Shown here: positions 1-64,000 of the stretch, piece after piece
Position numbering within the stretch: the first letter of the stretch is position 1
Layout: each line of letters begins with the position of its first letter
Source: Gracilimonas sp.
GTDB taxonomy: Bacteria; Bacteroidota; Rhodothermia; Balneolales; Balneolaceae
Assembly (NCBI RefSeq): GCF_040218225.1
Contig: NZ_JAVJQO010000004.1
Coordinates: 248,001 to 312,000 of the forward strand
Direction: 5' to 3'
DNA length: 64,000 nt
Notes under the pieces: model-generated
Told to the model about the DNA's origin: nothing
Database searches by the model: none
The model's input: the letters and a program-made list of their open reading frames with translations, nothing else
Program-made: the position numbers and the translations under genes

Positions 1-1292
1 ATGTTACCTTTCCCGTTCGCCGCGATGATGGGTCTATTGAGGTAATTGAAGGCTGGAGGGTTGAACACAGCCATCACAAATTACCTACTAAAGGTGGTAT
101 TCGTTACAGCCATAAAGTGGATGAAGATGAGACCATGGCTCTGGCTGCCCTCATGACTTATAAATGTGCGATTGTAGATGTGCCTTTTGGTGGTGCCAAA
201 GGGGGAGTCAAAATCAGCACGCGGGAGTATTCAGAGAACGAGCTCGAACGCATTACCCGGCGTTACACATACGAGCTCATCAAAAAAGGATTTATTGGCC
301 CTGGTGTTGACGTACCTGCTCCTGATTATGGTACCGGCGCCCGTGAAATGGGATGGATTCTGGATACCTATCGCCAAATGAAAGACGACCTGAACGCTGA
401 AGCTTGCGTAACAGGGAAGCCGATTCAGCAAGGGGGTATCCGTGGACGAACAGAAGCTACAGGCCGGGGTGTTTACTTCGGGATTCGTGAAGCATGTAAT
501 AATAAAGAAGACATGAAAAGAATCGGCCTTGAAACCGGGGTCGAAGGAAAAACCTTTGTGGTTCAGGGACTCGGTAATGTTGGGTATCACGCTTCAAAGT
601 ATATGACCGAAGCCGGAGCCAAAATGGTGGGTGTTGCTGAAATTGAAGGTTCCATCTATGATGAAAATGGCATCGATTTAGAAAAACTAATGGAGTTCAG
701 AAAAGAAACCGGATCTATTATTGGTTTTGGAAATACCAAAGAATTAAAGGACCGTGACAACGCACTAACTTCAGAATGTGATATCCTGATTCCGGCTGCA
801 CTGGAAAGCCAGATCACCGGCGACAACGCAGCGGATGTAAAAGCAAAAATCATAGCCGAGGCTGCAAATGGTCCTACAACTGCCGATGCTCACGACATGT
901 TAAAAGAACGTGGCGCACTGATCTTGCCTGACACCTACCTGAATGCAGGCGGTGTGGTCGTATCTTATTTCGAATGGCTGAAAGATATTCAACATGTTCG
1001 CTATGGCCGGTTGAGTAAGCGGTTTGATGAAACCAGCATGAAAAAAATCCTGAGCGTTATTGAGAATATCTCAGACCGCAAGTTTACCGATGAAGAGCTT
1101 AAAGACTTAGCCCATGGAGCTGGTGAATATGACCTGGTTGATTCCGGCTTGGAGGAAACCATGATCACCGCTTATGAGCAGATTGCTGAAGTTCGGAACG
1201 AGCACAATCTTGATGACCTGAGAACGGCTGCTTTCATCAATGCCATTAATAAGATTGGCATCATGTACGAGCAAATGGGCATTTTCCCGTGA
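1..1292 (+). CDS. gdhA: Glu/Leu/Phe/Val-type glutamate dehydrogenase, 5' end cut off by window
   Basis: Oxidative deamination of glutamate to 2-oxoglutarate (or the reverse) in the cytoplasm. The reading frame is open from base 3, so the gene begins before the window and about 429 codons are visible. Near the left edge the frame reads HHKLPTKGGIRYS, the glutamate-binding stretch of the family; PFGGAKGGV at about 183-209 holds the catalytic lysine, and GPGVDVPAPDYGTG follows. The Rossmann motif GLGNVG lies at about 567-584. The protein ends with MYEQMGIFP, a usual family end. The coenzyme cannot be read with certainty. The next gene is a proline-type symporter, which fits amino-acid catabolism, but no operon is evident because an AT-rich palindrome separates them. 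The family call is very secure; GDH against leucine dehydrogenase is decided mainly by length and the GPGVDVPAPD signature. Confidence 0.93.
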   Translation, partial: VTFPVRRDDGSIEVIEGWRVEHSHHKLPTKGGIRYSHKVDEDETMALAALMTYKCAIVDVPFGGAKGGVKISTREYSENELERITRRYTYELIKKGFIGPGVDVPAPDYGTGAREMGWILDTYRQMKDDLNAEACVTGKPIQQGGIRGRTEATGRGVYFGIREACNNKEDMKRIGLETGVEGKTFVVQGLGNVGYHASKYMTEAGAKMVGVAEIEGSIYDENGIDLEKLMEFRKETGSIIGFGNTKELKDRDNALTSECDILIPAALESQITGDNAADVKAKIIAEAANGPTTADAHDMLKERGALILPDTYLNAGGVVVSYFEWLKDIQHVRYGRLSKRFDETSMKKILSVIENISDRKFTDEELKDLAHGAGEYDLVDSGLEETMITAYEQIAEVRNEHNLDDLRTAAFINAINKIGIMYEQMGIFP

Positions 1293-1293
1293 T

Positions 1294-1360
1294 CAAATTT
1301 TCAAATTCCAATTTCCAATTTGAATCGTATTGGAAATTTGGATTTGGGTTTTGGAATTTC
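1294..1360. repeat. AT-rich imperfect palindrome between gdh and the symporter gene
   Basis: The left half (AAATTCCAATTTCCAAT) and the right half (ATTGGAAATTTGGATTT) are near-complementary around a short loop centred near 1325. The core 10-bp pair is AATTTCCAAT/ATTGGAAATT. A related palindrome with a similar right arm lies at 3680-3722. It could act as a transcript 3' end for gdh or be a dispersed intergenic repeat. The right-arm similarity (GGATTTGGGTTTTGGAATTT against GGATTGGGATTTTGAATTT) favours a repeat family. Confidence 0.6.
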
Positions 1361-1365
1361 ACCCT

Positions 1366-2859
1366 GTGGATGAACTAAATACCATATCGATTGATGGAAG
1401 TGGCTATGTTATCGCTGCTTTCATTGGCTACCTGATTATCCTTTTCGGGATTGGAATATATTCGGCCCGTTTTTCATCTGAAGGAATTTCCGAATTCTTT
1501 ATTGGCGGACGGAAAATGAACCGGTTAGTTGTGGCTCTTTCCGCCGTTGTTTCGGGCCGAAGTGCCTGGTTGTTACTCGGAGTTACTGGGATGGCTTATG
1601 CGCAGGGTGCTTCTGCTCTTTGGGCTGCCGTTGGATACATCGTGGTAGAGTGGTTTCTGTTCATGTATTATGCCAGGCGGCTCCGGCAATTTTCAGAACG
1701 CTACGACTGTATCACCGTTCCTGACTTTTTTGCCGAACGCTTTGATGATAAATCCGGCTCTCTCCGGATTACTCTGGTTGTCATCTTCCTTGTTTTTATG
1801 GTGAGTTATGTCTCTTCTCAATTTGTAGCGGGAGGAAAGGCTTTCGCTTCCAGCTTTGGCATCACTCAAAATATGGGTGTATTCTTATCGGCAGCCATTA
1901 TTTTGCTATACACCGTTCTGGGTGGATTTATGGCCGTAAGCCTGACTGACACCATCCAGGCTTTTTTCATGATTATAGCCCTCGTCTTTCTGCCCATTAT
2001 TGCAATTTATGATATGGGAGGGTGGAGCGTGGTCATGAACGAACTTCGCCTGCAGGATACCGCTTTTGTTGATCCAACTGCTCTTGGCTTCGGAGCCTTT
2101 ATTGGATTCATTGGTATTGGACTTGGTTCTCCCGGTAATCCTCATATCCTGTCCCGGTATATGTCGATTGATGACGCCAAACAGCTTAAATATGCAGCGG
2201 TAGTCGGAACTATCTGGAATGTGTTGATGGCCGGAGGTGCCATTTTAATTGGCCTCGTTGGGCGGGCTTACTTCCCAGAAGTGGATATGCTTCCCGCATC
2301 CGACACCGAAAACCTGTATCCGCTGCTAGCTCAGAATCAGCTTCATCCCATTTTATTTGGAGTAGTAATTGCTTCAATTTTTGCCGCAATTATGTCCACC
2401 GCCGATTCACAACTATTGGTGGCTGCCTCCAGTGTGGTTCGGGATATTTATGACAAACTGCTTAAAAAAGACGAGGAGATTCCCCAGAAAAAGCTGGTCT
2501 TGTACAGCCGCATAGTGGTCGTGCTATTAGTGGCTATTTCTTTGGTCTTCGGACTCGTTGCTCAAAACATTGTGTTCTGGCTGGTGCTGTTTGCATGGGC
2601 AGGATTAGGCGCATCCATTGGCCCGACTTCCATTTTAGCCCTTTACTGGAAAAAGACCACCAAGGCAGGCGTAATTGCCGGCCTTCTCACCGGAACAGCC
2701 GTTACTATAATCTGGTATTTTGTGCCTGTTTTGAAGAACAATCTCTATGAATTGATTCCAGCGTTTACTCTGAGTTTACTGGCCACCTGGGGCGTCAGCA
2801 AAATCACCCAAACCCCGGAAAAGCTGGAAGAGCATTTTGAAGAGATGACGAAGGAGTAA
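1366..2859 (+). CDS. putP: sodium/solute symporter (SSS family, PutP-like Na+/proline symporter)
   Basis: Inner-membrane Na+-coupled uptake protein, most like Na+/proline symporters. It has about 13 hydrophobic segments, with SSS hallmarks in the first third (a FFIGGRKMNRLVVALSAVVSGRSAWLLLG-type region around TM2, given here in short) and GLGSPGNPHILSRYM in the middle. An in-frame TTG at 1330 would place the start inside the palindrome at 1294-1360, so the GTG at 1366 (VDELNTISIDGSGY, before TM1) is preferred; neither has a strong ribosome-binding site. The C-terminus is charged and cytoplasmic (EKLEEHFEEMTKE). Proline specificity is inferred from family resemblance and from the neighbouring glutamate dehydrogenase. 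Family call secure, substrate moderate. Confidence 0.87.
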   Translation: MDELNTISIDGSGYVIAAFIGYLIILFGIGIYSARFSSEGISEFFIGGRKMNRLVVALSAVVSGRSAWLLLGVTGMAYAQGASALWAAVGYIVVEWFLFMYYARRLRQFSERYDCITVPDFFAERFDDKSGSLRITLVVIFLVFMVSYVSSQFVAGGKAFASSFGITQNMGVFLSAAIILLYTVLGGFMAVSLTDTIQAFFMIIALVFLPIIAIYDMGGWSVVMNELRLQDTAFVDPTALGFGAFIGFIGIGLGSPGNPHILSRYMSIDDAKQLKYAAVVGTIWNVLMAGGAILIGLVGRAYFPEVDMLPASDTENLYPLLAQNQLHPILFGVVIASIFAAIMSTADSQLLVAASSVVRDIYDKLLKKDEEIPQKKLVLYSRIVVVLLVAISLVFGLVAQNIVFWLVLFAWAGLGASIGPTSILALYWKKTTKAGVIAGLLTGTAVTIIWYFVPVLKNNLYELIPAFTLSLLATWGVSKITQTPEKLEEHFEEMTKE

Positions 2860-2895
2860 CAAAAAGGCATCTGAGCTTTAACTTTTCCTTGTGGT

Positions 2896-2990
2896 CATGT
2901 CATTCCTCCGCGAGCAGGAATCTTGTTCTGATTTCACCCAGGTAACCTAAAACAGCAACAAGATCTCGGGCATTCGCCGCGAGATGAGTA
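2896..2990. repeat. intergenic palindromic repeat (GTCATTCC type)
   Basis: Two small hairpins in the gap between convergent genes: ATTCCT/AGGAAT at 2902-2921 and ATCTCG/CGAGAT at 2963-2985, with a longer pairing of ATCTTGTTCTG against CAGCAACAAGAT between them. The GTCATTCC...GCAGGAATC core recurs at 40934-40957 and 46276-46300. It lies between convergent gene ends and may also serve as a two-way transcript end. Confidence 0.6.
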
Positions 2991-3027
2991 TTTCACCCCG
3001 GGATTGTGAGTCACAAAAAATCTACTC

Positions 3028-3636
3028 CTATACCTTTTTCATCTTGGGCAACGACAGGTTCCATTTAATGGATACGGTACGGATGGTAATAATCACAGCT
3101 GTTGTAATAAGGTAATTCAGGTTTTCAGGAAAACTAAGTTCAAGTCCCAAATAAAAGATCACTGCTCCGGCAAGGCAGGCGGTGGCATAAATCTCTTTGC
3201 GGAAGATAAGTGGGACTTCCCGGCAGAGAACATCTCGTGTAACCCCGCCAACCACCGCTGAAATCATGCCCATCATTCCGGCCATGAACGGGTTCAACCC
3301 AAACGAAAGCGCCTTTTCCATCCCTATAATGGTAAACAAAGCAATCCCGATCGTATCAAAGATGAAAATAGTTTTGCTGTAGTTATTCAGTCTTTTGCCC
3401 ATCAGAAAAGTGAAGGGTACGGCAGCCAGAATCACCAATGGGTACGTCATATCGGCCATCCAGGTAATAGGGTGACTGTCGAGCAGCAAATCCCGGACGG
3501 TTCCGCCTCCAATCGCAGTTACAAAGCCCACCACAGAAGCACCAAACACATCCATATTGGTTCGGGAAGCTATCCGAATGCCGCTTATGGCAAAGACGAA
3601 AGTACCGATGAGGTCTAAGAGGTAGATAAGATCCAT
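3028..3636 (-). CDS. TRIC-like / UPF0126 cation channel membrane protein
   Basis: Small inner-membrane protein of the UPF0126 family, whose members adopt the trimeric intracellular cation channel (TRIC) fold and conduct K+. Two internal repeats each carry the glycine/arginine signature: GGGTVRDLLLD in the first and GGVTRDVLCRE in the second. About seven hydrophobic segments are visible. I chose the ATG at 3636 (MDLIYLLDLIGTFVF), as the family normally starts just before TM1. A longer reading to 3702 would run through the palindrome at 3680-3722 and adds an atypical hydrophilic leader. It is convergent with the symporter gene and stands alone. Function inferred from family; ion preference unknown. 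Confidence 0.85.
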   Translation of the reverse strand: MDLIYLLDLIGTFVFAISGIRIASRTNMDVFGASVVGFVTAIGGGTVRDLLLDSHPITWMADMTYPLVILAAVPFTFLMGKRLNNYSKTIFIFDTIGIALFTIIGMEKALSFGLNPFMAGMMGMISAVVGGVTRDVLCREVPLIFRKEIYATACLAGAVIFYLGLELSFPENLNYLITTAVIITIRTVSIKWNLSLPKMKKV

Positions 3637-3679
3637 ATATATGGTGTGGTAGATTAAGGGCGAGGAAGTTACAATCTCC

Positions 3680-3722
3680 AAATTCAAAATCACAATGACC
3701 AATGGATTGGGATTTTGAATTT
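3680..3722. repeat. perfect 12-bp inverted repeat
   Basis: AAATTCAAAATC at 3680-3691 pairs perfectly with GATTTTGAATTT at 3711-3722 across a 19-nt loop. It lies just upstream of the TRIC-like gene and before the next plus-strand gene. The right arm resembles the right arm of the palindrome at 1294-1360. Confidence 0.7.
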
Positions 3723-3827
3723 AACATCTAAATAACTAAAATAGATCAAACTTAAATCAAGCACTGTCTATTACTTAAGGCTACCATTTCTTTCTTAAAC
3801 CTTAACTCTAACTAAATAGACAGAGCT

Positions 3828-4349
3828 ATGAATAAGTTCATTTTTAACCCTTCCCGCCTTCTTGTTCTTTTCGGTTTGGCCTTAATGCCCAATCTTATTT
3901 TTGGACAAGCATCAACTGATATAAAGTTCAGCGTCAGCTATAAGGTTACTGATTCAGCAGACATCGAACGGCTGCAATACGCAAAGAAACAGTTAACGAA
4001 ATCCTTTGTTGCCAAGGGTGGCACCTATAATGAGAAAGAAGGTTTTCTTTTCTTTATAGACCTTACCGAACCGGATGCCAATAATAACATAGCCCTCTCC
4101 ATCTCTACCTTTTTAAAGGTGCCTGAAGAAGTGGTGAAGGCCGGGGTAAAAGAAGAAGTATTTCACAAAGCTGTAGCCTCCGACAGTCCAAACCCCGCAA
4201 GTGACGACGGCAGGGAAATACGGGCGTACATAAACGAAGAATACATGCGCCAGTTTACCATGATTCGTGACAGTCATCTAGAGATCATTAAGCAAGACCA
4301 ATTGCCCGAAGCTATTCAGCGCTTTGTAAGCGACTTCAAGCCTCTTTAA
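3828..4349 (+). CDS. secreted protein of unknown function
   Basis: 173 residues. The N-terminus MNKFIFNPSRLLVLFGLALMP followed by ..IFGQA is a signal peptide with probable cleavage after FGQ, so the product is periplasmic or outer-membrane associated. The mature part is charged and mainly helical, with no motif I recognise; an acidic stretch (PNPASDDGREIRAYINEEYM) lies in the last third. The stop codon overlaps the stop of the convergent Mrp gene by three bases (4347-4349 and 4346-4348), which supports both ends. The start ATG at 3828 is preceded by GACAGAGCT, a weak site. I cannot assign a function. Confidence 0.7.
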   Translation: MNKFIFNPSRLLVLFGLALMPNLIFGQASTDIKFSVSYKVTDSADIERLQYAKKQLTKSFVAKGGTYNEKEGFLFFIDLTEPDANNNIALSISTFLKVPEEVVKAGVKEEVFHKAVASDSPNPASDDGREIRAYINEEYMRQFTMIRDSHLEIIKQDQLPEAIQRFVSDFKPL

Positions 4350-5470
4350 GGCCTGAACTTAATGTCTACCTTCTTAGTCGGTGACTGCTCTTTATTCCGG
4401 AGTGCCAGCTGCTGTTGCATATTCCCGGTGGCTTCCATCAATGCGGTTGCCGCTGGGGATTCACTGTCTTCCAGTACAATGGGTTTTCCGGAGTCACCAC
4501 CTTCGCGCAGGGTTTGCTGAAGCGGTATTTCAGCCAATACCGGCACGTTCATTTCTTGAGCCAGATGGGCAGCGCCACCCTTGCCAAAAATATAGTATTT
4601 CTTATCCGGCATGTCTGGTGGTGTGAAATAGGCCATGTTTTCGACCATCCCTAAAACAGGCACGTTCACTTTCTTGAACATAGCCACGCCTTTGCGGGCA
4701 TCATCAAGGGCAACTGTTTGCGGAGTAGAAACAATGACAGCTCCGGTTAACGGCACAGTTTGTACAATGGTAAGCTGAATATCGCCGGTTCCCGGAGGCA
4801 AATCCAGAATCAGGTAATCGAGTTCGCCCCATTCCACATCGGTCATAAACTGCTTAACCGCGCTGGTAGCCATTGGCCCGCGCCATACCATAGCCTGGTC
4901 TACATCTACCAAAAAGCCCATCGAAACCAGCTTAATGCCAAACTTCTCATGCGGAACCAATTTCTTCTGCGTGGTGATATTCGGCCGGTCATGAATATTA
5001 AACATAGTGGGAATGCTGGGGCCATAAATGTCGGTATCCATCAGCCCGACTTTTTCTCCTTTTTTGGCCAATGCCGCAGCAATGTTCACGGCTACGGTAG
5101 ATTTTCCTACTCCGCCTTTTCCGGAGGCCACCGCGATGATATTTTTCACACCGGGCAAGATTTCCTGCTGTTGTTCCTGCTGCTGACCGGGTTTGGAGGC
5201 TTCCATCTCGCGCTTTTTGGAAAGATTTACTGCCGCCTGAATATCAACTATCGCCTCTTTGTCTACGAACTTCTGGATAGCTTCTTCACATTTCTGTGAT
5301 AATTGCTTTTCCAGTCCTTCATTTTTTTCGGGAAATTCCAGCGTAAAGGAAATGTATTTATCCTGAACAATGACATCCTGAACCATATCCAGGGAAATGA
5401 GGTCGCGTTGTTCTTCGGGGTGTAAAACCTGGCTGAGTGCCGATTTAACCTGCTCTTTGTTGATAGACAT
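4346..5470 (-). CDS. mrp: Mrp/ApbC/NBP35-type iron-sulfur cluster carrier ATPase
   Basis: Cytoplasmic P-loop ATPase that binds and passes on Fe-S clusters. Residues 1-80 form a MIP18/DUF59-type domain, followed by a Q-rich linker (QQQEQQQE, about residues 96-103). The deviant Walker A motif ASGKGGVGKSTVAVN lies at about 113-127, with MDTDIYGPS and DLPPGTGD further on. 374 residues is normal for the two-domain form. The usual CxxC cluster ligands seen near the C-terminus of many Mrp proteins are not present in the sequence (MVENMAYFTPPDMPDKK replaces MVENMSYFxCPxC), so cluster binding may differ. It is convergent with the small secreted protein and has its own upstream space. Confidence 0.92.
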   Translation of the reverse strand: MSINKEQVKSALSQVLHPEEQRDLISLDMVQDVIVQDKYISFTLEFPEKNEGLEKQLSQKCEEAIQKFVDKEAIVDIQAAVNLSKKREMEASKPGQQQEQQQEILPGVKNIIAVASGKGGVGKSTVAVNIAAALAKKGEKVGLMDTDIYGPSIPTMFNIHDRPNITTQKKLVPHEKFGIKLVSMGFLVDVDQAMVWRGPMATSAVKQFMTDVEWGELDYLILDLPPGTGDIQLTIVQTVPLTGAVIVSTPQTVALDDARKGVAMFKKVNVPVLGMVENMAYFTPPDMPDKKYYIFGKGGAAHLAQEMNVPVLAEIPLQQTLREGGDSGKPIVLEDSESPAATALMEATGNMQQQLALRNKEQSPTKKVDIKFRP

Positions 5471-5536
5471 GTATTGTTTTGTGTCTGACTTTAATATTAC
5501 GAGATTTCGCCTATTCGTTTAGGGTTGTTCAATGAA

Positions 5537-5708
5537 TGAATAACAACCAACGAATCATCCCTCAAAGATAAGGAACTTAACAGACGGATATGAGAAACAG
5601 TTATCCGAAAAAAATAAATCCTGTGAAGCAGTTTATTTTGATGTAGGGATACTAGAGGTTCAGAACGAGGAAGCTGCTCAAATGAAAAGAATTCAGGAGA
5701 TGTACTAA
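5537..5708 (+). pseudogene. decayed ORF remnant, origin unknown
   Basis: Three short overlapping frames in the same direction look coding but are each broken. ATG at 5537 gives MNNNQRIIPQR then stop; a second frame reads TNESSLKDKELNRRI then stop; the third is open from 5544 to the TAA at 5706-5708 and reads ..GYEKQLSEKNKSCEAVYFD.. and ..EVQNEEAAQMKRIQEMY. The composition of the last piece (charged, helical) resembles real protein, and it has no usable start. I read this as the frameshifted remnant of a small gene left beside the accessory block; the parent family is not recognised. Confidence 0.4.
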
Positions 5709-5710
5709 AT

Positions 5711-6250
5711 TCAGGGATTTACAAAGTAAATAATCTCTATAATTTTGTTTGTTGTTGTACTTAAATCGATTAAAATTCCATCATAATCATTCCCAGAGCA
5801 ATTAAAAGTAACTACATAATTTGGACTAATTGCAGGTTTATAAATAATCTTGAGATCATTGCCGAATTTTTGTTTTAAATCATTGAAATGATCTCCTACT
5901 CTAACTTCCTTCCCAAGTATGTTGACAGGCCATTGATTTGTTGGAATTTCTATATTAGTTAACCTCGAAAACTCAGTATTAAATGCCACTTTCACACTCC
6001 CAAACATAAACAGTTTTTCCCGATCTGAATCATTGTTAACAGAAGTATATGAACCCCATAGCGATTGAACACCAGCATTGTTTACGTCTGTGGCATTTAT
6101 CTGATTAATGGTATGACCATTATACGTAATGGAATCATAGGCACTGCAGGAGATCATATTTGTTCCTCTTTCTTGCGCTTGAAGAGGACTTTCGCTGCCA
6201 GAGTTAATTTGGGCGAAAAGCATTTTGGGGATAACAAATAATAATCTCAT
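5711..6250 (-). CDS. secreted paralog C of a tandem family, probable double BamE/BLIP-like domain
   Basis: 179 residues, last of three tandem paralogs. All share SCSAYDxIxYNGHT near residue 35, LWGxxxSV, a W-P pair (NQWP/SNWP), LGKEVRVGDHF, KFGNDLKIIYK and the end xYFVNP. The order (short LWG/LIG motif, small aromatic strand, then VG-x-F..KFG) resembles two consecutive BamE/SmpA- or BLIP-type alpha-beta repeats; this is fold-level inference, not a database match. The start codon overlaps the stop of paralog B (ATGA at 6247-6250), so translation is coupled. The leader MRLLFVIPKMLFAQ is unusually short for a signal peptide compared with the other copies, as if the duplication removed part of it. 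Function unknown. Confidence 0.72.
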   Translation of the reverse strand: MRLLFVIPKMLFAQINSGSESPLQAQERGTNMISCSAYDSITYNGHTINQINATDVNNAGVQSLWGSYTSVNNDSDREKLFMFGSVKVAFNTEFSRLTNIEIPTNQWPVNILGKEVRVGDHFNDLKQKFGNDLKIIYKPAISPNYVVTFNCSGNDYDGILIDLSTTTNKIIEIIYFVNP

Positions 6251-6831
6251 GGATTTACAAAGTAAATAATCTCCACCACTTTGTTGGTTGCGGTATTAAA
6301 ATTGATTAATAATCCATCTCTTTCATTTCCATTGCAATTAAATGAAACGGTATAATTATCATCAATGGTTGGTTTGTAGATGATTTTAAGATCATTTCCA
6401 AACTTCTGTTTCATCTGCGAAAAAGTGTCTCCCACAGTGATCGTTTTTCCGGTTATAGTCAGTGGCCAGTTGCTTTTTTTTATCTCCATTCTTATAACTT
6501 CTCCCTCCATAAAAGCTATTTTATTGTCTCCATAATAATAAGCTACCTCATTCAAGATAGCATTATCATTATTAACCGAGCTCGGAGAGCCTATCAATTG
6601 ATTCAAATCACTGGCATTTCCTTCAGTATTATTTAAGTCTGCTAAGGTATGCCCATTGTATTTAATCGCATCATATGCGTTACAGGAAATGATATTCCTA
6701 CCTCTTTCTTGAGATATGAGTGGATTTTCCGTCCCGTCATCTATTTGGGTTTGAGCGCTTAACTCAGGTATGGCAAAAAGAAGCAGCGAGAAGATTGTCA
6801 GGAGTAAATTTTTCACGTTAATCTTTTTCAA
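6247..6831 (-). CDS. secreted paralog B of the tandem family
   Basis: 194 residues with a clear signal peptide (MKKINVKNLLLTIFSLLLFA.., cleavage after LSAQ). The mature part aligns by eye along its whole length with paralogs A and C: SCNAYDAIKYNGHT, LIGSPSSVNNDN, YYGDNKIAFMEG, SNWPLTITGK, KFGNDLKIIYKPTIDDNY, DGLLINFNTATNKV, EIIYFVNP. The LIGSPSSV...YYGDNKIAF stretch is close to the BamE-type pattern LGxPxxx...WxYxxxxIxF. At DNA level the 3' ends of B and C share 23 identical bases (6251-6273 and 5712-5734), pointing to recent duplication. Presumed periplasmic. Function unknown; see the operon note under the M23 lipoprotein. Confidence 0.78.
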   Translation of the reverse strand: MKKINVKNLLLTIFSLLLFAIPELSAQTQIDDGTENPLISQERGRNIISCNAYDAIKYNGHTLADLNNTEGNASDLNQLIGSPSSVNNDNAILNEVAYYYGDNKIAFMEGEVIRMEIKKSNWPLTITGKTITVGDTFSQMKQKFGNDLKIIYKPTIDDNYTVSFNCNGNERDGLLINFNTATNKVVEIIYFVNP

Positions 6832-6905
6832 ATCTTATAATTTTACCTGATCCTATATGATTTATTGTAAGTTTATTTTGAGTAATTCAGGTCTTTAGCT
6901 AGATC

Positions 6906-7214
6906 CTACAATACCAAGTATTTTAAATTAGGATTTTGCGACTTGGATTCACCACATATTGCAAAAGAAAGAAGGGATGAGTGGAGAGTGTAATAAAGCA
7001 AGTTTTTTTATCTCATTTTCATAGTATTGCCGAACAATATTAGTGCTTTCAATGAATGTCCACGCACTCACCGGATCATCAACACTAATCCAATTCCCAA
7101 TAATCTGGTTTTCTGTTGATGAAGTTGCATTCGGATTATCTATAGCTTTTTCATTAATACTACAAGATGTGTATAATATGGTACAATACTTGGTATGAAT
7201 AAAAAATGTTCCAT
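6906..7214 (-). pseudogene. frameshifted small lipoprotein gene (lipocalin-like pattern)
   Basis: Read on the minus strand from the ATG at 7214, frame one gives the hydrophobic leader MEHFLFIPSIVP. Near 7180 the sense switches frame to ILYTSC-SINEKAIDNPNATS (lipobox cysteine codon at 7162-7164) and continues IIGNWISVDDPVSAWTF and VRQYYENE. At a run of seven A residues (T at 7003-7009 on the plus strand) it switches again and continues LLYYTLHSS, ICGESKSQNPNLKYLVL and a stop at 6906-6908. The IIGNW..DDP..WxF..YYENE..CG..YLxL order is that of small Bacteroidota lipoproteins of lipocalin-like type. At least two frameshifts are needed, one at a homopolymer, so decay, phase variation or a base-calling error are all possible. 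Confidence 0.6.
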
Positions 7215-7218
7215 AGCA

Positions 7219-7803
7219 TTAACTATTTACAAAATATCTTATTTCTTCCACTTCATGGGTAGTTGGTTGGAAGTAAATAAGTAAACCGTCGTAATCATTT
7301 TCATTGCATCCAAATGAAACGGCATATCTTGAAGAAATAGCCGATTTATAAATTATTCTTAGATCATCACCGAATTTTTGCATTAGTTCAGAAAACGAAT
7401 TTCCAACTCTGATTTCTTTTCCTAACACGGTAATTGGCCAGTTTGATTCTTTTATACCCATACCAGCTAGGTACCCATGCTCATAATTAAAGCTTACCCG
7501 GTTGTTTCCATACAAAAATACTCTTTTCCGAACTCCACTCATTTCTGATACAGAATCGGATCTGCCCCAAAGCTGATGTACCCCAGAGATAATACCCTGA
7601 GTGTTATTGATTTGGTTGATGGTATGACCTTTATATTTAATGGCATCATAAGCACTGCATGAAATTATATTTGTACCCCTTTGCTGTGTTTGAATTGGAT
7701 TAATTGAAGAAGGATCATCAATTTGGTTTTGTGCATTAATATTCGTGTCCAATGCAAAAAAGCAAAGTAAAAGTATAGTTTTTATTAATGATAAATTGTT
7801 CAT
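7219..7803 (-). CDS. secreted paralog A of the tandem family
   Basis: 194 residues from the ATG at 7803 (MNNLSLIKTILLLCFFALD.., signal peptide with cleavage after NINAQ). A TTG/ATG start further up at 7833 would overlap the M23 gene and add MLINKDIGKT in front of the signal peptide, so 7803 is preferred. It shares with B and C the blocks SCSAYDAIKYKGHT, LWGRSDSVSEMSG, FLYGNNRVSFNYEHGYLAGM, SNWPITVLGKEIRVG, KFGDDLRIIYK and YFVNS. Two successive small alpha-beta units with LWG and KFG turns suggest a duplicated BamE/BLIP-like fold. It follows the M23 lipoprotein directly and is almost certainly co-transcribed with it. Function unknown. Confidence 0.78.
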   Translation of the reverse strand: MNNLSLIKTILLLCFFALDTNINAQNQIDDPSSINPIQTQQRGTNIISCSAYDAIKYKGHTINQINNTQGIISGVHQLWGRSDSVSEMSGVRKRVFLYGNNRVSFNYEHGYLAGMGIKESNWPITVLGKEIRVGNSFSELMQKFGDDLRIIYKSAISSRYAVSFGCNENDYDGLLIYFQPTTHEVEEIRYFVNS

Positions 7804-7826
7804 GGTTTTTCCTATATCTTTATTAA

Positions 7827-9161
7827 TTAGCAATCAGTCCCGGCAACTGGATTCCCATTATTGTCAAATTTTGTTGTTATTATTTGTTCGGGATTGATTT
7901 CATCGCTGTAGTCATCTTCTAAATTCCAGCCGTTACTTATCCGTTTCCTTGCCACAATGTGGGTATGAGGGTCATCTGTATAATCTTTGAAAATAGCACG
8001 TTCCAAATTTCCACTTAACCCTTGAATTCCGATCACGTCTCCAGGATTAACTTGTGTGTTTTTTCCAGGTCTACCATTCTTTTTCAAGTGATTATATTGA
8101 ATTGTGTAATATTCTCCATCAACAGATATTTGAACTGTCACCCAGTAACCTAATTCTTCTGGGTCATGTCCAGTACTTACTACGGTACCGCTATACATAC
8201 TAAAAAATGGACTTCCCACATCATTTTTTATATCAATTCCCAAATGGGGTTTTGGTCTGTTTCGTGTATTTCCAAACCTACCCCCTTCAATGCCACTATT
8301 AGTTTGCTCAGCAATTCTAGGATTTTTGACAGGATTCCCCACACAAGGTACTTCGCCATCAATGCAATTTCCATCTGCGTCTTCAACCTGTCCGGTGGGA
8401 CAAACTTCCTGGTCGGGGTCATCATGGCTTCCTCCCGGTGGGTTATAAGGGGCTTCGTCACAATCTCCTCCCGAATAATAACATCCTCCACCAGTACCTC
8501 CAGACCCACCGTCATCTATGGCATCGTCGGCGGGGGCGCATACTTCAACGGTACCTATACTAAAACAGCCACATAATGGCTCCCAACTCAACGTTTCTTC
8601 ATACGTGCATGTTAATATTTTATTCTTACTATTCGATGAATTTCGCCCCGAGCTGTTGCCATTTAATTTACCACCCCATTCTTTAACGCTGGCTATCTGC
8701 TCTTCTGTATTAGGAATAATAACTGCTAATATTTGGTAAATTTCATTATCAGCCGGGTCAACGTAAATGTGATAATAAAAAGTTTTCTCTCCCCTCGCTG
8801 CTTCAAGATCTTTTTGATGAGGCTTAAGCTTAAAGTAACGATACTTAAACTTTACTTTACCGTTACTTTTTTCCTTCTTTTTACTTAAAAACGCTACGTA
8901 CTCCGTTTTCTTTTTTGAACTATATTCTTCTAAAAGCTGATATAACTTCTCTACCTTTTCCCGGCTTAATGATGAGACACTCATCTTATTAAGATTTTGG
9001 CCATTTGTGCCACCTTCCCACCAAGAGACATTGACCTGATTAGGTAAAGCATACTCACCCTCACTTTTGAATTCCTCAACAACTGATCTTGAATTCATCC
9101 CAAAATCTTTACAACCAACAATTAAAAGCGCCCCAAAAAATAAAAACAACGTATATCTCAT
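7827..9161 (-). CDS. M23 (LytM-type) metallopeptidase lipoprotein
   Basis: 444 residues. The N-terminus MRYTLFLFFGALLIVGC is a lipoprotein signal with the lipid-anchored cysteine at 17. Residues 20-180 are charged and of unknown fold; 185-275 form a cysteine- and glycine-rich linker (GGSGGTGGGCYYSGGDCDE, CPTGQVEDADGNC). The C-terminal part is an M23 peptidase: HLGID gives ligands H306 and D310 and HTH gives H399/H401, so the zinc site looks intact. Such enzymes cut peptide cross-links of peptidoglycan. The start is supported by the lipoprotein signal. It is the first gene of an apparent operon with the secreted paralogs A, B and C. A cell-wall housekeeping role or an export toxin are both possible; the array of small secreted partners is unusual for a housekeeping enzyme. 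Confidence 0.85.
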   Translation of the reverse strand: MRYTLFLFFGALLIVGCKDFGMNSRSVVEEFKSEGEYALPNQVNVSWWEGGTNGQNLNKMSVSSLSREKVEKLYQLLEEYSSKKKTEYVAFLSKKKEKSNGKVKFKYRYFKLKPHQKDLEAARGEKTFYYHIYVDPADNEIYQILAVIIPNTEEQIASVKEWGGKLNGNSSGRNSSNSKNKILTCTYEETLSWEPLCGCFSIGTVEVCAPADDAIDDGGSGGTGGGCYYSGGDCDEAPYNPPGGSHDDPDQEVCPTGQVEDADGNCIDGEVPCVGNPVKNPRIAEQTNSGIEGGRFGNTRNRPKPHLGIDIKNDVGSPFFSMYSGTVVSTGHDPEELGYWVTVQISVDGEYYTIQYNHLKKNGRPGKNTQVNPGDVIGIQGLSGNLERAIFKDYTDDPHTHIVARKRISNGWNLEDDYSDEINPEQIITTKFDNNGNPVAGTDC

Positions 9162-9503
9162 GTGATAGAACTCTATTTATCAATAATTTTGAGATAAGAG
9201 TCACACACACACACGATTTGTTACAAAAGTTTTTCAAAGAACTTAACCGAGTGATTTAAAAACCGTCCAACAAAAAACAGTCATTCGTTTAATTGCTATT
9301 CTCTATTCAGACTGATTGGCAATGAACCGATGGACGAATAGCCAATTTTTGATTTTAAAGAGGTACGCATAAACATTTCCAAGAAATACCTATGTTATGC
9401 CGATTTTTGGTTTACAAACCCTTACCTTCCAACTGATAGTGCTTAGAAATTTCGGGGAAAGTTTGTGAACCGAAATACACAAAAACGAATCTATTCCTAA
9501 TAC
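9162..9503. other. AT-rich divergent intergenic region
   Basis: 342 bases between the divergent M23 operon and the gcvT operon, so both promoters should lie here. Visible elements are a short CA run at about 9201-9213 and a weak hairpin ATTGGC/GCCAAT (9315-9320 with 9341-9346) followed by four T. I could not pick convincing TTTG/TAnnTTTG pairs. No ORF of interest is seen. Confidence 0.5.
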
Positions 9504-10604
9504 ATGTCCAAAAAGACACCATTCTATTCCATTCATGAAAAAGCCGGCGCAAAGCTAGTCGACTTCGCCGGGTATCAGATGCCGGTTCAATATGCAGGAA
9601 TAAAAAGCGAACATACCGCCGTTCGTGAGGCAGCCGGCATATTCGATGTGTCGCATATGGGTGAATTTTTCATCAGCGGCCCGGAAGCACTGGACCTCAT
9701 TCAAAAAGTGACGGTTAACGATGCGGCTAAACTTGTGGAAGGAAAGGCCCAATATACCTGCATGTGTTACGAAGACGGGGGCATTGTGGACGACCTGATT
9801 GTGTACAAGCTGTTTGATGATGCAGGTTATATTGTGGTTGTAAATGCATCTAATATTGAAAAGGATTTTGAGTGGATTACCAAAAACAACACGTTTGATG
9901 CCAACGTCCACAACCAGTCTGACGATACCTGCTTACTGGCAGTTCAGGGGCCAAAATCGGTGGAGACGCTCCAAAAGCTAACGGATTTGAATTTGAGCGA
10001 CATCGGGTTTTATTCCTATAAAATGGGAAGCCTTGCCGGCATGGAGCATGTGGTATTTTCTGCTACCGGATATACGGGAGAAAAAGGCTTTGAGCTGTAT
10101 TTTGACAAAAGTCATGCCGACCCTGAAAAAGTCTGGAATGCCATCATGGAAGCCGGCGAAGAATTCGGCATTGAGCCTTGCGGGTTGGGTGCCCGCGACA
10201 CCCTTCGGCTGGAAATGGGCTATGCACTGTACGGTAACGACATCACCAAAGACACTCACCCCCTGGAAGCCCGATTAGGCTGGATTACGAAATTTGAGAA
10301 GGGTGATTTTATTGGAAAGGAAGCTCTCCTCAAGAAAAAAGAAGAAGGCTTAAACCGTCGGTTGGTAGGCTTTATAGTTGAAGGGGAACGCAATATTCCT
10401 CGCCAGGGCTATGAGATCCAAAACGATGCGGGAGAAGCCATTGGAGAAGTAACCAGTGGAACAATGTCGATTACTTTAGGTAAAGGTATAGGTATGGGAT
10501 ACGTTGCTAAAGAGTACGCGGATGAAGGAACAAAAATTCAGATAAGTATCCGCAAAAAGACGGCCACCGCAACGGTTACCCGGCCACCATTCATCAAAAA
10601 TTAA
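9504..10604 (+). CDS. gcvT: glycine cleavage system T protein (aminomethyltransferase)
   Basis: Transfers the methylene group from the aminomethyl-lipoyl H protein to tetrahydrofolate, releasing ammonia; cytoplasmic. 366 residues, normal for GcvT. Visible signatures: [16 protein letters not shown] near residue 15, the folate-binding FDVSHMGEF at about 47-55, [10 protein letters not shown] at about 190, [20 protein letters not shown] at about 228-247, and the C-terminal barrel with [20 protein letters not shown]. The ATG start is followed by [15 protein letters not shown], the standard beginning. It is the first gene of a five-gene run (9504-15540) with gaps of 12 nt or overlaps, so it is likely transcribed with comB and ftsK. 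No other gcv genes are nearby. Confidence 0.95.
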
Positions 10605-10616
10605 TTAAGAGAGAAT

Positions 10617-11354
10617 ATGCCAGAGATTAATTATATCGACGTTTTCTTTTCCGTTCAGGCTTTTCAGGAAGAAGAGCTGCGCGGGAAAACTGCGGTTATT
10701 ATCGACGTTTTGAGAGCGTCTTCATCCATCACAACTGCACTGAGTAACGGAGCAAAGAAAATCATCCCCGTAGCAGATATGAGTGATGCCATGAAGATCG
10801 CCAATACCATGGATCAAAAAGACTTTCTGCTGTGTGGCGAGAAAAACGGAACCAAAATTGAAGGATATCACCTTGGGAATTCCCCCGCTGAATATGAACC
10901 TGATGTGGTAAAAGGGAAAACCCTGATATTCAACACCACCAATGGCACCAAGGCCATCAAAAAAGCTTCCCTGGCTAACCAGATTTATGTGGGTACTTTT
11001 CTGAATCAGCAGAGCATACTTAATGCACTCAAAGAACATGATGACGAAGTGGTTCTCGTTTGTTCCGGCTGGCAGGGGCGCCTTTCCATTGAAGACACTT
11101 TATTTGCCGGTTCACTCCTGCACACTATAACCGGTGGAGAGCTACCCGACTCGGCCAAAGACGGAGCCAAAGTAGCATTTGGTCTTTTCCAAAAATTTGG
11201 GGATGATTTAGAAGGAGCTATCAGTAAAAGTGATCATGCAAAAAGATTGGCTGAACTGGTTCCAAATGGCGATATTGAATTCTGTTGCAAAGTAAATGAA
11301 TTTGATGTGCTTCCCGGCATGCGGGATGGCATCCTGACCAATTTGAATGGCTAA
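10617..11354 (+). CDS. comB: 2-phosphosulfolactate phosphatase family protein (ComB-like)
   Basis: ComB removes phosphate from 2-phosphosulfolactate to give sulfolactate, a step first known from coenzyme M synthesis. Signatures visible in the 245 residues: VIIDVLRASSSITTAL at about 27-42, GNSPAEY at about 87-93, FNTTNGTKAI at about 105-114, and CSGWQGRLSIEDTLFAG at about 143-159. It starts 12 nt after gcvT with AGAGAGAAT before the ATG, and its last 8 nt overlap the start of ftsK (11347-11354). Bacteria without coenzyme M carry ComB homologs; a role in sulfolactate or sulfonolipid head-group supply is possible but not shown here. No comA-like gene is in the window. Confidence 0.88.
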   Translation: MPEINYIDVFFSVQAFQEEELRGKTAVIIDVLRASSSITTALSNGAKKIIPVADMSDAMKIANTMDQKDFLLCGEKNGTKIEGYHLGNSPAEYEPDVVKGKTLIFNTTNGTKAIKKASLANQIYVGTFLNQQSILNALKEHDDEVVLVCSGWQGRLSIEDTLFAGSLLHTITGGELPDSAKDGAKVAFGLFQKFGDDLEGAISKSDHAKRLAELVPNGDIEFCCKVNEFDVLPGMRDGILTNLNG

Positions 11355-13899
11355 AAATAACTTAAATACATCTACAACTACGGGGCTGGATTCTAACCGT
11401 AAAGTCGAAATTATTGGCATTATCGTAATGTCGATAGCGATTTTACTCGGGTTGAGTATCATTTCCTACAACCCGGAAGACTACCAGTATGCAAAAAGCA
11501 TCTCCTTTTTGGATTTATTCAATCCCGATGCTTCGTCCAGACTGGTGAAAAACTGGCTGGGTCCGGTAGGGGCATATCTATCTCATTATCTGGTTCACAG
11601 TTTATTTGGTTACACCAGTATTATTCTCGCACTTATTACCGGCTATCATGGCTGGCACACCTTTCGCCGCCGCGACTTTAAAGAACTTGGATGGCTGACC
11701 GTACTTTCCATTTGGGGGATGGTATTGCTTTCTACCTTTATAGGATGGCTGAGCACCAATGCTGATTTCCCGGCTGACTCGATTTGGAGTGGATCGGCTG
11801 GCATTGCCATTTCTCAGGTTCTTCAAAACATTACCGGGATTGGCTCTATTTTCATTTTATCTGTGCTGCTGATTGTCACCTTGCTGATGTTTGTAGATCG
11901 TGATCTGCAAAAAACCATCGACAGCGTGAAAATCTGGATGGATAATCTGCGGGATAAATTAGAAGACTGGCGAGCCGAACGACAACTCCGTAAGGAGCAA
12001 AAAGCCAAAGAACGTGAAGAGCGTATTGCAGCCAAAAAAGCAGCTAAGGAAGAAAAAAAGGCACAACAAACAGCTGAAAAAGAAGAAAGAGCATCTTCTA
12101 CATCCAAAGATGACGATGAGCTCGAGAAAAAAGAAATCGCTGAACCTCAGGACGACAAAGAACCTGTAAAACCAGCTCCCTCCATCGATGAGTTGGTGGA
12201 GAAGTCGGAAGAGGAAGAGCGCAAGCAGCGTGAGAAAGAGCAGAAGGAAGTTAAGACACTGGATACCCGTCAGCGTGCTTCGCTTGAAAAAGAGGAAGTG
12301 GTTGATGAGGAAGAAAACGACCTGGAAGTTTCCGTTTTTGTTGGGAAAGGGGAAGAAGAAGCCGATGAAAAAGATCTTGATAAACAGAATCGGGAAAAAG
12401 CCAAGGAAGTCCCCGTTATCAAGTACAAGTTTCCTAAAGTAGATCTGCTTGATTCTCCACCTAACGAGGGTAACGAAGTGGACCTGGAGGAAATTAAAGA
12501 GAACAAGCGGATCATCCTTGATAAACTGAAGCGCCACAAAATTGAGATTGTGGGCATCAATGCTATTGTCGGACCTACAGTTACACTTTATGAACTGGAG
12601 CCGGCTCCTGATGTGAAAATCTCCAAGATAGAAAGCTATTCCAATGACCTGAAGATGGCCACTGCTTCCAAAGGTTTGCGTATGCTTTCTCCTATCCCAG
12701 GTAAATCAGCTGTGGGTATTGAGGTTCCAAATAGTACGCGTGAAACGGTGTACATCAAGCAAGTGATTAACACCAAGAAATTTGTAGAAACGAACTTTGT
12801 GCTTCCGGTAGCCTTTGGTAAGACCATTGAGAACGAAGTTTTTATGATCGACCTTACCAAAATGCCTCACCTGCTGATTGCCGGTGCTACCGGTTCAGGT
12901 AAGTCGGTGGGTATTAATACGATTATTACCTGTTTGTTGTATAAATGCCATCCGGACAACCTGAAGTTTGTAATGATTGATCCGAAGAAGATTGAACTTT
13001 CTCTCTATCGGAATATTCAGAATCACTTTTTGGCGATGCTGCCTGATGCCGACGAGCCTATCGTAACGGATACTACCAAGGCTCAGGAAACGTTGGAAAG
13101 CTTGTGTAAGGAAATGGATGATCGTTATGACCTGCTTAAAATGGCTATGGTCCGCGATATTAAATCTTACAATGAAAAATATGCAACCGGTGAACTGGAC
13201 GAAGAGTTGGGACACAGGCATTTACCATACATTGTAGTGATTATCGATGAGCTCGCTGACCTGATGATGACCGCCGGTAAGCAGATTGAAGAGCCCATTG
13301 CCCGACTCGCGCAGCTGGCTAGAGCAATTGGTATTCACTTGGTAGTGGCAACCCAGCGACCATCTGTTAACGTAATTACCGGTACCATTAAGGCTAACTT
13401 CCCGGCACGAATTGCCTATCAAGTAGCCTCCAAGGTTGACTCCAGAACGATCCTTGATCAGGGCGGAGCAGACCAACTGATTGGCATGGGAGATATGTTG
13501 TTTAACAATGGCACCGGGCTGGTTCGTATTCAGAATGCCTTCGTTTCAACCGAAGAAGTAGATAAAATAAACTCTTTCATAGGTCAGCAAGCCGGATACA
13601 AGGAACCTTTCCATCTTCCTATCATTAAAGAAGATGTAGCAGATATTCCGGACCCGCTGGATGATATCGACGAGTATTTTGAAGCTGCGGCCAAGCTTGT
13701 GATTTTACATCAGCAGGGATCGGTTTCATTACTACAGCGTAAACTGAAAATCGGCTATAACCGCGCCGGACGAATTATAGATCAATTATTTAATGCAGGA
13801 ATTGTTGGACCATATCAGGGTAGCACCGCACGGGATGTTCTCATTCAGGACGAAGAAGAATTGCAGGAATTATTGGACAATCTCGATGAGTATGATTAA
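11347..13899 (+). CDS. ftsK: DNA translocase FtsK/SpoIIIE
   Basis: Septum-anchored DNA pump that clears chromosome dimers and termini at division. 850 residues. Residues 20-190 carry four membrane segments, followed by a long charged, K/E-rich coiled linker (about 195-360). The motor has Walker A AGATGSGKSVGINT at about 511-524 and VIIDELADLMM for Walker B at about 632-642. The C-terminal winged-helix gamma domain (about 780-845: QQGSVSLLQRKLKIGYNRAG) normally reads KOPS signals. The start overlaps comB by 8 nt and the end overlaps lolA by 8 nt, so translation is coupled on both sides. Full length and intact. Confidence 0.96.
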   Translation: MAKNNLNTSTTTGLDSNRKVEIIGIIVMSIAILLGLSIISYNPEDYQYAKSISFLDLFNPDASSRLVKNWLGPVGAYLSHYLVHSLFGYTSIILALITGYHGWHTFRRRDFKELGWLTVLSIWGMVLLSTFIGWLSTNADFPADSIWSGSAGIAISQVLQNITGIGSIFILSVLLIVTLLMFVDRDLQKTIDSVKIWMDNLRDKLEDWRAERQLRKEQKAKEREERIAAKKAAKEEKKAQQTAEKEERASSTSKDDDELEKKEIAEPQDDKEPVKPAPSIDELVEKSEEEERKQREKEQKEVKTLDTRQRASLEKEEVVDEEENDLEVSVFVGKGEEEADEKDLDKQNREKAKEVPVIKYKFPKVDLLDSPPNEGNEVDLEEIKENKRIILDKLKRHKIEIVGINAIVGPTVTLYELEPAPDVKISKIESYSNDLKMATASKGLRMLSPIPGKSAVGIEVPNSTRETVYIKQVINTKKFVETNFVLPVAFGKTIENEVFMIDLTKMPHLLIAGATGSGKSVGINTIITCLLYKCHPDNLKFVMIDPKKIELSLYRNIQNHFLAMLPDADEPIVTDTTKAQETLESLCKEMDDRYDLLKMAMVRDIKSYNEKYATGELDEELGHRHLPYIVVIIDELADLMMTAGKQIEEPIARLAQLARAIGIHLVVATQRPSVNVITGTIKANFPARIAYQVASKVDSRTILDQGGADQLIGMGDMLFNNGTGLVRIQNAFVSTEEVDKINSFIGQQAGYKEPFHLPIIKEDVADIPDPLDDIDEYFEAAAKLVILHQQGSVSLLQRKLKIGYNRAGRIIDQLFNAGIVGPYQGSTARDVLIQDEEELQELLDNLDEYD

Positions 13900-14512
13900 G
13901 TCCCTTTCCCGCAGGTTATCTCTTTTATTCCTGCTTTTAGTTCTCTGTTCTGGTTCTCTTTTTGCTCAGACCCCACAATTCAACCAGCTTAAAGAAAAGT
14001 TTGATGAAGGCCAGGTTTTTCGGGCCATGTTCAATCAAACGTTTACAGATTCCTACACCGGGGAAGTGACCCAAAGCGAAGGGCAAATCTGGCTCGATAA
14101 AGTTCGCTACAAACTCGAAGCCGATGGGCAGGTTGTAGTTGTTGACGGAGAAACATCCAAGGTCTACGATCCTTCCCGAAACCGCGTTATTATCGATACT
14201 TACAATGCAGATGAAGATGATTTTGCACCCTCCAGAATGTTAAGTGGAATCGATACAACTTATACCGTCTCTGAAGAGAAAATGGGTAGTCAGACCAAAA
14301 TCAACCTGGTATCAAATGACGATTTCGCTGTTTTTATCCGGGTTGAAATTATGATTGATGCTGAGTTTCGTCCGGTTGAAATAAAGGCCTGGGATATTTC
14401 AGATAATGAAATTGTAACCACCTTTACCAACGGAACTTTTCTGACACCAGAAAACGGCCTTTTCCAGCTTGAGTATCCCGGGGATGCTGAAGTCGTAGAC
14501 ATGAGATACTGA
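13892..14512 (+). CDS. lolA: LolA-like outer-membrane lipoprotein carrier
   Basis: Periplasmic shuttle that takes lipoproteins from the inner-membrane LolCDE release complex to the outer membrane. 206 residues from the ATG at 13892. The signal peptide is MIKSLSRRLSLLFLLLVLCS.. with cleavage after LFAQ. Mature part: QFNQLKEKFDEGQVFRAMF, GQIWLDKVRYKLEADG, SKVYDPSRNRVIID, matching the LolA half-barrel pattern in which each strand is amphipathic. An upstream in-frame ATG at 13886 adds two residues; longer starts run deep into ftsK. It overlaps the ftsK stop by 8 nt and its TGA overlaps the next ATG by one base. LolA next to ftsK is a common arrangement, which supports the call. Confidence 0.85.
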   Translation: MIKSLSRRLSLLFLLLVLCSGSLFAQTPQFNQLKEKFDEGQVFRAMFNQTFTDSYTGEVTQSEGQIWLDKVRYKLEADGQVVVVDGETSKVYDPSRNRVIIDTYNADEDDFAPSRMLSGIDTTYTVSEEKMGSQTKINLVSNDDFAVFIRVEIMIDAEFRPVEIKAWDISDNEIVTTFTNGTFLTPENGLFQLEYPGDAEVVDMRY

Positions 14513-15540
14513 TGCAGACTAAAAAGATTTTAAAAATTGTAGCAAGTGTTCTTCTCGGGGCACTTTTTCTTTGGCTGGCTTTTAGAGAAGTTGAATTTGC
14601 CGAGGTCGTTGAATCGGCGCGGGGCATGTCATGGTCCTGGATAGTACCTTTTGCTGCAACTACACTTTTTGCTCACTTTATTCGGGCATTGAGATGGGAG
14701 ATGCTTTTCACCAATAAAGAAAAAACTCCTACTAAAACCACCCTGTTTACCGGAGTTATGTTTGGTTATTTGGTAAATATACCTCTGCCGCGAGTCGGTG
14801 AAGTAGCCCGGCCTGTTTACGTAGCCCGTCAGGTTGATGAAAGCAACAGCAAGATTATCGGCACCATTGTACTGGAGCGCGTGGTTGACCTGCTGGGGAT
14901 GTTGCTGCTGATGGCTTTCGTTGTAGTATTTTTAGTAGCCGATCCACAGGTACTTTCACGCTTATTTGGGGTTGACATCACCAGCTCTGAAACACAGCTC
15001 AACTTTATTCTCACCCTTGGGAAATATGGTTTGTTTGCCGCTTTAGGATTAGGTGCTCTCCTTTGGCTTTTCAAAAAAGCGGAAGAAAAGACAGAAGGTA
15101 AAATTGCCGACTTTGTACATAGGATTCAGAAAATTATCCGGACTTTTGTAGATGGGCTGCTGGCCATCAAAGAGCTCAAAAACTGGCCATTATTCATCTT
15201 TTATTCTCTGCTGATTTGGGCTTTCTACATTACCATGACATACATTGGATTCTGGATGTTTGATATGCAGAATGTCTATGACCTGGGAATCACAGAAGCC
15301 GTCGTGCTGACGGTTGTTAGTGCTGTGGGAATTTCCATTCCTACCCCAGGCGGTGTAGGAACCTATCATCTTTTCATCACCAAGACACTACTTATCTTGT
15401 ATGCGGTTCCTGAGGCTACCGGACTTGCCTACGCAACTATTGCCCACGCGGCTACTCTTGTCATAATTATTACCAGTACGCCTATTATGCTGGCCATTGA
15501 CAAATTCTTGATGACGAAAAAAGGGACCGGGGAAATCTAA
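14512..15540 (+). CDS. UPF0104 / LPG-synthase-type membrane protein
   Basis: 342 residues with about eight membrane segments (family: lysylphosphatidylglycerol synthase transmembrane region, AglD/UPF0104). Signatures: HFIRALRWEMLF near residue 65, PLPRVGEVARPVYVARQ near 94, ERVVDLLGMLLL near 122 and the glycine-rich SIPTPGGVGTYH near 277. Related domains flip or transfer lipid-linked groups; this protein lacks the cytosolic transferase domain of MprF, so it is more likely a flippase-like or lipid-handling protein. Its ATG overlaps the lolA stop (TGATG), making it the last gene of the gcvT-ftsK run. The exact substrate cannot be told. Confidence 0.82.
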   Translation: MQTKKILKIVASVLLGALFLWLAFREVEFAEVVESARGMSWSWIVPFAATTLFAHFIRALRWEMLFTNKEKTPTKTTLFTGVMFGYLVNIPLPRVGEVARPVYVARQVDESNSKIIGTIVLERVVDLLGMLLLMAFVVVFLVADPQVLSRLFGVDITSSETQLNFILTLGKYGLFAALGLGALLWLFKKAEEKTEGKIADFVHRIQKIIRTFVDGLLAIKELKNWPLFIFYSLLIWAFYITMTYIGFWMFDMQNVYDLGITEAVVLTVVSAVGISIPTPGGVGTYHLFITKTLLILYAVPEATGLAYATIAHAATLVIIITSTPIMLAIDKFLMTKKGTGEI

Positions 15541-15582
15541 ACAAAGAGCACTCCTCAATACCAACCAATATTGAATGGTTTT

Positions 15583-15936
15583 TCAGAGAATTGTCATTCC
15601 AAGCCAGGCACTTAGTAAAGTCGCCACACAACTTATTATGACGCTTATCATTTGTGCTCTTTTTGATTCACTTTTGAGATATCCATAAAAACTTAGGATA
15701 GCAGCTGATAAACTCATTCCAAAGAAAGTCAGCGTAATTCCATATGGATTTCGAATCGGCTCCGGGAAATAGCTCATCAGATGCCGAACTTGTTCGAAAT
15801 AGGTCAGCGATTGATCCCCGGAAATTGAAAACCAAAGGCTGAGATACAAACCAGGTACAATGAGCAACAGTAAGCTAAGCCGAATCAAGCTTCTGCTTCT
15901 TTTAGCTGATGAAGAAGACTTCACTCTGAACCCCAA
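15583..15936 (-). CDS. small membrane protein of unknown function
   Basis: 117 residues. It begins with a basic, serine-rich segment (MGFRVKSSSSAKRSRS) and has three likely membrane spans (LIRLSLLLLIVPGLYLSLWF, PYGITLTFFGMSLSAAILS, MISVIISCVATLLSAWLGM). The first 16 nt overlap the end of the penicillin acylase gene, so the two are probably co-transcribed. No family recognised. Confidence 0.6.
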   Translation of the reverse strand: MGFRVKSSSSAKRSRSLIRLSLLLLIVPGLYLSLWFSISGDQSLTYFEQVRHLMSYFPEPIRNPYGITLTFFGMSLSAAILSFYGYLKSESKRAQMISVIISCVATLLSAWLGMTIL

Positions 15937-18344
15937 TTTTTGAGGCTAATCTTATAATTAAACTCTGTTGGCTCCCCCTTGAAGAAATCCAGCTCGAATA
16001 ATCCTCCGGTTCGCCAGGTTTCTATCATGGAATCGTAATTAGGTGAACCCGGGTTTCCAGAAGCCCCACCGGGATATACTCCCCAGCCTTTTACTTCCGG
16101 CCCCAATTCAACCACCATACGCCATGAAGGCCCGTGTTCTCCTCGTGTTGCATTTATCGCATCAGAAGATCCGCTGCTAAACACATTTTGCATTCCCATA
16201 CCCGGCACATTCGCCAAGTGATTGATGTCGTTATTGATGGCCACGCCCCATTTCCACCGATCTCCAGGTTCACCCCATGCATTCGTCAATTCAGATACGG
16301 ACTCTTTTAGCGTTGCAGTAGCAATGTCCTCTCTGGTCTCTTTAGCTTCAGTATTTATATTATCTATAAAAGAAAAATCAGGATCATTTTTAACCACTTC
16401 CACAAACATATCGCGGGATGGATAGCGCAAATTGGCATCCGTGGTTTCATATTCATCATACATAACCGCCCGGTAAAAATTTCCTGCCCACTGCCGGAAT
16501 ATAGAAGGAGCCATCTCTTCCGCATCCATATAATAATTCCATTGAGTCATCAGGTCGTAGATTACCTTTTCTTCCTCGTTCAGGCTATCGGTATTCGTCC
16601 ACATGATCAGGCTGGGCAAAAAGGTTGAGGCATAATAGCTATAGTCATCCATTTGCATATTCTGCATGTCTTCTGGCGTGATCCCCTCCATCGATTCCAG
16701 TAAGTCGTTAATCCTTCTTCCGCGCTCGAAAGGAGCAAAGTCATCATCCAGATAGTACGGATAATCGGGAGCGGCCGATTCCTGGTTAGCTGAGCTCACA
16801 AAACCACGCTCGGGGTTTTTAATATGCGGAACCTGATCCTGGGGAATCCAGCCCTGCCAGTCGTATTTAGGATCCGTTCCATCACTTACCGTTCGGCCCT
16901 GATGCTTCCATTTTTTTGGAAGTTTTCCGTTTACCCACAGAGCGATATCTCCCTCGTTACTGGCAAATACGAAGTTTTGTGCCGGTGCCGTGTATTCTTT
17001 CAGTGCAGCCACATAGTCAGCATAGTTCTCTGCCCGGTTCAATCCATAAAATGTCTTGAGATCGTTGGAAGCTTCATGGGCAATCCAGCGCATGGCATGA
17101 AAAGCCGGTGCTCGTTCTTCATTTATTCTTGACCCCACTTTTGTAACCGGTCCGTGGTGTGTGTAAACCACTGTATCCATTACGGTATCTCCACCGCGAA
17201 CTTTAATTTCTTCAATGCGTGTCGATGTTTGTTTCCACTGCCCGTCATGCCAATACTCCTGCATACTTTCATCCCGGAATTCAATCTCGTACCAATCCAG
17301 CACATCAGAACCTACATTAGTCACACCCCAGGCTACCTTTTCATTAAACCCAATAATCACCCCCGGAGAACCCTGCAGGCTTACTCCATAGGTATTTACG
17401 CCGGGTGCGTTAAGTTGTACTTCATACCAGATAGACGGCAGGGTGAGTGAAAGGTGAGGATCGTTGGCGAGAATGGGATATCCGGATGCAGTTTTGGATC
17501 CGCTTACCGCCCAATTGTTGCTTCCGATTCCTTCTTCGGTTGTAAAGGCTTGAAGTTCTTTTGCAGCAGCCGGCACATATAAGCTATCGGGAGCTTCAGG
17601 AATATCCGTTTCAAAATCCCACTCTCTTGTTGGAGGAATGATGGGGTCATTGAGTTCTGGTTCCTGCGCGAAGAACCGGCTCACAAAATCATCCCCAAAA
17701 TAAGCCAGTGTGTTACTGGTGCGGTCTTCGTTATTGCCTGCAGCCAGCGTCCGGGTCATGTTTTTAAGTAAAAGAGCTGTTTTAATCGGCTCCCATTTTT
17801 CGGGTGTGAAATCCAGAATTTTATATTCCAGGGGATATTCATCCGGTGATAATTGATTGATATAAGCATTTACTCCATCCGCATAGGCGGTAATCACAGC
17901 GAGCATATCCGGGTCGTTTTGGATTTCCTGCCATGCTCTTTCTGCTCCGTAAGGCATTCCCCAGCGCCGGGTTTGCTTATCTCTGTTTAATAAAGCTGGC
18001 CCCACAATCTCGGCCAGTCTTCCTGCGGCATCATAGGTTTGCATTTCCATTTGGAAAAGCCGGTCACGAGCTACAATATAGCCTTGGGCTAAATACAAGT
18101 CATGCTCGTTCTGAGCAAAGATGTGGGGAACCCGCCGATCATCATAATACACTGAGACTTCATCTTTCAACCCGGAAATGTTTAGTTCTTCTGATTCCGG
18201 AGCCTTTGTTTCGGCGTTGGCCCAGAACCCGGCATCCGGATCAAAAAACTTACCTAAGGGAGGCACTGATGCAAATTTCGTATTGAGTGAAATGGTGACA
18301 GCGAAGAGAATCAGAAAGGAAATTCCGGATTTCAAATAATTCAT
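15921..18344 (-). CDS. penicillin acylase family Ntn hydrolase (S45)
   Basis: Periplasmic amide hydrolase that matures by self-cleavage. About 807 residues from the ATG at 18344 (MNYLKSGISFLILFAV, signal anchor or signal peptide); an ATG at 18383 would only lengthen the leader. The nucleophile is the serine of GIGSNNWAVSG at about residue 275, with the alpha subunit before it and the beta subunit after. The family stretches RVPHIFAQNEHDLYLAQGY, ARDRLFQMEM, ANDPHLSLTLP, GSPGVIIGFNEKVAWG and HGPSWRMVVELG are all present. Natural substrates of such enzymes include acyl-homoserine lactones, beta-lactams and other N-acyl amides; none can be chosen from sequence. Intact. Confidence 0.92.
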   Translation of the reverse strand: MNYLKSGISFLILFAVTISLNTKFASVPPLGKFFDPDAGFWANAETKAPESEELNISGLKDEVSVYYDDRRVPHIFAQNEHDLYLAQGYIVARDRLFQMEMQTYDAAGRLAEIVGPALLNRDKQTRRWGMPYGAERAWQEIQNDPDMLAVITAYADGVNAYINQLSPDEYPLEYKILDFTPEKWEPIKTALLLKNMTRTLAAGNNEDRTSNTLAYFGDDFVSRFFAQEPELNDPIIPPTREWDFETDIPEAPDSLYVPAAAKELQAFTTEEGIGSNNWAVSGSKTASGYPILANDPHLSLTLPSIWYEVQLNAPGVNTYGVSLQGSPGVIIGFNEKVAWGVTNVGSDVLDWYEIEFRDESMQEYWHDGQWKQTSTRIEEIKVRGGDTVMDTVVYTHHGPVTKVGSRINEERAPAFHAMRWIAHEASNDLKTFYGLNRAENYADYVAALKEYTAPAQNFVFASNEGDIALWVNGKLPKKWKHQGRTVSDGTDPKYDWQGWIPQDQVPHIKNPERGFVSSANQESAAPDYPYYLDDDFAPFERGRRINDLLESMEGITPEDMQNMQMDDYSYYASTFLPSLIMWTNTDSLNEEEKVIYDLMTQWNYYMDAEEMAPSIFRQWAGNFYRAVMYDEYETTDANLRYPSRDMFVEVVKNDPDFSFIDNINTEAKETREDIATATLKESVSELTNAWGEPGDRWKWGVAINNDINHLANVPGMGMQNVFSSGSSDAINATRGEHGPSWRMVVELGPEVKGWGVYPGGASGNPGSPNYDSMIETWRTGGLFELDFFKGEPTEFNYKISLKNWGSE

Positions 18345-18442
18345 ATAAAAAGTGCTTTGTGCGATGTGCGTGGTCAGATGCACATACTTGAAATAATTTT
18401 GTAAGGAATATATTTGAAATCGCTCTTAACAAGAAAAGAAAA

Positions 18443-18698
18443 ATGAAAGTTATGGGGATAGCACAAAAATTTGAAGAACTTGAATGCTGGCAATGTGCCA
18501 GAGAATTAGTCGGGATGGTTTACACTTCTTCAATATTTCTCAAAGCTCAGCTTCTGAAGTACAAAGTATAACCTATATTTTAGCCGACTTAAATTATTTA
18601 CCTAAGGAGAGGAGAGGTGTAAAGAAATTAGGTTAAAGGCACTGGAGTACAGAAATAAAATTATAGCTTTTATGCAGTACTACAAAAACCAACTCTAA
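18443..18698 (+). pseudogene. ruined four-helix-bundle (S23 / 23S intervening-sequence) protein gene
   Basis: Three frames on the plus strand together spell pieces of the four-helix-bundle family. ATG at 18443 gives MKVMGIAQKFEELECWQ, CARELVGMVYTSS and then stops at 18569-18571. A second frame gives SASEVQSITYILADLNYL up to a stop near 18635. A third gives RLKALEYRNKIIAFMQYY and KNQL, ending at the TAA at 18696-18698. These match the beginning (FEDLxVWQxAxELxxxVY), the GSxxELxSxLxIAxDLxYL stretch and the C-terminal end of the family. The central helices (including the usual LRRAAxSIxxNIAEG) are missing, so there was an internal deletion as well as frameshifts. It accounts for most of the 372-base gap between two genes. 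Confidence 0.72.
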
Positions 18699-18716
18699 GT
18701 CAGACACAAAGCACAA

Positions 18717-19613
18717 TTACCAAAGCAGCATCTTCATGCAGAAAACAGAGCCGCCGCTTTTCAGAAATTGATAGGTACTGAACTCATGAACCTTAAAGCC
18801 GGCTTCCTTCAGCTTATGATTTACATCCACACAGCCTTGTTGAATAAATACATTTTTGCCATCCGGGCAGGTAGCGTTGCATGCAAATAGTTTTTCGGCC
18901 TCATACTTGGAAGCTTCGATGACATTTGGGAAAAGGGTGTGAATAAGCTCCAGTCCCTCGTCGGTGAACGCTTTAGGATAAATTAAGACCGTTTCGGAAT
19001 TGAGCATACACAAGCAGGTATCCAAATGGTAGAATCGCTCATCGATGAGCTCCAAAGCGATAACCGGAGTATCAAAAGTATCTGAAATTACATCATACAC
19101 TTCTTTGGATGAGCGGTAGCCATATCCACCCCATAATAACCTTTTTTTGAAATGCCAGATCGCATCTCCCATTCCTTCGAAGCTTGAAAACCGGCTTTCA
19201 TCCAGGTGTACGATGTCGTAGCTGCTTTCTTCATAAACGTTCTGAATAAAAGGCACTTCCTCTTTTCGCTGATCCGAGTTCATCACGCTCATAATTACTT
19301 CTTTCTTGCCATCTTTAGTGATGTTCGGCAAGCTTTGATTGGCGCAAAATACCATGTCAGGATATCCACGCCTGCCTTCTTCCACATGCACATAAAGTCC
19401 GAGTTCTTCATATCCAGCTTTCAGATGCTCCCATTCATTCTGAGCGGCAAGCTTATCTACGCCTCCGATATTACCTTCCATGTGCGGGTTAATCACATAC
19501 TCTACCGAAAAATATGTCGGCTTTACCAATAAAACCTTCTGCGGAGCAGGCATTGGTTCCAGCTCCGAAATTGTAAAATTCAATTGACTAACAGATGTGA
19601 TTACAGTGCCCAT
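18717..19613 (-). CDS. amidinotransferase-superfamily hydrolase (dimethylargininase / arginine deiminase type)
   Basis: 298 residues of the guanidino-group-modifying superfamily. All catalytic positions are visible: YPDMVFCAN (about 84-92), E146 and D150 in FEGMGDAI, H196 in HLDTCLCML, and the nucleophile C292 in SGGSVFCM close to the C-terminus. Members hydrolyse N-methylated arginines, arginine or citrulline. The short single-domain length fits dimethylarginine dimethylaminohydrolase-like proteins better than classic arginine deiminase (about 400 residues). It stands alone, on the opposite strand to ddl. An in-frame methionine at residue 21 is another possible start. Substrate uncertain. 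Confidence 0.82.
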   Translation of the reverse strand: MGTVITSVSQLNFTISELEPMPAPQKVLLVKPTYFSVEYVINPHMEGNIGGVDKLAAQNEWEHLKAGYEELGLYVHVEEGRRGYPDMVFCANQSLPNITKDGKKEVIMSVMNSDQRKEEVPFIQNVYEESSYDIVHLDESRFSSFEGMGDAIWHFKKRLLWGGYGYRSSKEVYDVISDTFDTPVIALELIDERFYHLDTCLCMLNSETVLIYPKAFTDEGLELIHTLFPNVIEASKYEAEKLFACNATCPDGKNVFIQQGCVDVNHKLKEAGFKVHEFSTYQFLKSGGSVFCMKMLLW

Positions 19614-19797
19614 ACGCTATATTTTAAAAGATTGGTCAGAACAGCAAATATTGAAAATATCATATTGAGGAACAAGATCAAGTTTCATGAATTTAGAGGA
19701 AAAGGGAGTTTTGTATTCTAAACTCTTTTCTTCCATACTATTAACAATTAAGCGGAAACAATCCTATTTTCGGCTACAATTATACATTCAGCCCGCT

Positions 19798-20991
19798 ATG
19801 ACTCAAAAAAACCTTATTGTCGCTTTTGGAGGCGTGTCTCCAGAACATGAAGTCTCTGTTTTAACAGCCATTCAGGCTATTTCAGCTCTTGAAGGGAGTC
19901 CTTATAACTGTATTCCTCTCTATGTTACAAAATCGGGACGATGGCTAACCGGAGAAAAACTTATGGACCTCAGTAACTTCAAAGACCTGCCTGAACTCGA
20001 GAGTAATTCCGTTTCCTGTGCCTTTGTAAAAGACGAAACAGGCAAAACCCATCTTAAGGAGCAGGATGGCGGCGGATTCTTTTCAAAACCCAAAAGCTAT
20101 CCTGTGTATGCAGTCTTGTGTGCATTTCACGGAAGTGAGGGTGAAAATGGCTCATTTCAGGGTGTCTGTGAGATGATGGATGTTCCCTATTCCGGAAGCG
20201 GCGTTTTGGGGTCGTCTTTAGGCATGAATAAAGTGAAGGCAAAGTTGGTTGCAGCCGCAAACGGGATCCCTGTTACCAAAGCGGTAAACTTTTACGAGAC
20301 CGACTGGGAAAAAGAACAGGAAGACATCATTACTGTTGCCGAAGAGTTTGATTACCCGCTGATTGTAAAGCCCGTGAGCCTCGGGAGCAGCATTGGGGTA
20401 GCTATCGCCAATTCAAGGGACGAACTGATTGATGCTGTTGAAACTGCCTTTCGTTATGACGAGCACCTGTTAATCGAAGAGGCTGTGAACCCTCTCATGG
20501 AAATCAATTGTTCGGTGATGGGAACTCCTGATGAATGCCGGGCCAGCGTTTGCGAAAAGCCTCTTGGACAAACCGAGACTCTTTCTTTTGAAGATAAATA
20601 CCAGAGCGGGGAAGGAGCAGATAAAGGAATGGCTTCTGCCGACCGGATTATTCCCGCTGATATTTCCGATGAACTCACTAAGAAGATTCAGAATCTGGCC
20701 ACCAAAACATTTTCTGCTTTAGATGCTTCTGGTTTAGCAAGACTCGATTTCCTTGTTAATGCCAACACTAAAGAAGTCTTCTTTAACGAAATCAATACTA
20801 TTCCCGGTTCTTTCTCATTCTATCTTTGGGATAAGTCTGATTTAAACTTCACACAATTACTCAACGAACTCATTGAAATCGGGTTAAAGAAACACCGGGC
20901 CAAAAACGGACGCGTTCGCAGCTATGAAACCAACTTGCTAAGCGAAAAGGCCATAAAAGGCATTAAAGGATTAAAAGGGAGTAAAAACTAA
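19798..20991 (+). CDS. ddl: D-alanine--D-alanine ligase
   Basis: ATP-grasp enzyme that makes the D-Ala-D-Ala dipeptide of peptidoglycan. I start at the ATG at 19798 (MTQKNLIVAFGGVSPEHEVS, the standard opening); the frame is open upstream to 19687 but that part has no family resemblance. Signatures: FGGVSPEHEVSVLTA (9-23), HGSEGENGSFQGV near residue 107, YSGSGVLGSSLGMNKVKAK near 130, PLIVKPVSLGSSIGVAIA near 190 and EINTIPGSFSFYLW near 325. About 397 residues; the C-terminal tail (KAIKGIKGLKGSKN) is a lysine/glycine extension beyond the usual end. Monocistronic by spacing. Confidence 0.93.
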   Translation: MTQKNLIVAFGGVSPEHEVSVLTAIQAISALEGSPYNCIPLYVTKSGRWLTGEKLMDLSNFKDLPELESNSVSCAFVKDETGKTHLKEQDGGGFFSKPKSYPVYAVLCAFHGSEGENGSFQGVCEMMDVPYSGSGVLGSSLGMNKVKAKLVAAANGIPVTKAVNFYETDWEKEQEDIITVAEEFDYPLIVKPVSLGSSIGVAIANSRDELIDAVETAFRYDEHLLIEEAVNPLMEINCSVMGTPDECRASVCEKPLGQTETLSFEDKYQSGEGADKGMASADRIIPADISDELTKKIQNLATKTFSALDASGLARLDFLVNANTKEVFFNEINTIPGSFSFYLWDKSDLNFTQLLNELIEIGLKKHRAKNGRVRSYETNLLSEKAIKGIKGLKGSKN

Positions 20992-21064
20992 CCTCTGACC
21001 ACCAATAAGGGAATGATTTCCTTCGTTCATATTTTGTTTTATTAAAACCGATATATCTAGCTTA

Positions 21065-22495
21065 ATGAAAAAACTTCTTCTCCTTTTATCTCCTTTACTT
21101 GTTTTCATTTCCTGTGGTAAGGAACTGGAGACCGTTACTGTAAAAACAGACCCTTCTGAATTACTTAATAACCCGGCTGACTCTGTTTACACCAATATTA
21201 ATCCTTCCCAGGATGATTTTGTGCAAATCCGCCTTGGAGAAATAGCGGCAATCGAATCTCTTGATCCGCTTTTTGCTTCATCAAACAGCGAATGGAGAGT
21301 AAATAACCTGATTTATGAAGGTCTTACCAGCCTGAACAGCTCCGGCAATCCTTCACCCGCATTGGCTAAAAGTTGGGAAGTAAATACAGACTCCACACAG
21401 TTCACCTTTCACCTGAGAACCACTGTTTATTTTCATAATTCGCCAGCCTTCGAAAACGGCTCCGGGCGACGGTTCTTAGCAAGCGATGTTCGTTATGTAT
21501 TTGAACGAATGGCTCACAATAATGTACCAGACTTTACCGCAAATCACTTTAGTGATATCCGGGGTTTTTCAGCTTATCACAATGAGCAGACCTATGTAAA
21601 GAATCCGGCCAAGCGAGCACTCAATACCATTGAAGGCATCAAAGTCCGAAATGACTCCACTGTCGTATTTTTTATGAATAAGCCAGCTTCTGACTTTCTG
21701 AAAAGGCTGGCACACCCAATGGCTTCTATTTATGCAAAAGAGAGTGTTCCGTCTAATAACGGTCCCATCCAAAAACCGGCTGGAACCGGCCGATTCGCAT
21801 TCATCAAGAAAGAAGGCAACGTTCATTTGTTAACACAGAATAGAGGATACCGGGGCTTTGCTCCCAAAATTAACCGGCTCGATATCGTTTCTGGGTTAAC
21901 GGAAAGGAATTTATATCAGGAATTTGCTAAAAAGGATATCGACGCGCTCATAGAACCCGGAAGCTCAACATTGATTTCCATTACTGATTCAACAGGAAAT
22001 CTGTTAAATAGTGTTGTGGATTCATATCAACTTGAGCAAACACCTGTTTACTCCTCTTATGAACTTTATTACAACCAGCATTCGGGGCAAAGTGCACAAA
22101 TAAATGAATTGCTTGACGCTATCGACCCCCGGTCTTTATTGCCTCTTTCTGCACGAGGCTCTATTTCGATTAGTATGGTAGATTCAGCAGGAGTTGAATC
22201 TAGCAATAGCAGACAATTAACCATCACTCAGACAACGCATCCATTCGAGACTTTTCTTCTCGATAAGCTGGCTACAAAGGCAACGGCACAGGGTTTTTCA
22301 TTTACTATGAATGCTTCCTATGCCATCTCCGAGGATATTGCTTTATCTACCCGCCCTTACCCGGGTACTCAGAAATTCCTCACCTGGAAGTCTCCTGTTT
22401 TTATTTTGAATAATGTCTCTGTCTCCGGAATTAGCATTACTCATGAGCCATGGAATATCAGCCTGGTGTCTGTTAAGAAAACGGGAGGTAGTTAA
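21065..22495 (+). CDS. ABC-type oligopeptide/nickel-binding lipoprotein (SBP_bac_5)
   Basis: 476 residues. MKKLLLLLSPLLVFISC is a lipoprotein signal with the anchored cysteine at 17. Features of the family: SLDPLFASSNSEWRVNNLIYEGL near residue 60 (given in part), the LAKSWEVNTDSTQFTFHLR stretch, FLASDVRYVFERM near 140 and PAGTGRFAFIKKEG near 237. The C-terminal lobe is shorter and more divergent than in OppA. No permease or ATPase gene lies nearby, so the transporter partners are elsewhere or the protein works alone. Its stop overlaps the nadK start (TAATG at 22493-22497), an unexpected but clear coupling. Confidence 0.8.
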   Translation: MKKLLLLLSPLLVFISCGKELETVTVKTDPSELLNNPADSVYTNINPSQDDFVQIRLGEIAAIESLDPLFASSNSEWRVNNLIYEGLTSLNSSGNPSPALAKSWEVNTDSTQFTFHLRTTVYFHNSPAFENGSGRRFLASDVRYVFERMAHNNVPDFTANHFSDIRGFSAYHNEQTYVKNPAKRALNTIEGIKVRNDSTVVFFMNKPASDFLKRLAHPMASIYAKESVPSNNGPIQKPAGTGRFAFIKKEGNVHLLTQNRGYRGFAPKINRLDIVSGLTERNLYQEFAKKDIDALIEPGSSTLISITDSTGNLLNSVVDSYQLEQTPVYSSYELYYNQHSGQSAQINELLDAIDPRSLLPLSARGSISISMVDSAGVESSNSRQLTITQTTHPFETFLLDKLATKATAQGFSFTMNASYAISEDIALSTRPYPGTQKFLTWKSPVFILNNVSVSGISITHEPWNISLVSVKKTGGS

Positions 22496-23370
22496 TGAAA
22501 CTGGGTATTATCGCTAATCCGCAAAAGTATGAAGTGCGGGAAGTTCTTTCGGGCACCATTAAATGGGCTGAACGAAAGAATATATCGCTTTTTATTAATG
22601 CCGATGTTTGTGAGGAAACCGGTCTCAATAGCACGGATGTTCTTCAAAAAACGAATTCGGACATCGATTCTATAAAGGCTTCAGACATTGTGCTGGTTAT
22701 GGGGGGCGACGGAACCATACTGTATACCGCCCGCATTTCAAAAGATATCAACAAACCGATTCTGGGAATAAATAGCGGGCGACTGGGCTTTATGGCCAAC
22801 ACGCAGATTGAGGATTTGGAACGCGCGCTCGACTGTCTCCTCAATAACGATTACACGCTCGACAAGCGCTCATTTTTACTGGCTACCGATTCAAATGGCA
22901 ATCAATATCATGCCCTCAATGAATTTTTGTTTACCCGGAGAGATTCCATCTCGATGGTGAATGTAACGGCTGAATATGATGGGAGTCTGATTAACACGTA
23001 TTGGGCAGACGGATTGATTGTAGCCTCACCAACAGGCTCCACAGCCTACAACCTGGCATCCGGCGGACCAATTGTGGCACCAGGTACCGAAGTGTTTTTA
23101 GTTACTCCAATTAATCCTCACACCCTTACAACACGTCCTTTGGTTTTAAATTCCAATAAACCTCTCCGGGTTGTTATTGAAAAACAGCAGAGCGAAGTTC
23201 AATTTTCCTATGACGGGCAGGTCCATGAAATTGAAAACTTTCCTTTTGAAGTTGAAATCTTGAAATCCGATTTAACGTTTGATCTCGTGCACCTTCCGGG
23301 TCAGGATTATTTTGAAACACTACGGAATAAACTAATGTGGGGAATGGATAGAAGGAGAAATCAGAATTAA
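22495..23370 (+). CDS. nadK: NAD kinase
   Basis: Phosphorylates NAD+ to NADP+ in the cytoplasm. 291 residues, normal length. The ATP/NAD site GGDGT lies at about 70-74, NSGRLGFMA follows at about 94-102, and the second hallmark SPTGSTAYNLASGGPIVAP is at about 180-198. The C-terminal TTRPLVL segment is present. The start ATG overlaps the stop of the upstream binding lipoprotein by one base, so the two are translated in a coupled way. Intact. Confidence 0.96.
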   Translation: MKLGIIANPQKYEVREVLSGTIKWAERKNISLFINADVCEETGLNSTDVLQKTNSDIDSIKASDIVLVMGGDGTILYTARISKDINKPILGINSGRLGFMANTQIEDLERALDCLLNNDYTLDKRSFLLATDSNGNQYHALNEFLFTRRDSISMVNVTAEYDGSLINTYWADGLIVASPTGSTAYNLASGGPIVAPGTEVFLVTPINPHTLTTRPLVLNSNKPLRVVIEKQQSEVQFSYDGQVHEIENFPFEVEILKSDLTFDLVHLPGQDYFETLRNKLMWGMDRRRNQN

Positions 23371-23470
23371 GATTGATTCCTGATACCTGCTCATTGATTT
23401 ATTATCTTTATAAGAGGTTCATAAAACGAAATTATTTTAATTGAAAACTGAACACTAAAAACAAAACATA

Positions 23471-24427
23471 ATGAAAGTAACAGTAGTTGGAGCTGGAGGT
23501 AACGTTGGCTCAACCGTAGTTGACGTACTCGCACAACGAGACATTTGCAAAGAAATCGTCGCCGTGGATATTGAGAAGAAAGACGGAGACAAAACTTTTT
23601 ATCCATCTAAAGGCCGTGGTTTGGACCAGTGGGAATCTGCGCCCGTTCATCTTTTTGATACGCGCATCAAGGGTACCGTAGATTATGCTGACACGGCCGG
23701 ATCTGATGTTTGTGTGATTACTGCCGGAGTACCCAGACGTCCTGGAATGAGCCGCGATGACCTGCTCGAAATCAATGCTAATATTGTAAGCGGTGTTTCT
23801 AAAGAACTGGCTAAACACTCTCCGGATACCATCATTATTGTGGTTTCTAATCCACTTGACGTGATGGTTCAGGTAGCCAAAGAAGCCAGCGGGCTTCCTT
23901 ATGAGAGAGTAATGGGAATGGCCGGAATCCTTGATACTGCCCGCTATCGTGCATTTATAGCTGATGAATTAGACGTTTCCCCTAAAGACATCCAAGCATT
24001 ATTGATGGGCGGACACGGTGACACTATGGTTCCGCTTCCAAGATTTACAACCCTTTCCGGAATGCCAATCACCCACTTCATCAGCGAAGAACGATTAGAC
24101 GAAATCGTAGAGCGAGCCAAAAAAGGTGGTGGAGAGATTGTCGGCCTGATGGGAACCTCAGCATGGTATGCTCCCGGAGCTGCTGCTGCCCAGATGGTTG
24201 AAGCTATTCTTCTTGACCAAAACCGAATTTTCCCGGTTTGTGCGCACATCGACGGTCAATATGGTATTGATGACCTCTACATCGGCGTACCTGTGAAACT
24301 GGGCAACGGTGGTATAAAAGAAGTGATCGAGGTTGACTTAAACGAAAAAGAACAAGACCTTTTAGAGGAATCAGCCAAAGCAGTGCGCAGTACTTTGGAA
24401 GATTTCCGAAAACTAATGAACAAGTAA
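23471..24427 (+). CDS. mdh: malate dehydrogenase
   Basis: NAD-dependent oxidation of malate to oxaloacetate in the TCA cycle. 318 residues of the LDH-like MDH type. NAD-binding VVGAGGNVGSTV at residues 5-16; the specificity loop AGVPRRPGMSRDDLLEIN carries the arginine that selects the dicarboxylate; VSNPLDVM near 125; GGHGDTMVPLP holds the catalytic histidine. A strong terminator follows at 24466-24506. The upstream gap holds TATCTTTA at 23403-23410, like a Bacteroidota -7 element, but without a well-spaced -33. Confidence 0.96.
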   Translation: MKVTVVGAGGNVGSTVVDVLAQRDICKEIVAVDIEKKDGDKTFYPSKGRGLDQWESAPVHLFDTRIKGTVDYADTAGSDVCVITAGVPRRPGMSRDDLLEINANIVSGVSKELAKHSPDTIIIVVSNPLDVMVQVAKEASGLPYERVMGMAGILDTARYRAFIADELDVSPKDIQALLMGGHGDTMVPLPRFTTLSGMPITHFISEERLDEIVERAKKGGGEIVGLMGTSAWYAPGAAAAQMVEAILLDQNRIFPVCAHIDGQYGIDDLYIGVPVKLGNGGIKEVIEVDLNEKEQDLLEESAKAVRSTLEDFRKLMNK

Positions 24428-24465
24428 ACTAAACAACGAGGACTAAGGTTCTCACTACTTGCATT

Positions 24466-24506
24466 AATCCCTCACATGAATTCGTTTGTGTGAGGGATTT
24501 TTTTTT
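24466..24506 (+). terminator. Rho-independent terminator after mdh
   Basis: Perfect 11-bp stem AATCCCTCACA (24466-24476) with TGTGAGGGATT (24489-24499), 12-nt loop, followed by T to 24506. It isolates mdh from the downstream oxidoreductase. Confidence 0.93.
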
Positions 24507-24548
24507 GGCTATACTCTTCTGTCAATTAAAAGCAGCTTACAGTACAAA

Positions 24549-25532
24549 ATGGATAAAATTAAGTGGGGCATTATAGGATGTGGAGACGTCTGCGAAGTTA
24601 AAAGCGGGCCGGCCTTCAGTAAAATTGAGCACTCTGAACTAGTAGCCGTAATGAGGCGCAATGCTGAAAAGGCAGAAGACTATGCATCCCGGCATAACGT
24701 TCCCCAATGGTTTTCAGATGCCGATGAGCTTATTAACCACCCCGAAGTAAATGCCCTCTATATTGCGACTCCTCCAAATGCTCATGCTGTTTACGCACAA
24801 AAGGCAGCTGCCGCCGGGAAGCCGGTTTATGTAGAAAAACCTATGGGTATGAATTATGCCGAGTGCCAGAACATGATTACCGCCTGTGAAGAAGCTGGAG
24901 TATCCCTTTTTGTAGCCTACTATCGGCGGGCGCTACCGTATTTTTTGAAGGTGAAAGAATTATTGGAAAAGGAAGCCATCGGAAAAGTTACTTCTCTTCA
25001 AATCAATTTGATGCAGCCCCCAAAACCTGACGACTTTAAAAATGTAACGGAACACAATAATTGGCGAACCAAACCAGATATTTCAGGCGGAGGATACTTT
25101 CATGATTTAGCCTCCCATCAGCTTGACCTGATAGAGTTTTTGCTGGGAGAAATTGAGGATATAAACGGAAACGCCGCCAATACAATGGACTGGTACAACG
25201 CTGCGGATGTTCTGACTGCCAGCTTTAAGTTCAGAAATAATGCATCGGGTACAGGACACTGGAACTTCACGGTTCAACCCGATGAAAAGAAAGACGAAAT
25301 TGTAATTTTAGGGCGTGAAGGATTCATTCGGTTTAGCACCTTTGATGGAAATGCGCCCATCATTTTAAACAACCCCTCGGGCCATAAGGAGTTTTCACTT
25401 CCATATCCAGCCCATGTTCAACAGCCGCTTATTCAAACAATCGTTAATGAATTAAGAGGAAAGGGCAAATGCCCGAGCACCGGAAAGTCGGGAGCAAGAG
25501 CTAACATGCTGATGGACGAGATTACCTCTTGA
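24549..25532 (+). CDS. Gfo/Idh/MocA family oxidoreductase
   Basis: 327 residues from the ATG at 24549 (MDKIKWGIIGCGDV); an open stretch before it, from 24486, overlaps the mdh terminator and is not used. N-terminal Rossmann motif GIIGCGDVCEVKSGPAF, then PPNAHAVYAQKAAAAGKPVYVEKPMG with the family's EKP motif (short form: VEKPMGMN). The GGGYFHDLASHQLDLIEFL stretch holds the catalytic-type histidine. Typical substrates are sugars, inositols or related polyols; none can be told from context. The C-terminus is slightly short. Confidence 0.88.
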   Translation: MDKIKWGIIGCGDVCEVKSGPAFSKIEHSELVAVMRRNAEKAEDYASRHNVPQWFSDADELINHPEVNALYIATPPNAHAVYAQKAAAAGKPVYVEKPMGMNYAECQNMITACEEAGVSLFVAYYRRALPYFLKVKELLEKEAIGKVTSLQINLMQPPKPDDFKNVTEHNNWRTKPDISGGGYFHDLASHQLDLIEFLLGEIEDINGNAANTMDWYNAADVLTASFKFRNNASGTGHWNFTVQPDEKKDEIVILGREGFIRFSTFDGNAPIILNNPSGHKEFSLPYPAHVQQPLIQTIVNELRGKGKCPSTGKSGARANMLMDEITS

Positions 25533-25628
25533 GATTTTTAGTTATGAAAGAGCTTTAAACTTTTTTGCACAACACTTTTCCGATTATCCGTTACATTCCT
25601 GCCATCCTCTAAAACAGATCTTCAAATA

Positions 25629-27482
25629 ATGAACACGTTCAACAAATACCTGCTTTCGCTCTTTGTACTGACGCTATTTGTGCTGTCAGGCAGCCGGATT
25701 ACCGCCCAGGATATTCAAATTCCTGTCATTGAAAATGGAAGAGCACAAGTTATTCCTGAACTCGAAAACCCGGATAACTGGATTCGGGAAGACCTTTGGG
25801 TTGAAACGGAATTTGACTCAGACCAGGATGGTAAACCTGACCGTATGCATGTAGATGTGACACGCCCCAAGCAAACAGAAAATGGCTTGAAACTTCCGGT
25901 GGTGTACGAAACCAGTCCATACTACGCCGGAACCGCGGGCATGGTAGACGGTCTTTTTTGGAATGTTCGACACGAATTGGGTGAACTTGGATCCAATGAA
26001 GTTGGAGAAGGAAAAACCCGAAGAGCCCATCCTGAGGTGATTCGCAGAGGAGAACGTCCCGTCATTTCCAACTCTCAAATCAGAACCTGGCTTCCACGGG
26101 GATACGTGGTTGTTCATTCTTCTTCACCGGGAACGGGACTTTCTGATGGTGCTCCAACTGTTGGTGGAGAAAATGAGTCACTCGCACCTAAAGCCGTCAT
26201 TGAGTGGCTGGCCGGCAAAGACAACGGATACACTACCCGCGATGGAAATGAAAAAGTAATGGCAACGTGGTCTAACGGAAAAGTTGGAATGACCGGTACT
26301 TCTTACAATGGCACACTTCCTCTTGCCGCTGCTACTACCGGAGTGGAAGGACTGGAGGTTGTTATCCCCGTGGCCCCAAATACTTCTTATTATCATTATT
26401 ATCGCTCGAATGGACTGGTTCGCAGTCCTGGCGGATATTTAGGTGAAGATATAGATGTGCTTTATGATTTTATTCACAGTGGGGAAGAATCTATGCGCGC
26501 CAGCAATAACGAGCGAATCCGGGATACTGAAATGGCTAACAATATGGACCGCCGCACCGGCGACTATAATCAATTTTGGGCAAGCCGTGACTACCTGAAT
26601 GATATGCCCGGAATGAAAGCGGCTATGTTGATGAGCCACGGTTTCAATGATTGGAATGTGATGCCCGAACACAGCTATCGTATTTATGCCAAAGCCAAAG
26701 AAATCGGGCTTCACACTCAGATTTATTACCACCAATTTGGACACGGCGGCCCACCTCCGGTTGAAATGATGAACCGCTGGTTTACTCATTATCTGTTTGA
26801 TGTAGATAACGGCATTCAGGATGAAACAGGAGCATGGATTGTACGGGAGTATGATGATCCGGCTAATCCTACTTTTTATCCTGACTACCCAAACCCAGCT
26901 GCTGAGCCTGTTACCCTTTACCTGAATAGCGGAGCACCTCAAAAGGGAAATCTCACTCTGACTAAGCCTGATAAGCAGGGAACAGAGTCCTTGGTAGACA
27001 ATTTTTCCTTTGACGGGGAATCATTAGCGCGCGCTGAAATCACCGATCACCGGCTATTGTATGTCACTACGCCTCTACAAGATTCCCTCCACATTTCAGG
27101 GTTGGCAACCATAAATATAAAACTGGCAAGCAGCAAACCAGCCGCTAACCTATCGGTTTGGCTGGTTTCCCTTCCGTGGGATGAGCGACGAAACGGCCGC
27201 ATTACCGATAACATTATAACGCGCGGGTGGGCTGACCCACAAAATCACAAATCATTAACTGAAAGTGCTCCACTCAAACCCGGTAAGTTTTATGAGCTGA
27301 GCTTTGAGCTACAACCTGATGATCAAATTATACGTCCGGGCCAGCAAATTGGGCTGTTAATTTTCGGCAGCGATAAGGAGTTCACTATTCATCCGGATCC
27401 GGGAACGGAACTGACCGTCGATTTGGATGAAACCACACTTACTCTGCCCATAGTTGGAGGAAAAGGAGCCTTTGGCTGGTAG
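25629..27482 (+). CDS. secreted S15-type X-Pro dipeptidyl-peptidase / CocE-like hydrolase
   Basis: 617 residues with a signal peptide (MNTFNKYLLSLFVLTLFVLS.., cleavage after ITAQ). The alpha/beta-hydrolase core has the catalytic triad S225 in GTSYNG, D341 in GFNDWN and H372 in FGHGG, and the upstream RGYVVVHSSSPGTGLSDG typical of S15. The C-terminal third (from about 430) is the jelly-roll domain of the X-Pro/CocE family. It is probably periplasmic or outer-membrane exposed and feeds on peptides or acyl esters. It resembles PepX more than CocE by the GTSYNGTLPLAAA stretch. Convergent with the M28-PDZ peptidase, with a repeat between them. Confidence 0.88.
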   Translation: MNTFNKYLLSLFVLTLFVLSGSRITAQDIQIPVIENGRAQVIPELENPDNWIREDLWVETEFDSDQDGKPDRMHVDVTRPKQTENGLKLPVVYETSPYYAGTAGMVDGLFWNVRHELGELGSNEVGEGKTRRAHPEVIRRGERPVISNSQIRTWLPRGYVVVHSSSPGTGLSDGAPTVGGENESLAPKAVIEWLAGKDNGYTTRDGNEKVMATWSNGKVGMTGTSYNGTLPLAAATTGVEGLEVVIPVAPNTSYYHYYRSNGLVRSPGGYLGEDIDVLYDFIHSGEESMRASNNERIRDTEMANNMDRRTGDYNQFWASRDYLNDMPGMKAAMLMSHGFNDWNVMPEHSYRIYAKAKEIGLHTQIYYHQFGHGGPPPVEMMNRWFTHYLFDVDNGIQDETGAWIVREYDDPANPTFYPDYPNPAAEPVTLYLNSGAPQKGNLTLTKPDKQGTESLVDNFSFDGESLARAEITDHRLLYVTTPLQDSLHISGLATINIKLASSKPAANLSVWLVSLPWDERRNGRITDNIITRGWADPQNHKSLTESAPLKPGKFYELSFELQPDDQIIRPGQQIGLLIFGSDKEFTIHPDPGTELTVDLDETTLTLPIVGGKGAFGW

Positions 27483-27500
27483 AGTTTTAACCCACCCATG

Positions 27501-27565
27501 TTGTCATCCTGAACTTGATTCAGGATCTGAATAAGTAAAGATCCCGGACCATGTCCGGGATGACG
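27501..27565. repeat. double-hairpin intergenic repeat (GTCATCC type)
   Basis: Two perfect hairpins back to back between convergent genes: ATCCTGAA..TTCAGGAT at about 27507-27526 and ATCCCGGAC..GTCCGGGAT at about 27541-27561. The outer ends GTCATCC and GGATGAC are inverted copies, so the unit is closed like a miniature element. This pattern is a widespread intergenic repeat in bacteria and could also end transcripts from both sides. Confidence 0.75.
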
Positions 27566-27582
27566 ACTTTCTTCGCAGAATC

Positions 27583-28851
27583 CTATAGCAGTAGGTTAAA
27601 CGTAATTTCTTCGCCGTCTCGTAAAACCGTAACGGTTGTTTGCTGTCCGGCTTCAAGCTCATTCAGAGCTTCCATGTATTTGTAGATATCAGCTATATCC
27701 ATTCCGCCAATGTTGATGATAATATCTCCACCTTCCAATCCAGCGCGATCAGCTGCTTCACCGTCACTGACTCCGGTAATGCGAAACCCTTCACCGTCAT
27801 AGCCATAATCAGGAAGCACACCTAAAGTCGGGCCATTCATGGTTACTCTTCGTTGTTGCTCGCCAGGAGCCTGGGTAAATACAAGCTCTTCTTTATCCAG
27901 TTCATCCAACTTTTCAATCACCCGAACTAAATGACCGAGTAGCTGTTCTTGTCCGTCGGCATTAATCCATTCGGTATCGTCTGAGGGTCTGTGGTAATCC
28001 GCATGGGTATCCGTGAAGTAATGTAGAACCGGGATATCTTTGAAATAAAAACTGGTGTGGTCACTGGCGCCAGTTCCATCAGGTATTAAATCCAAGTCCA
28101 GGGAATCCGTATTGGCTTCGGTCAAAATAGATTCCCAGCTATCTGTTGTAGCTACCCCGAAAATCATGAGGCGTCCGTTACTCATTCGTCCTACCATATC
28201 CATGTTAATCATGGCCAATACATTACCAAGCTCAACGGTTGGGTTCTCGACATAATATTGAGATCCTAAAAGACCCATTTCTTCCCCGGAAAATGCAAGA
28301 AACAAGATATCCGTCTCGGGCCGGTTTGCTGCAAAATATTCAGCCAATTCCAGAACCCCTGCCGTGCCCGAGGCGTTATCATCTGCACCATTGTGAATTC
28401 GGGGTTCACTGCTGCTGCTTAACGACCCAAAAGCTCCCATTCCCAAATGATCGTAATGTGCGCCTACAATAATTACCTCATCTGAATTCCCGGTTCCCTG
28501 TAGTAACGCAGCCACATTTTTAGACAATCTTTTTTCGCCCGAAGTATCCGATGCGCTGGCATGTGGATTATTCAACACGGCGGTATTGATCGTGAATTCC
28601 TGGAAATACGTGCCATCCTCTCCAGCCGGATCCAACCCATAACTTCTGAAAAGGTCCGCGATATAATTTGCAGCTGCCGCTTCTTCAGCCGTTCCTGCTT
28701 CGCGTCCCCGCATCTCCTCACTTGCCAGAAAAGTAATATGCGACAAAACATCCTGATCAGATATTTCGGGAGAAGTTCTTGTCTCTTTCTCTGAAGAGGA
28801 ACAGGAAACAAAGAATACACACAGAAGTAATACGGGAAAATACTTAATCAT
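27583..28851 (-). CDS. M28 aminopeptidase lipoprotein with C-terminal PDZ domain
   Basis: 422 residues. MIKYFPVLLLCVFFVSC is a lipoprotein signal (cysteine 17). The M28 zinc site is complete: H132 in GAHYDHLGMG, D157 in HNGADDNASG, E190/E191 in FSGEEMGLLGSQYY, the aspartate in INMDMVGR and the histidine near HYFTDTHADYHRPSDDTE. Residues from about 335 form a PDZ domain (GPTLGVLPDYGYDGEGFRI, DRAGLEGGDIIINIGG). It removes N-terminal amino acids from peptides outside the inner membrane. A second M28 lipoprotein lies at 61337 but has a PA domain instead of PDZ. Confidence 0.92.
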   Translation of the reverse strand: MIKYFPVLLLCVFFVSCSSSEKETRTSPEISDQDVLSHITFLASEEMRGREAGTAEEAAAANYIADLFRSYGLDPAGEDGTYFQEFTINTAVLNNPHASASDTSGEKRLSKNVAALLQGTGNSDEVIIVGAHYDHLGMGAFGSLSSSSEPRIHNGADDNASGTAGVLELAEYFAANRPETDILFLAFSGEEMGLLGSQYYVENPTVELGNVLAMINMDMVGRMSNGRLMIFGVATTDSWESILTEANTDSLDLDLIPDGTGASDHTSFYFKDIPVLHYFTDTHADYHRPSDDTEWINADGQEQLLGHLVRVIEKLDELDKEELVFTQAPGEQQRRVTMNGPTLGVLPDYGYDGEGFRITGVSDGEAADRAGLEGGDIIINIGGMDIADIYKYMEALNELEAGQQTTVTVLRDGEEITFNLLL

Positions 28852-28979
28852 GATATTGAATCATTAATTGGGTTTTGAGCTTAACTAAGATAACATTTGG
28901 CGAGACTTTTCTGAATGATAAAAACTTACCACTAAATAGACCATAACTCTTGCTTTCAGCATTCAATGTTGAATGTTCC

Positions 28980-29011
28980 TTGTTCAATATTTGAAAGCCT
29001 CGTATCTTTAC
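28980..29011 (+). promoter_or_regulatory. Bacteroidota-type promoter for the thiamin receptor gene
   Basis: TTTG at 28980-28983, a 20-nt spacer and TATCTTTA at 29004-29011. This follows the published Bacteroidota pattern TTTG-N19/21-TAnnTTTG apart from the last base. Transcription would begin a few bases before the riboswitch, the expected place. Two small palindromes (ATTCAATGTTGAAT, 28961-28974; TTCAATATTTGAA, 28985-28997) overlap it. Confidence 0.55.
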
Positions 29012-29022
29012 AGCTCACAACC

Positions 29023-29104
29023 AAGGTTGGGGGTGCTTGCATAGCGGGCTGAGATTACACCCTGATACCTGAACCGGATAATACCGGCGTAGGGAAACCT
29101 GTTT
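29023..29104 (+). ncRNA. TPP (thiamin pyrophosphate) riboswitch, THI element
   Basis: The conserved THI-box blocks appear in order: GGGGTGC near 29031, GGCTGAGA at about 29048-29055, ACACCCTGATACCTGAACC at 29058-29076 and CCGGATAATACCGGCGTAGG starting at 29076. AGGTT near 29024 and AACCT near 29097 can close helix P1. It ends about 58 nt before the ATG of the TonB receptor gene. TPP binding by this element normally lowers expression, so the receptor should be made when thiamin is scarce. A hairpin hiding the ribosome-binding site follows (29130-29158). Confidence 0.95.
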
Positions 29105-29129
29105 ACCGCACAGTTACGCAAGTTAACCT

Positions 29130-29161
29130 CCTCCATTAATCTAAGTTTTAAATGGAGGATT
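29130..29161 (+). promoter_or_regulatory. ribosome-binding-site sequestering hairpin of the TPP riboswitch
   Basis: CCTCCATT (29130-29137) pairs perfectly with AATGGAGG (29151-29158), leaving a 13-nt loop. The GGAGG ribosome-binding site lies inside the right arm, three bases before the ATG at 29162. This is a likely expression platform acting on translation. AACCT at 29125-29129 repeats the P1 3' strand at 29097 and could compete for the same 5' partner. Confidence 0.65.
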
Positions 29162-31612
29162 ATGTTTAATCTATTCTTACAGAAGTCGTTTTTTGCGGCT
29201 TTATTATTCACTATACCATTATTCTTTAATGCTGAAGTTCAGGCACAAACCGTTACCGGAAAAGTGCTTGATGCGCAATCCAAAGAACCGTTACAAGGAG
29301 CTGCGGTTCGGCAACAAGGCACATCCCGGGGAGCCGTAACCCAGGACGATGGCTCCTTTGAATTACAGCTTTCCCAAAACGGAGAAGAAGCTTTACTCAT
29401 CACTTATCTGGGATATAAAGACCAGGAAGTGGATGTATCTGATGACAAACAGAATCTGGAGATATTCCTGTATCCCGAAACGTACATCGGCGATGACGTT
29501 TTTGTTAGCGCCGTTCGGGTGGATGAGTCTTCCCCGATCACCTATACCAATGTAGAACGGGCCGAAATTGAGAAAAGAAACCTCGGACAGAATGTTCCCT
29601 ATCTCCTTCAAAATACGCCCTCGGTAACCACAACCTCTGATGCCGGGGCGGGCGTTGGGTACACCGGAATTCGAATTCGTGGCGTCGATCCCGCGCGAAT
29701 TAATGTAACCATCAACGGAATACCCGTTAATGATGCCGAATCTCATGGTGTTTTTTGGGTTGACTTGCCCGACCTGGCTTCATCTATAGAAAACATACAA
29801 GTGCAGCGCGGAGTGGGAACTTCCACCAACGGAGCAGGTGCTTTTGGAGCCACCATCAACCTGCAAACCAGCTCTTCATCCCCGGAACCATTTGGAGAAA
29901 TAAACACGGGCTTTGGCTCCTTCAACACCCGTAAGTACAATGTAAGGCTGGGGTCAGGCCTTATGGAAAATGGCTGGCAGTTTGAAGGCCGGCTTTCGAA
30001 AATTGATTCCGATGGTTACATAGACCGGGCCAGCTCAGATTTAGATTCTTATTTCTTATCCGCATCGCACCATGGTGAACGTAGCTTGTTAAGAGCTGAT
30101 GTCTTTACCGGAAAAGAAATCACCTATCAATCCTGGTACGGCGTGGAAGAAAGCGTGCTCGAAAACGACCGCACCTTCAACGAAGCCGGAACCGAAAAAG
30201 ACGGCGATCCTTACGAGAATCAGGTAGATGATTATCAGCAAAATTATTATCAGCTGCACTACTCTTACCAGCTTCAGGAAAACTGGAATGCCAATATTTC
30301 AGCGTTCTACACCCGGGGTTTTGGTTATTATGAAGAGTATAAGGCTGACGAAGCTCTTAGCGATTATGGTATAGAGACCATTCAGCCATCTACGCCTACT
30401 GAATCTGATTTGGTTCGCCGCCGCTGGTTAGATAATGATTACTACGGCACCATCTTTTCCACCAAATATAGTCCTTCAGATACCTGGAACCTGACATTTG
30501 GCGGAGGGTACAGCTACTACGATGGTGCCCATTTCGGAGAAGTTATTTGGGCTCGATATGCCGGAAACAGCGAAAACAACGATCGTTATTATGACAACGA
30601 TGGAATCAAGAAAGACTTTAATGCATATGGCAAGCTTCAGTATCAACTCACCGAAAAGCTGAATTCTTACCTGGATCTTCAGGTGCGCTCGGTAAACTAC
30701 GAGTTTCTTGGCAACGACATCATCCAAACCGGAAATCCTCCAAACGTTCAGGATAGTCTGGTTACACTTCGCCAGGAAGACAACCTAACCTTCTTCAATC
30801 CAAAGTTTGGATTGGTTTATAACTTCACTTCAGGTCAGCGGGCTTATGCTTCTTTTGGCGTCGGTGGAAAAGAGCCAACTCGTGATGAATACGTAAATTC
30901 TACACCTGATAGTCGTCCTGATGCCGAAAAACTCTACAATGTTGAAGCCGGATATCGAGGTGATTTCACCACCTATTATCTAGGAGCAAATCTTTACGGG
31001 ATGTTTTATGAAGATCAGCTGGTGCCAACAGGAGCCATCAACGACGTTGGCGAGATTGTACGTCAAAATGTGCCTGAGAGCTATCGTGTAGGAGTTGAAC
31101 TTCAGGGTGGGGTGAGTCTCGGCCAAAACCTGAGCCTTTCAGCCAATGCAACGTTCAGTCAGAATAAAATTGTGGAATACACGCAATACACTGATCAGTA
31201 CGACGCCAATTTCAACTTTCTTGGCCAGCAAGAAACCATTTACGAAGACACCGATATTGCTTTCTCTCCTTCTGTAATCACAAACGGAGTGATTGGCTAT
31301 AACAAAGGTGGCTTAAATGCAGAATTGATTTCAAAATATGTGTCCCGGCAGTATCTGGATAACACCCAAACTCAAAGCCGATCGATAGACCCTTATTTCG
31401 TAAATGATCTTCGGCTAAGCTACAAGCTTGATCAGGTTCCTGTACTCGAGGGGATCACGGCAACACTACAGGTAAATAACCTTTTCAATCATGAGTACGA
31501 AACCAATGGATACACCTTTGGCTGGCTGCAAAGCGGAGATCCTGTGTACTTCAATTATTACTACCCACAGGCCGGAACCAATTTCCTCTTCCAGGTTAAG
31601 TGGGAGTTCTAA
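29162..31612 (+). CDS. TonB-dependent outer-membrane receptor, predicted thiamin transporter
   Basis: 816 residues. Signal peptide MFNLFLQKSFFAALLFTIPL.. with cleavage near EVQAQ. Residues about 30-110 are a carboxypeptidase-regulatory-like beta-sandwich (TVTGKVLDAQSKEPLQGAAV), then a TonB plug (about 135-235: VPYLLQNTPSVTTTSDAG, GIRIRGVDPARINVTINGIP), then a 22-strand-type barrel ending in aromatic F (FLFQVKWEF). The TPP riboswitch directly upstream makes a thiamin or thiamin-related substrate the best prediction; this links the receptor to thiamin by regulation, not by its own sequence. No inner-membrane thiamin transporter or thi genes are in the window. Confidence 0.92.
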   Translation: MFNLFLQKSFFAALLFTIPLFFNAEVQAQTVTGKVLDAQSKEPLQGAAVRQQGTSRGAVTQDDGSFELQLSQNGEEALLITYLGYKDQEVDVSDDKQNLEIFLYPETYIGDDVFVSAVRVDESSPITYTNVERAEIEKRNLGQNVPYLLQNTPSVTTTSDAGAGVGYTGIRIRGVDPARINVTINGIPVNDAESHGVFWVDLPDLASSIENIQVQRGVGTSTNGAGAFGATINLQTSSSSPEPFGEINTGFGSFNTRKYNVRLGSGLMENGWQFEGRLSKIDSDGYIDRASSDLDSYFLSASHHGERSLLRADVFTGKEITYQSWYGVEESVLENDRTFNEAGTEKDGDPYENQVDDYQQNYYQLHYSYQLQENWNANISAFYTRGFGYYEEYKADEALSDYGIETIQPSTPTESDLVRRRWLDNDYYGTIFSTKYSPSDTWNLTFGGGYSYYDGAHFGEVIWARYAGNSENNDRYYDNDGIKKDFNAYGKLQYQLTEKLNSYLDLQVRSVNYEFLGNDIIQTGNPPNVQDSLVTLRQEDNLTFFNPKFGLVYNFTSGQRAYASFGVGGKEPTRDEYVNSTPDSRPDAEKLYNVEAGYRGDFTTYYLGANLYGMFYEDQLVPTGAINDVGEIVRQNVPESYRVGVELQGGVSLGQNLSLSANATFSQNKIVEYTQYTDQYDANFNFLGQQETIYEDTDIAFSPSVITNGVIGYNKGGLNAELISKYVSRQYLDNTQTQSRSIDPYFVNDLRLSYKLDQVPVLEGITATLQVNNLFNHEYETNGYTFGWLQSGDPVYFNYYYPQAGTNFLFQVKWEF

Positions 31613-31650
31613 TACAAGAGTTTAGTTAGACAAGACGTTTAACCTTCCAG

Positions 31651-31684
31651 AGCCCTCAATGTGAAAGTTGAGGGCTTTATTATT
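31651..31684 (+). terminator. terminator after the TonB receptor gene
   Basis: 9-bp stem AGCCCTCAA (31651-31659) with TTGAGGGCT (31668-31676), 8-nt loop, followed by TTATTATTT. The T-run is broken, so it may be of medium strength. Confidence 0.7.
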
Positions 31685-31715
31685 TGAACCTAAAATGAGA
31701 GGAGCTGTCAGCTTC

Positions 31716-32672
31716 CTACTTCAAATTATCCTGAATATGACTCGCAATTTGCTCAGCATGCACCCGGGAATTCTCAATAAATAACCGACTGGTGTCCATT
31801 CCTCCGCAAACAACACCGGCTACATAAATCCCTTTCCGGCTCGTTTCAAGGCTGTTTTCATCATGAACAGGCATACATTTTTCATCGTCGGTAAGCTCAA
31901 TTCCCAGACTATCCATCAGCTCATAATTAGGATGGTAACCTGTCATAGCGAGAACGAAATCATTCTCTATCGTCACTTCTCCATCAGGAGTGTTAATGAC
32001 CACTTCTTTCTCCCGGATTTCTTTCACCTCCGAATTGAAAAAACAGGGGATTTCTTCATTCTTAATCCGATTCTCAATATCCGGCTTTACCCAGTATTTT
32101 ACCGAGGGCTTAATTTGATCGTACTTCAGCAACATCGTGACGTCTGCGCCCCCTCTCCAGCATTCGAGGGCAACATCTGCCCCAGAGTTTCCACCGCCAA
32201 TCACCAGCACTTTTTGCCATGCATAGGGATGTGGTTCATCGTAATAATGCTTCACTTTGGGAAGATCTTCTCCCGGAACGCCCATCATGTTGGCCTGACC
32301 ATAGAACCCGGAAGCAACGATCACCTTTTCCGCTTTGTATACATCTTTGTCTGTTTTAACGGTGAAATTGCCATCCTCTCCCTCCATCGACTCTACCGTT
32401 TCATACAGGTTGACGGGAAGCTCATAATGCTCCGCCACCCGGCGATAATATTCCAAAGCTTCTGCCCGGGTTGGTTTTGGCCCGTGAGAAATGAAAGGCA
32501 CATTCCCAATTTCAAGTTTATCAGAAGTGGAGAAGAAGGTCATGTTGGTCGGATAATGGAATAGCGAATTCACCAAACAACCTCGTTCAATGATTTTAAA
32601 AGGGATGTTTTTCTCCTGAAGTGCAATACCCGTGGCAAGCCCGATCGGACCTGCACCTATAATGATAACCAT
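31716..32672 (-). CDS. ypdA: YpdA-family bacillithiol disulfide reductase
   Basis: FAD- and NADPH-dependent reductase proposed and in some Firmicutes shown to reduce bacillithiol disulfide. 318 residues. FAD-binding IIGAGPIGLATGIALQ at 3-18, then the YpdA-typical stretch GCLVNSLFHYPTNMTFFSTS with its conserved cysteine, and the NADPH site VIGGGNSGADVALECWRGG near 172. C-terminal GIYVAGVVCGGMDTSRLFIE is typical. It lacks the CxxC of thioredoxin reductases, as YpdA does. It stands alone between the receptor terminator and a divergent DUF481 gene. Bacillithiol use is inferred; no bsh genes are in the window. Confidence 0.87.
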   Translation of the reverse strand: MVIIIGAGPIGLATGIALQEKNIPFKIIERGCLVNSLFHYPTNMTFFSTSDKLEIGNVPFISHGPKPTRAEALEYYRRVAEHYELPVNLYETVESMEGEDGNFTVKTDKDVYKAEKVIVASGFYGQANMMGVPGEDLPKVKHYYDEPHPYAWQKVLVIGGGNSGADVALECWRGGADVTMLLKYDQIKPSVKYWVKPDIENRIKNEEIPCFFNSEVKEIREKEVVINTPDGEVTIENDFVLAMTGYHPNYELMDSLGIELTDDEKCMPVHDENSLETSRKGIYVAGVVCGGMDTSRLFIENSRVHAEQIASHIQDNLK

Positions 32673-32777
32673 ATCAGATTTTGTCGTTAAAAGGATTTGA
32701 GTAAGTGAATATGTTTAACAGTCCAAAGATACGAATCGTTTAGCTCTTACGTGGAACCTGCATAAGCTCAAATTTCA

Positions 32778-32810
32778 TTTGCAGGAACTTTTCAGGATCG
32801 CGTACCTTTG
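32778..32810 (+). promoter_or_regulatory. Bacteroidota-type promoter for the DUF481 gene
   Basis: TTTG at 32778-32781, a 21-nt spacer and TACCTTTG at 32803-32810, an exact match to TTTG-N19/21-TAnnTTTG. It lies 35 bases before the ATG at 32845. Confidence 0.7.
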
Positions 32811-32844
32811 ACTCAATAAAACTTCCATAATTTCATTCATTCAG

Positions 32845-33618
32845 ATGCTCCGACTGCTCCGGTTATTCTTTGTTTCTTTGTTTCTGATTTTCATTCTCCC
32901 CTCTACTCTGCAGGCACAGCTTTTAAATGTAGAAAGCGTTCGTTCTGATGCCGATTCAGCCGGCTGGTATGGTCAGCTTAACTTTGACTTATCGCTTAGC
33001 CAGTATAACGACCGCGTACTCCAGTTCACCAATAACGCCAACCTGTCCTACTTTTCCGGGAAGCACGCCTACCTCTTTCTGAATAAATTGAAGCTGGTGA
33101 ATCTGGATGGAGCTTCTGTCATTAGCAGTGGATACAGTCACCTGCGTTCTACATTTGTTCGTGATAACCGGTTTTCGCCAGAGCTGTTTTTTCAATATCA
33201 GTACAATAGCAACCTGGGACTACAGAGTCGTTTTTTGGGTGGAGCCGGATTCCGATATACCCTTTTCTATGAGGAAAACTGGACCGGAAGTTTTTCAACC
33301 GGACTCATGGCTGAATATGAAAAATGGAAAGAAAGTGGATTGCCAGCCATTGAAAACGAATACATCAAAAGTACGAGCAACATTTCTTTCAGGGGAAACC
33401 TGAATCCTCAAACTACCTTCCTGTTGATAGGCTATTACCAAGCACGGCCAAACGAGTTTTTTGAAGCACGGTCGATTCTGGAAACGCAGTTACAGGTCAA
33501 AATCAATCAACACATTTCACTGAGTGTTCAATTTTCAGCGGCTTATGATGCCGCTCCGGTTATTGATATTCCTAACTGGACGTATGAGCTCAGTAATGGA
33601 CTGGTCATAAAGTTTTAA
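32845..33618 (+). CDS. DUF481-type outer-membrane beta-barrel protein
   Basis: 257 residues. The signal peptide is MLRLLRLFFVSLFLIFILP.. with cleavage after LQAQ. The mature part is built of alternating aromatic/polar strands (WYGQLNFDLSLSQYNDR, LSYFSGKHAYLFLNK, ELFFQYQYNSNLGLQSRFLG) and ends in F, the usual outer-membrane insertion signal. This matches the DUF481 / salt-induced outer-membrane protein family. Function in the family is unclear. It has its own promoter (32778-32810) and ends 15 nt before the end of the convergent YheT gene. Confidence 0.78.
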   Translation: MLRLLRLFFVSLFLIFILPSTLQAQLLNVESVRSDADSAGWYGQLNFDLSLSQYNDRVLQFTNNANLSYFSGKHAYLFLNKLKLVNLDGASVISSGYSHLRSTFVRDNRFSPELFFQYQYNSNLGLQSRFLGGAGFRYTLFYEENWTGSFSTGLMAEYEKWKESGLPAIENEYIKSTSNISFRGNLNPQTTFLLIGYYQARPNEFFEARSILETQLQVKINQHISLSVQFSAAYDAAPVIDIPNWTYELSNGLVIKF

Positions 33619-33633
33619 GAAAAAAGAGCCAAA

Positions 33634-34584
33634 TCAACAATCAAGCCACTGCAGTATCACCCGAAAAAGCCAGTCTTTAGGTGCGCTCAAAAATCCAACA
33701 TGACCACCCTCTTCCGTAAAACAGGTTTGGATCTGAGGATTGGCTTCAATCACCTGGAAAGGAGCAAATTCCATAGGACATAGCGTATCCTGTTTACTGT
33801 GAATGACCAACAGATCCGTTTTCACATCACCGTAAAAATGTTTGCTGGAACATTGGTGATAATAATCATCGGCATCATCAAAACCATGCAGTTTTGCAGT
33901 CACCTGGTCATCAAACTCATAGATTGATGAGCCGTTGAAAACCGGCATTTCCATTTTCTGACGTTTCTTCTCCAGCTTTTGAACCAGTGTATTCAGGAAG
34001 TTGATTTCATAAAGACGATTAAAGCCCTTATGCAATTGGATTGAACCTTCCTTCAAATCGTAGGGGGGAGAAACAGCTGCGGCTCGCTTTACTCTGCTTT
34101 GGGTTCCTTCTTCTCCCAGATACTTCACCAATGCATTTCCACCCAAAGAAAAACCAACCGCATAAATTTCTTTGTCAGGATAGGTTTCAGAAATCCAGTG
34201 CAGAAATGTGCGATAATCTTCCGTTTCTCCGGAATGGTAAAACCGGGGCTGATTATTCATCCGGCTTCCGCATCCCCGAAAATTTAACGCAGATGATGAA
34301 AAACCCGCTCTCTCCAATTGGGTCATCAGGTTGCCAATATAGTACCGGTCTGTAGAGCCCTCAAGCCCATGAAATAAAGCAACTATAGGCTTCTGGGTAT
34401 TCTGAATACACACATCCACTTCAAGGAAGTCTTCATCGGGAGTATCAATCTCCACCCGTTCATGCTCTGGTTTTATGACTTTTGAAAACTGTGAAGCCAC
34501 TATGGTATGCACGTGTCCATTCCATGCCCACCAGACAGGCTCAAAGGGTTCCAGGGAAATACGTGCAGCAGGTTGTTCAGTCAT
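33634..34584 (-). CDS. yheT: YheT-family alpha/beta hydrolase
   Basis: 316 residues of the YheT/ABHD1-3 family. The family opening PVWWAWNGHVHTI lies near residue 15, the oxyanion/loop part VALFHGLEGSTDRYYI near 68, the nucleophile serine in VGFSLGGNALVKYLGE near 145, and the C-terminal histidine in EEGGHVGFL near 290. The family acts on esters or lipids; substrate unknown. Cytoplasmic, no signal peptide. The 5' end faces plsC about 100 nt away, so the two diverge. Confidence 0.85.
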   Translation of the reverse strand: MTEQPAARISLEPFEPVWWAWNGHVHTIVASQFSKVIKPEHERVEIDTPDEDFLEVDVCIQNTQKPIVALFHGLEGSTDRYYIGNLMTQLERAGFSSSALNFRGCGSRMNNQPRFYHSGETEDYRTFLHWISETYPDKEIYAVGFSLGGNALVKYLGEEGTQSRVKRAAAVSPPYDLKEGSIQLHKGFNRLYEINFLNTLVQKLEKKRQKMEMPVFNGSSIYEFDDQVTAKLHGFDDADDYYHQCSSKHFYGDVKTDLLVIHSKQDTLCPMEFAPFQVIEANPQIQTCFTEEGGHVGFLSAPKDWLFRVILQWLDC

Positions 34585-34688
34585 GATGAATAATTATCGC
34601 GCAAAACTATGCAGAAATGAAGTCGGATTCCATTTCCGATTTTCAGTCAAGCTTAGCTTACCCTATATTCGGATTCAAATTTATTCCC

Positions 34689-35432
34689 ATGGCAACATCC
34701 CTTACACCCATTGAATACATCCGAAGCATTCTGGCCATCGTGGTATTCTTTATCATGTTCGCCATTTCTACCCCGGTGATTACCATACTGCTGATTCTGT
34801 CTTTTGGAAAGTCCACCAACTTCATTGTTGAAAATTTCGGACCCTTCATCGCCTATCCGGTTCTGTGGACGCTCGGCATCAAGTTTAATGTAATTCAGCA
34901 TGGTGAGCCTGTAAATCCGCCTGTCATTTATACCATCAATCATAGTTCTACGCTGGACCTGGTAACCATGATTGCCCTGGGCTTGCCTCATATTCGGTTT
35001 GTCGCAAAGTGGGAGCTGCAGTACAATCCGCTGTTTTTTATTGTGGGAAGGTTAACGGGACAGGTTTTCATTCAGCGCCAAAAAAGTGAGAAAGCCATTA
35101 AAAGGCTCCAAAAGGCCTATGACCGGCTGAAAACGGATCACCTCTCAATTATGGTAGCACCGGAAGGTTCCCGTAAACATCCCGGAGTTATCGGCCCGTT
35201 CAAGAAAGGGGCTTTTCACATGGCCATCGACCTTGGCTTCCCCATCGTCCCCATCTACTTTGACGGGAATCAGGAGCTGAGCCTGGGAGGCTCTCTGTTG
35301 TCCAAAAGCGGAACGATTAATGCCCATATCCATCCACCGGTAGATACCTCAGACTGGAAACGGGAAACACTGGACGATCACATTGCTGAAGTAAGAGCGA
35401 TGTACCTGGAGTGGGCCGGTGTTGAGGAGTGA
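34689..35432 (+). CDS. plsC: 1-acyl-sn-glycerol-3-phosphate acyltransferase (PlsC family)
   Basis: Makes phosphatidic acid from lysophosphatidic acid at the inner membrane. 247 residues from the ATG at 34689 (MATSLTPIEYIRSIL). Two N-terminal membrane segments, then the catalytic NHSSTLD (H85, D90 of the HX4D motif) and the glycerol-phosphate-binding APEGSRKHPG near residue 155. A reading from 34617 adds 24 residues that overlap the divergent gene's leader region and is not favoured. It ends near a large palindromic repeat. Confidence 0.9.
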   Translation: MATSLTPIEYIRSILAIVVFFIMFAISTPVITILLILSFGKSTNFIVENFGPFIAYPVLWTLGIKFNVIQHGEPVNPPVIYTINHSSTLDLVTMIALGLPHIRFVAKWELQYNPLFFIVGRLTGQVFIQRQKSEKAIKRLQKAYDRLKTDHLSIMVAPEGSRKHPGVIGPFKKGAFHMAIDLGFPIVPIYFDGNQELSLGGSLLSKSGTINAHIHPPVDTSDWKRETLDDHIAEVRAMYLEWAGVEE

Positions 35433-35460
35433 TTGATGCTCCTTTTGTCTAAAATCAATC

Positions 35461-35610
35461 TGTCATCGCGAGGAGCTTGTCATGTATGAATGCGAAGAGT
35501 ATTTATAACGACGCGGCGATCTACATAATCACGCATCAATGTTTGTACAAAAGATTGCTTCGTCGAATACCTTTTAAGCCTCCCCAGCTATTTAGCCTCC
35601 TCGCAATGAC
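35461..35610. repeat. miniature palindromic repeat, family GTCATYGCGAGGAG
   Basis: Terminal inverted repeats GTCATCGCGAGGAG (35462-35475) and CTCCTCGCAATGAC (35597-35610) match at 13 of 14 positions. Internal part contains GATTGCTTCGTCGAA. A degenerate second copy lies at about 46110-46223. It fills the gap between the convergent plsC and egtD genes. Confidence 0.8.
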
Positions 35611-35633
35611 TAGCTTTAAAGTTGGTGAGTAGA

Positions 35634-36569
35634 CTACTTCGGTTCCAGATACTGAAGGCTGAACCAATTGTTTTCATCGGTCCATACTTTCTTTACCTCA
35701 AACCAGGGCGATACAATTTCTGAAAATTCATCCAGCGTGTATTTATGCGAGTTTTCGGTATGAATGCGTTCTCCTTCTTCAAAGGCAATAGTTGTACCAT
35801 TAATCGCCACTTCATGGGCTTCATTACAAATCAAATACATTTCAATGCGACCTTCCTCTTCATTCCAAACAGCCTCATGGTCAAACCTGGAAAGGGAAAA
35901 ATCAGACGCTAAAATCCGGTTTATATGACGCAGTATATTTTTGTTGAATGCAGCTGTTATGCCTTTGGAATCATTATAGGCATCCAGCAAAACCTGCCGG
36001 TCTTTTTTTAGATCAACACCAATCAGAAAAGCGCCAGTCTGACTTGCAATATCAGCAACTACGTTTAAAAACCGGTCTACCGTATCCCGCTCAAAATTCC
36101 CTACCGTTGAGCCGGGAAAAAACACTACTCTTCTTCCATCAGGCATCACTTCCAGAAGTTCGAAGGATCGGGTATAGTCTGCCTGCAGAGGCTCAATCTT
36201 AATTTCAGGAAATTCATTTTGTAACTCATTAGCCACGTTAAATAAATACTCTCCGGAAATATCGATGGGTACATAAGCCGATACGTTAGACAGGTTTTCC
36301 AACAGGATGCGGGTTTTATCACTGCTCCCACTCCCCGGCTCAATCAGTACTACTTTTTCTCCCAAATACTGTCCAATACTCTCTACGTTTTGTTTAAGAA
36401 TCTTACGCTCAGTCCTTGTTGGATAGTATTCTTCCAGTTGGGTTATTTCATCAAATAATTTTGATCCGCGCTCATCATAGAAGTATTTACTCGGTAATGA
36501 TTTTTGAGGATCGTTCAATCCGCCCAGCACTTCCTCAAGCATGGACTTCCGCTGTTCAACTTTAGTCAT
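35634..36569 (-). CDS. egtD: L-histidine N-alpha-methyltransferase, ergothioneine synthesis
   Basis: Makes hercynine (trimethylhistidine) from histidine with three SAM. 311 residues, usual for EgtD. SPSKYFYDERGSKLFDEIT-like opening (LPSKYFYDERGSKLFDEIT, about 24-42), YYPTRTE at about 48-54, the SAM-binding EPGSGSSDKT at about 77-86 and FFPGSTVGNFE near 150. It follows egtB in the same direction with a gap of about 78 nt, so both are probably one transcript in the order egtB-egtD. No egtA or egtC is seen. Confidence 0.93.
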   Translation of the reverse strand: MTKVEQRKSMLEEVLGGLNDPQKSLPSKYFYDERGSKLFDEITQLEEYYPTRTERKILKQNVESIGQYLGEKVVLIEPGSGSSDKTRILLENLSNVSAYVPIDISGEYLFNVANELQNEFPEIKIEPLQADYTRSFELLEVMPDGRRVVFFPGSTVGNFERDTVDRFLNVVADIASQTGAFLIGVDLKKDRQVLLDAYNDSKGITAAFNKNILRHINRILASDFSLSRFDHEAVWNEEEGRIEMYLICNEAHEVAINGTTIAFEEGERIHTENSHKYTLDEFSEIVSPWFEVKKVWTDENNWFSLQYLEPK

Positions 36570-36647
36570 TTATTTTTGTAGATATTTCTCAAGTGTAGTT
36601 CTCCAACAGATGTCTTAACCCAATCATTTATTACTGCTGGATTTCAA

Positions 36648-37940
36648 TTACCTGGCGAGTCTGATTCCGCTGAATTGCCAGCGTGCATCTGCATGGAAAA
36701 AGTTTCGGTAGGTTTTTCGGATGTGTGTTTGCGATGTGGCACAAGAGCCGCCCCTTAGCACATATTGATTTGCCATGAACTTTCCGTTGTATTCACCAAG
36801 CGCCCCGGGCAATGGTTTATAATTCGGGTAGGGAGCATAAGCACTCATCGTCCATTCCCAAACGTCTCCGTACATCTGCTTTAATTTCCCGGATGGTGAT
36901 TGCAGGGCAGCAGGATGGAAGTTCTCCTTTTCTACAAAATTACCTTCAACAGTAAGGTCTCCGCACGCATGTTCCCACTCTTGTTCGGTTGGCAACCGTA
37001 CGCCTTTCCATCGGGCAAACGCATCTGCTTCGTAGTAACTCACGTGGCTTACCGGTTCATTGGGGACAACTTCCCGGGCACCCGATAACGTGAATTGCAT
37101 CCATTTTCCTTCGCGCTGAAACCAATAGAGGGGAGCTGTCCATTCGTTATTTTTTACGGCCGACCATCCCTCATCCAGCCAAAGTGATGATCTCGAATAC
37201 CCATCATCGTTTATAAACTCCAGGTATTCTCCATTTGTGATAAGCCGGTCAGCCAATTCAAAATCCTGAACCAGGGTTCGGTGCCGGGGATGTTCATTAT
37301 CATAGGTGAACTCATTTCCGGTATTACCGATTTCAGTGATCTGCTCCTCGAAGGAAACCCAGTTGATTGGGCTGACTTCTGAAACAGGTGCATGCTCCAC
37401 TTCCCGATAGACTGGCAGCAGTGGATTTTGCCCCAGCATATATTTCAGGTCAGTGAGAATAAGCTCCTGATGCTGCTGCTCGTGATGAATGCCAATCTCT
37501 ACTACTTTAGCAGCTTCTTTCCATGTTTCTTCAGAAGCCGATTCAATAAACTTTGCCAACTCTTCATTCACATATTGGCGATACTCAAAAACCTCTTTCA
37601 CGGTTGGCCTGGACAGAACCCCCCGTTTTGCCCGCGTGAACGGAACCCCGGTTTGCAGGTAATAAGAGTTGAAGAAATATGCATATTGAGGGTGCAGGCT
37701 TTCAAAATCATCCTGAAACTTTTCCAGCACAAAAGTCTCAAAAAACCAGCTGGTATGCGCAAGGTGCCATTTGGTGGGACTCGCAAATTCAGACGCCTGA
37801 ATCACAAAATCTTCTGTCTCAAGTGGTTCACATAAATACAGGCTGAACGCCCGAACCGTTTTAAAGTGCTGCAGAAGATGGTCTTTGGAAAGGCGGGAAG
37901 AAATACTCTCTGTCATGGTTTTTTGAGTAGTTAGGCTCAT
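36648..37940 (-). CDS. egtB: EgtB-type sulfoxide synthase (hercynine oxygenase)
   Basis: Iron enzyme that joins hercynine with a cysteine or gamma-glutamylcysteine sulfur. 430 residues from the ATG at 37940 (MSLTTQKTMTES); another ATG lies at 37916. The DinB-like N-terminal half holds the iron histidines: HTSWFFETF (H62) and HHEQQHQE (H153 and H157). The C-terminal half is a formylglycine-enzyme-like domain (WEWTMSAYAPYPNY, RGGSCATSQTHIRKTYRNFF). Because no egtA or egtC is nearby, use of cysteine directly is possible, as in some bacterial EgtB; this is inference. Pairs with egtD downstream. Confidence 0.92.
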   Translation of the reverse strand: MSLTTQKTMTESISSRLSKDHLLQHFKTVRAFSLYLCEPLETEDFVIQASEFASPTKWHLAHTSWFFETFVLEKFQDDFESLHPQYAYFFNSYYLQTGVPFTRAKRGVLSRPTVKEVFEYRQYVNEELAKFIESASEETWKEAAKVVEIGIHHEQQHQELILTDLKYMLGQNPLLPVYREVEHAPVSEVSPINWVSFEEQITEIGNTGNEFTYDNEHPRHRTLVQDFELADRLITNGEYLEFINDDGYSRSSLWLDEGWSAVKNNEWTAPLYWFQREGKWMQFTLSGAREVVPNEPVSHVSYYEADAFARWKGVRLPTEQEWEHACGDLTVEGNFVEKENFHPAALQSPSGKLKQMYGDVWEWTMSAYAPYPNYKPLPGALGEYNGKFMANQYVLRGGSCATSQTHIRKTYRNFFHADARWQFSGIRLAR

Positions 37941-38010
37941 CGTAAATAATAATTCTGTTTTGTTCTGCAGAAAGTAGCGAATGAAACCGAAACCCAAAAT
38001 TTAGTTTTGG

Positions 38011-38262
38011 TTACTTATCGCGGTAGAAATAAATCTTCTTATTGTCTGCGTCCCTTCGGCTTTTCACTTTAAAATCGTTCTTCTTGCCAAACTGGTACAC
38101 TGCGGTTCGCATCGAATTGATGTTTTTCTCGTTCGTATAACTGACTTCAACAGCCTGTCCGCCGGGCTTCAGCTTTTCAATGGCATCCAGCAGAGGCTTG
38201 AATTTTGACGTTCTTTTCTTGGAAGATTTTACGTTGGAACGCTTTACAAACTTAATATCCAT
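38011..38262 (-). CDS. small basic protein of unknown function
   Basis: 83 residues from the ATG at 38262 (MDIKFVKRSNVKSSKKRTSK); a TTG two codons upstream is less likely. Strongly basic at both ends, with a middle that reads like a small alpha-beta unit (LLDAIEKLKPGGQAVEVSY, MRTAVYQFGKKNDFKVKSRR) and an aromatic end KKIYFYRDK. It may bind nucleic acid, but this is only from charge. Located just upstream of egtB on the same strand (71-nt gap), possibly co-transcribed. Confidence 0.65.
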   Translation of the reverse strand: MDIKFVKRSNVKSSKKRTSKFKPLLDAIEKLKPGGQAVEVSYTNEKNINSMRTAVYQFGKKNDFKVKSRRDADNKKIYFYRDK

Positions 38263-38462
38263 GAGCAATAATTTTATTAAGAATATTTCTAATAATAATT
38301 ATAATGATTTATTCTGATAGATAGAATTGCGCTTACATCCCTGTATAAATAGACTCATTTGTATTTGCTGTAATTTTAGAATTCACTTTTTTCTGCTCTA
38401 ATAAAATCAAAATACAGCAGGCTTATTATCTTGAGGTTTAGTAATCTGAGATAAGCTAAAAC

Positions 38463-38493
38463 AAAAAAAGCCTCTCATAATTGAGAAGCTTTT
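38463..38493 (-). terminator. terminator after tRNA-Val
   Basis: On the minus strand AAAAGC.TCTCA pairs with TGAGA.GCTTTT around the four-base loop ATTA (one mismatch), followed by seven T. It begins a few bases after the tRNA 3' end. Confidence 0.85.
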
Positions 38494-38500
38494 AATGGTG

Positions 38501-38575
38501 TGGGCGATGAGGGACTCGAACCCCCGACCCCCTCGGTGTAAACGAGGTGCTCTGAACCAACTGAGCTAATCGCCC
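38501..38575 (-). tRNA. tRNA-Val (anticodon TAC)
   Basis: On the minus strand the acceptor 5' strand is GGGCGAT and its partner ATCGCCC ends at 38502, with discriminator A. The D arm is GCTCAGTTGGTTCAGAGC, the anticodon arm CCTCG-TTTACAC-CGAGG gives anticodon TAC (valine, GUA codon), and the T arm holds GGTTCGAGTCC. The 3' CCA is not encoded (the next bases read CAC). A terminator follows directly. No integrase lies beside it. Confidence 0.96.
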
Positions 38576-38688
38576 GACTTGTTCGAAGGGCGACAAATAT
38601 AAGAACATTTCAAACTCTGACAAAGTAAATATTCACCATTTAAACTATTTTTTGTTTTAAAAAAAACCTCACTCAAAAATTACCTGAA

Positions 38689-39492
38689 TCAGTTGTAGTC
38701 TTTACCAACAACCTTGTATAACTCTAAATTTATTCCACTCCAATCAATAGGGCCAGTTCCAGCTGTATAGATGTAGACATACCTCCCCTTATTTTGCACA
38801 ACTAATTTCCAGGTAAATGTTTCGTCTCCAAAATTTGTAAAAACAAACTCTTCTGATGGATTATTTTCATCTAAGTCGCTAAATATTTTTGCTGCAAAAA
38901 GAGCTTTATAGGCAACTCCATTTTGAATCTTCTCAGCACCTTTTGCTGTGATTTCTAAAAAAGTACCTGCTTGTAGTTCTTCGCTCATCCGAAAAATTAA
39001 ATACGCTATTCTCTCCGTATCGCTTTCAAAATCTACGTTCAAAGGAAACTTTGCTCCGCTTTCGTAATCATCATCATATCGCCCCAGGAGCAACTCTTCA
39101 TCTGTAACTCTATAAACAACAATCATACTATCTACAGTTACAATCTCTTTTAAATCAATATCCAGTGACTGATTGGCATCTATTACTTCAAGTGATCCAT
39201 TCGAATATTCCACATATCCATCTTTAGTCGCACTTAAAATGTACTCCGCACCTGGGATGTTGGATATAGAGTAAAAACCCTCAGCATTCGTTTCCGCTTG
39301 TTTTTGTTGATCCTCAAGAACCAAATTGATCATAACTCCATCAACAGGATTTCCTTTGGAGAGTACTCTTCCAGATAATGAATATTCCCCGCTATTAATA
39401 TCAATTGAGTTTTCCGAACCTGTAGATGTTTTACAGGAAACCATAATTATCAATAAAAAGACGAGTAGACCAAAGATTTTTAAAATTTTCAT
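38689..39492 (-). CDS. lipoprotein with carboxypeptidase-regulatory-like domain
   Basis: 267 residues from the ATG at 39492 (MKILKIFGLLVFLLIIMVSC, lipobox cysteine 20); an ATG at 39519 lengthens the leader only. Residues about 37-115 form a carboxypeptidase-regulatory-like beta-sandwich (YSLSGRVLSKGNPVDGVMIN, TNAEGFYSISNIPGAEY, ATKDGYVEYS). The C-terminal part is rich in aromatic and acidic residues and has no motif I recognise. Probably outer-membrane anchored. No functional partner in the neighbourhood. Confidence 0.72.
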   Translation of the reverse strand: MKILKIFGLLVFLLIIMVSCKTSTGSENSIDINSGEYSLSGRVLSKGNPVDGVMINLVLEDQQKQAETNAEGFYSISNIPGAEYILSATKDGYVEYSNGSLEVIDANQSLDIDLKEIVTVDSMIVVYRVTDEELLLGRYDDDYESGAKFPLNVDFESDTERIAYLIFRMSEELQAGTFLEITAKGAEKIQNGVAYKALFAAKIFSDLDENNPSEEFVFTNFGDETFTWKLVVQNKGRYVYIYTAGTGPIDWSGINLELYKVVGKDYN

Positions 39493-39580
39493 CAAGCTTT
39501 TCTTTGCAATATACATCAACCAGATATATTAGACAGCCATAAATATTGATTGAAAACTATTTATGACTTCTTGATTTATT

Positions 39581-39597
39581 AGTTAACACTGTTAACT
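39581..39597. promoter_or_regulatory. perfect 17-nt palindrome upstream of fadI, candidate operator
   Basis: AGTTAACA-C-TGTTAACT is an exact 8-1-8 palindrome, ending 26 nt before the fadI ATG. Its size and symmetry fit a dimeric TetR- or GntR-type repressor site of the kind that controls fatty-acid degradation. The regulator is not in the window. Confidence 0.55.
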
Positions 39598-39623
39598 TAC
39601 AGGCTCAATCTTAAGTTCTTTTT

Positions 39624-40931
39624 ATGGAAAAAAACGCTGAACATACGCCGGTCGCCGTTCTTGTTGATGGCTGCCGAATCCCCTTTCAACGCTCTGGAAC
39701 CAACTATAACGACCTGATGGCTTACGACCTTGGCCGCATGGCTATCGAAGGGCTGCTCGCACGAAATGCAGTAGATCTCGCTGCCATCGACCGGGTGATT
39801 ATGGGCACCGTAATTCAGGAAGTGAAGACGAGTAACGTTGCCAGGGAAAGTGCACTTGGTGCAGGCATCCCGAATTCGGTTCCTGCTTTCACTACTACCA
39901 TGGCGTGCATCTCTTCCAATCAGGCTATTACCAGCGGTGTCGATTTGATTCGATCGGGTCAGGCTAAAATTATTCTGGCAGCTGGCACGGAAACTATGTC
40001 CGACATTCCGGTTCGGTTCAAAAAGAAATTTCGACAAAAAGTGCTGGAAGCCAGAAAGTATAAATCCCCCCTCGACTTCCTGAAGTTCTTCAAAGGTCTG
40101 GGCTTCAAAGATTTTCTGCCTGAACTTCCGGCCATCGCTGAGTTTTCGACCGGAGAAGTAATGGGTGAAAGTGCCGACCGCATGGCTGCCCGTTTTGGAG
40201 TGAGCCGTGAAGATCAGGATGAATATGCCTTGCGTTCTCACCAGCTCGCAGCCAAGGCAACCAATGAAGGCTTGCTGGATGAAGAGCTGATCCCAGCCAA
40301 AATCCCACCAAAATTTACTGTTGTAAAACATGACAATGGCTTTCGGGATGATACTTCGATGGAAAAGCTCAGCAAACTCCGTCCTGCTTTTATCAAGCCA
40401 CACGGGACGGTTACTGCAGGAAATTCTTCGTTTTTAACGGATGGTGCTTCTGCCAGCTTCATCATGGAAGAACAGACAGCGCTGGACTTAGGCCTCAAAC
40501 CTAAGGCGTACATCCGAGAATATAATTTCGTTTCTCAGGATCCCGGGGAAGAGCTTCTGCTGGGACCGGCTTATGCCATCCCGAAAGTACTGGATGTGAT
40601 GAATCTTGAACTTGGAGATATGGACGTAATCGAACTTCACGAGGCATTTGCCGGACAGGTTCTATCCGTCCTCACTGCGCTGAATTCCGACAAGTTTGCA
40701 AAAGACTCGTTAAACCGGGATCAGAAAGTCGGCGAAATCCCTATGGACAAACTGAATACGCTGGGCGGCTCCCTTTCTTTAGGGCATCCATTTGGAGCTA
40801 CCGGAGTCCGGCTTGTGACTACAGCAGCCAACCGGCTGATCCGTGAAGACGGAACTTTTGCGCTGGTCTCGGCATGTGCCGCCGGCGGACAGGGACATGC
40901 CGTGGTGCTGGAGAGGTACCCTGACAAATAG
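39624..40931 (+). CDS. fadI: acetyl-CoA acyltransferase (3-ketoacyl-CoA thiolase)
   Basis: Last step of beta-oxidation, cleaving 3-ketoacyl-CoA to acetyl-CoA. 435 residues, close to the usual FadI length. The nucleophile is C95 in TTMACISSNQ; the second half has GGSLSLGHPFGATG with the histidine, and SACAAGGQG holds the second cysteine. The insertion around residues 135-170 (KKFRQKVLEARKYKSPLDF) is typical of FadI-type rather than short PhaA-type thiolases. Followed by fadJ after 198 nt containing two repeats. A palindromic operator candidate sits just upstream. Confidence 0.93.
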   Translation: MEKNAEHTPVAVLVDGCRIPFQRSGTNYNDLMAYDLGRMAIEGLLARNAVDLAAIDRVIMGTVIQEVKTSNVARESALGAGIPNSVPAFTTTMACISSNQAITSGVDLIRSGQAKIILAAGTETMSDIPVRFKKKFRQKVLEARKYKSPLDFLKFFKGLGFKDFLPELPAIAEFSTGEVMGESADRMAARFGVSREDQDEYALRSHQLAAKATNEGLLDEELIPAKIPPKFTVVKHDNGFRDDTSMEKLSKLRPAFIKPHGTVTAGNSSFLTDGASASFIMEEQTALDLGLKPKAYIREYNFVSQDPGEELLLGPAYAIPKVLDVMNLELGDMDVIELHEAFAGQVLSVLTALNSDKFAKDSLNRDQKVGEIPMDKLNTLGGSLSLGHPFGATGVRLVTTAANRLIREDGTFALVSACAAGGQGHAVVLERYPDK

Positions 40932-40933
40932 CA

Positions 40934-40957
40934 GTCATTCCTGCGAAAGCAGGAATC
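40934..40957. repeat. short palindromic repeat (GTCATTCCTGCG type)
   Basis: Perfect 8-bp hairpin ATTCCTGC-GAAA-GCAGGAAT preceded by GTC. The same core occurs at 46279-46300 and a variant at 2900-2921. Lies directly after the fadI stop. Confidence 0.7.
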
Positions 40958-41031
40958 TCCAGAATTAATTCGATGCCCATAATAATTGTTGAGAACTTTA
41001 ATTAAACACTAAAGCTTAAATCCATCATTTC

Positions 41032-41080
41032 CGACCTCTTTTGTTTTCTCCTTGGTAAGGAGGAGGACTCGTTGGTAAGC
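41032..41080. repeat. repeat copy 1 of a 22-nt block plus hairpin, upstream of fadJ
   Basis: The 22 bases at 41032-41053 (beginning CGACCTCTTTTGTTTTC) are identical to 46787-46808. In both copies CTCCTT then pairs with AAGGAG over a short loop and a GAC-G-G-TG-like tail follows. It lies about 75 nt before the fadJ start codon. Confidence 0.7.
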
Positions 41081-41129
41081 AATTTTACAGTAAATCGAAT
41101 AAGGAAGAAACCCTTTATAACCTGACACC

Positions 41130-43247
41130 ATGAGCTACCTACAAATCACACAAAAAGATTCTGTTGCCATCATCACGCTGGATTTACCTGGTGAGAAAGT
41201 GAATAAACTAAATGAATCAATGATGGAGGAGTTCTCGGAATTCCTCGATGAGCTCGAAAATAATAATGAGCTCAAAGGAGCCGTGCTCATTTCCGGGAAG
41301 AAAGATAATTTTATTGCTGGCGCGGATATCGACATGTTTCAGGCTCGTGATACAGCCAAAGAGATAGAGCAGCTCAGTAAAGATGGCCATAAAATCCTGA
41401 ACCGTATCGCTGATTTTTCCAAGCCTATCGCCGTAGCCGTTCATGGCAGTTGTATGGGCGGCGGACTGGAACTCTCTCTCGCCTGTCATTATCGTGTTTG
41501 TTCGGATAGCTCCAAAACCGTTTTTGCTCTTCCTGAAGTTAAGCTGGGCATTTTGCCCGGAACCGGGGGAACTCAGCGGCTACCACGCTTAATCGGCATT
41601 CAAAATGCCCTTCCCTATATGCTGACCGGGAAAAATATATATACACGCCAGGCTAAACGGATGGGTTTGGTGGATGAAGTCACTCATAAAGACGCCATTG
41701 AAAAAGCTGCGATTAAGGGCGTGCATAAAATATCGGAAGGGAAGTTTGACCGAAAAGATAAAAGGCCGTTTCTGCATAAACTTCTGGAGGGAAATCCGCT
41801 GGGTCGAAAAGTCATCTTTTCCCAGGCCCGTAAGAAAACAGCAGGCCAAACCAAGGGGAACTACCCGGCTCCTCCTAAAATCATCGATGCCGTTGAGTAT
41901 GGATACAAGCATGGCCTCGAAAAAGGACTGGAAAATGAAACCGTTCTTTTTGGGGAACTGGGCGCTACACAGGAATCCCGAAATCTGGTCAATCTGTTTT
42001 TTGGGATGACCGCCTCCAAAAAAGTCCCCAACTCTGATTTGGTAAGAGAAGTGAAAAGAATCGGTGTTCTGGGTGCCGGACTTATGGGTTCAGGGATTGC
42101 CGAAGTCAGTATTGATAAAGGTGATTACCGGGTCCTGCTCAAAGACCAGACCATTGAAAATGCCGCCGAAGGAGAAAAAGAGATTTGGAAATCTTTGGAT
42201 GAAAAAGCCCGGAAGAGAATTATCACTGAGTTTGAAAGGGATAAGACGGCCAGTCGTGTCACCGGTGTGGATTCCTACGATGGATTCAGCTCCGTTGATT
42301 TAGTGATTGAGGCGGTATTTGAAGATCTGGAACTCAAACAAAACATCGTCCAGCAAGTCGAGTCGAATACCCCCGATCATACTATTTTTGCGTCCAACAC
42401 TTCTTCACTACCGATTTCAAAAATTGCGGAGGGTGCACAACGGCCGGAGAATATCATTGGGATGCATTACTTCTCACCGGTTCAAAAAATGCCGCTGTTG
42501 GAAATTATAACCACTAATCAAACCGCTGACTGGGTTACTCAAACCGCTTATCAGGTTGGGGTGAATCAGGGCAAGAATGTGATTGTCGTCAATGACGGGC
42601 CTGGTTTTTATACTACTCGGATTTTAGCTCCTTATATGAATGAAGCGTTAGTATTGCTGGAAGAAGGCGCATCCATTGAATTCCTCGACAAAATCATGAA
42701 AGACTTTGGCTACCCTGTGGGACCTATGGCTCTTTTTGATGAAGTAGGCATTGACGTGGGAGCTCACGTTGCTGAAACGATGGCCTCTATGTTTGCTGAA
42801 CGTGGAGTGGAATCCACCAACAAAGCAGATGAGCTCTTGGAAGCCGGTTTCCGCGGACGAAAAAATAAACGCGGGATGTACAAATACAACGCCGGCAAAA
42901 AGAAAGAAGTAAACACCGAGATTTATAAGTACTTCGGAGGTTCAAACCGAACCAATCCTGACAAGGAAACGGCCCAGCGGCGTATGGCCCTTACCATGAT
43001 CAATGAAGCAGCCTGGTGTCTGGAGGAAAACATCCTGAAATCTCCGGGCGACGGAGATCTCGGAGCCATCCTCGGACTCGGCTTCCCGCCTTTCCTGGGG
43101 GGCCCTTTCCAGTATATCGACCAAAAAGGAATACAAAACGTGGTAGACCAGCTAAATGAATTCACCGAAAAATTCGGCCCGCGTTTTAAACCTGCTAAGA
43201 TATTAGTGGATTATGCCAAAGAAGGGAAGACGTTTTATGGGGATTAA
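41130..43247 (+). CDS. fadJ: fatty-acid oxidation multifunctional enzyme (enoyl-CoA hydratase / 3-hydroxyacyl-CoA dehydrogenase)
   Basis: 705 residues, close to FadJ. The crotonase half (1-190) has FIAGADIDMF at about 63-72, GGGLELSLACHYR with the first catalytic glutamate and ALPEVKLGILPGTGGTQRLP with the second. The NAD-binding half begins RIGVLGAGLMGSGIAEV near residue 311, followed by SNTSSLPISKIA and GMHYFSPVQKMPLLEII. The C-terminal domain ends with GFPPFLGGPFQYID. The protein carries out hydration and NAD-dependent oxidation of acyl-CoA; with fadI upstream it completes a beta-oxidation cycle apart from the acyl-CoA dehydrogenase, which is not here. Confidence 0.95.
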   Translation: MSYLQITQKDSVAIITLDLPGEKVNKLNESMMEEFSEFLDELENNNELKGAVLISGKKDNFIAGADIDMFQARDTAKEIEQLSKDGHKILNRIADFSKPIAVAVHGSCMGGGLELSLACHYRVCSDSSKTVFALPEVKLGILPGTGGTQRLPRLIGIQNALPYMLTGKNIYTRQAKRMGLVDEVTHKDAIEKAAIKGVHKISEGKFDRKDKRPFLHKLLEGNPLGRKVIFSQARKKTAGQTKGNYPAPPKIIDAVEYGYKHGLEKGLENETVLFGELGATQESRNLVNLFFGMTASKKVPNSDLVREVKRIGVLGAGLMGSGIAEVSIDKGDYRVLLKDQTIENAAEGEKEIWKSLDEKARKRIITEFERDKTASRVTGVDSYDGFSSVDLVIEAVFEDLELKQNIVQQVESNTPDHTIFASNTSSLPISKIAEGAQRPENIIGMHYFSPVQKMPLLEIITTNQTADWVTQTAYQVGVNQGKNVIVVNDGPGFYTTRILAPYMNEALVLLEEGASIEFLDKIMKDFGYPVGPMALFDEVGIDVGAHVAETMASMFAERGVESTNKADELLEAGFRGRKNKRGMYKYNAGKKKEVNTEIYKYFGGSNRTNPDKETAQRRMALTMINEAAWCLEENILKSPGDGDLGAILGLGFPPFLGGPFQYIDQKGIQNVVDQLNEFTEKFGPRFKPAKILVDYAKEGKTFYGD

Positions 43248-43407
43248 GAATTGATCATATCTGGCATTGGATTGCCCCAACTTGATAATCCCCCTCTTTT
43301 TCGGTAGCCTTTCGTGAGCTATTGAACGATATCCGCTTTCAATTAGGTTAAGTTGTTTCATAAGACTAAACCTAACTACCAATTATTAATCTCCGAAACC
43401 GGAGAAC

Positions 43408-43542
43408 ATGAAGTCATCGAAATTCGCAATTTGGGAGTACTTCAACACAAGCAGATTATTTTTCCTGCTGCTAAGCCTTTCAATGTGTGCCGTCCTGACA
43501 AACGCTTATTCATGTAAAAGCGAGTCAATTTTAACTTATTAA
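43408..43542 (+). CDS. small ORF with hydrophobic leader upstream of the BCCT gene
   Basis: 44 codons from the ATG at 43408 to TAA at 43540-43542, with GGAG four bases upstream of the ATG. The product is MKSSKFAIWEYFNTSRLFFL followed by LLSLSMCAVLTNAYSCKSES and a short tail. One membrane or signal segment is clear and the end is hydrophilic; a lipoprotein-like or single-span peptide is possible. The stop lies 10 nt before the BCCT start, so translation coupling is plausible. No homolog recognised. It occupies most of the otherwise empty 305-base gap. Confidence 0.4.
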   Translation: MKSSKFAIWEYFNTSRLFFLLLSLSMCAVLTNAYSCKSESILTY

Positions 43543-43552
43543 AAATTACATC

Positions 43553-45172
43553 ATGGGAATTCGAGGAGAAGAAAAAGAGCCTGCTAAAAAAACAGGCATC
43601 AATAAATATTTTGATATCCATAAGCCTGTTTTTTGGCCTTCTGTTGTGTTAATCACAGCAATGATTGTAACTACTTTATTATTAGGCGACCAAGCCGAAA
43701 CCATTTTTAGCGCTATCCAAACTGCAATCACTGACAATGGAGGATGGTTTTTTGTGATCGCCGTAAATGTTTTCATCATCTTTTCTTTATTCATTGCCTT
43801 CAGTCGATTTGGAAGTATTCGCCTGGGTGGGGAAGATGCCGAACCGGATTTCAGCACCCTCGCTTGGTTTGCCATGTTATTCAGTGCTGGCATGGGGATC
43901 GGTATCATGTTCTGGAGCGTTGCTGAACCCATTTTCCATTATCTCTCCCCGCCAATGGCTGACGCAGAATCTGTAGAGGCAGCCCAGCAGGCTATGAACC
44001 TGACTTATCTTCACTGGGGATTTCATGCCTGGGGAATTTATGCGGTGGTTGGGTTATCACTTGGGTTTTTTGCCTTCAACCGTGGTTTACCGCTTTCATT
44101 TCGGTCAGTATTTTACCCTCTCATCGGAGACCGAATCAAAGGATGGATAGGAGATGTCATTGATATCCTGGCTGTTTTAGCAACTTTGTTTGGGCTTGCA
44201 ACTTCCCTCGGATTGGGTGTTCTGCAGGTCAGCGCCGGACTGGATCATGTATTCGGATTGCCGGATAACATCTATCTGCAGGTTGGAATAATCGTGGCTA
44301 TTACAGGCGTCGCCACAGTTTCGGTGGTGCTGGGTATTGACAAAGGCGTTCGGGTTTTAAGTGAAATGAATGTCCGTATAGCAGCCTTATTCTTAGTCTT
44401 TGTGATTTTAGTCGGCCCAACCATTTTCATCTTCGATTCCTTCATTCAAAACTTTGGCGGATATCTGAATTCTGTTGCTACTTTTAGTTTTTGGACTGAA
44501 TCTTATGCCGGCACTAACTGGCAAAGTTCATGGACTATTTTTTACTGGGCATGGTGGATTTCATGGTCACCGTATGTTGGAATGTTTATCGCCCGGATTT
44601 CCAAAGGACGATCTGTTAAGGAATTTGTACTCGGCGTATTAATTGTGCCAAGCATCATCACTTTTCTGTGGATGTCTGCTTTTGGAGGTTCGGCCATCAA
44701 CCTTGAAATGGGAGGAATTGGAAACATAGGTGATGCTGTAAACGAAAATGTAGCCACAGCGCTGTTTGTATTTCTTGAGCAGTTCCCGCTTGAGATGGTT
44801 ACTTCTATCATTGCTATCGTACTTATCCTGAGTTTCTTTGTTACCTCATCCGACTCTGGCTCCCTCGTAATTGACGGACTAACCAGCGGCGGTAAGCTGG
44901 ATGCTCCTGTTGGCCAGCGTATTTTTTGGGCTCAAACCGAGGGACTGGTAGCCGCTATATTACTGGTTGGCGGTGGATTAAGCGCCCTTCAAACAGCATC
45001 CATCAGTACCGGATTACCATTTGCCCTCATACTTTTGGTTATGTGTTATAGCCTTCACCGGGGATTGAAACGTGAATACAAAGAGAATCAGCAAAAGGTA
45101 AAAGACAAAGAACGCGATTCGTATAAAGAACTCGTTAAAGACGCCATCAACAATCAAAAACAAGAGGATTAA
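43553..45172 (+). CDS. BCCT-family betaine/choline/carnitine transporter
   Basis: Inner-membrane uptake of glycine betaine, choline or carnitine, usually driven by Na+. 539 residues with 12 membrane spans. Family signatures: GIGIMFWSVAEPIFHY near residue 115-130, and the tryptophan box FYWAWWISWSPYVGMFIARIS near 330 (given in part). The hydrophilic N-terminus (MGIRGEEKEPAKKTGINKY) and the charged C-terminus (KEYKENQQKVKDKERD) are typical; in relatives the C-terminus senses osmotic state. The universal stress protein gene follows 11 nt later, suggesting one osmotic-stress operon. Confidence 0.94.
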   Translation: MGIRGEEKEPAKKTGINKYFDIHKPVFWPSVVLITAMIVTTLLLGDQAETIFSAIQTAITDNGGWFFVIAVNVFIIFSLFIAFSRFGSIRLGGEDAEPDFSTLAWFAMLFSAGMGIGIMFWSVAEPIFHYLSPPMADAESVEAAQQAMNLTYLHWGFHAWGIYAVVGLSLGFFAFNRGLPLSFRSVFYPLIGDRIKGWIGDVIDILAVLATLFGLATSLGLGVLQVSAGLDHVFGLPDNIYLQVGIIVAITGVATVSVVLGIDKGVRVLSEMNVRIAALFLVFVILVGPTIFIFDSFIQNFGGYLNSVATFSFWTESYAGTNWQSSWTIFYWAWWISWSPYVGMFIARISKGRSVKEFVLGVLIVPSIITFLWMSAFGGSAINLEMGGIGNIGDAVNENVATALFVFLEQFPLEMVTSIIAIVLILSFFVTSSDSGSLVIDGLTSGGKLDAPVGQRIFWAQTEGLVAAILLVGGGLSALQTASISTGLPFALILLVMCYSLHRGLKREYKENQQKVKDKERDSYKELVKDAINNQKQED

Positions 45173-45183
45173 GGAGTCTTATT

Positions 45184-46095
45184 ATGAAGAATTTCGATCA
45201 TTGGTTTGTATGCTTAGACTTATCCAAAATGGACGATATCCTGATTGGATATACTAACTTTCTGACATCCGTTATTGAGCCAAAAACGATCTCTTTTCTG
45301 CATGTGGTGGAATCCGGAAATGTAGCCAAGGAAATGGCCAAATTGTTTCCAAATATAGAAAGTGATCAGGATTTCGAAGATGTAATCAGAGATGAGCTGA
45401 ACGATAAAATTAAAGATCATTTCGGCGATACAGATATTGAAATCCGTCTTATCATAAAAGAAGGCCGGCCCACCGACCAAATCATCGAGCTCATGAATTC
45501 CATAGATCCTGATCTATTACTCATGGGTAAAAAAACCGGTTATGTTGGGGAAGGAGTAATCGCACGCAGAATCGTAAAATACGTTCCGGCTTCTATTCTT
45601 TTTGTCCCCGAGAACAGCCGTTATGCCATGAATACCATACTAACGCCTGTTGATTTTTCCTCACAATCAGCTAATGCGGTTAAGCTGGCCCGAAACCTCG
45701 TGGAACCCCAGAGTGGATCTGTTCAGGCCCAGCATATTTTTAAATATCCCTCACATTTTTTCCCTTATATGCCCAGCGAGGATGAAAAGGATAAAATCAG
45801 AAATCATATAAAGGATCAAAAAGAAGCATTTGTTTCTGAATATGAGCTTCCTGATGACGTGAAATTTACTCTTACCCTTCATAAAGAAGGACGTATTGGG
45901 GATGAAGTGTATGACGAAGCTGTTAGAAATCAGGCCGACCTTATCATAGTTGGCTCCAAATCGGATAAAAAAATCACCAGCATTTTGAGGGATGACTTCA
46001 CCGATAAAATGACGTACTACTCTTTCGGCATTCCCCTGTTAATCGTCAAGAACAAAGAGAAACACCAGAAATTCCTGAAGACGTTGTTTAGTTAA
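45184..46095 (+). CDS. double-domain universal stress protein
   Basis: 303 residues. Two UspA-like domains: residues 1-140 (with LLMGKKTGYVGEGVIARRIV, a G-x-G-type loop) and 150-295 (TILTPVDFSSQSANAVKLAR, IIVGSKSDKKITSILRDDFT). The first lacks the full ATP-binding G-2x-G-9x-G(S/T) pattern but is close to it. Located 11 nt after the BCCT gene (GAGGATTAAGGAGTCTTATT upstream of ATG contains a good AAGGAG site), so it is likely co-transcribed and acts with osmolyte uptake. Ligand and partner unknown. Confidence 0.87.
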   Translation: MKNFDHWFVCLDLSKMDDILIGYTNFLTSVIEPKTISFLHVVESGNVAKEMAKLFPNIESDQDFEDVIRDELNDKIKDHFGDTDIEIRLIIKEGRPTDQIIELMNSIDPDLLLMGKKTGYVGEGVIARRIVKYVPASILFVPENSRYAMNTILTPVDFSSQSANAVKLARNLVEPQSGSVQAQHIFKYPSHFFPYMPSEDEKDKIRNHIKDQKEAFVSEYELPDDVKFTLTLHKEGRIGDEVYDEAVRNQADLIIVGSKSDKKITSILRDDFTDKMTYYSFGIPLLIVKNKEKHQKFLKTLFS

Positions 46096-46109
46096 GAGCT
46101 GACTGTTCG

Positions 46110-46223
46110 GAAAGCAACCGCAGCGAGCAAATACCCTGGTAATGTTACTGAACCTTATCAGGGAGATCGCTTCGTCGAAAAGTTAATGAACCTATCTAAC
46201 TGAATATTCTCCTCGCGATGACC
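46110..46223. repeat. degenerate second copy of the GTCATYGCGAGGAG palindromic repeat
   Basis: GATCGCTTCGTCGAA at about 46165-46179 matches the inner part of the copy at 35461-35610, and CTCCTCGCGATGAC at 46209-46222 matches its right end. The left end is worn (GCAGCGAGCAA near 46120). It lies in the 358-base gap between the Usp gene and yajC. Confidence 0.65.
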
Positions 46224-46275
46224 ATCTTACCTCTCAGTATTTCTTTTCTCTGCTACGTTGCAAATACTGCAACCT

Positions 46276-46363
46276 CTGTCATTCCTGCGAAGGCAGGAAT
46301 CCGGTTATTACATTAGCGAATAATCAAAATAAAGAACTACTTCTCTTTGTAAGGGAATGACAG
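46276..46363. repeat. 88-bp miniature element with 10-bp terminal inverted repeats
   Basis: CTGTCATTCC at 46276-46285 and GGAATGACAG at 46354-46363 are perfect inverted copies. The left end continues as the ATTCCTGCG..GCAGGAAT hairpin seen at 40934. The inside is AT-rich and has no ORF. Together with the repeat at 46110 it accounts for most of the gap before yajC. Confidence 0.7.
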
Positions 46364-46453
46364 GAGAATGGGAAAACGTTTTAATATCGTCATTGAATAC
46401 AGGAATTCGTATCTTCGTCCCGCAATAATTTAATCGCACATTAATCAACGACT

Positions 46454-46774
46454 ATGCAATTTTTACCACTTTTTTTAATGGGTAACCCTGACGACCCAAA
46501 TGCTGGCATCATCAACCTGGTGTTTCTGGGTGCTATTTTCCTGGTATTCTACCTTTTCATCATTCGCCCGCAGAGCAAACGACAAAAAGAAATTAAAGAG
46601 AAAGTTGAGGGCATGAAAAAGGGTGATAAAGTTGTTACCTCATCAGGCATCATTGGTATTGTTGATAAAATTGAGGAAAGTGAGTTTCTCCTTGATATCG
46701 ACAGCGGTACTAAAATCCGCATGTTGAAATCAGCCGTAACCGATGTAAATCCACATAAACAAGAAAAAGACTAA
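46454..46774 (+). CDS. yajC: preprotein translocase subunit YajC
   Basis: Small inner-membrane accessory of the Sec translocon (SecDF-YajC). 106 residues: one N-terminal membrane span (NLVFLGAIFLVFYLFIIRPQ) followed by the family signature QSKRQKEIKEKVEGMKKGDK and VVTSSGIIGIVDKIEES. Usual neighbours (secD, secF, tgt) are not here. Upstream is a region of repeats; a TATCTTCG at about 46409 may be a -7 element. Confidence 0.94.
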   Translation: MQFLPLFLMGNPDDPNAGIINLVFLGAIFLVFYLFIIRPQSKRQKEIKEKVEGMKKGDKVVTSSGIIGIVDKIEESEFLLDIDSGTKIRMLKSAVTDVNPHKQEKD

Positions 46775-46786
46775 ACTTGTCTATTT

Positions 46787-46836
46787 CGACCTCTTTTGTT
46801 TTCTCCTTCAACAAGGAGAAAGACGCGCTGTTAAAG
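46787..46836. repeat. repeat copy 2 of the 22-nt block plus hairpin, upstream of ribB
   Basis: Bases 46787-46808 are identical to 41032-41053. TTCTCCTT then pairs perfectly with AAGGAGAA over the loop CAAC. It ends about 40 nt before the ribB start, a similar position to copy 1 before fadJ. Confidence 0.7.
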
Positions 46837-46875
46837 AGACGGAATTGTGATTAGATCAATTTCAATTAATAAACC

Positions 46876-48075
46876 ATGAATCAGGAATTCCGCTTTAATA
46901 CTATCCCCGAGGCCATTGAAGATATCAAAAATGGCAAAATGGTCATTGTTGTAGATGACGAAGACCGGGAAAATGAAGGCGATTTTCTGATGGCGGCTGA
47001 AAAGGTTACCACTGAAGCTATCAATTTAATGGTAACCCACGGCCGCGGATTGGTTTGCGCTCCCATCACCAAAGAAAAAGCAGATAAGCTGAATCTGCGA
47101 CACATGGTACAGGAGGGAGCCGATCCTGACGAGGCGAATTTCACTATCTCCATCGATCACAAGCGGCAAACCACCACCGGCATTTCCGCCGCCGATCGTG
47201 CCAATACCATTCGGGAATTGGCTAGTGATGAATCCAAACCCGTTGACTTCCGGCGCCCCGGACATGTTTTCCCATTACTTTCTGCTGAAGGAGGTGTACT
47301 TCGAAGAGCCGGACATACCGAAGCGGCCATTGACTTAGCCCGACTTGCAGGCTTAAAGCCGGTAGGTATTATTTGTGAGATTATGAAGGAAGACGGGGAA
47401 ATGGCCCGAGTACCCGATCTGATCAAAATGGCGGATGAGTTTGAGATGAAGATCATCACCATCAAAGATCTTATTGCATACCGGAATGAAAATGAGACAC
47501 TGGTTCATGAGGTGATGGATGTGAATCTACCCACCATGTACGGCGACTTTAGTCTGCGCGCTTTTAAAGAGAAGCTTACAGGCGACATCCATCTTGCCTT
47601 GACAAAAGGCAGTTGGACCAAAGAAGAACCGGTGCTTACCCGTGTACATTCCTCCGATTTGATTGGAGACATTTTTGGTGCCCGAAATAAAGACACCAGT
47701 GAGCAACTTCATCAGGCGATGCTGCAGGTAGAGAGAGAAGGAAAAGGGGTGGTTTTATATATGAACCGAAATCAGCGTGGGTCCGTGCTGGTTAATCAGC
47801 TGAAAACCCTGAAGGCCCTGCAACTAGGTAAAATGGAAGATAACGAAGAGGACATTTCCCCTCGCGGTGATGCACGGGATTATGGTGTCGGTGCTCAGAT
47901 TCTTCGTTCGTTGGGCATCCGAAAGCTGAAATTGATGACCAACAACCCTGTCAAGAGAATTGGGATAAAAAGCTTCGGACTGGAAATAGTGGATCAGGTT
48001 CCTATCGAACACAACTTTGATTTTTCTGCTCAGAAATATCCTTTTGAAAAAGAAGAACAAAAGTCAGAAAACTAA
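46876..48075 (+). CDS. ribB: DHBP synthase (RibB) fused to a cysteine-free GTP-cyclohydrolase-II-like domain
   Basis: Residues 1-200 are 3,4-dihydroxy-2-butanone-4-phosphate synthase for riboflavin (DDEDRENEGDFLMAAEKV at 28-45, HGRGLVCAPI, RRAGHTEAAIDLARLAGL). Residues about 210-399 resemble RibA, but where GTP cyclohydrolase II has its zinc site (SECLTGDVFGSxRCDCGxQL) this protein reads RVHSSDLIGDIFGARNKDTS at 256-275. There is no cysteine at all after residue 167, so the zinc site is gone and cyclohydrolase activity is unlikely. This is like the RibBX type, in which the second domain is thought to modulate RibB. A true RibA must be elsewhere. The 3' end overlaps the end of convergent lspA. 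Confidence 0.9.
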   Translation: MNQEFRFNTIPEAIEDIKNGKMVIVVDDEDRENEGDFLMAAEKVTTEAINLMVTHGRGLVCAPITKEKADKLNLRHMVQEGADPDEANFTISIDHKRQTTTGISAADRANTIRELASDESKPVDFRRPGHVFPLLSAEGGVLRRAGHTEAAIDLARLAGLKPVGIICEIMKEDGEMARVPDLIKMADEFEMKIITIKDLIAYRNENETLVHEVMDVNLPTMYGDFSLRAFKEKLTGDIHLALTKGSWTKEEPVLTRVHSSDLIGDIFGARNKDTSEQLHQAMLQVEREGKGVVLYMNRNQRGSVLVNQLKTLKALQLGKMEDNEEDISPRGDARDYGVGAQILRSLGIRKLKLMTNNPVKRIGIKSFGLEIVDQVPIEHNFDFSAQKYPFEKEEQKSEN

Positions 48076-48668
48076 ATTATCCCTTCCTGTTTGGCAGGCT
48101 CTTCTAAATGTACATCTTCCATTTCTTCGGAAGAATCAGACTCTGAATCTGCTTTCTGTGTGATAAAGAATCGCTTATTAAAAAGCAGCAGCAGAATAAT
48201 AGAGCAGGAAATGGCGATATCAGCCACATTAAAAATGTATGGGAAAACGGTCCAGTCGCCAATTTGAAGAGAAAAATAAATAAAGTCGACTACATGACCT
48301 TCCAGCATCCCCCCATAATCCATGATTAATCCCATAAACAGGCGATCTGAAATATTCCCGAATGCTCCGCCTACTATCAATCCCATGCAAATTAAATAAC
48401 CAACGCTGGCTTCTTGAAGATTTTTCAGGATATAGATCAAAATTCCGGAGACGGCTAAAATAGCTATGGCACTTATTACAGGCGTAGAGAGTACATCTAT
48501 GCCCAGGGCCATCCCGGGATTTTTTGTGAAATAGAATTGCAGCCATCCATCAATCAGGACTTTATTCTGCAATTCAGGGGTCGTCCGGATCAACCACTTC
48601 GTAATCTGGTCTATAACCAGCACAACGGAAGCCGGAACTAATAAAGCGAGCAGTTTTTTTCGGGTCAA
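48072..48668 (-). CDS. lspA: lipoprotein signal peptidase (signal peptidase II)
   Basis: Inner-membrane aspartyl protease that cuts lipoprotein signals after lipidation. 198 residues with four spans. Both catalytic aspartates are present: GGAFGNISDRLFMGLIMDYG and FNVADIAIS. The C-terminal tail after the last span (KADSESDSSEEMEDVHLEEP) is an acidic extension of about 35 residues not found in most LspA. Last gene of an apparent ileS-dksA-lspA transcript; the gap to the DksA-like gene is about 10 nt. Confidence 0.94.
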   Translation of the reverse strand: MTRKKLLALLVPASVVLVIDQITKWLIRTTPELQNKVLIDGWLQFYFTKNPGMALGIDVLSTPVISAIAILAVSGILIYILKNLQEASVGYLICMGLIVGGAFGNISDRLFMGLIMDYGGMLEGHVVDFIYFSLQIGDWTVFPYIFNVADIAISCSIILLLLFNKRFFITQKADSESDSSEEMEDVHLEEPAKQEGII

Positions 48669-48678
48669 ACCAGCTGGA

Positions 48679-49080
48679 TTATCTGCGTTTCAGTTTAGCT
48701 TCGATACTCAGCTGAGTATGCGGTACAGCTTCAAGACGTCCTTTGGAAATTTTATTTCCGGTAACCTTACACACGCCATACGTTTTATTGTCGATACGCT
48801 TGAGGGCATCGTCCAGATATTTGACAAACTTTCGTGTTCTGTTAAAGAGCATGTATGTTTTTTCGCGCTCCTGCGCGTCTGTGCCAGCATCAGCCATATG
48901 GTAAGAATAGGCCGATTCATCAGAAGCATTTTCCATGCTTTCACGCAAAGTTCGCTGAAGAGTGTTCAGCTCTTCTTCAGCTTCTTCCATCTTCTTGATG
49001 ATGATCTCGCGGAAGTATTCCAGTTCTTTATCACTATAAGGAGATACTCTTTCGTCGTTTTTTGTTTCTTTTTCTGCCAT
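48679..49080 (-). CDS. DksA/TraR-family protein with degenerate zinc finger
   Basis: 133 residues from the ATG at 49080 (MAEKETKNDERVSPYSDKEL); the frame is open further but runs into ileS. A long N-terminal coiled coil (about 18-95: YFREIIIKKMEEAEEELNTL) carries an acidic tip region (ADAGTDAQEREK). The C-terminal finger reads GVCKVTGNKISKGRLEAVPH TQLSIEAK in two parts: only the first of the four zinc cysteines remains. Bacteroidota DksA-like proteins often show this. They bind RNA polymerase through the secondary channel. Located between ileS and lspA. Confidence 0.85.
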   Translation of the reverse strand: MAEKETKNDERVSPYSDKELEYFREIIIKKMEEAEEELNTLQRTLRESMENASDESAYSYHMADAGTDAQEREKTYMLFNRTRKFVKYLDDALKRIDNKTYGVCKVTGNKISKGRLEAVPHTQLSIEAKLKRR

Positions 49081-49090
49081 AGCTGCTAGG

Positions 49091-52000
49091 TTATGAATTA
49101 ATATTTCTTCGTATGGAGATGGTGCACTCTTCCTCTCCAATTTCCCAGGTTTTAGTGAAGTCTGAAACTTCGAGTTCTGAGATTTGAATTTCTTCCGCCA
49201 GTGTTTCTTTCTTAATATAATCACTCATAGAAACAACGGCCTCTTTAATATTGTCGGCTCCGGTAAAACCTATCGAAATCCGATCGGTCACATCGAAGTT
49301 TGCTTCCTTTCTCATGTTCTGAACTCGGTTCACAAACTCCCGGGCCATTCCTTCCTGAATCAGTTCTTCGCTAAGATCGGTGTCAACGGCTACACTTAAG
49401 CCACCTTCGGTTTCTACCGTCCAGCCTTCTAATCCGGTTCGGATAATTTCCAATCCTTCAGAATCGATACGAATGGTTTCACCGTCAACATCCAGATCAA
49501 TCCAGCCATTTTTTTCAAAGCCGGTGATTTCCTCTGTCGTCAGTTTACCAATTCGGGCAGCAACCGCCTTCATTTTAGGTCCCAGTCTCTTACCGAGCAC
49601 TGGATAGTTTGGTTTCGCTGATTTTCGGACAATTCCAGAATCGTCATCCACAAACTGGATATCTTTAACGTTCACCTCTTCTAATATTATGTCCCGAACC
49701 GATTCAATCGCCTGGCGTTCACTTTCATCTTTTATAGGAAGAATAATTCGCGACAAAGGCTGGCGGACATTCATCTCTATTTGATTACGAACACGCAACA
49801 CAATGTAGGAAATCAACCTGGCCATTTCCATTTTGTGCTCAAGTGCCTTATTGATCGCTGTTTCTTCCACTGTTGGGAAAAAAGCAATATGGACTGATTC
49901 CTCATCCTGCTGCGTCACGTTATTCAGTTTTTGATACAACCATTCGCCAATAAATGGAGCAATAGGGCTAATCAGCTTACTGAGGTTACTCAGGCATTCA
50001 TAAAGTGTTTGATACGCAGCTGTTTTATCCAGCGTATTTCCTTCTTTCCAGAAGCGGCGTCGGTTTCGACGTACATACCAGTTACTAAGTTCTTCCACAA
50101 AGCTTTCCAGTTCGCGGGCCGCTTTGGTAGGTTCATAATCTTCGTAGTACTCTTCTACCAGCTTAACAGTAGAGTTCAGTTTCGAAATCACCCACTTGTC
50201 AATTTCTGGTCTGTCAGCAATTGGAATAGCCGTTCCGGAGAATGTAAACCCGTCAATATTTGCATACATCGCAAAGAAAGAATAGGTGTTTACTATTGTG
50301 TTGAAAAACTTTCTCTGAACTTCTTTAAGTCCGTCGTCGCTGAATTTCAGGTTTTCCCAGGGAGATGAGTTACTCATCATATACCAGCGAACCGTATCAG
50401 CTCCATATTCCTGAATCACTTCAAAAGGATCTACGGTATTCCCTTTCGACTTACTCATCTTCTCGCCGTTTTCGTCCAGAACCAATCCGTTTGAAACAAC
50501 ATTTTTGTAAGCCTGCTCATTAAAAAGCATGGTTCCAAGGGCATGTAATGTATAGAACCACCCGCGGGTTTGATCTACACCCTCTGCAATAAAGTCGGCC
50601 GGGTAGTTATAGCTGAATTCATGGTCGTTATCAAAAGGGTAGTGCCATTGTGCAAAAGGCATGGCGCCGGAATCGAACCAAACATCCAGCAAATCCGGAA
50701 TACGGCGCATAGTTGCCCCATCAGGGCCTTCCCATGTCAATTCATCTATATAAGGCCGGTGAAGATCGATTTCTTCATCTTCTTCGAGTCCGGCTTTTTC
50801 ACGAAGTTCGGCCATACTTCCGATACACTCTACATAATCCGGGTCTTTATCACTCACCCAGATCGGAATTGGTGTTCCCCAGTATCGCTGACGGGAAACG
50901 GCCCAGTCTACATTATTTTCCAGCCAGGTTCCAAAACGACCGGTTCCTGTACTTTCAGGCTTCCAATTGATCTGCTTATTAAGCTCCACCATGCGATCTT
51001 TTACTTTGGTGGTTTCGATGAACCATGACTCTACGGGGTACGACATTAAAGGCGTGCCTTTTCTCCAGTCGAATGGATAGTTGTGAACCATGGTCTCATG
51101 TTTATACATGAGGTTCTTTTCCTTAATGGCTCTGGCAATATCTTTGTCGGCCTCTTTAAACCACTGCCCCTGGAAATCAGGTGCTTTATCGGTGAATTTG
51201 CCATCCCGGTCAATAGGGTTGAACATCGGGATATTTGCTTTCTGGCAGGAGTCAAAGTCATCCGCACCAAAAGCAGGAGCGGTATGAACCACTCCGGTAC
51301 CATCTTCAGTAGTAACATAGTCTGCTGGAATCACTTTCCACGCTTCAGACTTATCAAACTCTTTGGAGGCAAAGTCAAAAACCGGCTCGTACGTACGATG
51401 CAAAAGCATGGAGCCCTTCATTTCTTCCTGAATGATATAATCTTCACCCAGAACCTCTTCCACACAATCTTTAGCCATAATGAATGTCTCATCAAAATGG
51501 CCCACTTTTACGTAATCCAGGTTTGGGTTCACCGCCAGCGCCATATTAGATACTATCGTCCATGGGGTGGTAGTCCAGGCAAGGAAGTACGTATTTTCTT
51601 CGCCCACAACCGGAAACTTCACATATATAGATGGATCCTGAGTCTCTTTATACCCAAGGCTTACTTCATGAGAGGAAAGTACCGTTCCGCTTCCCGGAGA
51701 GTACCACTGAATTTTGTAGCCTTTATAAACCAGATTTTTTTCGAAAAGCTTATTAAATGCCCACCAAACTGATTCAATATAGTTATTCTCAAAAGTGATG
51801 TAAGGATTGTCCTGGTCTACCCAATAGGCCATACGGGAAGTCAATTCATCCCAGAGATCTTTATACTTGAGTACACTTTCTCGGCACTTGGCATTATATT
51901 TTTCAATACCATACTCTTCTACCTGAGCACGGCCTTCTAATCCCAGTTCCTTCTCAACTTCAATTTCTACGGGGAGGCCATGCGTATCCCAGCCAGCCTT

Positions 52001-52249
52001 ACGTTCTACCCTGAATCCCTTTAATGTTTTATAGCGGCAGAACATATCCTTAACGGTACGGGCCATCACATGATGAATACCCGGCTTACCATTAGCCGTG
52101 GGTGGACCTTCAAAAAAGGTATAGGGAATCCCATCCTCACGGGTTTTGAGGCTTTTTTTAAATATCTGATTATCCTTCCACCAATTCAGGGTTTCAACTT
52201 CTGACTTGGGAAAGCTTAACTGCTTTATTTCTTCGAATTTTTTTGCCAT
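49091..52249 (-). CDS. ileS: isoleucyl-tRNA synthetase
   Basis: Charges tRNA-Ile. 1052 residues, close to the longer (class with about 1030-1060 residues) bacterial/eukaryotic-like type. HIGH-type motif: PTANGKPGIHHVMAR near residue 50-65; KMSKS in GEKMSKSKGNTVDPFEV near residue 597. The editing domain is present between them (AWTTTPWTIVSNMALAVNP, GTGVVHTAPAFGADD). The C-terminal part is the anticodon-binding and tail region. First gene of the ileS-dksA-lspA run. On its 5' side the minus strand has TATATTTG at 52285-52292, a possible -7 element. Confidence 0.97.
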   Translation of the reverse strand: MAKKFEEIKQLSFPKSEVETLNWWKDNQIFKKSLKTREDGIPYTFFEGPPTANGKPGIHHVMARTVKDMFCRYKTLKGFRVERKAGWDTHGLPVEIEVEKELGLEGRAQVEEYGIEKYNAKCRESVLKYKDLWDELTSRMAYWVDQDNPYITFENNYIESVWWAFNKLFEKNLVYKGYKIQWYSPGSGTVLSSHEVSLGYKETQDPSIYVKFPVVGEENTYFLAWTTTPWTIVSNMALAVNPNLDYVKVGHFDETFIMAKDCVEEVLGEDYIIQEEMKGSMLLHRTYEPVFDFASKEFDKSEAWKVIPADYVTTEDGTGVVHTAPAFGADDFDSCQKANIPMFNPIDRDGKFTDKAPDFQGQWFKEADKDIARAIKEKNLMYKHETMVHNYPFDWRKGTPLMSYPVESWFIETTKVKDRMVELNKQINWKPESTGTGRFGTWLENNVDWAVSRQRYWGTPIPIWVSDKDPDYVECIGSMAELREKAGLEEDEEIDLHRPYIDELTWEGPDGATMRRIPDLLDVWFDSGAMPFAQWHYPFDNDHEFSYNYPADFIAEGVDQTRGWFYTLHALGTMLFNEQAYKNVVSNGLVLDENGEKMSKSKGNTVDPFEVIQEYGADTVRWYMMSNSSPWENLKFSDDGLKEVQRKFFNTIVNTYSFFAMYANIDGFTFSGTAIPIADRPEIDKWVISKLNSTVKLVEEYYEDYEPTKAARELESFVEELSNWYVRRNRRRFWKEGNTLDKTAAYQTLYECLSNLSKLISPIAPFIGEWLYQKLNNVTQQDEESVHIAFFPTVEETAINKALEHKMEMARLISYIVLRVRNQIEMNVRQPLSRIILPIKDESERQAIESVRDIILEEVNVKDIQFVDDDSGIVRKSAKPNYPVLGKRLGPKMKAVAARIGKLTTEEITGFEKNGWIDLDVDGETIRIDSEGLEIIRTGLEGWTVETEGGLSVAVDTDLSEELIQEGMAREFVNRVQNMRKEANFDVTDRISIGFTGADNIKEAVVSMSDYIKKETLAEEIQISELEVSDFTKTWEIGEEECTISIRRNINS

Positions 52250-52380
52250 AAAAAACTTAGTTCCGGCGAATCATTAATAAGCCTCAAATATACAAAATAT
52301 CAGAGAAAACCATGTATTCAGTTCGCTCAAAAAAATCTGCAACTTGTAGCTAACGCCAAGCATGTTTTCTGAACACTTAA

Positions 52381-52959
52381 ATGAAAAGAGATGAAAAGCT
52401 GTTTATCAACACATACCTTTGGAAAAAAATTAACTCAATTACTGTGACAGAAACATATCACCGCACCATTTCTAAAGAAAATCCTTATAAACTCGTATTT
52501 GTTTGCCTGGGCAATATTTGCCGAAGTCCGACTGCCGAGGGTATCTTTATTCATAAAGTTCGGGAGGCCGGATTGGAAAATTATTTTCATATCGATTCGG
52601 CGGGCACCGCCGCTTATCATGTTGGAGAATCGGCCAATAGTAAAAGCCAGGCTACCGCAAATAAGCATGGTATTCACCTGCCTTCTAAAGCCAGAAAATT
52701 TGAATATGCGGACCTGGAAGAGTTTGACCTTATCCTTGCCATGGACTCCGAAAATCATAGAAATATCATAGACTTAGACCGAAAAAATCGTTTTTCAGAG
52801 AAAATAAAAATGATGCGCGAGTTTGACCCCAGTCCCGGAGATGGCGAAGTCCCCGATCCTTATTATGGTGGACTTCAGGGATTTGAAAATGTATTTCAGG
52901 TTTTAAACCGCAGTTGTGAGACTTTGCTTAAAGAATTAGAACCCCATATCAATAAGTAA
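52381..52959 (+). CDS. low-molecular-weight protein tyrosine phosphatase family
   Basis: 192 residues. The P-loop CLGNICRS carries nucleophile C42 and R48; the general acid lies in DPYYGG near residue 160. A GTG at 52444 could also be the start (TETYHRTISKENPYK before the P-loop), since the first 21 residues are unlike the family. It is followed 3 nt later by a fructosamine-kinase-family gene. In the literature on deglycation, LMW-PTP paralogs beside such kinases act as ribulosamine/erythrulosamine 5-phosphatases, so this protein may work on phosphorylated sugar adducts rather than on phosphotyrosine. Confidence 0.87.
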   Translation: MKRDEKLFINTYLWKKINSITVTETYHRTISKENPYKLVFVCLGNICRSPTAEGIFIHKVREAGLENYFHIDSAGTAAYHVGESANSKSQATANKHGIHLPSKARKFEYADLEEFDLILAMDSENHRNIIDLDRKNRFSEKIKMMREFDPSPGDGEVPDPYYGGLQGFENVFQVLNRSCETLLKELEPHINK

Positions 52960-52962
52960 ATC

Positions 52963-53817
52963 ATGCTTTCCGAAGCCATTCAAGAACAAATCCGACAAGA
53001 GCTGAATGTTGAGATCCAATCCCTGCAGTCAGTCCATGGTGGTGATATTAATCAGGCTGCCAAAATTTTGTTAGATGACGGGAAAGAATTGTTCGTAAAG
53101 TGGAACAGCTCTGCTCCGGAAAACATGTTTGAAGCCGAGGCAAAGGGGCTTCAATTACTGAATTCAGCAGACACTGATCTTCAAATTCCCTCACCGGTTT
53201 TAATCAAAGAAGATTTTCTTGTTCTTGACTGGATTGAGGAAGGTGGCGGAAAACAACACTCCGCTCGGGATTTCGGCAAAGAGCTGGCGAAGCTTCACAA
53301 ACAAACAGCCAATCATTTTGGGCTGGATCATAATAATTATATTGGAAAGCTTTCCCAGTCTAACTCCCGGCATTCCAACTGGGCCGACTTCTTCGCCCTG
53401 GAACGAATTGAACCTCAGGTACGCATGGGAATTGAATCCGGAAAACTGACCCGGACGATCCTGAAGAGTGTCGAGGGGTTATATAAAAAACTAGGTTCTG
53501 TTTTTCCTGCTGAAAAACCAGCCCTTCTCCATGGCGACCTTTGGAGTGGGAATTATATGTTCACAAAAAATGGAAACGCCAGCATTTATGATCCTGCTGT
53601 CTACTATGGGCATCGTGAAATGGATCTGGCCATGACCCGATTATTTGGAGGTTTCTCAGCCAATTTTTATGATGGTTATAATGAAGAATTTCCTCTTGAA
53701 GGAGGCTTTGACAGCCGGGTTAACATCTGTAACCTATACCCGATCTTAGTTCATGCCAATTTGTTTGGTGGAAGTTATTGTCGCCAGGCAGAGAATATCA
53801 TAAATCGCTATGCCTGA
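52963..53817 (+). CDS. fructosamine/ketosamine 3-kinase family protein
   Basis: 284 residues of the protein-deglycation kinase family (FN3K, bacterial homologs often ribulosamine/erythrulosamine 3-kinases). Signatures: VHGGDINQAAKILL near residue 24, LFVKWNSSAPENMFEAEA near 45, the catalytic HGDLWSGNY near 188 and YDPAVYYGHREMDLAM near 207. It phosphorylates sugars bound to lysine so that the adduct falls off. It starts 3 nt after the LMW phosphatase gene and overlaps the next gene by 8 nt, so the three are one translational unit. Confidence 0.9.
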   Translation: MLSEAIQEQIRQELNVEIQSLQSVHGGDINQAAKILLDDGKELFVKWNSSAPENMFEAEAKGLQLLNSADTDLQIPSPVLIKEDFLVLDWIEEGGGKQHSARDFGKELAKLHKQTANHFGLDHNNYIGKLSQSNSRHSNWADFFALERIEPQVRMGIESGKLTRTILKSVEGLYKKLGSVFPAEKPALLHGDLWSGNYMFTKNGNASIYDPAVYYGHREMDLAMTRLFGGFSANFYDGYNEEFPLEGGFDSRVNICNLYPILVHANLFGGSYCRQAENIINRYA

Positions 53818-54550
53818 CTTACCCTATAAAAGAATCGTTTCTTTAGTGCCCAGCCTTACGGAGCTTTTGGTTGACCTGGGATTAAAAGACCAACTGATTG
53901 GGCGCACCCGGTTTTGTATCCACCCTAAGGGAATTGAAGAAATTGAAATTATCGGCGGAACAAAAAACCCCAATCTGGAGAAGATTGTAGAACTTGAACC
54001 AGACTTCATTCTTACCAACAAAGAAGAAAACCGAAAAGAGGATGTCGAACTTCTTGAAAAATATGCTCCGGTTCGTGTTACAGAAATTGACTCCATTCAG
54101 GATGCTATTCTTGAAATAAGCTCATTGGGAGAAGTCCTGGGGGTTAAGGAACAGGCCGGTGTACTTGTTAAGAAAATAACGGCTCTTTTAAATGACCGGC
54201 CAGCAAAGCCTCCGCTTTCCGTGGCCTATTTCATTTGGAAAGACCCCTGGATGACCGTTGGAAATGACACTTACATTCATGATGTCCTTCATAAATATGG
54301 ACTGGATAATGTGTATGGGCTTCATAAAAGATATCCCAAAACCACCCTGAAGGAAGTTGCAGAACTTCAGCCAGAACTTCTTCTGCTAAGCAGTGAGCCT
54401 TATCCATTTAAAGAGAAACATATCGATGAAATCAAAGCGGTTTGTCCTCAGTCAGAGATAAAACTGGTTAATGGAGAATGGTTTAGCTGGTATGGCTCGC
54501 GCATGATAAAGGCATTTTCTCATCTAAATAAATGGCGGGCTTCTCTTTAG
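53810..54550 (+). CDS. BtuF-like helical-backbone metal/cobalamin-binding protein without signal peptide
   Basis: 246 residues of the helical-backbone substrate-binding fold (PeripBP_2). RIVSLVPSLTELLVDLGLKD opens the protein and GGTKNPNLEKIVELEPDFIL is the usual end of the first lobe; GEWFSWYGSRMIKAF lies near the C-terminus. There is no signal peptide or lipobox at the start (MPDLPYKRIVSL), so it would stay in the cytoplasm unless anchored otherwise; this form is common in Bacteroidota. No transporter genes nearby. The start overlaps the kinase gene by 8 nt, so it is linked to the deglycation pair. Ligand unknown. Confidence 0.8.
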   Translation: MPDLPYKRIVSLVPSLTELLVDLGLKDQLIGRTRFCIHPKGIEEIEIIGGTKNPNLEKIVELEPDFILTNKEENRKEDVELLEKYAPVRVTEIDSIQDAILEISSLGEVLGVKEQAGVLVKKITALLNDRPAKPPLSVAYFIWKDPWMTVGNDTYIHDVLHKYGLDNVYGLHKRYPKTTLKEVAELQPELLLLSSEPYPFKEKHIDEIKAVCPQSEIKLVNGEWFSWYGSRMIKAFSHLNKWRASL

Positions 54551-54593
54551 TACTGAATCTGCTATATTCGGAAAAAGCAATTCAACCTCTGCC

Positions 54594-55511
54594 ATGTCTT
54601 CCACTTTGATTTTTCCAGCTCTTTTCACATTCTCAGTCATATTTCTGTTTGCATCAGGTTGCCAAACCGATAAACTGGAACGCGTCTCCTATACCAGCCA
54701 GGTAGCCGGAGAAGAGCGTGACTTTTATCTGTATCTTCCAAATGGCTATAAATTCTCTGATAAAGACTGGCCGGTGATGATGTTTCTTCACGGAAATGGA
54801 GAACGTGGAAATGGTAAAAATGAACTCGATTTTGTTCTTGGCCATGGCCCGCTGAAAGAAGCCTGGATCTATAAAAAAGACCTGCCATTCATCATCATTT
54901 CCCCGCAGCTTCACATGTTTGGAATGGATGAGCATACTGCTTACCTGCAAAACCGGGATACCACTTCATTTCCAAAAAGACTGGAAGAGGGGGTTCCTGA
55001 ACGTGCACCCTTCTTTGACACACCGGAAAAGATGACTGGTGCAGAAAGTGAACTGGCTGATTACCTAACATTACCTAATGGCTGGGAACGGGTAGAAAGA
55101 GACCTGATAGACATGATTGATCATGTGATCGAGAATTACAGAGCTGATTCAAATCGGGTTTATGTAACGGGATTGAGTTACGGCGGTTTTGGAACCTGGC
55201 ATTTAGCAAGCTCATATCCTGAGCGCTTTGCAGCTATTGCCCCTGTAGCAGGTTGGGGTCATCCGGATCTCATGAGTCCTATTGCAGAGCATAAAATTCC
55301 GGTTTGGGCATTTGCAGGTGGCAGAGATCCTGTTGTTCGGGCTAAACATTTTTATCCCGGGCTAAATAAACTGGAAGAATTAGGCCATCAGCAAGTTCGG
55401 TTTACCAATCATGAGGATCTGGGGCACGATACCTGGAAACGAGTGTACCGGAGTGATGATTTATATACCTGGCTTCTATCCCAAAAACTTGACAGGACTG
55501 CCTCAAAATAA
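54594..55511 (+). CDS. esterase/peptidase lipoprotein of alpha/beta-hydrolase fold
   Basis: 305 residues. The leader MSSTLIFPALFTFSVIFLFA with lipobox ASGC anchors it to the membrane. Alpha/beta-hydrolase features: MMFLHGNGERGNGKNELDF near residue 62, the nucleophile serine in VTGLSYGGFGTWHLA near 195, and the histidine in EDLGHDTWK near 280. It resembles the dienelactone-hydrolase / PHB-depolymerase-type or phospholipase/carboxylesterase lipoproteins. Substrate unknown. Its stop overlaps the ATG of the DUF1801 gene (TAATG). Confidence 0.82.
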   Translation: MSSTLIFPALFTFSVIFLFASGCQTDKLERVSYTSQVAGEERDFYLYLPNGYKFSDKDWPVMMFLHGNGERGNGKNELDFVLGHGPLKEAWIYKKDLPFIIISPQLHMFGMDEHTAYLQNRDTTSFPKRLEEGVPERAPFFDTPEKMTGAESELADYLTLPNGWERVERDLIDMIDHVIENYRADSNRVYVTGLSYGGFGTWHLASSYPERFAAIAPVAGWGHPDLMSPIAEHKIPVWAFAGGRDPVVRAKHFYPGLNKLEELGHQQVRFTNHEDLGHDTWKRVYRSDDLYTWLLSQKLDRTASK

Positions 55512-55891
55512 TGGATGATGTCAGGAACTTTATACTTCGTCAAGAAGGAGATCAAAGAGAAGTGATGCTATACTTTCATAACCTGCTAACTTCCTTTCCT
55601 ACGGTTTCCTCAGCCATAAAATACCGTATTCCATTCTACGACCAAAAAACCTGGGTGTGTTATCTGAATCCTCTTAAAAATGGCAAGGTTTCGCTATGTT
55701 TTCTTCGCGGATATGAATTATCGAATGAGCAGGGGTTACTGGAAAGTAAGGGAAGAAAGCAGGTGCTAAGTGTAGATTTTGGCAGTGTTGATGAAATCCC
55801 AAAAGACACCATCCGGGAAATTATCAATGAAGCACTGTTTCTGGATGAGGCGGTTCCCTACAATCCAAAGGGGAAAAGCATTACGAAATAA
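55511..55891 (+). CDS. DUF1801 domain protein
   Basis: 126 residues; the whole length is one DUF1801-type domain (IKYRIPFYDQKTWVCYLNP, VSLCFLRGYELSNEQGLLES, KQVLSVDFGS, IREIINEALFLDE). The family folds like the iron-binding frataxin-related YdhG/YdeI group and its role is unclear. Translational coupling to the upstream esterase is seen from the TAATG overlap. Confidence 0.8.
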   Translation: MDDVRNFILRQEGDQREVMLYFHNLLTSFPTVSSAIKYRIPFYDQKTWVCYLNPLKNGKVSLCFLRGYELSNEQGLLESKGRKQVLSVDFGSVDEIPKDTIREIINEALFLDEAVPYNPKGKSITK

Positions 55892-55905
55892 AGTGCCGGT
55901 TTTTG

Positions 55906-56175
55906 TTAACACACTTTGCCGTTTTTGGGGTTGATATAGCACCCATCTCCACTCAGAGACCGCTGCCATTTTAATTGTGATTCCAGCTCCCTCAGCCACA
56001 TCTCAATCTCTTCATCACTTTGAAACTGCCTCCCATCCTCCTCGATATATGGATATGGACGGTTCTCAGCTTTCCTTTCATGATTAATAGTTTTGAAAGA
56101 AATAACCAGCTTATTCAACTTTTCTTCTAACCGATCAGATTCTGTGTCATCTCTTTTTCTGTGAAGAATGATCAT
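55906..56175 (-). CDS. small conserved-looking protein of unknown function
   Basis: 89 residues, charged and mostly helical (LEEKLNKLVISFKTINHERK, FQSDEEIEMWLRELESQLKW), ending in GDGCYINPKNGKVC with two cysteines. No signal peptide. The start lies 8 nt into the long reading of the divergent receiver gene, which supports the shorter start chosen there. No function assigned. Confidence 0.6.
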   Translation of the reverse strand: MIILHRKRDDTESDRLEEKLNKLVISFKTINHERKAENRPYPYIEEDGRQFQSDEEIEMWLRELESQLKWQRSLSGDGCYINPKNGKVC

Positions 56176-56317
56176 TTCCCTTCCTATTGTTTGTTTTTTG
56201 TACTCTAGTTTTAACTACCCTTCAACCAAAAAAATTTCACCAGACACATTGACCCTATTAAAATTTTCTAATATATTAACATTAGAAGTTTTTAATATAA
56301 ATGCATTGGGTATAACA

Positions 56318-56716
56318 GTGATCACAAGAAAGGTAATGATAGTTGAAGACGATCCGCTGCTTTCGATAGTAGAAGAGAAGCTGGTTACCAAGCTTGGGTA
56401 TGAAGTAGTTGGTAAGGCTAAAAGCGGTGAAGAAGTGCTCAGCATTATTGCAGATATCAATCCTTCTATTTTGCTCATGGATGTACAACTTTCTGGTGAT
56501 CTTGATGGCATTGAAACAGCAAAAAGATTACGCTCAGACCACATTGATATTCCAGTGATATTTTTGTCGGGCGACGACAGCCCCATGGTTTTAAAGCAAG
56601 CCAAAGACATTGAATACATCGACTTTTTATTGAAGCCTGTAACTAAATCTGATTTATCTAACTCCCTGAGTAAGGCGGAAAACAAGATCAACTCAGAATC
56701 TCAGTACGCAGCATAA
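56318..56716 (+). CDS. single-domain (CheY-like) response regulator
   Basis: 132 residues from the GTG at 56318 (ITRKVMIVEDDPLLSIVEEK), chosen because family members start with a few residues before xVMIVEDD; an ATG at 56336 would cut the first strand. The phosphorylated aspartate is in LLMDVQLSGDLDG near residue 62, and the switch lysine in LLKPVTKSDL near 112. There is no output domain. The sensor that signals to it is not evident. Followed by two terminator hairpins. AAGG at 56331 could be the site for the later ATG. Confidence 0.85.
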   Translation: MITRKVMIVEDDPLLSIVEEKLVTKLGYEVVGKAKSGEEVLSIIADINPSILLMDVQLSGDLDGIETAKRLRSDHIDIPVIFLSGDDSPMVLKQAKDIEYIDFLLKPVTKSDLSNSLSKAENKINSESQYAA

Positions 56717-56750
56717 GAACTTAGATCAAACAAATACCCATAACCCACAT

Positions 56751-56816
56751 AAAGCAGTTTGATCGCTGCTTTATTGTTTTCCTAAAGCCAGCCCAATGAT
56801 TGGGCTGGCTTTTTTT
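56751..56816 (+). terminator. tandem terminator hairpins after the receiver gene
   Basis: First AAAGCAG (56751-56757) with CTGCTTT (56766-56772). Second, much stronger: AAAGCCAGCCCAA (56784-56796) with TTGGGCTGGCTTT (56800-56812), a perfect 13-bp stem with a TGA loop, followed by T to 56816. The second could also serve the convergent gene at 56819, since AAAGCC..  on the other strand ends in A/T-rich bases. Confidence 0.9.
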
Positions 56817-56818
56817 AT

Positions 56819-57823
56819 TCAGCTTGTTTGATGCTGTACAATCACCCTTCCTGATTGTTCTCCTTTCAAAGTAGCATCGATTTCGGGCTGTAAATTTTCC
56901 AACTCCACTATTTTCGCGAAATTACCCGGCAGCTTGTCATGATTCCTTGCTGCAATGCTTTCCCAAATTTTAAGACGCATTGGCATTTTGCAAATAGCCG
57001 AATCAATGCCCAGCAAACTTACCCCGCGAAGAATAAATGGGTATATATTTGTATTTAATTCATGGCCCAAGATATTTCCACAACAGGCAACCGCTCCGTC
57101 ATGATTGGTTTGGCGGATTACCGCATCCAACATATTTCCACCCACCGTTTCGATTGCCCCATTCCATTCCCGGCTCAGTAAAAAGCTTTCCGTTACATTC
57201 GTGATTTCATCACGATGTATCACTTCTTCAGCCCCAAGCTCCTTCAGAAATTCTTTCTTATCCAATTTGCCCGTTGCAGCCACAACCTTATATCCTAGTT
57301 CTGAAAGAAAGAATATGGCCAGTGAACCTACACCTCCTGTAGCTCCTGTAACCAATATCTTTCCATCCTCTGGCAAAATGACTTCTCGCTGCAATCGCTT
57401 AACTCCATACATCGCAGTAAAGCCTGCTGTTCCATATTTCATGGCTGTTTCCAGCTCTAAACCTGAGGGTAATTCTACTACCCAATCTTTGGGTACGCGA
57501 ATCAATTCACCATATCCTCCGGATGTATTGGAACCTAAATCACGGCCGGTAACCACTACTTTTTGCCCTTCTTTAAATGTACCCGATGCATCTTCAATAA
57601 CTACCCCGGATGCGTCTATTCCCGGAATATGAGGATAGCTCCGGGTCACCCCTTTATTACCGGAAGCAGATAGAGCATCTTTATAATTCAGTGATGAAAA
57701 GTGAACCTTTATTAACACCTCATGATCCGGCAAAAACGAAAATGGGACTTCTTCTATGGATGACGAAAACTCCCCTTTGAATTTCTCTTCAACATAAAAT
57801 GCTCTGAATGTTTCTTCGCTCAT
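56819..57823 (-). CDS. YhdH/AcuI-type medium-chain reductase (acrylyl-CoA reductase-like)
   Basis: 334 residues from the ATG at 57823 (MSEETFRAFYVEEKF), whose ATGA overlaps the stop of the aldehyde dehydrogenase gene; a longer start at 57844 is less likely. Medium-chain dehydrogenase/quinone oxidoreductase without zinc: SLNYKDALSASG near residue 50, PGIDASGVV, and the NADPH site VTGATGGVGSLAIFFL near 148. The YhdH/YhfP group reduces acryloyl-CoA or related enones. Third gene of the SDR-ALDH-YhdH operon. Confidence 0.88.
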   Translation of the reverse strand: MSEETFRAFYVEEKFKGEFSSSIEEVPFSFLPDHEVLIKVHFSSLNYKDALSASGNKGVTRSYPHIPGIDASGVVIEDASGTFKEGQKVVVTGRDLGSNTSGGYGELIRVPKDWVVELPSGLELETAMKYGTAGFTAMYGVKRLQREVILPEDGKILVTGATGGVGSLAIFFLSELGYKVVAATGKLDKKEFLKELGAEEVIHRDEITNVTESFLLSREWNGAIETVGGNMLDAVIRQTNHDGAVACCGNILGHELNTNIYPFILRGVSLLGIDSAICKMPMRLKIWESIAARNHDKLPGNFAKIVELENLQPEIDATLKGEQSGRVIVQHQTS

Positions 57824-59187
57824 TTTAACACTCGTTTTATCCATTTTAATTTTCCTTTATATGGCGCATACCGAAAGGGGATATCCAGCCAAAACGGTTT
57901 CTTCATGATGCTCTTGGTGTGAGAAAAAGTATCAAAACTTTGTTTCCCGTGATAAGCCCCCATTCCGCTGCTTCCCACACCTCCAAACGGCAGGTGGTGA
58001 TTTCCTAAATGAGCCAGTACATCGTTTATTGCTCCGCCGCCAAACGAACATTTTTCTATAATCATTGACTCTGCCTCCTTGTTTTTTGAAAACAAATACA
58101 GTGACAATGGCTTACTCTTTGAGTTTATAATGTTAACAGCCTCGGGCAGTTCTTCATAGGTCAAGACGGGTAGAATGGGACCGAAAATTTCTTCTTCCAT
58201 TACACTGCCCCCTTTTTTGATGTCCACCAAAACGGTTGGTTCAATATATAGCTCATTCCGGTCTGTTTTCCCCCCGCAGAAGATCTTTCCTTCTTCCAGG
58301 TAACTATTTAACCGATCAAAATGAGACTCATTCACAACCCGCGGGTAATCCGGGCTCAACTTTGGATTCACTCCATAAAAATCTCTAATCGACTCTTTGA
58401 AATACTCAAGGAATTGATCTCTTATACCGGATTGAACCAGAAGGTAGTCTGGCGCTACACAGGTCTGACCTGCATTCACAAATTTTCCCCATGCAATACG
58501 CCGTGCAGCAGTTTCAAGATCAGCGGTTTCATCAACAATACAGGGACTTTTACCCCCCAGCTCCAGCGTAACGGGAGTTAGGTTTTTAGCTGCAGCTTCC
58601 ATCACAATCTGTCCAACCCGGGTACTTCCGGTAAAAAAGATGTAGTCAAAATCCTGAGCCAATAAATCCTGATTGGTGTCAACACCACCTTCCACCACGG
58701 CTATAAACTCTTCCTTAAACCATTTCCCTAAAATTTCCTTAATGGCTTTTGAAGTGTGAGAGGTTATTTCTGATGGCTTTAGAACCACCGTGTTTCCAGC
58801 TGCAATAGCTCCAACAAGAGGCAGCAACGCCAACTGAACCGGGTAATTCCATGGCGCAATAATTAAAACAGATCCGTAAGGTTCAGCAACTGTATAATTT
58901 TTAGATGGAAAATTGACCAGCGTTCCGGACACTTTTTGGGGCTTGGTCCATTTTTTGAGCTTCTTCAGTACATAGCTAATTTCATTATGAAGAATCCCGA
59001 GCTCGGTTGCATACATTTCCAGCTCTGGTTTTTTAAAGTCTTTATAAACTGCCTGGTTAAACTCGTCTTCATGCTCTTTTAGCAGCTTCTTCAATGTTTT
59101 AAGCTGGTGAATTCTAAACTCCACCGACTTCGTAGCTCCAGACTTAAAATAAGTCCGCTGACGCTCCAACAATTCTTTTCCGTCCAT
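57820..59187 (-). CDS. aldehyde dehydrogenase (ALDH3 / coniferyl-aldehyde type)
   Basis: 455 residues, the short class-3-like form. E209 in TLELGGKSP and nucleophile C243 in NAGQTCVAPDY are present; the substrate channel begins IAPWNYPVQLALLPLVGA at about 110-127. The C-terminus (FSHTKSIMKKPFWLDIPFRY) is hydrophobic and typical of membrane-associated fatty-aldehyde dehydrogenases. Oxidises medium- or long-chain aldehydes to acids. It overlaps the SDR stop by one base (TAATG at the start) and the reductase start by four, so three products are made together. Confidence 0.92.
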   Translation of the reverse strand: MDGKELLERQRTYFKSGATKSVEFRIHQLKTLKKLLKEHEDEFNQAVYKDFKKPELEMYATELGILHNEISYVLKKLKKWTKPQKVSGTLVNFPSKNYTVAEPYGSVLIIAPWNYPVQLALLPLVGAIAAGNTVVLKPSEITSHTSKAIKEILGKWFKEEFIAVVEGGVDTNQDLLAQDFDYIFFTGSTRVGQIVMEAAAKNLTPVTLELGGKSPCIVDETADLETAARRIAWGKFVNAGQTCVAPDYLLVQSGIRDQFLEYFKESIRDFYGVNPKLSPDYPRVVNESHFDRLNSYLEEGKIFCGGKTDRNELYIEPTVLVDIKKGGSVMEEEIFGPILPVLTYEELPEAVNIINSKSKPLSLYLFSKNKEAESMIIEKCSFGGGAINDVLAHLGNHHLPFGGVGSSGMGAYHGKQSFDTFSHTKSIMKKPFWLDIPFRYAPYKGKLKWIKRVLK

Positions 59188-60008
59188 TAGTCATCTGTTT
59201 TTCTGCCAATAAAAGTATTCATGGAATCATAAACACCAAAAATCTTACCCGCCACAAAATCATATAACCTGGCCGGGAGTATCCCTCTGATAAAAGGCGT
59301 TAATTTTACCATAAATGGTTCTCTTAATCGCTCTTTTTCGCGCTCTACAGCATCCAGTATTTTGGTTGAAATGTCATCAGGGTCCAGAAGGGGCATCAGT
59401 AAAGGAGTGGTAACTCCCGCAAACATTCCGGTGTTAATATAGCTGGGCATCACAGTTAGAACTTTAACGGGATCTCCATTTTTCCGCAGCTCCAGATTCA
59501 ATGACTCTGACCAACCCACCGCCGCCCATTTACTAGCTGCATATACGGTCATACCGGGATTAGGGGTAAGCCCTGCCGCCGAGGCAATATTGATGATATA
59601 GCCATATCCATTTTCTATCATGGCTGGTAAAAAAGCACGGGCTACATACATCAACCCCAGACTGTTAACATCCATGGTTTTTTTGATGTGCTCCAGGGAA
59701 TGATCCTCAAACTTTTTCCCGACTACAACTCCTGCATTATTAAACAGCATGTCTATTGAGTCGTGCTCGTCGAGCACTTTATTTGCGGCCTGCTGCACCT
59801 GTTTCGGATCACTAACATCTACAACATCCGTTTCTACAGAATATCCTTGCTTAGTCAATCGCTTTCCTGCGTCCAGCAATTTGTCTTCATTCATATCCCA
59901 GATAATCAATTTTCGGGCTTCTCTTTGCAACGCTTTTTCTCCCATCAGATAGCCAATACCGCTGGCACCACCCGTTATTAGAACAATTTTATTTTTAAAA
60001 GAAGACAT
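59187..60008 (-). CDS. short-chain dehydrogenase/reductase
   Basis: 273 residues. NAD(P) site VLITGGASGIGYLMGE at 9-24, NNAG at 90-93, S143 in INIASAAG and the YAASK pair (Y156, K160). C-terminal part (about 200-273) is longer than in minimal SDRs and basic/hydrophobic (KERLREPFMVKLTPFIRGIL), so it may lie on the membrane, like lipid-acting SDRs. First gene of the operon with the aldehyde dehydrogenase and YhdH-like reductase. The likely theme is alcohol/aldehyde turnover of lipids; the true substrate is open. Confidence 0.9.
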   Translation of the reverse strand: MSSFKNKIVLITGGASGIGYLMGEKALQREARKLIIWDMNEDKLLDAGKRLTKQGYSVETDVVDVSDPKQVQQAANKVLDEHDSIDMLFNNAGVVVGKKFEDHSLEHIKKTMDVNSLGLMYVARAFLPAMIENGYGYIINIASAAGLTPNPGMTVYAASKWAAVGWSESLNLELRKNGDPVKVLTVMPSYINTGMFAGVTTPLLMPLLDPDDISTKILDAVEREKERLREPFMVKLTPFIRGILPARLYDFVAGKIFGVYDSMNTFIGRKTDD

Positions 60009-60047
60009 ATAAAAGCTGTATCTTTAAAGCTTGAAATTAAACAAATA

Positions 60048-60085
60048 CCGAACACTAATGTTGTTGCTAATGTGCAAGTGTTCGG
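60048..60085. promoter_or_regulatory. 9-bp inverted repeat in a divergent promoter region
   Basis: CCGAACACT (60048-60056) and AGTGTTCGG (60077-60085) are perfect inverted copies with 20 nt between. They lie between the divergent SDR operon and kelch lipoprotein gene, so they could bind a regulator of either or form an RNA hairpin. The 20-nt gap is long for a single dimer site. Confidence 0.35.
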
Positions 60086-60125
60086 GCAAAATTAAAAATC
60101 AGACTATAAGTCAATTATTTATACA

Positions 60126-61208
60126 ATGAAAAGAATATTATTACTCTTCACCCTTTCTATTCTGGTAGCCTCTTGCCAGCAAGCACCTCAAAAGGTTGCA
60201 CTAAACTGGGAGGAAGCAGAATCGTTGCCTATGGGAATTTCCAACAACGCAGTTTCAGCCACTCAGGTTAACGGAGACTGGTTTGTTTATACCTTTCTCG
60301 GGTTAAAAGAAGGCAAAACACATGCAGATATAAGTGATTTTGCTGCTCGTTTTGATGTTAACAAAGGAACCTGGGAACAGATCCCCGGCGTACCTGATCA
60401 AACCGGGCGACTGGCAAGTACTATCGAAACCGTAAATGGACAAATTTACATCTTTGGCGGATATACTGTAGACGAAAATGGAACAGAAGTATCCACAGAA
60501 GAAGTGTTTAGATACGACCCTGTAGCAAACACTTATGAGCAGGTTGCAGATATGCTTCTTCCTGTTGAAGATGCTGTTTCCCTTGTTTACCAAGACCGAT
60601 ATATCTATCTGGTTAGTGGCTGGACCAATACAAATAACGTTTCCAATGTACAACTGTATGACACTCAGACGAATTCATGGTCACACGCCACTCCTTACCC
60701 CGGACCTCCGGTATTTGGCCACTCAGGCGGAATTGTTGGTAATACCATGGTTCTATCCGATGGAGTTCAAACCGTTGTTGATGAAGGCGAAAAAATATTT
60801 ATGATGTCACCCGGCAGTATCAAAGGTCAAATCAATGCTGAAAATCCTGAAGAAATTCAGTGGAACCGTATTAAGCAACATCCTGGCCAAGCAAGATACC
60901 GCATGGCTGCCGTTGGAGTTGAATCTCCCGTGGAAATGGTCGTGTTTGTTGGAGGTTCTACAAATCCTTATAACTATAATGGTATTGGTTATAATACTAA
61001 ACCGGCCTTTGCAGAAAGCACGGTCTTTGCTTACCGCCTTGATACTGAAGAATGGGTTGAGCTTGGCGAAATGCCAACCGCAAGTATGGATCACCGGGGT
61101 ATAGCAGAAGCCGGAAATGAATTCTACCTGGTTGGTGGCATGGTCAATGACCAAAGAGTTACCGATCTGGTTCAAAAATTCACAATAGAACTGGAAACGA
61201 CTAACTAA
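60126..61208 (+). CDS. kelch-repeat lipoprotein
   Basis: 360 residues. MKRILLLFTLSILVASC is a lipoprotein signal (cysteine 17). The rest is a beta-propeller of kelch repeats, each with the double glycine and a spaced W: QIYIFGGYTVDENGTEVS, YIYLVSGWTNTNNVSNVQLY, MVVFVGGSTNPYNYNG and EFYLVGGMVNDQRVTDL. Five to six blades can be counted. No catalytic domain. Probably a binding or scaffold protein at the outer membrane or periplasm. It is followed by a strong terminator at 61234-61280. Confidence 0.87.
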   Translation: MKRILLLFTLSILVASCQQAPQKVALNWEEAESLPMGISNNAVSATQVNGDWFVYTFLGLKEGKTHADISDFAARFDVNKGTWEQIPGVPDQTGRLASTIETVNGQIYIFGGYTVDENGTEVSTEEVFRYDPVANTYEQVADMLLPVEDAVSLVYQDRYIYLVSGWTNTNNVSNVQLYDTQTNSWSHATPYPGPPVFGHSGGIVGNTMVLSDGVQTVVDEGEKIFMMSPGSIKGQINAENPEEIQWNRIKQHPGQARYRMAAVGVESPVEMVVFVGGSTNPYNYNGIGYNTKPAFAESTVFAYRLDTEEWVELGEMPTASMDHRGIAEAGNEFYLVGGMVNDQRVTDLVQKFTIELETTN

Positions 61209-61233
61209 TTCTGAATAGTTTTTCATTTTTGCT

Positions 61234-61280
61234 AAAGCGAAAGGTGTAAAAAAGTTTTTAAAGCACCTTTCGCTTTTTTT
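61234..61280 (+). terminator. Rho-independent terminator after the kelch gene
   Basis: Perfect 13-bp stem AAAGCGAAAGGTG (61234-61246) with CACCTTTCGCTTT (61264-61276), 17-nt loop, then T to 61280. Confidence 0.92.
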
Positions 61281-61336
61281 ATTGCATCTTTTTCTGAGCT
61301 ATTTTAAGCACAACAGACAAGCCTAAATATTCGACC

Positions 61337-62992
61337 ATGAAATCAATTCACCTGCTTATTACTTCCCTTATACTGCTAGCCGCGTGCAGTTCTTCTCCCG
61401 CCGACCAGGCAGCACAAACCATCAACAAAGATTCATTACTAAGACACATCGAAACGCTGTCTTCGGATGAGTTTATGGGGCGTGCTACCGGAACCGAAGG
61501 TGAGCAAATGACGGTTGAGTACCTGGTTTCAGAATTTGAGGAAATGGATGCTCAACCCGCAGCTGATGACAACAGCTACATTCAGGAATTCCCTCTTCTG
61601 GGACAAACCACCTCAAATGCAGAAATGTCGGTTCGTACAGATGGGCGTTCTCCATTTGCCCTTCAATATTATGATGAGTTCATGGCATGGCCTGCTAATC
61701 AGTCTGAGGAAGTAGACATCCGCAATGCAGAACTGGTGTATGTGGGGTATGGGATTCAGGCTCCGGAAGAAGACTGGGACGACTTCAAAGGCGTTGATGT
61801 TGAAGGAAAAATCCTGGTAATCAAAAATAACGATCCGGAATTTTCTCCTGATGTTTTTGCCGGTAAAACCCGCTTGTATTATGGCCGGTATTCTTACAAA
61901 TATGAGAAGGCTAAAGAGAAGGGAGCGCTTGGTGCCATCATCATTCACACAGATGAAACTGCGGGCTATGGCTGGAATGTAGTCGCCAATGGATGGAGCC
62001 GCGAACGGTTTTATCTAAAAGGAGCGGGAGACGCTACAGCTTCACCAACAAAATTCAATGGATGGCTTACCCAGCAGGCAAGCCGTCTTTTGTTTGAAGA
62101 AGCCGGACTGAATTTAAACGAACAGCTTGAAGCCGCTGACAGTCGTGACTTTGAGCCGGTTGAGCTTTCTGGCGTCAGCATGAATATGAGCATGGATGCT
62201 GATTACAGGGAAATTGAATCCCAAAACGTAATTGCGAAAATCGAAGGAAGTGACCCGGAGCTGAAAGACGAATATTTAGTACTTACGGCCCACCTCGATC
62301 ACCTCGGAATAACGACTCCAGTTGACGGAGATTCCATCAACAATGGTGCTTCTGATAACGCGGCTGGTGTAAGCGCCCTTCTGGAAATGATGGAAGCCTA
62401 CAAATCTATTCAACCTGTAATTAAGAGAAGTGTATTGGCGGTAGTTGTAAGTGCTGAAGAAGTGGGCTTGCTCGGCTCCCAATACTGGGCCGAAAACCCA
62501 ACCGTTGATCCCGGAAAAGTGACTGCAAACATCAACCTTGATGGCATGAATGTGTATGGAAAAACGCGGGATGTCGTAGTAGTTGGTTATGGAAGAACTT
62601 CGCTTAGTGATTTATTGGAAGAAGAAGCTGAAAAACAAGGGCGAACTGTAAAACCCGACCCATACCCTGAGCGCGGCTATTTCTACCGTTCTGATCATTT
62701 CAATATGGCCAAAGTTGGAATCCCCGCTATTTTTCCAAATCCTGGAACAGAGTACACCGACAAGGGAGAAAACTTTCTTGCTCTACGCGACAGTGTGGCT
62801 GATGCTAATTATCACACCGTTAATGATGAAGTCAACGAATATTGGGATCTAAGCGGTGCCGAAATTGATACCCGGTTGTTTTTCATGACCGGCTATAGAG
62901 CCCTCAATGCTGAGGACCTTCAAACCTGGGATTCCGGAGATGAGTTCGAAGCAACCAGGCTTCGTATGCTGGAAAGGCTTGAAGATCAATAG
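61337..62992 (+). CDS. M28 metallopeptidase lipoprotein with PA domain
   Basis: 551 residues. MKSIHLLITSLILLAAC is a lipoprotein signal (cysteine 17). The M28 core is split by a PA domain at about 125-290 (NAELVYVGYGIQAPEEDWDD, KGALGAIIIHTDETAGYG). The zinc ligands are H319 in TAHLDHLGI, D340 in NGASDNAAG, the glutamates in SAEEVGLLGSQYW, the aspartate in NINLDGMN and the histidine in DANYHTVNDE. Acts as an aminopeptidase outside the inner membrane. It is the PA-bearing counterpart of the PDZ-bearing enzyme at 27583. Confidence 0.92.
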   Translation: MKSIHLLITSLILLAACSSSPADQAAQTINKDSLLRHIETLSSDEFMGRATGTEGEQMTVEYLVSEFEEMDAQPAADDNSYIQEFPLLGQTTSNAEMSVRTDGRSPFALQYYDEFMAWPANQSEEVDIRNAELVYVGYGIQAPEEDWDDFKGVDVEGKILVIKNNDPEFSPDVFAGKTRLYYGRYSYKYEKAKEKGALGAIIIHTDETAGYGWNVVANGWSRERFYLKGAGDATASPTKFNGWLTQQASRLLFEEAGLNLNEQLEAADSRDFEPVELSGVSMNMSMDADYREIESQNVIAKIEGSDPELKDEYLVLTAHLDHLGITTPVDGDSINNGASDNAAGVSALLEMMEAYKSIQPVIKRSVLAVVVSAEEVGLLGSQYWAENPTVDPGKVTANINLDGMNVYGKTRDVVVVGYGRTSLSDLLEEEAEKQGRTVKPDPYPERGYFYRSDHFNMAKVGIPAIFPNPGTEYTDKGENFLALRDSVADANYHTVNDEVNEYWDLSGAEIDTRLFFMTGYRALNAEDLQTWDSGDEFEATRLRMLERLEDQ

Positions 62993-63219
62993 TAATTAAT
63001 CCGCTATTTATTTGTTACTTAATAGAGTTCTGATCACAGAATGCAGTTTTTAATTATTTCTGTGTGTTTATAAAAACCTGTTGCACATTAGCTTGCCAAC
63101 AAATCAGGACTCTTTTATTCCGTTTACTATTTTGTACTTTGAAAAAATAAAGTTTGCTGATTATATCCCTAAAACCACTTAACGGTGTCAATTAATAATC
63201 TCCGTTAATATCACAAAAA

Positions 63220-64000
63220 ATGAACAGTCTGGAATTAAATGTTAAGAGAGAGGGTGAGTATGCTTTCTGGTCTTGGAATCTTAAGACTGACGCTTTAAAA
63301 CTCGGAACAACATTTGCCAATTTTTTTGGCTGTTCCGCAGATGATTTCCCCTCTACTTTTGAAGAGGCCAAAGTCCTTTTCACTAAAAAAGACCTGCAAA
63401 AAATCACCAAAGCCTTTCAGGATCATACCAAAAGTGAAGGAAGCACCAACTTTACGGCCGAGACTTCTCATCACACCATCAATAAAGAAGATTATTTTAA
63501 ACTGGTCTGGGAAGGGGAGATTATTCAATGGAAAGACGACAAGCCTGTTTTAGTTGTAGGTCAGGCCCGCAGAGTATTAGAAGAGAATGGATATGGACTA
63601 TCGGCCAGTGAACGAGCTGACCTGTTCAAGAAGCTGATGAACCACCTTCCTGACAGTATCTTTTTTAAAGATAAAGAAAGTCGTTTTATAGCCATAAATA
63701 ATGCCTGTGCAAAAAAGTTTGGCCTCCAAAATCCGAAAGAAGCCATTGGTAAAACCGATTTTGATTTTTTTGATGACGAACATGCTCAACAGGCCCTTGA
63801 GGATGAAAAGCGGGTCATGGAAACGGAGCAACCCATCATAAATAAAATCGAAAAAGAGGGCTCTCCACATAGTAAAGAAGCTGAGCACTGGGCCTCAACC
63901 ACAAAAATCCCTCTTTATGACTATAGCGGAAAGGTTATTGGAACTTTTGGAATAACCCGGGATATATCAAACCAGCGAAAAGCTGAGGAAGTACTTAAGA
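63220..64000 (+). CDS. PAS-domain sensor protein, 3' end cut off by window
   Basis: The frame starts at the ATG at 63220 (MNSLELNVKREGEYAFWSWN) and stays open to the window edge, about 260 codons. There are two PAS-type domains: residues about 10-115 (degenerate, ending LVVGQARRV) and about 133-252 (LPDSIFFKDKESRFIAINNA, IGKTDFDFFDDEHAQQALED, VIGTFGITRDISNQRKAEE). The second, ending in GITRDIS plus a helix, is the usual linker to a histidine kinase or GGDEF domain, so a sensor kinase is likely, but the output domain is not in the window. No signal peptide, so the sensed signal is cytoplasmic. It could act with the receiver at 56318, though they are 6.5 kb apart. Confidence 0.8.
   Translation, partial: MNSLELNVKREGEYAFWSWNLKTDALKLGTTFANFFGCSADDFPSTFEEAKVLFTKKDLQKITKAFQDHTKSEGSTNFTAETSHHTINKEDYFKLVWEGEIIQWKDDKPVLVVGQARRVLEENGYGLSASERADLFKKLMNHLPDSIFFKDKESRFIAINNACAKKFGLQNPKEAIGKTDFDFFDDEHAQQALEDEKRVMETEQPIINKIEKEGSPHSKEAEHWASTTKIPLYDYSGKVIGTFGITRDISNQRKAEEVLK

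Follow-up and report, generated by a model that had tools for sequence, protein, structure and literature searches.

How a TPP riboswitch could govern the gene of an outer-membrane receptor is the question raised by one locus in the window, the 64,000-nucleotide stretch of a Gracilimonas genome analyzed here. The sensor type is already known and well conserved, and the mode of TPP control in the phylum now becomes testable. In Bacteroides, the TonB receptor OMthi (BT2390) is TPP-regulated and was implicated in thiamin uptake by gene deletion, and how TPP riboswitches act in Bacteroidetes is called uncertain in the cited part of that work (PMC5613172). OMthi and the window receptor are alike in being TonB receptors behind a TPP riboswitch; for the window element, a specific platform can be proposed. 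The family Balneolaceae is assigned to the phylum Balneolota in the NCBI taxonomy, and a literature search found no paper combining riboswitches and Balneolaceae. The relevant features of the locus are the following.

28980-29010, plus strand: predicted Bacteroidota-type promoter (TTG at 28980-28982, N20, TATCTTTA at 29003-29010).
29019-29112, plus strand: TPP riboswitch aptamer (THI element; RF00059 covariance match; P1 5' strand 29024-29028, P1 3' strand 29096-29100).
29025-29045, plus strand: aptamer 5' strand (5' strands of P1/P2/P3), predicted ligand-free anti-sequestor partner of 29113-29134 in the fold of the transcript cut at 29150.
29113-29134, plus strand: predicted anti-sequestor 3' strand in the linker, GCAAGTTAACCTCCTCC plus a 5' extension (from transcript folds and linker/aptamer matching).
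29130-29158, plus strand: sequestor hairpin (arms 29130-29137 and 29151-29158, exact 8 bp; conserved in the family with matched arms).
29154-29158, plus strand: GGAGG (Shine-Dalgarno-like), 3 nt 5' of the receptor ATG at 29162.
29162-31612, plus strand: gene of a TonB-dependent receptor of 816 amino acids with a carboxypeptidase-regulatory-like domain, a plug and a beta-barrel (PF13715, PF07715, and PF00593 above cut-off).
31649-31678, plus strand: terminator-like hairpin after the receptor gene (one found; shuffles of the region average 3.2, weak evidence when taken alone).

The THI-box element of the original prediction, which had been made from the sequence alone, was recovered by a covariance scan: the aptamer matches RF00059 with 69.2 bits (gathering threshold 54.3; E = 1.6e-11) over all 105 model positions, and it is the single RF00059 match in the whole genome (3.54 Mb, 98.56% complete). 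With its full-length match above the curated cut-off, its conserved core and its location 5' of a predicted transport gene it resembles other members of the TPP riboswitch family, but it differs from a typical RF00059 member in being a short form without a long P3a. Further downstream, CCTCCATT (29130-29137) and AATGGAGG (29151-29158) pair exactly over 8 bp around a 13-nt loop, and the anticipated perfect hairpin hiding GGAGG three bases before the ATG is thus present. Two details of the original prediction had to be adjusted. The Bacteroidota-style promoter with its N20 spacing and TATCTTTA was retained, but its upstream element reads CTTG and not TTTG; the assignment of positions 28980-29010 is a prediction from sequence and relies on what is presumably the promoter consensus of this group. 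The linker does contain a second AACCT at 29125-29129, but the copy in the P1 3' strand occupies 29096-29100 and does not begin at 29097.

The target of the element, predicted to be a TonB receptor, carries the three receptor domains listed above. Both flanking genes, encoding an M28 peptidase upstream and a YpdA-like protein downstream, are antiparallel to it, and the terminator-like hairpin 3' of the gene suggests a one-gene transcript; these two features make it probable that no gene besides that of the receptor is controlled. Its likely substrate was approached through the thiamin genes. ThiC had no match in the genome. The genome's only matches to PF02581 and PF05690 fell on the same stretch and below cut-off; this stretch was rejected as ThiE or ThiG because it encodes a HisF-type protein (best match Pfam His_biosynth, 83.5 bits), and ThiE and ThiG were therefore counted as absent. 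A PnuC/PnuT-type transporter gene (202 bits) is located elsewhere in the genome, beside and convergent with a thiamin pyrophosphokinase gene containing both TPK domains. Lack of ThiC, ThiE and ThiG combined with transporter and TPK is the gene set expected of an auxotroph that imports and phosphorylates thiamin, and the organism is predicted to be one. Among the matches listed, the 80 best relatives of the receptor from named genomes included 57 with a THI-like motif in the 900 nt preceding the gene, and all six such loci tested with Rfam were confirmed. The proposal that thiamin is the substrate was strengthened by this gene set and these relatives, and the window receptor is predicted to be an outer-membrane thiamin receptor, with genome content bearing on transport indirectly. 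What would otherwise be a generic receptor thereby gains a predicted substrate, in an organism predicted to be a thiamin auxotroph. Genes for a YpdA-type bacillithiol disulfide reductase (31716-32672) and an EgtD-type histidine methyltransferase (35634-36569) were found near each other in the window.

Conservation of the leader was examined in 92 Balneolaceae genomes, 85 of which had an RF00059 match. They contained 139 TPP sites including that of the window: 85 sites (in 82 genomes) precede a homolog of the window receptor and 54 do not. TAnnTTT occurred in the 40 nt preceding the aptamer at 70 of the 85 receptor-linked sites, and 52 of these 70 had a TTG 17-23 nt further upstream, mostly at 20. 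The layout CCTCC...GGAGG-ATG was detected at 79 of the 85 receptor-linked sites, as compared to none of the 54 other sites and 8 of 1,700 shuffles. The six misses comprised L005, L056, L120, and L138, which lack such a hairpin, L009, and L076, whose arms are too far apart. For fold analyses a set of 80 hairpin leaders was used, which includes L076 and excludes L005 and L056 (whose AAGGA sites are weak and which have no CCUCC hairpin) as well as L009, L120, and L138 (no hairpin to score); all five excluded leaders still count as misses among the 85. The Shine-Dalgarno-like site was paired with P > 0.8 in 79 of 82 scored leaders by local folding and in 74 of 82 by full-leader folding. Beside a fixed core the arm sequences vary by genus while pairing is kept (ATT/AAT, TCAAT/ATTGA, TCTTAT/ATAAGA), and when arms were swapped among 18 genus representatives, the own combinations (-9.83) were better than all 400 permutations (mean -7.86, sd 0.49). 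Conservation across the family with co-varying arms shows that the hairpin is under selection. Column-by-column covariation (MAFFT alignment A2, 62 hairpins) had been tried and was abandoned in favor of arm swapping, as genera differ in their pairing register; seven long leaders are absent from the reference list, and L046 is absent from alignment A2 as well. In L009 (G089, 1501-1597), which has no hairpin, the ATG follows the aptamer immediately and the GGAGG of the aptamer itself would take the place of an RBS-like site. Both hairpin-type control and control with the RBS inside the aptamer are described for TPP riboswitches in the part of Barrick and Breaker (2007; PMC2258182) cited here; direct attenuation of the latter type resembles L009, but not the window leader and the 79 sites with a separate hairpin.

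In the full-length leader of the window, GGAGG is paired with a probability of 0.99-1.0 in the ligand-free as well as the aptamer-enforced fold. The original prediction had named an open GGAGG in the ligand-bound fold as evidence against itself; with the aptamer enforced, GGAGG was found paired at probability 1.0. Opening GGAGG in the ligand-free full-length leader costs 8.5 kcal/mol in the window and a median of 6.4 in the 80 leaders (model energies for 37 C that include neither pseudoknots nor ligand terms). An equilibrium switch in the full-length leader was rejected on these energies, which keep GGAGG closed with and without ligand, and because the ligand-free fold is closed too, a co-transcriptional mechanism is needed. 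Folding of successively longer transcripts revealed a change of partners: in transcripts ending at 29132-29153, the strand 29128-29132 is captured by the aptamer 5' strand (P 0.71-0.79), and at transcript end 29158 the GGAGG hairpin replaces this capture (P 0.94). The nascent helix predicted for the transcript cut at 29150 pairs 29025-26 with 29133-34, 29029-34 with 29126-31, 29035-40 with 29118-23, and 29042-45 with 29113-16, the best register being GGGGGT (29029-29034) with ACCTCC (29126-29131). That two folds compete for the aptamer 5' strand, as suggested from the AACCT repeat, is consistent with this result, but the competing partner is mainly the 5' strand of P2/P3 and not the repeat; the AGGTT/AACCT (29125) pairing, considered as the main competing helix, was not chosen in the nascent-transcript fold. 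When transcripts stop short of GGAGG, all 80 hairpin leaders have the anti-SD strand paired to their own aptamer at P > 0.5, and capture by the own aptamer (mean P 0.72) exceeds that by non-receptor aptamers (mean P 0.30; 12 random ones each) in 80 of 80.

These folds are consistent with the following model. At low TPP, the aptamer 5' strand (GGUUGGGGGUGCUUGC) would capture the linker GCAAGUUAACCUCCUCC as it emerges from the polymerase; capture would break the aptamer and keep the CCUCC strand from GGAGG, so that GGAGG and AUG would emerge free and receptor would be made. At sufficient TPP, the bound aptamer would retain its 5' strand in P1/P2, leaving the CCUCCAUU strand free to pair with AAUGGAGG once the latter is transcribed, and the start site would be closed. 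The receptor made at low TPP would take up thiamin across the outer membrane of a cell predicted to be unable to make it. On the basis of this modeling the element is quite probably a TPP OFF-switch on translation start that is set during transcription. Aptamer and hairpin, their conservation and matched variation, the lack of ThiC, ThiE and ThiG, and the predicted dependence of the fold on transcript length are computed results, whereas TPP binding, the direction and size of its effect, ribosomal use of GGAGG, and the substrate are inferred.

By analogy, the element would belong to the known thiC-type sequestor/anti-sequestor kind of translational control, because its nascent anti-P1 helix and its full-length sequestor behave like those of E. 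coli thiC. According to the cited part of PMC5234074, an anti-P1 stem forms in the nascent thiC complex and excludes the sequestor, and the ligand-free full-length thiC RNA favors the RBS-sequestering stem. The window element resembles thiC, thiM, and tbpA in that anti-P1 helix and RBS-sequestering stem exclude each other, and thiC in that the sequestor wins in the (here predicted) ligand-free full-length fold. A hidden RBS-like site and a nascent alternative pairing are both predicted for the window leader; an RBS open at equilibrium in the ligand-free full-length RNA was not found there, and since thiC likewise favors the sequestering stem, an open site is no strict requirement for this kind. 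In E. coli thiC and tbpA, TPP is sensed mainly during transcription, as stated in the cited part of PMC11487190 and as proposed here for the window element. Unlike the three E. coli switches, the window element precedes a TonB receptor gene, its captured strand reaches through P2 into P3, and it occurs in a lineage with few Shine-Dalgarno sites.

Control could alternatively be exerted on transcription, with the hairpin being or feeding a terminator or a Rho entry window and the mRNA level as output. Such coupling has precedents, as translational closure in E. coli thiC and tbpA is linked to lower mRNA (PMC11487190 and PMC5234074, in the parts cited), and a T6 run follows 30 of the 54 other TPP sites of the family at a distance of up to 200 nt. 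However, a T6 run accompanies only 11 of the 85 receptor-linked leaders, no terminator-like site was found in the window leader, and the window hairpin is followed by ATTATGTTTAA without a T run. The mRNA level of the B. thetaiotaomicron transport operons was unchanged with thiamin, as given in the part of PMC5613172 considered, which fits translational control. Transcriptional control of the window receptor is thus unlikely, whereas transcriptional platforms appear to be used for other genes in the Balneolaceae, as suggested by the T6 runs at non-receptor sites and by L002, a non-receptor TPP site with a clear terminator shape.

Variation of aptamers and linkers across the family bears on the proposed co-transcriptional OFF-switch. 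Receptor-linked aptamers occur in two variants, TTGGGGGT with GTAGGG/GAAGGG or TTAGGGGT with GGAGG, and two capture solutions were found: TTGGGGGT aptamers capture via the 5' strand, and most TTAGGGGT aptamers mainly via GGAGG in the aptamer 3' part. Exceptions among the TTAGGGGT type are L006 and L102, which use mainly the 5' strand, and several g19 loci that use both. The motif GGAGGAAAA is present at 18 of the 85 receptor-linked sites, as compared to 0 of the 54 others. L003, L060, L094, L113, and other TTAGGGGT-type loci have GGAGGAAAA and not GTAGGGAAA in the aptamer 3' part; this Shine-Dalgarno-like copy would, by prediction, retain the CCTCC strand as long as the RNA is nascent. Matching extends beyond the core: in the 80 leaders, TGCTTGC in the aptamer and GCAAG in the linker occur both in 30, neither in 48, the linker motif alone in 2, and the aptamer motif alone in none, although few independent events may lie behind this association because leaders are inherited as blocks. 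Chimeras of linkers with other aptamers still gave a capture of 0.16-0.39, and in class-by-class swaps the matched classes were highest, with other receptor-linked classes close behind, which indicates genuine tuning with a generic component. Some generic capture results from the ability of any CCUCC to pair with the GGGG of TPP aptamers. For 32 G-type representatives the mean duplex energy was -16.2 with own and -14.9 with swapped linkers; since this difference is slight and several genera do less well than their swaps, duplex energy by itself is weak evidence. The 80 hairpin leaders nevertheless offer a concrete, testable TPP platform with matched variation for the Bacteroidota.

The same variation bears on the notion that the hairpin is a constant brake which the aptamer no longer switches. 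Closure of GGAGG in both full-length states would agree with a fixed hairpin, but in the family the aptamer is intact across the full 105-position model and the linker matches the aptamer 5' strand in a lineage-specific way, and a constant brake is very improbable.

In Bacteroidia the anti-SD is occluded and ribosomes work without use of the Shine-Dalgarno sequence, such sites being rare except for long ones at rpsU (PMC9976891, in the portion cited). Translation of the window receptor could be controlled although GGAGG is not read, with the anti-SD occluded as in Bacteroidia, the hairpin burying the start region, and GGAGG retained for its obligatory pairing with the CCUCC toggle strand. GGAGG precedes just 2 of the 50 scored ORFs of the window (ORF starts uncurated), and the rpsU leader of the genome contains GAAAGGATGTGATAC, nearly the full complement of the 16S tail; as rpsU carries this extended Shine-Dalgarno-like stretch, anti-SD occlusion may apply in the window genome. 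A long Shine-Dalgarno-like stretch precedes rpsU in six of the eight genomes searched and is missing in L277 and L280; the stretch is GAAAGGATGTGATAC or GAAAGGAAGTGAGGC in L273-L276, L278, and L279, as in Bacteroidia according to the cited part of PMC9976891. Leaders from outside the Balneolaceae point in the same direction: GGAG or AGGAG occurs near the start in only 3 of 48 scored TPP leaders, of which 36 keep a hairpin with a C-rich loop, compared to 98 of 960 shuffles. On the other hand, 66 of 74 scored relatives keep a narrow distance of 3-5 nt from GGAGG to ATG, which argues for a site that ribosomes use, and the 16S tail, read from the genomes of five relatives as the window assembly had no 16S match, is the standard CACCTCCT. 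An unread GGAGG is somewhat less probable than not, and its use by the ribosome is presumed here. A lineage whose ribosomes may largely ignore Shine-Dalgarno sequences poses the sharp question of whether GGAGG is read or serves as pairing partner only.

In the non-Balneolaceae leaders (L177-L245; 48 scored), GGAGG is absent near the start and the loops of the hairpins contain CCCCT or similar motifs, often in a GGTAAAC...GTTTAAC frame. CCCCT is complementary to the AGGGG of the aptamer. As a lead, the C-rich strand that meets the aptamer may be the older part, to which GGAGG was added in the Balneolaceae.

A tree of 84 receptors calculated by a quick method contained two deep clades, F1 (64 rows including the window) and F3 (20 rows), with two long-branched rows, L009 and L138, of unsure placement. 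The riboswitch class tracks the genus but the receptor clade does not, F1 and F3 both being found in g1, g2, g3, g5, and g10. In six Fodinibius-type (g3) genomes, either an F3 (G018, G019, G009) or an F1 receptor (G013, G014, G020) is located between the same neighbors. G019 and G020 share 97% identity in the leader, 83% over codons 1-25, 51% over codons 26-125, 31% between the mature proteins, and 86% in the 3' flank; their DNA similarity breaks off roughly 27 codons into the gene (+259) and returns at the stop codon (2470). Leaders are shared between clades also in g5 (84%) and g10 (80%), where neighbors are partly shared, and in g1 (87%), together with one downstream gene. For g3, the simplest reading of these sequences is in-place exchange by recombination. 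Differential loss from an ancestor that had both genes, a state still present in G062, G075, and G076, is a less simple but plausible alternative. In these genomes (L052/L120 in G062, L036/L056 in G075, and L038/L005 in G076) each gene has its own TPP site; L005, L056, and L120 are the second, clade F3 copies without a GGAGG hairpin, while the F1 copies there have one. On balance, riboswitch and signal peptide appear somewhat more probable than otherwise to form a fixed dock for exchanged thiamin receptors, in which recombination would swap the receptor and keep its control. A literature search yielded no account of receptors being exchanged behind a riboswitch. The exchange is perhaps driven by phages or toxins that exploit the receptor, or by a change in the form of thiamin taken up, and receptor exchange behind a constant riboswitch constitutes a natural experiment on the drivers of receptor turnover. 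Pairs of exchanged receptors with about 31% identity behind a shared type of riboswitch and signal peptide are L153 and L157 (G019 and G020), L148 and the window receptor, L162 and L163, and L164 and L165.
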